From: Methanobacteriota archaeon
Lineage (GTDB): Archaea > Thermoplasmatota > Thermoplasmata > RBG-16-68-12
Reading direction: 5' to 3'
Length of the DNA: 32,796 nucleotides
Assembly: GCA_005878525.1 (NCBI GenBank)
Contig: VBMB01000139.1
Coordinates: 1-32,796 of the forward strand
Shown piece after piece: positions 1 through 32,796 of this stretch. Each line of letters opens with the position of its first letter. Positions within the stretch are counted from its first letter, which is position 1. The translations under genes were made by a program, and so were the position numbers. Below the pieces are notes generated by a model. It was not told the DNA's origin. It searched no databases and saw nothing but the letters and a program-made list of their open reading frames with translations.

Positions 1-871
1 TCCGCGCATCCCCGCGGAGGTTGTAAATCTCCGAGGGCCGGAAGTGCTTCTCGTCAATCTTCACGTGCGCCTCCCAATCCGAGATGCCGGCGACGCGGAA
101 CGCCTCCTCCACGAACTCGCGAACGGAATGGGCCTCGCCCGTCGATCCGACGAAGTCATCCGGTTGCCGGTGCTGGAGGATCCGCCACATCAGGTCGACG
201 AACTCCGGCGCGTACCCCCAGTCGCGCCTCGCATCCAGGTTCCCGAGGGTGATCGTTTTCGCGAGGCCGTGATGGATTTTCGCCACGCCGTTGCTCACCT
301 TGCGTGTCAAGAATTCGAGACCGCGTCTCTCGGATTCGTGATTGAACAGGATGCCGTTGGAAACGGACAGGCCGTGGGCCTCCCGGTAGTTCACACAGGC
401 CCAGTACGCGTAGACCTTGGCGACGCCGTACGGACTCCGGGGATGGAACGGCGTGCTCTCGTCCTGCGGCTCCCGATCGACCTTTCCGAACATCTCGCTG
501 GACGAGGCCTGATACACCCGTGCGTCGGGCGCATAGGCACGGATCGCCTCCAGGACGCGCACCGCGCCGAGGCCGGTGATCTCGCCCGTGAGCACGGGTT
601 GCACGAACGACGTTCCGACGAATGATTGGGCGGCGAGATTGTACACTTCGTCGGGCTCGGATTCCTTCACGGCGGCGTTCAATGAGGACTGGTCAATCAG
701 GTCGCCGTCCAAGAGGGCCACACGGTCCACGAGGTGCTGGATGTTGCCGATGTTGGGGATGCTCAAGCGGCGGACGAGTCCATGTACCTCGTACCCTTTC
801 TTCAAGAGAAGTTCCATCAGGAACGAGCCGTCTTGGCCCGTGGCGCCCGTCACCAGGGCGGATTTCGTCAT
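1..871 (-). CDS. gmd: GDP-mannose 4,6-dehydratase (3' end outside the window)
   Basis: Reverse-strand translation begins MTKSALVTGATGQDGSFLMELLLKKGYEVHGLVRR and continues ...YQASSSEMFGKV..., ...SPYGVAKVYAYWACVNYREAHGLSVSNGILFNHESERRG...; Rossmann GxxGxxG and YxxxK SDR motifs typical of GMD. Confidence 0.92.
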   Translation of the reverse strand, partial: MTKSALVTGATGQDGSFLMELLLKKGYEVHGLVRRLSIPNIGNIQHLVDRVALLDGDLIDQSSLNAAVKESEPDEVYNLAAQSFVGTSFVQPVLTGEITGLGAVRVLEAIRAYAPDARVYQASSSEMFGKVDREPQDESTPFHPRSPYGVAKVYAYWACVNYREAHGLSVSNGILFNHESERRGLEFLTRKVSNGVAKIHHGLAKTITLGNLDARRDWGYAPEFVDLMWRILQHRQPDDFVGSTGEAHSVREFVEEAFRVAGISDWEAHVKIDEKHFRPSEIYNLRGDAR

Positions 872-910
872 CGCCGCAGGAACCCGTTCGCGGTCCTTTA
901 ACGGTATCGA

Positions 911-1978
911 CTATCCGGACAGGGCCCGCATCTTTTTGATGAAGTCGGATTCGTCGAACTCGCTCGCCCTCGCCGCGCAATCGTTCTTCATCGCGCGCAG
1001 GGTTGAGTCATCCAGTTCACGGATCTTCGCCGCAAACCGGTCGGGATCCGGCGGCAACAGGAAGCCGGTCTTCCCGTCGACGACCGTCTCTCGATACCCG
1101 CCCTCGTCGGTTGCGAGGACGCATTTCCCCGCCGCCATCGCTTCGACCGGCGTGATCCCGAAGTCCTCGTCGACCGCGGTCGTCAAGAACCCCCGGCAAC
1201 GGGCATACAAGTCTGCGAGGCGTTCGTCCGGAATCTCTCCGAGCAAAGTCACGTTCGGCGGCGGTTTGAGGCGGGCAACGTATCGCTCTGCCATATCCCC
1301 CGGGGCGTGCCCGCCCACCAGGACGAGTCGTTCGGCGGGAAGCCGACGGAAGACCTCGAGCTGGAGTTCGATTCTCTTCTCCGGGTACAAGCGGCTCACT
1401 GCGAGCCAGAAGTCGCCGAGTTCCTTGAACCGGAATCGGCGCGTTGCGACGGGCGGATGGATCACCTTCGCGTCGCGCCCGTAAAAGCGGCGGATGCGAG
1501 CGCGCACGGTTTCGCTAATCGCGATGACATCGTCGCAATGCCGAATCGATTGACGCTCCAGTCGGCTCTGCACCCCGATCCACGCCCGAGCCACCAAACG
1601 GCCCGTCCACGAGAACCGGGAAAGCATCGCCTGTCTCTGATCGAAGAACGCGCGGGTGGGCGTGAGGCAATAGTACACGTTCGGATGATGGCGCTTGGCG
1701 GCGTAGTGCGCCCAGTTCCCGACGAGGAAGTGGAAGTCATAATCGTCCAAGCGAGCACGTGCGAACTTCCAGCTCGCATCGACTTGCTTGAAGGGTGGCC
1801 GTCGCACGAGAGGACCGAGGGAGATGACGTTGACGCCGGCCATGTCGAGTCGCCGGAGGATCGCGGGATCGAAGTCCGTGGTGATGAGGTCCGCGCCGAG
1901 GTGTTTCGCCAGGGTCAAGGCGACACGTTCCCCGCCTCCGATCGTCTCGAGGAAATCGTGCAGGACTGCGAGCTTCAC
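911..1978 (-). CDS. GT-B fold glycosyltransferase (GT4/group 1-like)
   Basis: 355 aa, MKLAVLHDFLETIGGGERVALTLAKHLGADL..., C-terminal EDFGITPVEAMAAGKCVLATDEGGYRETV typical of group 1 glycosyltransferases. Confidence 0.88.
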   Translation of the reverse strand: MKLAVLHDFLETIGGGERVALTLAKHLGADLITTDFDPAILRRLDMAGVNVISLGPLVRRPPFKQVDASWKFARARLDDYDFHFLVGNWAHYAAKRHHPNVYYCLTPTRAFFDQRQAMLSRFSWTGRLVARAWIGVQSRLERQSIRHCDDVIAISETVRARIRRFYGRDAKVIHPPVATRRFRFKELGDFWLAVSRLYPEKRIELQLEVFRRLPAERLVLVGGHAPGDMAERYVARLKPPPNVTLLGEIPDERLADLYARCRGFLTTAVDEDFGITPVEAMAAGKCVLATDEGGYRETVVDGKTGFLLPPDPDRFAAKIRELDDSTLRAMKNDCAARASEFDESDFIKKMRALSG

Positions 1979-2095
1979 GACCGCTTCGACCTCATTGTCG
2001 CGGACAAACTTCCGTCGCGAGATGAATCCTTCGTTGCGGGAGCCAGATGGGAGGGGCTGTGGGGCCTCCGGGGGCGACCCCGCCGGAACGCGGAA

Positions 2096-3115
2096 TCACG
2101 CGAGGACCGCATCTTTCATCGAAACACGGTAGGTGCGAATCCAGCGCCCGATCGTCTGGACATCCACGCGGCTCGTCGCTTCCCGTCCCCGTCGCTTCGC
2201 GAGGGCGCGCGGCAGTCCGGCGTACGCATCGAGGCGGCCTCGAGCCATTGCGGCCGCCGTCTTGCCGAATCGGCCTCGGGTCGGCCTTCCCGCGGTCACT
2301 TGCGAGCCGTTCCAGGGCAGGGGGCCCGCCATAACGCGGACCAAATTCCAGGGGATTCCCGTCGTCACGTACCGCCATGGATAGTTCTGGACGAGGTTCC
2401 ACACGCGATTCCGTTCGCAGAGGTACGTCTTCATCGGATTCCCCGATCCGTAGGAGGCCGAGTATTTGTGGTGTACGATCGCCCGCGGGGCGAAGCGCGC
2501 CTCCCAGCCGGCCAGGCGGGTCCTCCAGGCGAGGTCCAAGTCCTCGTAATAGGCGAGGAAGTCCTCGTCGAGCAGGCCGACGGACTCCAAGACGTCCCTC
2601 CGGTACAGCGCGGCTCCCGCAGAGGGCCCGAACACGTCCAACGCCTGATCGAACTGACCCTCATCGACGGAATTCCAACCGCGGTCCATGGCGCTCCCGT
2701 CGGGACCGATGCATACCCCGGTCGAGTTCAAGACGTTCGGGCGGTCGAAGAACACCATCTTCGATGCGACCATGCCGACACGGGGGCCCGCCATCCGGAC
2801 AAGTTCCGCGAGCCACTCCGGATCGACGCGCGTGTCGTTGTTCAGCGTCGCGATGAACCCGCACTCCGGATCTCGGAGCGCTTCGCGCAGCCCGGCGTTC
2901 GTGCCGCGGGCGAAGTGGAGGTTCTCCGGAAGGGGGACGAAGATGACCTCCGGAAACTCGTCCCGAACGACGTCGCGCGAACCGTCCGTGCTCGCGTTGT
3001 CGACGACGACGACCCGATATGAGGGGTACGTTTGGTGCAGGACCGACTGGAGGCACGGCCGGATAGAGTCGCGTCCGTTCCAATTCAGGACGACGACGTG
3101 GCAGCGGCCCGCCAT
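2096..3115 (-). CDS. GT2 family glycosyltransferase (rhamnosyltransferase-like)
   Basis: MAGRCHVVVLNWNGRDSIRPCLQSVLHQTYPSYRVVVVDNASTDGS..., LNNDTRVDPEW, EDLDLAWR. Start taken at the internal ATG (3115) because the upstream ORF extension overlaps the divergent gene. Confidence 0.88.
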   Translation of the reverse strand: MAGRCHVVVLNWNGRDSIRPCLQSVLHQTYPSYRVVVVDNASTDGSRDVVRDEFPEVIFVPLPENLHFARGTNAGLREALRDPECGFIATLNNDTRVDPEWLAELVRMAGPRVGMVASKMVFFDRPNVLNSTGVCIGPDGSAMDRGWNSVDEGQFDQALDVFGPSAGAALYRRDVLESVGLLDEDFLAYYEDLDLAWRTRLAGWEARFAPRAIVHHKYSASYGSGNPMKTYLCERNRVWNLVQNYPWRYVTTGIPWNLVRVMAGPLPWNGSQVTAGRPTRGRFGKTAAAMARGRLDAYAGLPRALAKRRGREATSRVDVQTIGRWIRTYRVSMKDAVLA

Positions 3116-3182
3116 GCCGCCGCGGTACGCGCCCTGACGATTAGAAGGTGATGTGGATCCGAGAAGGGCCAATCGTCTCCTC

Positions 3183-4316
3183 ATGCACGATATCTTTTTT
3201 GCATCCGGCGGAATCCCCGGAAGAGGGGACGGCCGTAGTAGGATCAACGGGCCTTCGGAGACCAAGGTCGTGAATTCGCCGGTCGTGGACAACGGCGGCA
3301 TCCGCGTTGTGGAGGCGGCGGCGTGTCCCCTGTGCGGGGCCTCCGGTCGGGTCCGATACAGCCAGCTTCGAGATCGGTCCTGGAGCGCGCCGGGCACCTG
3401 GTCGTTTCGCGAGTGTGTCGCATGCGGCCACCTGTGGTTGGATCCGTGCCCCGTCGCCGAGGAGATCGGGCGGCTGTACGCGTCGTATTACACGCACGGC
3501 GTGGAGCGCGGGTCACCCCTCCAGGGAGACGGGTTCTGGCCTCGGTGCCGGAGGGGCGTGCTCGAAGCGTACGGCTACCGGGGACTCGCGCACGATTCGA
3601 CGGAGCGGTTCCTCGGCCAGGCGTTGCGGTTCGTCCCGCCGGTATGGGAGGAGTGCGAAGAGATCGTCCATTCCGTGACGGGTCCGCCTCGCGGTCGCCT
3701 CCTCGATATCGGATGCGGGGACGGTTACTTCCTGAGAATCATGCGAGACTTGGGCTGGACGGTGCAAGGTCTCGAGCCCGATCCGAAAGCCGCGGCCTTC
3801 GCCCGCGCGCGCGGCCTCGACATCATCCAGAGCCCGATCGAGGCCGCGTCTCTGGCCCCCAACGCGTTCGATGTCATCACGACGAGCCACGTCATCGAGC
3901 ACGTCCTCGAGCCGGTCACGTTCCTCTCCGTCGCCCGTCGCGCGCTGAAACCGAATGGGATCCTGTACGTCTTCACGCCGAATGCGGGGAGCTGGGGGCA
4001 TGCGATGTTCGGCCCGTCATGGTACCCGCTCGAACCGCCCCGCCATCTCCATATTTTCCGTCCAAGGAATCTCGTCGCGTGCGCGGAGCGCGCTCGCCTT
4101 CAGGTCGTAGACGTTCGTACGACCGGTCGGCTCCATCTTTTCTTCGACGCAAGCGTGTCGATCCACAAGACCGGCCGGTATCGCTTCGATGATCCGATGA
4201 TCCAAGCGTCTGTCTTCGACCGACTGTTTCGGGTGACCGAAAACCTCCTGGTCCGCGTGCATCCCTACGCCGGCGAGGAAATCGTGATGCGGTGCACGAA
4301 GCCGGCGACGGACTAG
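3183..4316 (+). CDS. class I SAM-dependent methyltransferase with N-terminal CxxC/CxxC motif
   Basis: CPLCGASGRVRY...ECVACGHLWLDPCP followed by RGRLLDIGCGDGYFLRIMRDLGWTVQGLEPDPKA...FDVITTSHVIEHVLEP; start uncertain (ORF opens at 3153). Confidence 0.85.
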   Translation: MHDIFFASGGIPGRGDGRSRINGPSETKVVNSPVVDNGGIRVVEAAACPLCGASGRVRYSQLRDRSWSAPGTWSFRECVACGHLWLDPCPVAEEIGRLYASYYTHGVERGSPLQGDGFWPRCRRGVLEAYGYRGLAHDSTERFLGQALRFVPPVWEECEEIVHSVTGPPRGRLLDIGCGDGYFLRIMRDLGWTVQGLEPDPKAAAFARARGLDIIQSPIEAASLAPNAFDVITTSHVIEHVLEPVTFLSVARRALKPNGILYVFTPNAGSWGHAMFGPSWYPLEPPRHLHIFRPRNLVACAERARLQVVDVRTTGRLHLFFDASVSIHKTGRYRFDDPMIQASVFDRLFRVTENLLVRVHPYAGEEIVMRCTKPATD

Positions 4317-4326
4317 CCGAAGCGGA

Positions 4327-5421
4327 TCAGCGGGCGCGCGCCTTTCCAGCCACGGGTTCGAGCAACTCGCGCATGCGGTCGACGAATACGCGGACATCGA
4401 ACTGGCGCGCCCTCGCCTCGCAGGCTCCCCGCATTGCCGCGAGGGCGTCCGGTGTCGCTTCCGCCACGCAGGCCGCCAGGCGTTCGGGGGTTGCGGGCCG
4501 CAACCATCCTGTCTTTCGATGGACCACGCTCTCCCGGTATCCGCCTTCATCGACCGCGACGACCGCCTTCCCGGACGCCATCGCCTCCACAGGTCCGAGC
4601 CCAAAGTCTTCGTCTTGGGACGTCGCGATGAGTCCGCGGCACGTGGCGTACAGGTCGCGCAGCTTCGAGTCATCGACTTCTCCGAGGAATTCCACGTTCC
4701 GCGGCGGGTCGAGGGATCGGACGAACCGTTCCATGCGCACGCCCATCTGTGGACCCCCCGCGACCACCAACCGCTCGCGGGGGAGCCGACGGAACACCTC
4801 CAGCTGGAGGTCGATGCGCTTCTCATGAGAGAGCCGGTTCACGGACAACCAGAAGTCGCCGACGCGGTCGAATCGGTAGCGTGCCGTGTCGACGGGCGGA
4901 TAGACGACCTCGGACGTTCGCCCGAGGAACCGTCGGATTCGGCCCGACACATTTCGGCTGTTGGCGACGATTGTGTCGACCCCCTCGACGGCGGCTTCGT
5001 ACTCCGGCCGTCGCCGTTCGATCCATCGGCGGGCGGCCGCGCGCCGGACGGGCGAGAGCGACTTGAGAACGGGGTCGCGCAAGTCGTAAAACACTCGGAC
5101 AGGCGTGTGGCAATACCACAGGTTCGGCCGGAGTCGAGGTGCCGCAAAGACGGCCCAATTCCCCGAAAGGACGTAGACGTCATGGTCGGGGATCGAGGCG
5201 TCGCGGAAGGCGCGCGCTTGCGCGTTCTGTCGCATCGGTGCCTTCTGGGACACGCGCGCGATTTCGGTCGCCCGGACGGCGGGCATGCCGGCTCGCGGGG
5301 GGAGGCTTGGATCGAGATCCGTTACGTAGAGATCCGCGTCGAAGGCCGACGCCAGGGTCAGCACCACCCGCTCGCCCCCGCCGATGAAGCTCATGTGGTC
5401 GTGGAGGACCGCGATCCGCAT
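4327..5421 (-). CDS. GT-B fold glycosyltransferase (GT4/group 1-like), paralogue of the 911-1978 gene
   Basis: MRIAVLHDHMSFIGGGERVVLTLASAFDADLYVTDLDP...; DEDFGLGPVEAMASGKAVVAVDEGGYRESV; close similarity to the 911-1978 product. Confidence 0.87.
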   Translation of the reverse strand: MRIAVLHDHMSFIGGGERVVLTLASAFDADLYVTDLDPSLPPRAGMPAVRATEIARVSQKAPMRQNAQARAFRDASIPDHDVYVLSGNWAVFAAPRLRPNLWYCHTPVRVFYDLRDPVLKSLSPVRRAAARRWIERRRPEYEAAVEGVDTIVANSRNVSGRIRRFLGRTSEVVYPPVDTARYRFDRVGDFWLSVNRLSHEKRIDLQLEVFRRLPRERLVVAGGPQMGVRMERFVRSLDPPRNVEFLGEVDDSKLRDLYATCRGLIATSQDEDFGLGPVEAMASGKAVVAVDEGGYRESVVHRKTGWLRPATPERLAACVAEATPDALAAMRGACEARARQFDVRVFVDRMRELLEPVAGKARAR

Positions 5422-5462
5422 GGACCGGCGGGATGCGATCGCCGGCCATAAATGCGTGCGGC

Positions 5463-7157
5463 TCAACACGTCGGCGCGCTGCCCCACCCGATCCAATAGA
5501 GCCGCGCGTACCCGTTGTCGAAGACCTTGATGAACGGCGCCTCGTCGAACTTTGCGATCACGGCGGGATCCATCGGGGCGGCCGTTTCCCAGGGCGTGAG
5601 CCGTACGCCCGCTTCCATGTCTCGGTCGATCCAAACATACGTCCCGTTTTTCACCCCGGATGGCGAAACGATGTCCGAGAGGCCTGCACACGGGACGTTC
5701 GCGAATTCCGGCAAGAATGGATCCCGTGTCCGGTCCCACGTCGCATTGACGCCACCGAATCCGAAGACCGTCGTGGACCCCTGGTGGTCCGACACGACAA
5801 GTCCGCTCGCATGGTCCCTCGCCCAATACGCAGGGTCCAACGCCGCGGGGATCGTCCCTTCCCTCCAGCCCGCGAGCGTGGAGGGGGGCGGGATGCCGGC
5901 GACCGCGTTAGCGGCGAGGAGGACGCCGCAGAGGCCGAGGGCGAAGGTCCGCTTCCCACCGCGAAGGCCCGCGAGGTCCAAGAGTCGGAAGAACCCCATC
6001 CCCGCGAAGATTGCGAGAGGGATCATCAGGTATTCCGCGTGTCGGTACGGAATCAGGACGCGCGGGGCCACGGCGATTCCCACAACGGCGGAAGCGAGGA
6101 GGGCGACGAACCAGCCGTTCACCGCAAGCCCGTCCGCGAGGAAATCGACGAAACGGCGGCCCGACGCCGCGAACGACAACAGGAGGACGAGCGGGACGAA
6201 GTAGAGTAGCCCGGTCGCGGGGACCCGAAACGTCGTTCCCGGGACCCCGATGACGACCGAGACCACGCCGATCACGAAGATGGTTCCCACGGCCGCCAGG
6301 TACGCGGTCGCGGGGCGGCGGAGCGCCGGATAGGTCGTCCGATACCTCCAGGCAACGCGGCTGCGTGCGAAGATGATCCCTCCGAGGAGAATGAGGCCCG
6401 CAGGAAACAAGGCGAGCAAGGCCCACCAAGGCTGGATGTTCACGTCCGGCAGGATCGATTCTCGAAACGTCGTCGCGTACCCGAGCCAGTACACAAACGT
6501 GCCGCCGAGGAGGGCGCTCGCGAACATCACCTCGCGTTTCGCACCCGCGGTCCATCGCCACGGACGGGCGAGGCCCTCGAGGACGATCGCCCCGAAGACC
6601 ATGATGAGGAAGAAGTATAGGGACAGGTGATGCGTCGCGATGAGCGTCGCGGTCACGAGGAGAAGCGGCACCATTGCCCGACCGTCCGTTCGAAGCCGCA
6701 CGAAGCATAGGAGCCCCGCGAGGGCGAGGAGCTCCCCGACGGTTGCAGGCGCCGTGTGCGCCGCCGTGTATGCCACCGGAATGGCACCGGCCGGGAACGA
6801 GGCCGCGAACAGGGCGAAACGGTCGTCGCCGGTCATCCGGTGAGCGACCAGGAACATCGGCAGGACTGCCAGGGCACCGAGGATGGGGACGAGCAGGTTG
6901 ATCGTCGTCGGCACGTCGAGGCCGCCGAGGTCAACGAATCCCCCCTGGGCGAAGAACATGCCCGGGAAATACGGATAGGTGACGCCCCATCCGTAGTACG
7001 TCGTCGAGAGATGACCGTTTCGGACGAGCGCTCGCAAGATCGAAAAGTACTCGCCCGTGTCGGAGCCCCAGTAGAGGAACGACCAAAGGGGCGAGAGCCG
7101 AACCGCGATCGAGACGAGCACGACCGCGGCCAGGGCGACGGCGCTCGACTTCCTCAT
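5463..7157 (-). CDS. polytopic membrane protein, probable GT-C type glycosyltransferase/oligosaccharyltransferase-like
   Basis: 564 aa with many hydrophobic segments; N-terminal MRKSSAVALAAVVLVSIAVRLSPLWSFLYWGSDTGEYFSILRALVRNG has the first-TM plus acidic-motif layout of GT-C enzymes; located in a glycosylation cluster. Confidence 0.65.
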   Translation of the reverse strand: MRKSSAVALAAVVLVSIAVRLSPLWSFLYWGSDTGEYFSILRALVRNGHLSTTYYGWGVTYPYFPGMFFAQGGFVDLGGLDVPTTINLLVPILGALAVLPMFLVAHRMTGDDRFALFAASFPAGAIPVAYTAAHTAPATVGELLALAGLLCFVRLRTDGRAMVPLLLVTATLIATHHLSLYFFLIMVFGAIVLEGLARPWRWTAGAKREVMFASALLGGTFVYWLGYATTFRESILPDVNIQPWWALLALFPAGLILLGGIIFARSRVAWRYRTTYPALRRPATAYLAAVGTIFVIGVVSVVIGVPGTTFRVPATGLLYFVPLVLLLSFAASGRRFVDFLADGLAVNGWFVALLASAVVGIAVAPRVLIPYRHAEYLMIPLAIFAGMGFFRLLDLAGLRGGKRTFALGLCGVLLAANAVAGIPPPSTLAGWREGTIPAALDPAYWARDHASGLVVSDHQGSTTVFGFGGVNATWDRTRDPFLPEFANVPCAGLSDIVSPSGVKNGTYVWIDRDMEAGVRLTPWETAAPMDPAVIAKFDEAPFIKVFDNGYARLYWIGWGSAPTC

Positions 7158-7262
7158 TCGCTCGCGAACCGGCCCCCGCTACTAAATGGTTATCCGCGGT
7201 TCGTCGCGCGTCCGGCAAACATTGGCGCAAACTATTTCTCCGCGGCGTTTCTGTCCCGCGCG

Positions 7263-7589
7263 ATGGCGCGCCGCTGCCCCGAGTGTTACGCAGAGCTACC
7301 CGAGGATGCGGTATGGGTGTGCCCGACGTGCGGCTACACCCTCCGGACTCCTGGGGCCGCGAAGGTGGGCATCGTGTTCATGGTCCTCGGCTTAGTCCTG
7401 TTGGGGGCCTTCGTGTACGGCCCGGAACGGATCGGCCTGACCTCGGGTCTCGTGCCGACGGACCTCGCACGCTTGATGATCGTGAACTTCCCGCTCCTGG
7501 TCCTGGGCACGTTCGGGATCGGCGCGTTCCTCGTCGCAGCCGCCGCGCTGAAACTCCGATCGGAGCACGCCCGGGTCGCGGCCGCCTAG
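7263..7589 (+). CDS. small zinc-ribbon membrane protein
   Basis: MARRCPECYAELPEDAVWVCPTCGYTLRTP (CxxC-x13-CxxC) followed by two hydrophobic helices. Confidence 0.72.
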   Translation: MARRCPECYAELPEDAVWVCPTCGYTLRTPGAAKVGIVFMVLGLVLLGAFVYGPERIGLTSGLVPTDLARLMIVNFPLLVLGTFGIGAFLVAAAALKLRSEHARVAAA

Positions 7590-10500
7590 AAGAAATCGTC
7601 GAGCTTCAGATCCTGCGTCTTGTCGTTCGTGAACAACGACGTGATTGCGTCCTCGATCAGGTCGATCCGCTGGCGGAGATAGTTCGACACCTCGAACTGC
7701 TGACTGATCCGCTTTGAGATCTCGAGGTACTTCTTCACGGAGCTCTCGTGGACCGTCAGCGTGAGGTTCCCGCCGCAGGCGAGGCACTTCCCACGGAGCG
7801 GGATCCGGCGGTACTTCTCCCCGCACTTCGTGCAGCGGACCTGTTGGCTCGAGAACGCCTTCAGATTTCCGATTAGGTCGGGCAAGAAGTGATGGACGAC
7901 GATCCGCGCGACGACATCGTTCGGGTCGACCGCCCGGATGCGCAGGGCGAGCTCGAGCTGCTTGTCGATCTTCTCGGCCATCGAGCCCTCTCCGTACGCC
8001 GACGCGAGCGGACCTTGCGCGACATCGGACGTCTCGTGGGTATACATGAACCCTTCATACTGCAAGACGCTCCCGATCCGCTTGCTCACCGTGTCGATCT
8101 GCGGCTCGATCTCTTTTGGGTGCGCGAATCGCTCCGCGGCCTCGTAGAGGGACGTCGGGTACGCCGGCATAACGTCGAGGTTGTGGGCCTCCTTGTCGAT
8201 CTCGTTCGGGTCGATGCGCGTGGTGAGGACGAGCGGCGCGTCCATGAGCCCTCCGCGTTTGTCCGGGAGGAAGGCCCGCGAGAAGTTGACCAAGCAGTCC
8301 AAGAGCAGGATGACCGAGTCCTCGTCGCCGTCGCAGTTGCGTCGGCGGGCCGCGATCAGGTACGGATGGGCGAAGCACGCGTTCGCGTCGGTGAACCCGA
8401 CGATGCGCGCGAGGACGCCTCCGCTGGTGTGCGGCGCGAGCGTCACGACGAGGTGGCCCAGCAGGTCCTCGGGCGACTTCGCCTCGTAGAACCGGCCGAG
8501 CCCGTAGAGCCGCTCCAGGAGGTCGTCGATGAAACCCGCCACGCGGACCAGGTACTCGCCGCACGACCGTGCGACCACGATGTCCTGCGGCCGGAGCTCG
8601 ACGGTCTGGTCCTCCCGCTCCAAGGGACGGCCGCTTCGGTCCCGCGCATACCCAAGGCGTCGGGCGGTCTCGACGGAGATTCCTACTTCCTCCGGCGTGA
8701 AGTGCGTCAAGGGCAGGTTCGTCATGTCGAACCGCGTGGTGCCGTCCTTGAACACGTAGACGTCGTGCTTCGCGCGGAGGACGCCTTTCTCGATCGGCTC
8801 CGGGGTCTTCGTTCTCGAGATCATTCCCTGGACGGCTTTGATGTCCGCCGGCTTCGACTCGCCCGTTCGGTCGAGCGCGGTCCGGAGGACGTCGGCCAGG
8901 GGGATGCGCTGCCGCGTCGGCCCGTTTCGGGACACCGTGTGTCCCCCGCACGAGCACTTGGGGAGGAACCACCGCTTCCCGCACGAAGAGCAGATCCGCA
9001 GGCCGACCTCGACTTCGATTGTTTCTTTCGAGGCCGCCTCGAGCAGGAGACGCTGGGCGCCTCCCTCGTGGCCGATCGGGAAGAGCGAGTGGGGCGCGGG
9101 CTGCATCTTTCGGGGAGCCGATTTCTCCGGGCGAGCCATGCGGGCGCCGATTCGAGTCGGGCCGCGGGCCTTCACGGGGAAGCCGGCAAGCTCCGACACA
9201 AACGTCAGGGGATCCGTGTTCGCCGGAGCGGGGGCGAGCCGCATCGGCGGTCCAGACTCGATGCCCAGCGCCGCGAGGAGGGCCGCGGTGTGCCGGTCCA
9301 CGACGACGTGATCGCCTTGGACCCGGTAGGTCGCCCCGAGCCGCACGAGCCACTCCCGCGGCTCCTCGTCACCCGGCACGACGAGGTGCCCGTCCTCGAT
9401 CCGTCCCTGCGCCGCGATGAGTTCGCGGACGCGGGTCAATTCCTCCACGGTGAAATCGTGGAAGAACAGGTTGTGCCGCGGGTGGAGGGGAATGCCGAGG
9501 TCCCGCGACCAGGCGACCGCTTGAGGGCCGTCAACGTCCTCCCATCCGTCCGGCAGGGGGCCGAGCTTCGCGCGGAGGAGCGCGCCGTACCACTCGAGGG
9601 AGAACGCGCCCGGCATCAGCACGTGGTTGTTCTCGAGGAACTCTCCGAACGGAACGAGGATCTCTCCCAGGTCCGCGATGACCCGAACCCGGGGCGTGAG
9701 ACGTTTCGCGGTTTCGGCGTCGGTGACCTCGACGAAATCTCCCGAATCGAGGACGACCAGCGGTCCCTCGATCCGGTCGCACGGCGTGACGGCTCCTGCC
9801 TTCCCCGGACGTTCCGTCTTGATCTGTGTGCCGACCGCGATGAAGTCGTCCAGGATGTGCATCGTTGCCGGATGCAGAGCGAGCGCGGCGAGTCCGGTCG
9901 CGCGGGTCCGACCGTATCGGAGGCGAAGGCCGCCGGGCCGACTCGGATGGCACAGGACCGGCCGACCCGCGACGATGTTCTGAATGAACACCTCGCTCGG
10001 CTCGACACCCAATTCGTCTTTCATGTCCTCGGGCCGCGATTCTTTCCGGGCGAGGTATTCGTCGATGAACTCCCAGCCGTCTATGTGGAGTTTCTTCACA
10101 TGCTTCTGGATCTTCGGCGCTTTCAGGCACATGCCGTCCGCAATGACGAGGCACGCGCCGCCGCGGATCCGGTTCGTCTCGACCCGCGGGAGGTCGCGAT
10201 GCCCGCTGATCTCCGCATCCTCGGTTCCTTCTCCGTCGATCGCGACGGGACAATTTGACACGATCAGCGAGATTTCCTCGTCGGAGGGCGTGTATTGGAG
10301 ATGTTGGGCCTGGCGGTACAGCGGGATTTCCTCCTTGAATCGCTCGACCTCTTCTCGTGTCGGAACGTACCGTCCAAGGCCGAGCTCCCGCCGCACGATG
10401 TCCGCGATCAGGACGCTTAGGGCCTGTCCGGTCCCGCCGGCCGAGCGGATCGGACCTGCGTAGGAGAGGTCGACGTACGACGAGCCGTCGCGGTTCCGCT

Positions 10501-10891
10501 TGATCTTCACCCCGGCGAGTCCTTCGAGCGGCGCGACCAGAATCCCTTCGGTCAAGATGGCGAGGCCCACCCGCACGGCCCGCTCGACCGCTTTCTCCTT
10601 ACTCGTCGCGGGTCGCACCGCCATCTCCTTCGCCACGAGAATCGCAAGCTCCTCGCGATCGTGGGTCTTCGCGAGCTCGCGGATCCGACGCGCCACGCCC
10701 TCGACCTCGTAGTTCTCGAGGAGCCGTTCCACCCGGGACGCGAGGTCGTCCGTCAGCGGGATTTCGACGTCCAATTCCGGATCGAAACCCCGTGTGCGCG
10801 CGGCCCGGGCGATTGCGTAGGTGGCTTGGACTTGCTTCAGAAGGCCGGCGAAGTAGGCGCGGATCTCTTCTGAAACGACAGGCGTACCCAT
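7586..10891 (-). CDS. polC: DNA polymerase D (family D) large subunit DP2
   Basis: 1101 aa; [39 protein letters not shown]...; [79 protein letters not shown]; C-terminal CxxC zinc motif. No intein seen. Confidence 0.96.
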   Translation of the reverse strand: [1101 protein letters not shown]

Positions 10892-11027
10892 TCCATCCCT
10901 TCGAGAACGAGAGCGGCGGGCCGTATCCGGCGTACCTCGTATATGCCTTTGTGTGGCATCTTACGCAGATACGCAAATCTTCACGTGTGAAGCTTTATCG
11001 CCCTCGGATGTCGTGAACGCGTCGGCG

Positions 11028-11366
11028 ATGTTGCAGGTCAAAAGTCCGGACGCGTTCCAGGAGTCGGTCGTACAGGCGAAGGACCCGACCGTCGTCATGT
11101 TTTGGGCGACCTGGTGTCCGTTCTGCCGCCGTTTCAAACAGGAGTTCGAGAAGCTCGCCGCATCGCGCCCCTGGCACTTCGCGGCCGTGTATCTCGACGA
11201 CGAGGAGAATCCGCTGTGGGAAGATTACGCGGTCGAGGTCGTCCCGACCCTCGCGCTGTTCCGGGGGGGCAAGCTCGTCGACCGCCTCGACGGAATCCTC
11301 GGCTACGGGATCGACCGAAAGATGGTCGACGAGTTCGTCAACCGTCTGCAACCCGAGCTCGCTTAG
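11028..11366 (+). CDS. thioredoxin-family protein
   Basis: VVMFWATWCPFCRRFKQEFEKLA (CPFC active site), EVVPTLALFRGGKLVDRLDG (cis-Pro); start uncertain (ATG 11028 or an upstream GTG). Confidence 0.9.
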   Translation: MLQVKSPDAFQESVVQAKDPTVVMFWATWCPFCRRFKQEFEKLAASRPWHFAAVYLDDEENPLWEDYAVEVVPTLALFRGGKLVDRLDGILGYGIDRKMVDEFVNRLQPELA

Positions 11367-11402
11367 GCGATTCGATTTCGGGCCTGATTCTCAGGTCGGC
11401 AC

Positions 11403-11410
11403 GTTTATCG
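11403..11410 (+). promoter_or_regulatory. putative TATA box (box A), gtttatcg
   Basis: T/A-rich octamer in GC-rich DNA, about 24-30 nt upstream of the GTG start at 11434; compatible with a leaderless transcript. Confidence 0.45.
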
Positions 11411-11433
11411 GGCTCCCGTCAGGATGAAATCAC

Positions 11434-12300
11434 GTGCGAAAGATTCGTAGCGGAATCTACGGACTCAACCCGCTGTTGGACGGCGGTGTCAACGAGAACA
11501 GCACGACCGTCGTGATCGGCCGATCCGGTGCGGGCAAGACGACCCTCGCCACACAGTTCATCCGCCGCGGCTTGCAGGACGGCCAGGAAGGCGTCTTCGT
11601 CTCGCTCGACGAGAACAAAGAACAGATTATCCGCGAGGCGGTCGAGATGGGATGGTCCGACATCCTCGACTATCTCGACAACGAGCTCCTCGTCTTCATC
11701 GATGCGTCCGGCCGAGAGTTTTCGAACTTCATCCGGAAAGAATTGCCGGCGTTCGTGGCGGACTGGAAGGGGAGCAACGCTCGGATCGTCGTCGACCCGC
11801 TCACACCGGTCCTCTGGTCCACGAAGGATCTGTACGAGCAACGGGACTTGATCGGCTACATGTTCAAACAGACCCGGAAGGTCGGGACGGTTCTCTGTAC
11901 GCTCGAGGAACATGGCCCCGGGGATCTCGCGGGTCCGGAGACCGTGATCCCGATGTACCTGGCGGACTGCGTCGTCCACTTGAAGTTCAACAGCGACCAC
12001 GCGAGCCCGTCGCGGCTCCTGAACATCGTCAAATGCAGAAACAGCCGCCACAGTCCGTCGGCGCACGCCTTCCAGATTGTCCGCGGCCTCGGGATTGTGA
12101 TCGAAGGGGTCGACGGCCGAAAGGCGGTCTCGGCGAAGGCTCCGTCCCAGCTTCGTCAGCTCCTGCTCACGCACTCGATGCCGAAGAACGTGCGGGACGC
12201 ACTCGAGAAATCCCTCGACGGGCTCACGGACGAGGACTTCCGCAACCTGAAGCCGGAGCAAGTCCTCGAGCTGATCATCCAGGAGTACCAGGGGGCGTGA
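11434..12300 (+). CDS. KaiC/RadA-like RecA-superfamily ATPase
   Basis: RSGIYGLNPLLDGGVNENSTTVVIGRSGAGKTTLATQFIRRG (Walker A), ARIVVDPLTPVLW (Walker B), IVKCRNSRHSPSAHAFQIVRGLGIVI (KaiC-domain C-terminal pattern). Confidence 0.88.
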   Translation: MRKIRSGIYGLNPLLDGGVNENSTTVVIGRSGAGKTTLATQFIRRGLQDGQEGVFVSLDENKEQIIREAVEMGWSDILDYLDNELLVFIDASGREFSNFIRKELPAFVADWKGSNARIVVDPLTPVLWSTKDLYEQRDLIGYMFKQTRKVGTVLCTLEEHGPGDLAGPETVIPMYLADCVVHLKFNSDHASPSRLLNIVKCRNSRHSPSAHAFQIVRGLGIVIEGVDGRKAVSAKAPSQLRQLLLTHSMPKNVRDALEKSLDGLTDEDFRNLKPEQVLELIIQEYQGA

Positions 12301-12301
12301 G

Positions 12302-12997
12302 GTGGCCCGCGGGCTGGGGCGTGCCCTGCAACGGGCCGTGTCCCGCGAAGGCGCCGAGATCGACTTGGAAGGAGAGGGCCGTAGCCTGGCGAACGCGCGA
12401 CGGCGTCAGGTCTTCCGGTACCTGTGCCTTCGACCGTGCGCGCGGATTGGCGAGATCAGTCGAGAGCTGAAGATGTCCCAGGCGACGGTGCGTTGGCACA
12501 CGTGGGACCTGACGGAGAACCGGTACCTCCAGTCGGAGGGCGTGAGCCTCTTTCCTGCAGGGCTCATCGATTCCGCGGACGTGTCGATGTTCGCGGCGCT
12601 CGCGTCGACGGGTCGCGCAGCGGTCCTGGCAAGCGTCTTCGACGTTCCCGGCATCTCGTTTCAGGAGATCGCATCGCGGGTGGGACTCACCCGCCAGTCG
12701 GTGAGCAAGGTTGCTTCGGAACTCGCTGAATTCGGTCTCGCACGGCTCGTCGACGACGGCCGCTTCCGTCGCGTGTATTCGACGGACCTGCTTTCACGCA
12801 AGCGAGAAGCAAATCGTGGTCGTACCCGCGCATTCGAGGAGGCCGTCCTCCGCCGCCTCATGGAAGAGGGCCTCGCTCCCGAGCTCGTACGACGGGAAGA
12901 AACAAGGTTGCTCGTCCGGTTCGGTACGGGCGCGACGCGAGTCCTCTTGGAGATTCCCGTAGACCCGTACGCGACGGCGTGGAAGACGACGGCCTAG
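12302..12997 (+). CDS. transcriptional regulator with two winged-helix domains
   Basis: RPCARIGEISRELKMSQATVRWHTWDLTENRYLQ and GISFQEIASRVGLTRQSVSKVASELAEFGLARLVDDGRFRRVY; GTG start 1 nt after the upstream stop. Confidence 0.82.
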   Translation: MARGLGRALQRAVSREGAEIDLEGEGRSLANARRRQVFRYLCLRPCARIGEISRELKMSQATVRWHTWDLTENRYLQSEGVSLFPAGLIDSADVSMFAALASTGRAAVLASVFDVPGISFQEIASRVGLTRQSVSKVASELAEFGLARLVDDGRFRRVYSTDLLSRKREANRGRTRAFEEAVLRRLMEEGLAPELVRREETRLLVRFGTGATRVLLEIPVDPYATAWKTTA

Positions 12998-13039
12998 GTG
13001 GCCATGTTAACCGATTGAATAGACGGCGTGATATCGACG

Positions 13040-13058
13040 TTATAAGGCCCTTTAAGTA
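13040..13058 (+). promoter_or_regulatory. putative promoter region (ttataag / ctttaagta)
   Basis: A/T-rich elements 23-41 nt upstream of the ATG at 13081. Confidence 0.35.
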
Positions 13059-13080
13059 GCAGACGGACCCCAGCTCGACG

Positions 13081-16000
13081 ATGGACGAAAGCTATCTCGA
13101 GTGGCTGATCGGACTTCCGGGATTCGGCGAGGAGAAGGCCCGCCGCGTCGCCGAGCGATTCCTCTCGTTCGAGCAGCTACGCGCCGCGACCCGCGAGCAA
13201 CTGGCCGCGGTCCCGGGCGTGACATCCGCGGACCTCGAGACGCTCCTCGGGCTTCTTTCGGACGGGTCCGGACAGGACGCGTCGGGCGAGCTCTTCCTCT
13301 GCCCCGAATGCGGGTCGTTCGTCGGGACCGCCGCGAATTCGTGTCCATTCTGCGGCGTGGAATTCGATGCCTCCGCCGACTCGGGATTGTCGGAAGAGAT
13401 CGAAGACTTCGTCGCCGAGGAAGACGCCCCCGCTCGGATTTGTCTCACATGTGGTGCGGGGATGGGCGTCGACGCGATGAAGTGCGGCGTCTGCGGTCGT
13501 CAATACACCCGCGAAGAATTCGCGCTGCTCCCCGGATTCCAGCCGAGCCTCGACGAGAGCTCGCCCTTCTGTGCGCGGTGCGGCGGATATCTCTTCTCCG
13601 ATGAAACGGAATGCGCGATCTGCGGGACGACGGTGACCTCGGCCAAGCCGGCCGCTCCGACCGCGAACGCGAAAGGCGTTGTGAAAGACTTCCTGACGCG
13701 CTGGCAGCGGGTGGCCCAGGCCGTCCCGGCCCTCTCGGAGACGGACCGGCTCCAGGAAGAGCTCGAGCACTACGACCGTCTCATCGAGGCCGACGCCACG
13801 TTGGAGCGGGCCTGGGTGAACCGGGCGAGGATCCTCGAGAAGCTGGGCCGTTCCGCGGAAGCCGCGGACTCTCTCTCGAAGGCCGCGGACCTGAACCCGG
13901 CGAAAGACGACGAGTATCGGCTAGAGGTCCAGAACATCCTTCGTTCCACCGCCGATGCGTCGGCTCTCCCCGCTCGCTGGCGGCAGCCGGCCGCAACCGC
14001 GGCGCCGAAGGCCGTCGACACGCGTCTCGTCGAGGCGCTCGGCCACTACGACTCCCTGCTCCGCGCGGACCCTTCCTTGATTGTGGCCTGGCGGACGAAA
14101 GGTGAGATCCTCGACCGACTCGGCCGTCCCGACGAGGCCCGAACTTGTTTCGAACGGGCGGACCGGCTCGAGCGGGCCGAGGGCCGCTCCCTCCAAGCCG
14201 CCGTCTCGGGCCTGCGGTCCAGCGGCCTCGCGACCTCCGGTCCCGCCGGCAGCGGCCACGTGAATGGGCGCGTGAATGGGACCCGCTCGGGTCGAACGAA
14301 CGGCCGCACGAATGGCCGGACAAACGGCCGAGTCAACGGCCTTGCGGAAGGCCGTGTGAACGGCCTGACGACCGGAGCCGTCAACGGCCTCACGTTCGGC
14401 AAGGGCGCGACTAACGGTCTCGTCAACGGAAACGGATTCACGAACGGCCGCCGGGGTCGTTATGGGCCCCCGCGGATTCCGGCGCAGCCGCACTGGTCTC
14501 GCTCGGTCGTCGGGATTGCCGCCGTCGTAGCCCTCATGGTCATCGTCCCGATCCTCGCGAGCATGCTTTCGCCGTCGCCCGGAGGCCCGTCCTCCATCAT
14601 CCGGATCGACGGGGACTTCAGCGACTGGGCGCCGTTCCCGGCGTACGCCGACTCGTCGACGGACCAAGTCCAGAACCCGGGCATAAACCTGCTCGACGTG
14701 AAAGTGGCGACGCAGAATCAGAACTTGTTCGTGAACGCGCGGGTGCAAGGCCTCCTGTTCCAGGGGTCCGGTTCGAACGAGACGGACAGCGTCTTCGTGT
14801 TCCTGGACGAGGATAACAACCGGAACACCGGCTATCCGATCGGCGACCTCGGTGCGGACGCGATGGTCGAAATCTACGGATGGCGAGACTATCAAGGCCT
14901 TCAGCACGGCGTCGACAGCTTCCGCTTCAACGAAACCGGGACGCCCCGGTCCAACGATTGGCGGCGGTTCGTGTCGGGCGGTTCCGCCGACGCCGCGGTG
15001 AGCGGCCAGCAACTCGAACTCCGCACGACCGTCGCCGATCCCGCGAAGACGCGAATCCTCGTGTACGCCGCAGACAACCTCGGAGACCGCGACTCGGCGG
15101 ATGGCTCCGTGGTGCCGAGCCGGCCGACGGTCGTGTTGGGTCAGCAGACCGTGGCGCCCGACGTGGTCGCTGGCCCGAGCGTCACGTTCCTTCGGGTCAC
15201 GATGAGTCCGATGGGCGGGGTGCCCCACCTGGCCGCGCTGAACGTGACTCGGCTTGGCACCTCGACCGATGCGGTCGACCTCTCCCTCTTCCGGGACGAT
15301 GGCAGCGGTGCACTCGATGCAGCGGATCCGTTCCTTTCGAACGTCTCGATGACCGGCGCAGCCGCGAGCCTCCCGATGAACGAGGTCGTCGCGGCGCCCG
15401 AAGTCCTCTGGATTCAAGCCCGGTGGGCCAATCTCACGCCGACTTCCACGTTCGGGCTGTCCGTCGCCGGGATCGTCTCGAACGGGACCGCGAGCTTCCG
15501 GCCGCCGGAGACGGGGCGCGTCTACCTCGGGGCGGCGCCGACGAACCTCCGGGTCGATGGCGCCTTCGGGGACTGGCGGGGCCGCCCGTACGGCCAGGAC
15601 GTCCTCGGAGACGTGACGAACCGGACCGGCGCACCCGAGTACGATGCGAACGTCGACCTCGTCGCGACGGCGGTCGACCTCGGGACGAACTTCACGGGAT
15701 ACGTCCGCGTGGACGGCCGCCTGCTCGGAGGGCAAGACATTCCGACGACGCGCAGCCGGACGTACCCGGTTGCCGTGGATACGGACCTCGACACTGTTCC
15801 GGACTCCGTCGAAAACCTCCTCGGTCCGAACCTGACTCGCGACTTCAACAACGACAACATCACGGACGACCGGACCAACGGCGATGTCGACGGCGACGGG
15901 ATCCCGGACTATCCGGCGGGACCGGACTGCTGGCTCAACACGACGATCCCCTCCTGGTATCCGCCCCCGTACGCGGGCCGGAGCGTGACCCGATACATTT

Positions 16001-17628
16001 GCCCGATTGGGTTGCCGCCCGAGGCAGGAGTGGACGTGGTGTACGCCTACATCGACGCGGACAACTCGAGCGCGACCGGCCTGTGGTCCGATGTCCAAGG
16101 TCGAATCTACGGATTCGATTATGCGATTGCGGTGATTGGCCGGAACGGAGCCGTGAACTCGAGCGGCCTGTACGCGTTCGTGCCGGCCCGCGCGAACCCG
16201 TGGAACTTCGTCCGACCGATCGATGTCGGCCTGGACGCTCACCGGATGGAATTCTCCGTGAATTCAAGCGCGCTCGCCTTGGCCGCCGGATACCAAGTCG
16301 TCTACTTCGCCTCGGACTGGCGCCTCGGGTACGATGTCGCCTTGCCCGACGCCGCCGTCGCTCGATTCCCGATCGCCGCTCAGGCCGCAACGAACGCCGT
16401 GATCAACGAGGTCTCGCCCCAGCCGAACCCGGAATGGGTGGAGCTGGCGAACCCCACCGCGACTCCGATTTCCTTGAACGGCTGGAACCTCGCGCTGAAC
16501 AAGGGGGGCAAAGTCACGGTCATCTTCACATTCACAACGCAGAACCTCGGTGCCTGGGGATCTGGGCTCGAGTACCTTTCGGTCGTCCTACCGAAGAACT
16601 CGCTTCCGAACGGGAACGTACAGCTCCAGCTGCTCCAAGGGACCACGGTCGTCGACCAGACGACGTACTCTCCGAATGTTGGCAGCAGCCAGACGTGGGC
16701 GCGATTCAAAGATCCGATCACCGGACGGCCGATGGACACGAACAACGACGCGGCCGACTTCTACGTCTCGCTGGCCCCATCTCCGGCTCGCGGAAATGAT
16801 CGCCACCGACCGACCATCTCAATCATCAAAACGCAGAACCGGGTCATCGCGGCGCCGGGCGAATTGATCACCTACACATTGTATTACAACAACACCGACA
16901 CCGGGATGGCGAAGACCGCCTGGATCAACGACACGCTGCCCTCCGGCGTCGTCTTCTCGTCCTCCAGCGTTCCGTACAGCTACATCATCGGGCCGATGTA
17001 CGGCTGGGCCTTCACGAACGTCATGCCAGGGGCGCATTCCTTCACGGTCACGGTCCAAGTCAGCGCGACGACGACGGACGGACAAGTGCTCCGGAACACG
17101 GTCACCCTGGATTACACCGATCAACTCTCCCGACCTCTGACTCGGACGCGCGGATGGGCGAACGCCACCGTGTCGCGACCCACCATCACGGTCGTGAAGA
17201 CGGCGAGCCCATCGAACGCGAAGGCGGGGGATCTCGTGACGTTCACGATCTACTACAATAACACGGGCTCCGTCGCGGCGGGCACGGTCACGATCAAGGA
17301 CAGCTTGCCGAACGGCTTCGACTACGTCGGAGCGACTCCGGTGCCGACGTGGATGAGCGGTCGGACGTTCTATTGGAACTTCACGACCGTCACACCGGGC
17401 GCGCACAGCCTGACGATGCGCGCTCGGGTGAACTCGACGTTTAGCGGGACACGGCTCGTGAACTGGGCGTTCCTGAACTACACGACAATCGGCGGCTACC
17501 CGCCCATCGGCAGCACGTCCTCCGTCACCGTCGCGATTCCCGAGCTGTCCGACATGATTTTCGTCGCCGTCGTTCCGGTGATCATCCTCGGATTGAAGCT
17601 CCGCGCGAAGCGCCGCGAAAAGGAATAG
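13081..17628 (+). CDS. large mosaic membrane/surface protein: HhH, zinc ribbons, TPR-like repeats, NGR-repeat linker, TM, two DGxFxDW modules, Ca-binding-type D-rich segment, LTD, two DUF11-like domains, C-terminal TM
   Basis: 1515 aa continuous ORF; segments readable in translation: LIGLPGFGEEKARRVAERF; CPECGSFVGTAANSCPFCG, CLTCGAGMGVDAMKCGVCG, CARCGGYLFSDETECAICG; NGR repeats; IRIDGDFSDW and LRVDGAFGDW; NAVINEVSPQPNPEWVELANP; KTQNRVIAAPGELITYTLYYNNT and VVKTASPSNAKAGDLVTFTIYYNNT. Confidence 0.9.
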   Translation: MDESYLEWLIGLPGFGEEKARRVAERFLSFEQLRAATREQLAAVPGVTSADLETLLGLLSDGSGQDASGELFLCPECGSFVGTAANSCPFCGVEFDASADSGLSEEIEDFVAEEDAPARICLTCGAGMGVDAMKCGVCGRQYTREEFALLPGFQPSLDESSPFCARCGGYLFSDETECAICGTTVTSAKPAAPTANAKGVVKDFLTRWQRVAQAVPALSETDRLQEELEHYDRLIEADATLERAWVNRARILEKLGRSAEAADSLSKAADLNPAKDDEYRLEVQNILRSTADASALPARWRQPAATAAPKAVDTRLVEALGHYDSLLRADPSLIVAWRTKGEILDRLGRPDEARTCFERADRLERAEGRSLQAAVSGLRSSGLATSGPAGSGHVNGRVNGTRSGRTNGRTNGRTNGRVNGLAEGRVNGLTTGAVNGLTFGKGATNGLVNGNGFTNGRRGRYGPPRIPAQPHWSRSVVGIAAVVALMVIVPILASMLSPSPGGPSSIIRIDGDFSDWAPFPAYADSSTDQVQNPGINLLDVKVATQNQNLFVNARVQGLLFQGSGSNETDSVFVFLDEDNNRNTGYPIGDLGADAMVEIYGWRDYQGLQHGVDSFRFNETGTPRSNDWRRFVSGGSADAAVSGQQLELRTTVADPAKTRILVYAADNLGDRDSADGSVVPSRPTVVLGQQTVAPDVVAGPSVTFLRVTMSPMGGVPHLAALNVTRLGTSTDAVDLSLFRDDGSGALDAADPFLSNVSMTGAAASLPMNEVVAAPEVLWIQARWANLTPTSTFGLSVAGIVSNGTASFRPPETGRVYLGAAPTNLRVDGAFGDWRGRPYGQDVLGDVTNRTGAPEYDANVDLVATAVDLGTNFTGYVRVDGRLLGGQDIPTTRSRTYPVAVDTDLDTVPDSVENLLGPNLTRDFNNDNITDDRTNGDVDGDGIPDYPAGPDCWLNTTIPSWYPPPYAGRSVTRYICPIGLPPEAGVDVVYAYIDADNSSATGLWSDVQGRIYGFDYAIAVIGRNGAVNSSGLYAFVPARANPWNFVRPIDVGLDAHRMEFSVNSSALALAAGYQVVYFASDWRLGYDVALPDAAVARFPIAAQAATNAVINEVSPQPNPEWVELANPTATPISLNGWNLALNKGGKVTVIFTFTTQNLGAWGSGLEYLSVVLPKNSLPNGNVQLQLLQGTTVVDQTTYSPNVGSSQTWARFKDPITGRPMDTNNDAADFYVSLAPSPARGNDRHRPTISIIKTQNRVIAAPGELITYTLYYNNTDTGMAKTAWINDTLPSGVVFSSSSVPYSYIIGPMYGWAFTNVMPGAHSFTVTVQVSATTTDGQVLRNTVTLDYTDQLSRPLTRTRGWANATVSRPTITVVKTASPSNAKAGDLVTFTIYYNNTGSVAAGTVTIKDSLPNGFDYVGATPVPTWMSGRTFYWNFTTVTPGAHSLTMRARVNSTFSGTRLVNWAFLNYTTIGGYPPIGSTSSVTVAIPELSDMIFVAVVPVIILGLKLRAKRREKE
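14254..14460 (+). repeat. in-frame degenerate NG(R/L)-x-(T/V) repeat within the 13081-17628 CDS
   Basis: GHVNGRVNGTRSGRTNGRTNGRTNGRVNGLAEGRVNGLTTGAVNGLTFGKGATNGLVNGNGFTNGRRGRYG; DNA repeats of gt(c/g)aacggc/acgaacggc. Confidence 0.92.
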
Positions 17629-17717
17629 AGAGTGGCTGACAGCGTTCCAAGGACCAACGGCCGTTAGAACGGCACGGTTCGTCGTCCACCACAAGGATGG
17701 ACGGCTAGCGTGCCTAG

Positions 17718-17857
17718 GTCGTCGGCCCAAGCCCTCCTCAAAGGAAGGCAGGCTTCGCGCAGGCTCGCGCACTGCACTACCGCAGGGAACGTGGGCGGGC
17801 TTAACTTCCGGGTTCGGGATGGGACCGGGTGTATCCCCGCCGCTTTGGCCGTCAAAC
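17718..17857 (-). rRNA. 5S ribosomal RNA (with apparent extra hairpin near the 3' side)
   Basis: Reverse strand: GACGGCCAAAGCGGCGGGGAUACACCCGGUCCCAUCCCGAACCCGGAAGUUAAGCCCGCCCACGUUCCC...GUGCAGUGCGCGAGCCUGCGCGAAG...GGGCCGACGACC; the CCCAUCCCGAACCCGGAAGUUAAGC core is diagnostic; terminal helix GACGGCC/GGCCGAC; boundaries approximate. Confidence 0.9.
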
Positions 17858-17914
17858 CACTGCTGAGGCGGCTGAGAGAGTGCGCGATATATCAGGATTT
17901 CGATGTCGCGACGC

Positions 17915-18871
17915 CTAGCGCCCAGCGCCCAGGACCGCGACGAGCAGGTTTCCCGCCAAGAAGGCAAGCAGGAAGCCCCCGAGGAGGGGGACCATGAACG
18001 GGACCCACGGGGTGACCCACGCTCGCTGGATTCCCGCTTCACGCAGCTTGAGGATCTCCGGTCTGGGGTCCAAATCGCGCTTCGGACGCAGGACGACCAC
18101 GTGTTCGCCTCGGTCCGTGATCCGCTCCATCAGCCTCACGTGTTTCGGAAACGGATCCAGCGCTGCACGATAGCCGAGAAACGACTGGATCCCGACGTCG
18201 CCGCGGGTGAGATTGTAGATGAACAGACCCAGGGGGACGACCAATTGGAGGACAGCGGCATCCACAAGGACGACGAACGAAAACGGAAACAACGCCTGGA
18301 ACGCGGGTTGGACTCTCGGGTCCGCGGCGAACACCGGGAACGGTGACGCGTGAGGATACGTCGGAACAAGCAACGTGAGCGCCATGAGGCACTTCGCATC
18401 CGCCCCGCCGGCGAGGAGCCGGGCTCGGAGCATCAGCTGGTAGACGACGAGCATCACGGGCATCGACGCCAGCTCAACGATGGGAACGGAACTGGCAACG
18501 ATTCCCGCGAACCCGAGCGGGGCGATCCACATCGCGGCGGCCGCAAAGAACAATCCCATCCGACCGGGTCGGGCGTGGAAACCGTCTTCATCGAAGAGCG
18601 GCCGGCCGAAGAAGACCGCGTAGAACAGCACCGCGGCGGAACCGGCGAGCGACCACGTCGGCCACGGCGCCGATTCGACCAGGAGTTCCGCGGCGAGGAT
18701 GACCAGTCCGAGCGTTCCCAAGCCGATCCACAGCGGGTTGCGGACGCCTCGCGTCCTCAGATCGGAGGCCGCCGCGACGACCAGAAAGGCGGTGCCGGCC
18801 GCGAGTCGCGTCGCCGCGAACGCGTCCACGCCGCGGCATCCCTGCGTCGTTATTTCAAGGGTTGCGTGCAA
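17915..18871 (-). CDS. prepilin/preflagellin peptidase-like aspartic protease (A24 family, FlaK/PibD-like)
   Basis: AAASDLRTRGVRN and LLAGGADAKCLMALTLLVP (GxGD-type motif with second Asp), multiple hydrophobic helices. Confidence 0.82.
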   Translation of the reverse strand: MHATLEITTQGCRGVDAFAATRLAAGTAFLVVAAASDLRTRGVRNPLWIGLGTLGLVILAAELLVESAPWPTWSLAGSAAVLFYAVFFGRPLFDEDGFHARPGRMGLFFAAAAMWIAPLGFAGIVASSVPIVELASMPVMLVVYQLMLRARLLAGGADAKCLMALTLLVPTYPHASPFPVFAADPRVQPAFQALFPFSFVVLVDAAVLQLVVPLGLFIYNLTRGDVGIQSFLGYRAALDPFPKHVRLMERITDRGEHVVVLRPKRDLDPRPEILKLREAGIQRAWVTPWVPFMVPLLGGFLLAFLAGNLLVAVLGAGR

Positions 18872-18978
18872 CGCGACATGGGTCGCAAGACTGCGTTTTT
18901 CTCGGTAACGACTAAATAGACCCTAACGAATAGCCGCAAATTGCCGGAGGATTTTGTCGAATCTCTCCGAGGACCGTC

Positions 18979-19533
18979 ATGATAGAACCACGGCGAATGA
19001 AGGTGAAAGTCTGCCTCGTCGGGGAGCACGCCGTGGGCAAGACCTCGCTCATCAAGCGCTACGTGCTGAACGAGTACGATGATCGATACATCGTGACGCT
19101 CGGCGCGAAAGTCTCCAAGAAAGAACTCGCTCTCAATCCGAAAGTTGGCGACGCAATCCAGATGGACATGACCATCTGGGACATCATGGGCTCGAAGGGA
19201 TTCCGCGAACTCCTCCGGGAGGCTTACTTCCATGGGGCGCAAGGCATCCTCGCGGTGGCCGACATCACTCGATACGACACGCTCGAGGACCTGGACTCGT
19301 GGGTCGAGTCCGTGTTCCGGACCGTGGGCGAGATCCCCGTCGCGTTCGCGATCAACAAAACGGACCTGAAGGACCAAGCCGCATTCGGCGAGGAACAGGT
19401 GAAACAAGCGACCGAGGCGTTTGAGGCCCCGTATTTCTTCAGTTCCGCGAAGACGGGCGAGAACGTCGAGCTCGTCTTCCGGACGCTTGGCGAAACGATC
19501 GCGAAGACGGCGGCGAAGTCCGCGTCGCCGTAG
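18979..19533 (+). CDS. Rab/Ras-like small GTPase
   Basis: MKVKVCLVGEHAVGKTSLIKRYV (G1), WDIMGSKGF (G3), NKTD (G4), SSAKTGENV (G5). Confidence 0.9.
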   Translation: MIEPRRMKVKVCLVGEHAVGKTSLIKRYVLNEYDDRYIVTLGAKVSKKELALNPKVGDAIQMDMTIWDIMGSKGFRELLREAYFHGAQGILAVADITRYDTLEDLDSWVESVFRTVGEIPVAFAINKTDLKDQAAFGEEQVKQATEAFEAPYFFSSAKTGENVELVFRTLGETIAKTAAKSASP

Positions 19534-19630
19534 CCCGCCGCTCTTCTCCTCGGTTGCGGTTGCAGCGGGAGTCCGCTTGTATCGGTCCACCGCCATAGCC
19601 TCAAGTAGCCGACCCATTCTCCGCCCCTCC

Positions 19631-21925
19631 GTGTCCGGTCCCGGACCCGGGTCGGCTTCCGTTCGCGTGCGAGTCACCCGGGACCTCGGCCTGTTCGACA
19701 TCACGATGGCGGCCCTCGGAGCGATGGTCGGCGCCGCGATTTTCCTCCTGGTCGGCGCGGCATACTCGGTCGCCGGACCTCTCGTCTTGCTGAGCCTCGC
19801 CGTCGCCGCGCTCGTCGCGGCCCTCGCCGGCATGGCGTACGCCGAGCTCGCATCGGGCCGGCCCGACGCTTCGGGCGGCGCGTACGTCTGGGTGAGGAGC
19901 GCGTTGCCCGCGCCGAGCGGATTCGTGAGCGGCTGGCTCTCGTGGGGTGGCCACATGGCCGCATCCGCGCTCAGCGCCCTCGGTCTCGGCATCTTCCTCG
20001 TCGAACTCGTCCGCCCCTCCGACGAGTCGTCGTTCTTCGGCCCGAACCCGCTCGAGGTCAGCCTCGTCGCCCTCGCGGTCCTCGCCCTCTCCGCGATCGC
20101 GCACTTCGCGCGAGTCCACCTCCCCATCCGCGCGCTCGGTCGGTTGACGCTGGGTAAAATTCTGCTGATCGTCCTCGTCGCGGTCCTCGGGGTCATTTCC
20201 GTCTTCCAACCAGGTCCTCCACGCGGCTTCGCGGTCGGGGCCCCGGTCTCGTCGCTCGACTTGATGCTCGGGGCCGGGGTTCTCTTCATCGCCTTCCAGG
20301 GCTTCGAAGTCGTCGCGCAACTGTCCGACCAGGTGAAACACCCCGAGAGCAGCGTGCCGAGGGGCGTGTTCCTCGCGCTCTTGCTCGCGTTCCTCGTGTA
20401 CGGGGGCTTCTTCTTGGCGGTGCTCGGAAACGTGCCGAGCGACACACTGTCCGGATGGCCTGCGTGCGGGGGCTGCCTCGGCGGATCGGAAGACATGGTC
20501 CTCTCGGGCATCCGGCATTTCGTCGGAGGGCCGTACGTGAGGGCCGTCGTGTTGATCATCGGAATCGTCTCGATGTACGGCGCCTTGAACTCGAACCTGA
20601 CCGCGGCGATCAAGACCTCGTTCAGCATGGCCCGGGACCGTCTTCTTCCCGGGAGCTTCGCCCGCATCGGGGGACGGGAAGTGCCACCCGCCGCGGTCGC
20701 CCTCACGTTCGTCGGGGCGGGCTTCCTCGTCTTCCTGACGATCGAGACGATCGCGATCCTGGCGAGCCTTGCGTTCCTGGGCTTGTTCGCGTTCGTGCAC
20801 GCCTCCGTCGTCGCGTTGCGCCGCGGGGAGAGACGGAGCGCGCCGGGATTCCGGGTGCCGCTCGTGCCCGCGGTCCCCATGGCCGCCATCGCACTCAACC
20901 TCGCCGTCGGTGCTCTCCTGTGGAATTACCCGGCGAGGAGTGACGCGCCCATGCCCCCGGGGATGCTCGCCACGTTGCTCGGCGGCGTGTGGCTCGCGAT
21001 CGGGCTCGCGTACCACTGGGTCGGGGGCCGCCGCGCCGCCAGTGGTCCGGCTCCGCCTGCCTCAGCCGCGGAGGTGCGCGATATTCTCGCGACGTCGGAA
21101 GACCATGTGGAGCTCGAGCGGTACCGCGTCTTCCTTCCGCTCCGGGAGTTCGAGGACGAGGCGCTCGTGGAACTCGGCGCCCGGATCGCCCGCGCGAAGA
21201 ACGCGGAGCTGAGCCTTCTTCATGTCGTGGAAATTCCCCGGAACCTCCCTCCGAAGGCGATTCGGTTCCGGTACGTGGACGACCGGATTCGAGGGCTCCA
21301 ACGCCTCGCCCGGATCGGCGAGCACATGGGGGTCGACACCCGTCCGGTCGTCAAGATCGGCCACAAAGTCTACGAGATCATCTTGGACACGATCCGCGAG
21401 GAGGCGGTGAACCTCCTCGTCATGGGATGGCGGGGCGAGCGGATCGAAGGGGACCGTCGGGTGCTCGGGAGCAACATCGACTACCTGATCGAGAACGCGC
21501 CGTGCGATGTGATCGTCTTCAAGACCCAGGGATTCCGGAGGCCCCTCCGGCGGATCGTCGTCCTCACGAGCCCGATTTGGAGTCTCGAGGGGATCGACGA
21601 CCTCGCTTTGATCCTGGCCGCGGAGGACCACCCGGTCGTCGAGGTCGTCGCACTCGCGAGCGACCCCTCAGAAGCGGAGCGCCTCAAACAGGAGAGTACG
21701 CGGTTCGAAGGCCGCGCACACGAACGGGGCGTGACGGTCGAACCGAAGGTCATCTACTCGACCCAGTGGGAGTCGGAGGCGCTCCGCGAGAGCGCGGAAG
21801 CGTCGTTGCTCATGATCCGCGCGACGTCTCCGGGCGGCCTCCGGAAGTTCGCCCTCGGCCCCGTCGAGGACCGGATCGTCAAGCTGGCGAAGTGCTCTGT
21901 CCTCATCTTGCGGAAGGGGACCTGA
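19631..21925 (+). CDS. APC-superfamily amino acid permease with C-terminal tandem USP (universal stress protein) domains
   Basis: VTRDLGLFDITMAALGAMVGAAIFLLVGAA..., about 12 hydrophobic segments, then two USP-like segments (LVMGWRGERIEGDRRVLGSNIDYLIENAPCDVIVFK; ...ALGPVEDRIVKLAKCSVLILRKG). Start probably GTG 19631 or 19667. Confidence 0.86.
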   Translation: MSGPGPGSASVRVRVTRDLGLFDITMAALGAMVGAAIFLLVGAAYSVAGPLVLLSLAVAALVAALAGMAYAELASGRPDASGGAYVWVRSALPAPSGFVSGWLSWGGHMAASALSALGLGIFLVELVRPSDESSFFGPNPLEVSLVALAVLALSAIAHFARVHLPIRALGRLTLGKILLIVLVAVLGVISVFQPGPPRGFAVGAPVSSLDLMLGAGVLFIAFQGFEVVAQLSDQVKHPESSVPRGVFLALLLAFLVYGGFFLAVLGNVPSDTLSGWPACGGCLGGSEDMVLSGIRHFVGGPYVRAVVLIIGIVSMYGALNSNLTAAIKTSFSMARDRLLPGSFARIGGREVPPAAVALTFVGAGFLVFLTIETIAILASLAFLGLFAFVHASVVALRRGERRSAPGFRVPLVPAVPMAAIALNLAVGALLWNYPARSDAPMPPGMLATLLGGVWLAIGLAYHWVGGRRAASGPAPPASAAEVRDILATSEDHVELERYRVFLPLREFEDEALVELGARIARAKNAELSLLHVVEIPRNLPPKAIRFRYVDDRIRGLQRLARIGEHMGVDTRPVVKIGHKVYEIILDTIREEAVNLLVMGWRGERIEGDRRVLGSNIDYLIENAPCDVIVFKTQGFRRPLRRIVVLTSPIWSLEGIDDLALILAAEDHPVVEVVALASDPSEAERLKQESTRFEGRAHERGVTVEPKVIYSTQWESEALRESAEASLLMIRATSPGGLRKFALGPVEDRIVKLAKCSVLILRKGT

Positions 21926-21972
21926 CCCGCCAGTAGACGGGTGTCTTGCTGGACGAACCAGTGGCGCACTGG

Positions 21973-22233
21973 TCAGACGAGCGTCACGTCAACGGTCTCG
22001 ACGCTGCCCACTCCGGGGATGGCGGCCAAGGACTGCTCGAACAGGTCGGAGCCTCCGGAGGCATCATTCACGATCGCCACCGCGAGGATCGCCTTCAGGC
22101 CGAAGGCCACGGGCTGTTCGCGCAGATCGCGAAGGGCGCTCCCGAGCGTTGAGCGGACGCGGGACCGAATCGACTCGAGGTCCGTATCGGCGTCCTCGGG
22201 CATGATCCGGAACGTGACGGCCACGGATCCCAT
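21973..22233 (-). CDS. ef1b: archaeal elongation factor 1-beta (aEF-1beta)
   Basis: MGSVAVTFRIMPEDADTDLESIRSRVRSTL...QPVAFGLKAILAVAIVNDASGGSDLFEQSLAAIPGVGSVETVDVTLV; alternative GTG start at 22245. Confidence 0.92.
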   Translation of the reverse strand: MGSVAVTFRIMPEDADTDLESIRSRVRSTLGSALRDLREQPVAFGLKAILAVAIVNDASGGSDLFEQSLAAIPGVGSVETVDVTLV

Positions 22234-22241
22234 CTCGCACC

Positions 22242-22412
22242 TCACGGGCCGGTGAACGAACAGGCCGGACAGCGATACGCCACGGATTGGTCACGGCACC
22301 GCGAGCACCGTCCGATCTTCGCGCGGCCACAACTTGGACACGGGAACACGGTCGTGCCTTTCCCGGAGAGGACGGCGCCGCACGAGGTGCAGCGGCTTTC
22401 CGCACGAATCAC
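22242..22412 (-). CDS. small zinc-ribbon protein (HVO_2753/DUF1610-like), partner of aEF-1beta
   Basis: Below the ORF-track cutoff; manual translation (GTG start) VIRAESRCTSCGAVLSGKGTTVFPCPSCGRAKIGRCSRCRDQSVAYRCPACSFTGP*; four CxxC motifs; directly upstream of aEF-1beta. Confidence 0.85.
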   Translation of the reverse strand: MIRAESRCTSCGAVLSGKGTTVFPCPSCGRAKIGRCSRCRDQSVAYRCPACSFTGP

Positions 22413-22432
22413 GGGCCGCGGGATGAAGTGGG

Positions 22433-22440
22433 TCTATAAA
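22433..22440 (-). promoter_or_regulatory. putative TATA box TTTATAGA for the zinc-ribbon/aEF-1beta operon
   Basis: tctataaa on + strand; 21-28 nt upstream of the GTG start at 22412, consistent with a leaderless mRNA. Confidence 0.5.
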
Positions 22441-22531
22441 TCGTTGTGCTCCCGGCGAGTTATATCATGAGAAGCGGATAATTATTGTCCCTCCGATTCG
22501 ATTCGTCGGAGGCGGGTTCCATTCACCGCAA

Positions 22532-22540
22532 ACTTTATTA
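22532..22540 (+). promoter_or_regulatory. putative TATA box (actttatta) upstream of tRNA-Lys
   Basis: A/T-rich element about 50 nt upstream of the tRNA 5' end in GC-rich DNA. Confidence 0.4.
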
Positions 22541-22588
22541 CAAAGGCTCGTTTTGGCAAACGGTCGCATGTCGCCGCCGCTAGCCGGA

Positions 22589-22755
22589 GGGCCCGTAGCT
22601 CAGCTAGGTAGGATGGCGCACAAACACCGTCCCTAGAAAGAGCATCCGGCTTTTAGCCGCTTTCCTTCACCGGAGAGCGGAAAGAAACCGGGTGGTCCGG
22701 GGTTCGAACGGGCCCTGCGGAGCGCGCGGGGTCCCCGAAAGTCCCCGCGGGCCCG
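22589..22755 (+). tRNA. tRNA-Lys(UUU), pre-tRNA with three predicted BHB introns: 22610-22638, 22656-22686, 22709-22741
   Basis: Removing the three inserts gives GGGCCCG UA GCUC AGCUAGGUA GAGC A UCCGG CUUUUAA CCGGG UGGUC CGGGG UUCGAAU CCCCG CGGGCCC G (74 nt, all stems paired). Each junction shows a 3-nt bulge / 4-bp helix / 3-nt bulge. Confidence 0.92.
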
Positions 22756-22815
22756 TACGGCTCGCGCGCGCGTGGCATGCCAGGTGGAAAACGGTCGCCC
22801 AGGGAGGACCTCCCC

Positions 22816-23067
22816 TTGAGGTTTAACGTGTTGGAGCATCAGCTAGTTCCAGAGCATCGCCTCGTGCCGGAGGAAGAGGCGGAGCGGGTTTTGAAGGCGA
22901 TGAAGATCACGCGAGACCAGCTCCCGAAGATTCGGAAGAGCGATCCCGTGATCCAGGTCCTCGAGAAGATCGAGGGGCCCATCGAGGAAGGCCGGATCAT
23001 CCGCGTGACGCGGGTGAGCGGGACCGCGGGCGTGTCGGAGGCCTATCGCCTCGTCATCGGGAGGTAG
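22816..23067 (+). CDS. rpoH: DNA-directed RNA polymerase subunit H
   Basis: LRFNVLEHQLVPEHRLVPEEEAERVLKAMKITRDQLPKIRKSDPVIQ...GTAGVSEAYRLVIGR; TTG start at 22816 fits family length better than the ORF's upstream ATG at 22777. Confidence 0.93.
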   Translation: MRFNVLEHQLVPEHRLVPEEEAERVLKAMKITRDQLPKIRKSDPVIQVLEKIEGPIEEGRIIRVTRVSGTAGVSEAYRLVIGR

Positions 23068-23070
23068 AGC

Positions 23071-26000
23071 ATGCGCGAACTCATCGATGCGTTCTTCCGA
23101 GAACGCTCCATCGTCAACCATCACATTGCCTCGTTCAACGACTTCCTTCCCACGATCGACAATCCGAACTCGCGGATGCAGCGGATCGTGGACAACCTTC
23201 GGTCGTCGCCCGAAGACGAACGCCGCGGCATCATCAAGCTCGACGAGGACCGGACCGAAGGCGACGTAATCGAAATCCGGATCGGCCGGAAGCGGGACGA
23301 TCGCGGGCGGATTGACCTCGAGGCGAAACCGACGATCACGCTGGGCCTGCCCATCGTCAAGGAGGCCAACGGCGCCACCCACCCGCTCAATCCGATGGAA
23401 GCGCGGCTGCGGAACCTGAACTACACCGCGCCGATCTACCTCGACTTCACGGTCATCGAGAACGGCATCGAACGGGAGCCGGAGCGGGTGCACATCGGCA
23501 ACTTCCCGATCATGGTCAAGTCGAAGCGGTGCCTCCTGTACAAGGAGAACATGGAGACGGAAGGGGAGCTCACCTCCGACGAGTACAAGCACAAGCTCAT
23601 CGAGATGGGCGAGGACCCGTACGACCCGGGCGGGTACTTCATCATCGGCGGGACGGAGCGGGCCCTGATCTCGCTCGAAGACCTCGCCCCGAACCGCGTC
23701 CTCGTCGAATTCAACGAACGTTACGGCCGGAAGGTCGAGGTCGCCAAGGTATTCTCGCAGAAAGAAGGGTACCGCGCCCTCACCTTGATGGAGAAGAAGA
23801 AGGACGGGCAGCTGATCGTCAGCGTCCCGACGGCCTCCGGGCAGATCCCGCTGATCATCCTCATGAAGGCCTTGGGCATGGAGAAGGACGAGGACATCTA
23901 CAACGCCGTCGTCTCGACGCCCGAGATGGCCAATATCGTCTACGCGAACATCGAGGAGTGCCAGAACAAGAAGATCTACCCTCCGAACGGGATCTTCACG
24001 CGAGACGACGCGATTAGTTACCTCGAGAAGAAGTTCGCGACGGGCCAGGCGAAAGAATACCGGATCAAGAAGGTCGAGTCGATCCTGGACCGGTCGCTCC
24101 TCCCGCACCTCGGCGACACCCGCGAGGACCGGATCAAGAAGGCGATCTTCCTCGGACGCGTCGCCCGGACGGTCCTCGAGTTGTCCCTTGGCATGCGCCG
24201 GGAGGACGACAAAGACCACTACGCGAACAAGCGGCTCAAGCTCGCGGGCGACCTCATGGAGGATCTGTTCCGGGTCGCCTTCGCGAACCTCGTGAAGGAC
24301 CTGAAATATCAGCTGGAGCGATCGTACGCCCGGCGCCGCGAGCTGAAAATCTCCTCGGCGATTCGGCCGGACCTGCTCACGCAACGCCTGCTCCATGCGC
24401 TCGCGACGGGCAACTGGGTCGGCGGCCGGGCCGGCGTCAGTCAGCTCCTCGACCGCACGTCCAACATGAGCGCCCTGAGCCACTTGCGGCGCGTGACGTC
24501 TCCGTTGACGCGGTCCCAGCCCCACTTCGAAGCGCGCGATCTCCATCCGACCCAGTGGGGCCGCCTGTGTCCGAACGAGACGCCGGAAGGCCAGAATTGC
24601 GGTTTGGTCAAGAACTGCGCCCTCGTGATCGACGTGTCCGAAGGGTTCCCGGAGGAAGAGGTCAAGCTCCTCCTCGCCGACCTCGGGACCAAGCAGGTCA
24701 AAGGTCAGCAGACCCAGCTCACCCGCGTCTACGTGAACGGAGACCTCGTCGGGCTCCACGAGGACCCGAGGAACCTCGTGGCCGAGATCCGCGAGCGTCG
24801 CCGCTCCGGGCTCCTGAGCCACGAGGTCAACGTCCGGTACGACGAGAACATGGGTGAGATCATCATCAACTGCGACGAGGGCCGCATCCGACGTCCGCTG
24901 CTCGTCGTCAAGGACGGCCACATCGTCTTCTCTCGTAAGCACGTCGACGAGCTGAAGATGGGCCGCCTCCGGTTCTCCGACCTCGTCCGGAACGGGATCG
25001 TCGAGTGGATCGACGCGGAAGAGGAGGAAGACACGTTCATCGCGATCTACCCGTACGACGTCCCGAGCCGCTGCAAGGAGTGCAAGCATCCGCTGAGCCG
25101 GAACGACGTCACGTGGGCGAACATGGGGAGCCGCGACGAGGAAGTGGAACTCCAGTGCGCGCACTGTCACAAGACGTTCAAGGTGAAAGCCTCGATCACG
25201 AAAGAGCACTCCCACATCGAGGTCGACCCGATGGTCATCCTGGGTGTCGCCTCGGGCGTGGTACCATATCCCGAGCACAATTCGTCTCCACGGGTCACGA
25301 TGGGGGCGGGGATGGCGAAGCAGTCCCTGGGCCTGGGGTCGAGCAACTACCGCCTCCGGCCGGATACGCGAAGCCACCTGCTCCACTACCCAGAGCAACC
25401 GCTGGTGCAGACGGACTCGATGAAGTACGTCTCGTTCAACGAGCGACCCGCGGGCCAGAATTTCGTCGTCGCGGTGATGTCCCACCACGGGTACAACATG
25501 GAAGACGCGATCGTCATGAACAAAGCCTCGATCGACCGAGGTCTCGGCCGGTCGTCGTTCATGCGGACGTACCGCGCGGAGGAGCGCCGCTACCCCGGCG
25601 GGCAGGAAGACCACTTCGAGATCCCGTCCCCGGACGTGCGCGGTGCGCGTGCCGACCTGTCGTACGCCAACCTGACGCCGGATGATGGGCTCATCTCGCC
25701 GGAGGTCCTCGTGACGGGCGGGGACGTCCTCATCGGGAAGACGAGCCCGCCGCGGTTCCTCGAGGAGGAAACGGACTTCCTGACGCCGCAGAAGCGCCGC
25801 GAGACACCTGCGGGTCCCGGAGCTCGGCGACAAGTTCGCGTCCCGTCACGGCCAGAAGGGCGTCATCGGCCTGATTGCACCGCAAGAGGACATGCCCTTC
25901 ACCGCGCAAGGCATCATCCCGGACCTGATCATCAACCCCCATGCGATTCCGTCGCGGATGACCGTGGCCCACGTCCTCGAGCAGATCGGCGGGAAGGTCG

Positions 26001-26562
26001 GTTGCCTCGAAGGACGGTTCATCGACGGCACACCCTTCTCCGGCGAAAGGGAGGACGCCATGCGGAAGGCCCTCGAGGAGAACGGCTTCCGGTCGAACGG
26101 AAAGGAGATCCTGTACGACGGCCGCACGGGCCGCATGATCCCGGCGGAGATCTTCGTCGGGGTGATCTATTACCAGAAGCTGCACCACATGGTCTCGGGC
26201 AAGTTGCACGTCCGCTCCCGCGGGCCGGTTCAGATTCTCACGCGGCAGCCCACCGAAGGGCGGTCCCGCCAAGGCGGTCTGCGGTTCGGCGAGATGGAGC
26301 GGGATTGCCTGATCGGCCACGGCGCCGCGATGGTGATCAAGGACCGCCTCCTCGACGAGTCCGACGGGACGATCCAGTACGTGTGCGGCAACCCGGATTG
26401 CGGGCACTTCGCGATCAAAGATCGGAAAGGGAACCTTCGCTGCCCCGTCTGCGAGAACACCTCGAAGATCTATCCCGTGCAGACCTCGTACGCGTTCAAG
26501 CTCCTGCTCGACGAACTCTTGTCCTTAGGGGTCGTCATGCGTCTACAGCTGGAGGACATGCG

Positions 26563-26566
<4 letters not shown>
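23071..26566 (+). CDS. rpoB: DNA-directed RNA polymerase subunit B (unsplit), disrupted by an apparent deletion/frameshift near 25805
   Basis: [30 protein letters not shown]... to LTPQKRRET in frame 1, then [52 protein letters not shown]... to LQLEDMR* in a different frame. Confidence 0.93.
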
Positions 26567-31210
<4,644 letters not shown>

Positions 31211-31217
31211 GATCCGC

Positions 31218-31643
31218 ATGACCGAGATCGTTTTTGACGAGCTGACGATCAGGTTCGTCGCGCTCTTCCAAGATCTCACTCGGACGACGGTCGTGGACTG
31301 CGTCGACGCGAGCGACAAGCTCATCTTCGTCGTCAAGGAAGGCGACATCGGGAAGGCGATCGGCAAGAAGGGCGAGAACATCGCGAAGCTGAAGCGCCTG
31401 ATCAACAAGGACATCCACGTCGTCGAGTATTCGGAGCAGCCGGACAAGTTCGTCGCGAACGTCTTCCGGAACTTCGACGTCAAGTCTGTCCAGATCGAAC
31501 AGCGAGGCGACGTCGTGCACGCGACCGTCACGGTCGAGTCGACGAAGAAGGGCCGTGCGATCGGAAAGGACGGAAAGAACCTGCGCGTCTCCAGGGACCT
31601 GATCGCCCGCCATCATCCGATCCAGAGCGTCAGCGTCGCCTGA
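31218..31643 (+). CDS. nusA: NusA-like transcription factor (KH domains)
   Basis: MTEIVFDELTIRFVALFQDLTRTTVVDCVDASDKLIFVVKEGDIGKAIGKKGENIAKLKRLINKDIHVVEYSE...GRAIGKDGKNLRVSRDLIARHH. Confidence 0.94.
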   Translation: MTEIVFDELTIRFVALFQDLTRTTVVDCVDASDKLIFVVKEGDIGKAIGKKGENIAKLKRLINKDIHVVEYSEQPDKFVANVFRNFDVKSVQIEQRGDVVHATVTVESTKKGRAIGKDGKNLRVSRDLIARHHPIQSVSVA

Positions 31644-31670
31644 CCGCCGGCGGCCCGCTCGTCACCACGA

Positions 31671-32796
31671 GTGAGTAGGAACCTTAACGTATTCCTGCTG
31701 CTTCGTCGCGCGCCAAATCGGGTCGCTCTCGATGGGCGTCCCGCGCGTCCGCCGAGGGAGGCGAGCCGGATCCAATACAAGTGGACGGTCTTGACGGTCA
31801 CGACCGTGGGCGTGCTCATGGCCGGGATCGACTCCCGCATCGTCATCGTCGGCCTTCCGCAGGTCGCCTCGAGCCTCCGGGCGGACGCGGAGCAGGCGAT
31901 CTGGATCACCCAGGCGTACGTCCTCGGGAGCACGGTCGCGCTCCTCCTCGTCGGTCGCATCTCGGACATCGTCGGCCGCGTCAAGCTGTACACGAGCGGA
32001 TTCGCGGTCTTCACGGTCGGCTCCCTCCTGACGAGCCTGGCGCTCGACTCGGCCCAGGTGATCGCCTTCCGCGCGATCCAGGGCCTCGGCTCCGCGATTC
32101 TGTTCACGAACAGCGCGGCGATGATCGTCGACGCGACCCCGTCTCAGGAGCTCGGGCTTTCTCTCGGGATCAACCAGGTCGCGTTCCGAATGGGGTCCAT
32201 GGCAGGCCTGACGCTCAGCGGCATCATCCTCTCGTTCCTCGATTGGCGCGCCCTGTTCTACGTGAACGTGCCGATCGGGATCTTCGGCACCGCGTGGGCC
32301 CGCTTCCGGTTGCGGGAAATCGGGAAGCTCGAGCGAGGTGCGCCGATCGATTGGGGCGGGTTCGCCGCGTTCACCGTGTTCATCATGAGCCTCCTCCTCG
32401 CCCTCACCCTCGCGGCGTATGGGGTCGCCGAGACGAGGACCGTGGCGGTGTTGTTTGCCGTGTCCGTTGTCGGTCTCGGGCTTTTTGTGGTCCTCGAGCG
32501 GCGGCACCCCCATCCCCTGCTCGACCTCAAGCTCCTCCGGATCCGGGAGTTCACCGGCGGAGTTGTCGCTCAGCTCCTGAATGCGATCGCGTTCGGCGCG
32601 GTCCTGCTCCTCCTGAGCCTCTACTTCCAGCTCGTGTTGAGACAGAGCCCGCTGACGACCGGCCTTCTCATGATTCCGCTCGACATTGCAACGCTCGCGG
32701 CGGGGCCCTTGAGCGGGCGCTTGTCAGACAAGTACGGCCACCTCCCCTTCACGACCTCCGGCCTGGCGGTCATCAGCCTGTCTCTCTTCCTGTTCT
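31671..32796 (+). CDS. MFS transporter, DHA2/14-TMS drug:H+ antiporter-like (3' end outside the window)
   Basis: Manual translation: ...YKWTVLTVTTVGVLMAGIDSRIVIVGLPQVASSLRADAEQAIWITQAYVLGSTVALLLVGRISDIVGRVKLYTSGFAVFTVGSLLTSLALDS...; ORF open to the window end; GTG start approximate. Confidence 0.87.
   Translation, partial: MSRNLNVFLLLRRAPNRVALDGRPARPPREASRIQYKWTVLTVTTVGVLMAGIDSRIVIVGLPQVASSLRADAEQAIWITQAYVLGSTVALLLVGRISDIVGRVKLYTSGFAVFTVGSLLTSLALDSAQVIAFRAIQGLGSAILFTNSAAMIVDATPSQELGLSLGINQVAFRMGSMAGLTLSGIILSFLDWRALFYVNVPIGIFGTAWARFRLREIGKLERGAPIDWGGFAAFTVFIMSLLLALTLAAYGVAETRTVAVLFAVSVVGLGLFVVLERRHPHPLLDLKLLRIREFTGGVVAQLLNAIAFGAVLLLLSLYFQLVLRQSPLTTGLLMIPLDIATLAAGPLSGRLSDKYGHLPFTTSGLAVISLSLFLF

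Follow-up and report, generated by a model that had tools for sequence, protein, structure and literature searches.

Can a tRNA gene interrupted three times, twice outside the anticodon loop, be functional in a euryarchaeal-type genome, and which enzyme would remove its introns? Euryarchaeota are described as having few tRNA introns, one per tRNA and at the canonical position (PMC4090602), and multi-intron tRNAs are reported from Crenarchaeota, N. equitans, M. kandleri, M. thermautotrophicus, Korarchaeum and ARMAN (PMC4033280). Loops in the splicing endonuclease EndA give breadth of specificity (PMC6379350, PMC12397907). The alpha4 and alpha2 types of EndA are associated with canonical motifs only (PMC4033280), and the euryarchaeal alpha4 and alpha'2 enzymes with strict motifs at 37/38 only, non-canonical introns needing CSL or ASL (PMC4033280, PMC12397907). 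A survey of 217 archaeal genomes lists 673 non-canonical introns; its main text names Thermoproteales and Thaumarchaeota, and Thermoplasma is absent from that main text (PMC8450103).

The window (the whole stretch of DNA analysed, 32,796 nucleotides) is contig C134 of a genome that is 81% complete in 165 contigs. Its RpoB is 99% identical to that of the soil MAG EA_6 and 89% to that of RBG_16_67_27, which places it in Thermoplasmatota; RBG_16_67_27 is a Lunaplasmatales archaeon (PMC9287336). Our reading, to which we give a probability of about 0.92, is that the locus is the sole detected tRNA-Lys(UUU) gene of its organism, that its three bulge-helix-bulge (BHB) introns are cut by EndA, and that those in the D-loop and T-loop are old.

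A tRNA-Lys(UUU) gene with three BHB introns

The gene occupies positions 22589-22755 (+) and has introns at 20/21, 37/38 and 59/60 (Table 1). Excision of the three introns leaves GGGCCCGTAGCTCAGCTAGGTAGAGCATCCGGCTTTTAACCGGGTGGTCCGGGGTTCGAATCCCCGCGGGCCCG, a canonical tRNA of 74 nt that ARAGORN calls tRNA-Lys(ttt); the coordinates and the product given in the first-pass annotation were exact. The unspliced gene receives no ARAGORN call at the locus and no Rfam tRNA match reaching the cut-off. Weak cmscan matches to miRNA and sRNA families, all under the gathering score, were discarded. A split or permuted tRNA is ruled out by the exons, which are in order and contiguous. So is a group I intron: the introns measure 29-33 nt, compared with more than 200 nt for a catalytic core, and Rfam gave no intron match.

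Table 1. Features of the tRNA-Lys(UUU) locus and its surroundings, in window positions.
Feature	Position	Strand	Remark
TATA-like element AAACTTTATTAC	22530..22541	+	~48 nt upstream of tRNA; sequence conserved in genus; putative promoter
Leader segment AGCCG	22582..22586	+	complementary to 22758-22762; compensated in relatives
Exon 1, tRNA positions 1-20	22589..22609	+	ARAGORN parse of spliced sequence
Intron 1, position 20/21 (D-loop), 29 nt	22610..22638	+	relaxed BHB; inner and central 4-bp helices intact, outer D-stem 2 nt off
Exon 2, tRNA positions 21-37	22639..22655	+	anticodon UUU at 22652-22654
Intron 2, canonical position 37/38, 31 nt	22656..22686	+	strict BHB
Exon 3, tRNA positions 38-59	22687..22708	+	
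Intron 3, position 59/60 (T-loop), 33 nt	22709..22741	+	strict BHB
Exon 4, tRNA positions 60-73	22742..22755	+	CCA not encoded
Trailer segment CGGCT	22758..22762	+	pairs with leader
rpoH	22777..23067	+	starts 21 nt after tRNA; conserved neighbour
rpoB (N-terminal part)	23071..25800	+	anchor for synteny and tree

All three introns have a 4-bp helix between two 3-nt bulges on opposite strands, with the cut falling after the second bulge nucleotide (hyphens below). In intron 1 the helix is CUAG/CUAG, the bulges GU-A and AA-A and the inner helix GGAUGG/CCGUCC; in intron 2 they are CUUU/AAAG, UA-G and AA-A, and CCGCU/AGCGG; in intron 3 UUCG/CGAA, AA-C and AG-U, and GGG/CCC. Introns 2 and 3 are strict (hBHBh', i.e. 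helices abutting both outer sides) because the anticodon stem and the T-stem, respectively, lie directly outside the bulge. The outer side of intron 1 is relaxed, with the D-stem two nucleotides away (A14, G15), and the outer helix is zero in intron 1 of all relatives. Every base pair that had been listed earlier for the three introns is present in the sequence. The precursor has a predicted folding energy of -94.6 kcal/mol (z = -5.4 relative to dinucleotide shuffles, none of which is equally stable), and its unconstrained fold reproduces most of the three-BHB structure. The locus is a real and almost certainly functional tRNA-Lys(UUU) gene, with one BHB intron each in the D-loop, the anticodon loop and the T-loop.

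Conservation of the splicing helices

To collect relatives, the locus was compared by BLAST with loci anchored on RpoB and RpoH, and a script then dissected them into exons and introns. In 88 relatives, with 78 distinct sequences among them, the tRNA-Lys gene lies upstream of rpoH-rpoB. Intron lengths range from ~19 to 119 nt; the exons are nearly fixed and rejoin to a 74-nt tRNA in all parses but one (L099, with an exon sum of 70 nt, probably a splitting error of the script). Across 17 aligned relatives the exons are almost invariant while the introns vary.

The central helix is complete (4/4) and in register in 62/68 relatives for intron 1, 28/34 for intron 2 and 63/65 for intron 3; the corresponding values for shuffled introns are 1.7%, 5.3% and 4.4%. 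Sliding the register brings the central helix near zero for introns 1 and 3. Chance is excluded, since syntenic relatives keep the in-register helix far above shuffled introns. The invariance of the exon side of this helix is not evidence in itself because tRNA function constrains the exon strands, and the acceptor, D- and T-stems and the central helices of introns 1 and 3, invariant in the 17-relative set, are uninformative by themselves. Compensatory changes are found in intron 1 in several lineages, from CUAG/CUAG to GUAG/CUAC, GUCG/CGAU and UUCG/CGGA. In the set of 17 close relatives, pairing extends to 97% of cells, versus 95.9% after shuffling (0/500 shuffles reach the score) and at most 57% for slid structures; five pairs, located in the inner helices of introns 2 and 3, show changes on both sides. 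For intron 3, just 35/65 relatives have an inner helix of at least three contiguous pairs in its expected register.

The inserts might be a misassembly artefact, as 98 bp of rpoB, present in a close relative, are missing near 25805 of this contig. But the same or homologous inserts occur at the same positions in dozens of independent assemblies, and the chromosome-level records CP070767, CP070732 and CP070748 carry them as well. We consider an artefact next to impossible.

History of the introns in Thermoplasmatota

The 78 distinct sequences were scored for presence (1) or absence (0) of the D-loop, anticodon-loop and T-loop introns, in this order: 30 are 111, 33 are 101, eight are 000, four are 110, two are 001 and one is 100. 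On a FastTree phylogeny of 70 RpoB sequences, which has no root and so cannot prove the direction of change, two changes are needed for intron 1, two for intron 2 and four for intron 3. The D-loop intron is present in 57/70 and the T-loop intron in 54/70 of the sampled Thermoplasmatota genomes. Intron-free loci fall together in a single clade made up of MAGs of Methanomethylophilaceae type and others related to them, and Methanomassiliicoccus-type loci have both D- and T-loop introns. The D- and T-loop introns are thus old in the sampled lineages, because the intron-free state is confined to one clade, and loss in that clade is the simplest reading. We propose that both have been conserved across a large part of Thermoplasmatota by vertical inheritance. 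The 37/38 intron, alone of the three in being clade-restricted, would be a later clade-specific addition or would have been lost elsewhere.

These counts modify the statement of the first-pass annotation that such a gene would be unusual for the lineage: in the sampled Thermoplasmatota, introns in the D- and T-loops are the rule at this locus. Set against euryarchaeal-type genomes at large, the statement agrees with reviews, which describe single introns at the canonical position (PMC4090602), and does not hold for M. kandleri and M. thermautotrophicus, whose multi-intron tRNAs were already known (PMC4033280).

The other tRNAs and the need for tRNA-Lys(UUU)

The organism's own genome gave 30 tRNA matches and G020, a 98%-complete congener, gave 41; neither set contains an intact tRNA-Lys(UUU). 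The only other lysine tRNA found in these genomes is Lys(CUU), itself intron-bearing. In ten genes of the window, AAA occurs 62 times and AAG 225 times; AAA codons being used, a UUU tRNA is needed. The locus is therefore the only gene for it that we detected by sequence search, with the qualification that the gap in an 81%-complete MAG could hide another.

A decayed copy, with the true tRNA-Lys(UUU) gene elsewhere, would agree with the silence of the standard tools and with the incompleteness of the genome. It fits poorly with exons that are near invariant among 17 aligned relatives while the introns vary and that rejoin in 88 loci, and with a 98%-complete relative that has no intact copy; we judge a pseudogene highly improbable. 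The two doubts raised beforehand, assembly error and decay, thus fail: the inserts recur in many assemblies, and the intact copy was not found.

A search for further non-canonical tRNA introns had been recommended at the outset, and the organism's own genome contains one, in tRNA-Pro(GGG) (L156, G000:C137:4500-5100): a D-loop intron at 20/21 with helix CUUG/CAAG and six inner pairs. The same intron is found in G005 and G020 (L255, G020:C27:1400-1950) and follows the same cut rule as in tRNA-Lys. In a tRNA with a CAU anticodon (L257, G020:C34:84700-85200) the T-loop is apparently split by a ~31-nt insert with a 6-bp inner helix and 3/4 pairs in the central helix. Non-canonical introns are not confined to tRNA-Lys, since tRNA-Pro(GGG) has one and the CAU tRNA apparently another. 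Whole-genome searches with DNA patterns for T-arm and D-loop introns returned mostly unrelated matches; they recovered tRNA-Lys and tRNA-Pro(GGG), and the census they give is incomplete.

The splicing endonuclease

EndA is encoded in the organism's own genome by one gene with two PF01974 domains, truncated by a contig end. In the family genomes with a match, both PF01974 domains lie in a single ORF, with an extra fragment in G010; the PF01974 search of G004 gave no match. Over the class, 120 of 121 genomes match, mostly with two domains in one ORF of ~350-400 aa. A one-domain form of 289-330 aa belongs mainly to one family, and nearly all genomes of the class have at most two PF01974 domains. 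Full-length relatives of the enzyme (~350 aa) contain two complete repeats, and the closest PDB match is M. kandleri 5x89. When aligned with 1a79, repeat 2 keeps the active-site Tyr, His and Lys, which we take to be the catalytic triad of EndA, and repeat 1 lacks the His. By sequence, the enzyme is of the alpha'2 type: two fused repeats, no second subunit gene, and catalytic residues in the C-terminal repeat only.

The loop of broad-specificity EndA, which lies between the ..YG motif and the next helix and carries a key Lys, was not found. An 11-residue gap stands opposite the CSL of A. pernix EndA (3p1z_B) in the alignment of repeat 2, and a 6-residue gap opposite the ASL Tyr-Lys of ARMAN-2 (4fz2) in that of repeat 1. 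By these alignments, neither known specificity loop (CSL, ASL) is in the EndA of the lineage. Inspection of the endA architecture, suggested together with the first-pass annotation, has therefore yielded one duplicated single-chain enzyme without CSL or ASL. That annotation had also taken the locus to imply a broad-specificity endonuclease, which it may not: only intron 1 would need relaxed recognition, introns 2 and 3 being strict, and the enzyme has neither loop known to give breadth.

A gene for the ligase RtcB is present in the genome. In the proposed pathway the precursor would fold into a cloverleaf with three BHB junctions, EndA (one gene, two fused repeats) would cut six sites, each after the second bulge nucleotide, and RtcB would presumably ligate the exons into a normal 74-nt tRNA, able to read AAA and possibly AAG codons. 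We infer transcription, cutting, ligation and charging from the sequence.

If a loop-less EndA were unable to cut a relaxed motif, the D-loop intron would have to be removed by something else, such as a second, unrecognised nuclease. Enzymes without CSL and ASL, like the EndA of this lineage, are indeed reported as narrow (PMC6379350, PMC12397907). However, intron 1 obeys the EndA rule in helix, bulge and cut position in 62/68 sequences, and the limit of two PF01974 domains in nearly all genomes of the class argues in the same direction. Moreover, the loop-less EndA of M. kandleri shows weak cleavage of a relaxed motif in a pre-tRNA, and that of A. fulgidus cleaves full-length pre-tRNA at a BHL motif in position 37/38 (PMC6379350). 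A different nuclease is in our view improbable, and we retain EndA as the probable enzyme for all three introns.

Leader, trailer and the polymerase operon

The leader and trailer segments that flank the tRNA vary in a compensatory manner in relatives (L139, L140, L141, L061, L067), as AGCCG/CGGCT, AGCCC/GGGCT, CCCCCG/CGGGGG and TCCCCG/CGGGGA. Over 73 loci the mean best leader-trailer helix is 4.86, versus 3.32 with swapped trailers; for 57 other tRNA calls, taken from two of these genomes, the excess is absent (2.70 versus 2.67). A leader-trailer BHB that would serve circularisation was rejected, since its internal loop, ~2 x 3 nt, lacks the 4-bp spacing.

Across 22530-22777 a TATA-like box is found upstream of the tRNA only. 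The linkage to rpoH-rpoB, kept across Thermoplasmatota, suggests that tRNA-Lys may be co-transcribed with the polymerase operon. One could go further and regard it as the obligatory first unit of a tRNA-Lys, rpoH, rpoB, rpoA1, rpoA2, nusA transcript, in which the leader-trailer helix and excision by a loop-less EndA would couple maturation of the tRNA to the freeing and expression of polymerase mRNA. We consider this extension rather unlikely.

Two observations concern the surroundings. Near ~25805 rpoB lacks 98 bp relative to L043 and its frame is broken, with identity to L043 of 87% before and 96% after this point; a chimeric contig join is possible there. A 5S rRNA gene lies at 17736-17856 (-), with no other rRNA adjoining it in the window.

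Relation to known systems

Thermoproteales offer the closest structural likeness: P. calidifontis tRNA-Glu(UUC) and P. islandicum tRNA-Pro(UGG) have three BHB introns at canonical and non-canonical positions and give a normal tRNA (PMC4390854). These are Crenarchaeota with an (alpha beta)2 EndA bearing CSL, whereas the enzyme here is a duplicated single chain without it. Non-canonical introns in that group are portrayed as late and translocatable; here, those of the D- and T-loops are stable across much of Thermoplasmatota. Methanopyrus kandleri (5x89; PMC6379350) is, like the present case, euryarchaeal, with a relaxed motif and an EndA without CSL or ASL, but it is a hyperthermophile of another lineage whose (alpha beta)2 enzyme has two separate subunits, not one fused chain, and a constrained specificity. 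Korarchaeum cryptofilum is the sole alpha2 archaeon reported with non-canonical introns (PMC4033280). Like the lineage studied here, for which this assembly is predicted from sequence, it has a homodimer-type EndA beside non-canonical introns; its enzyme has the specific loop, and the present lineage would be a further, loop-less case. The alpha'2 EndA of Thermoplasma acidophilum and Ferroplasma (2ohc; PMC6379350, PMC8707768), from the same phylum, is also a duplicated single chain with one catalytic site per chain. That of T. acidophilum differs in being 289 aa long and listed as narrow, while the enzyme here has ~350 aa and two complete repeats.

A three-intron tRNA is thus a structure of a known kind. 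As far as we have checked, what is new is the lineage, the age of the introns, and their pairing with an EndA not expected to cut the D-loop intron; we found no description of this pairing or of the depth of these introns in Thermoplasmatota in the searchable open-licence literature.

The finding has a practical side, in that annotation of Thermoplasmatota with tools that do not splice misses an essential tRNA. The conserved D- and T-loop introns run counter to the view of non-canonical introns as always recent and mobile. Finally, a relaxed D-loop intron long kept beside a loop-less EndA would mean either that the enzyme is less narrow on full-length pre-tRNA or that another determinant is involved.
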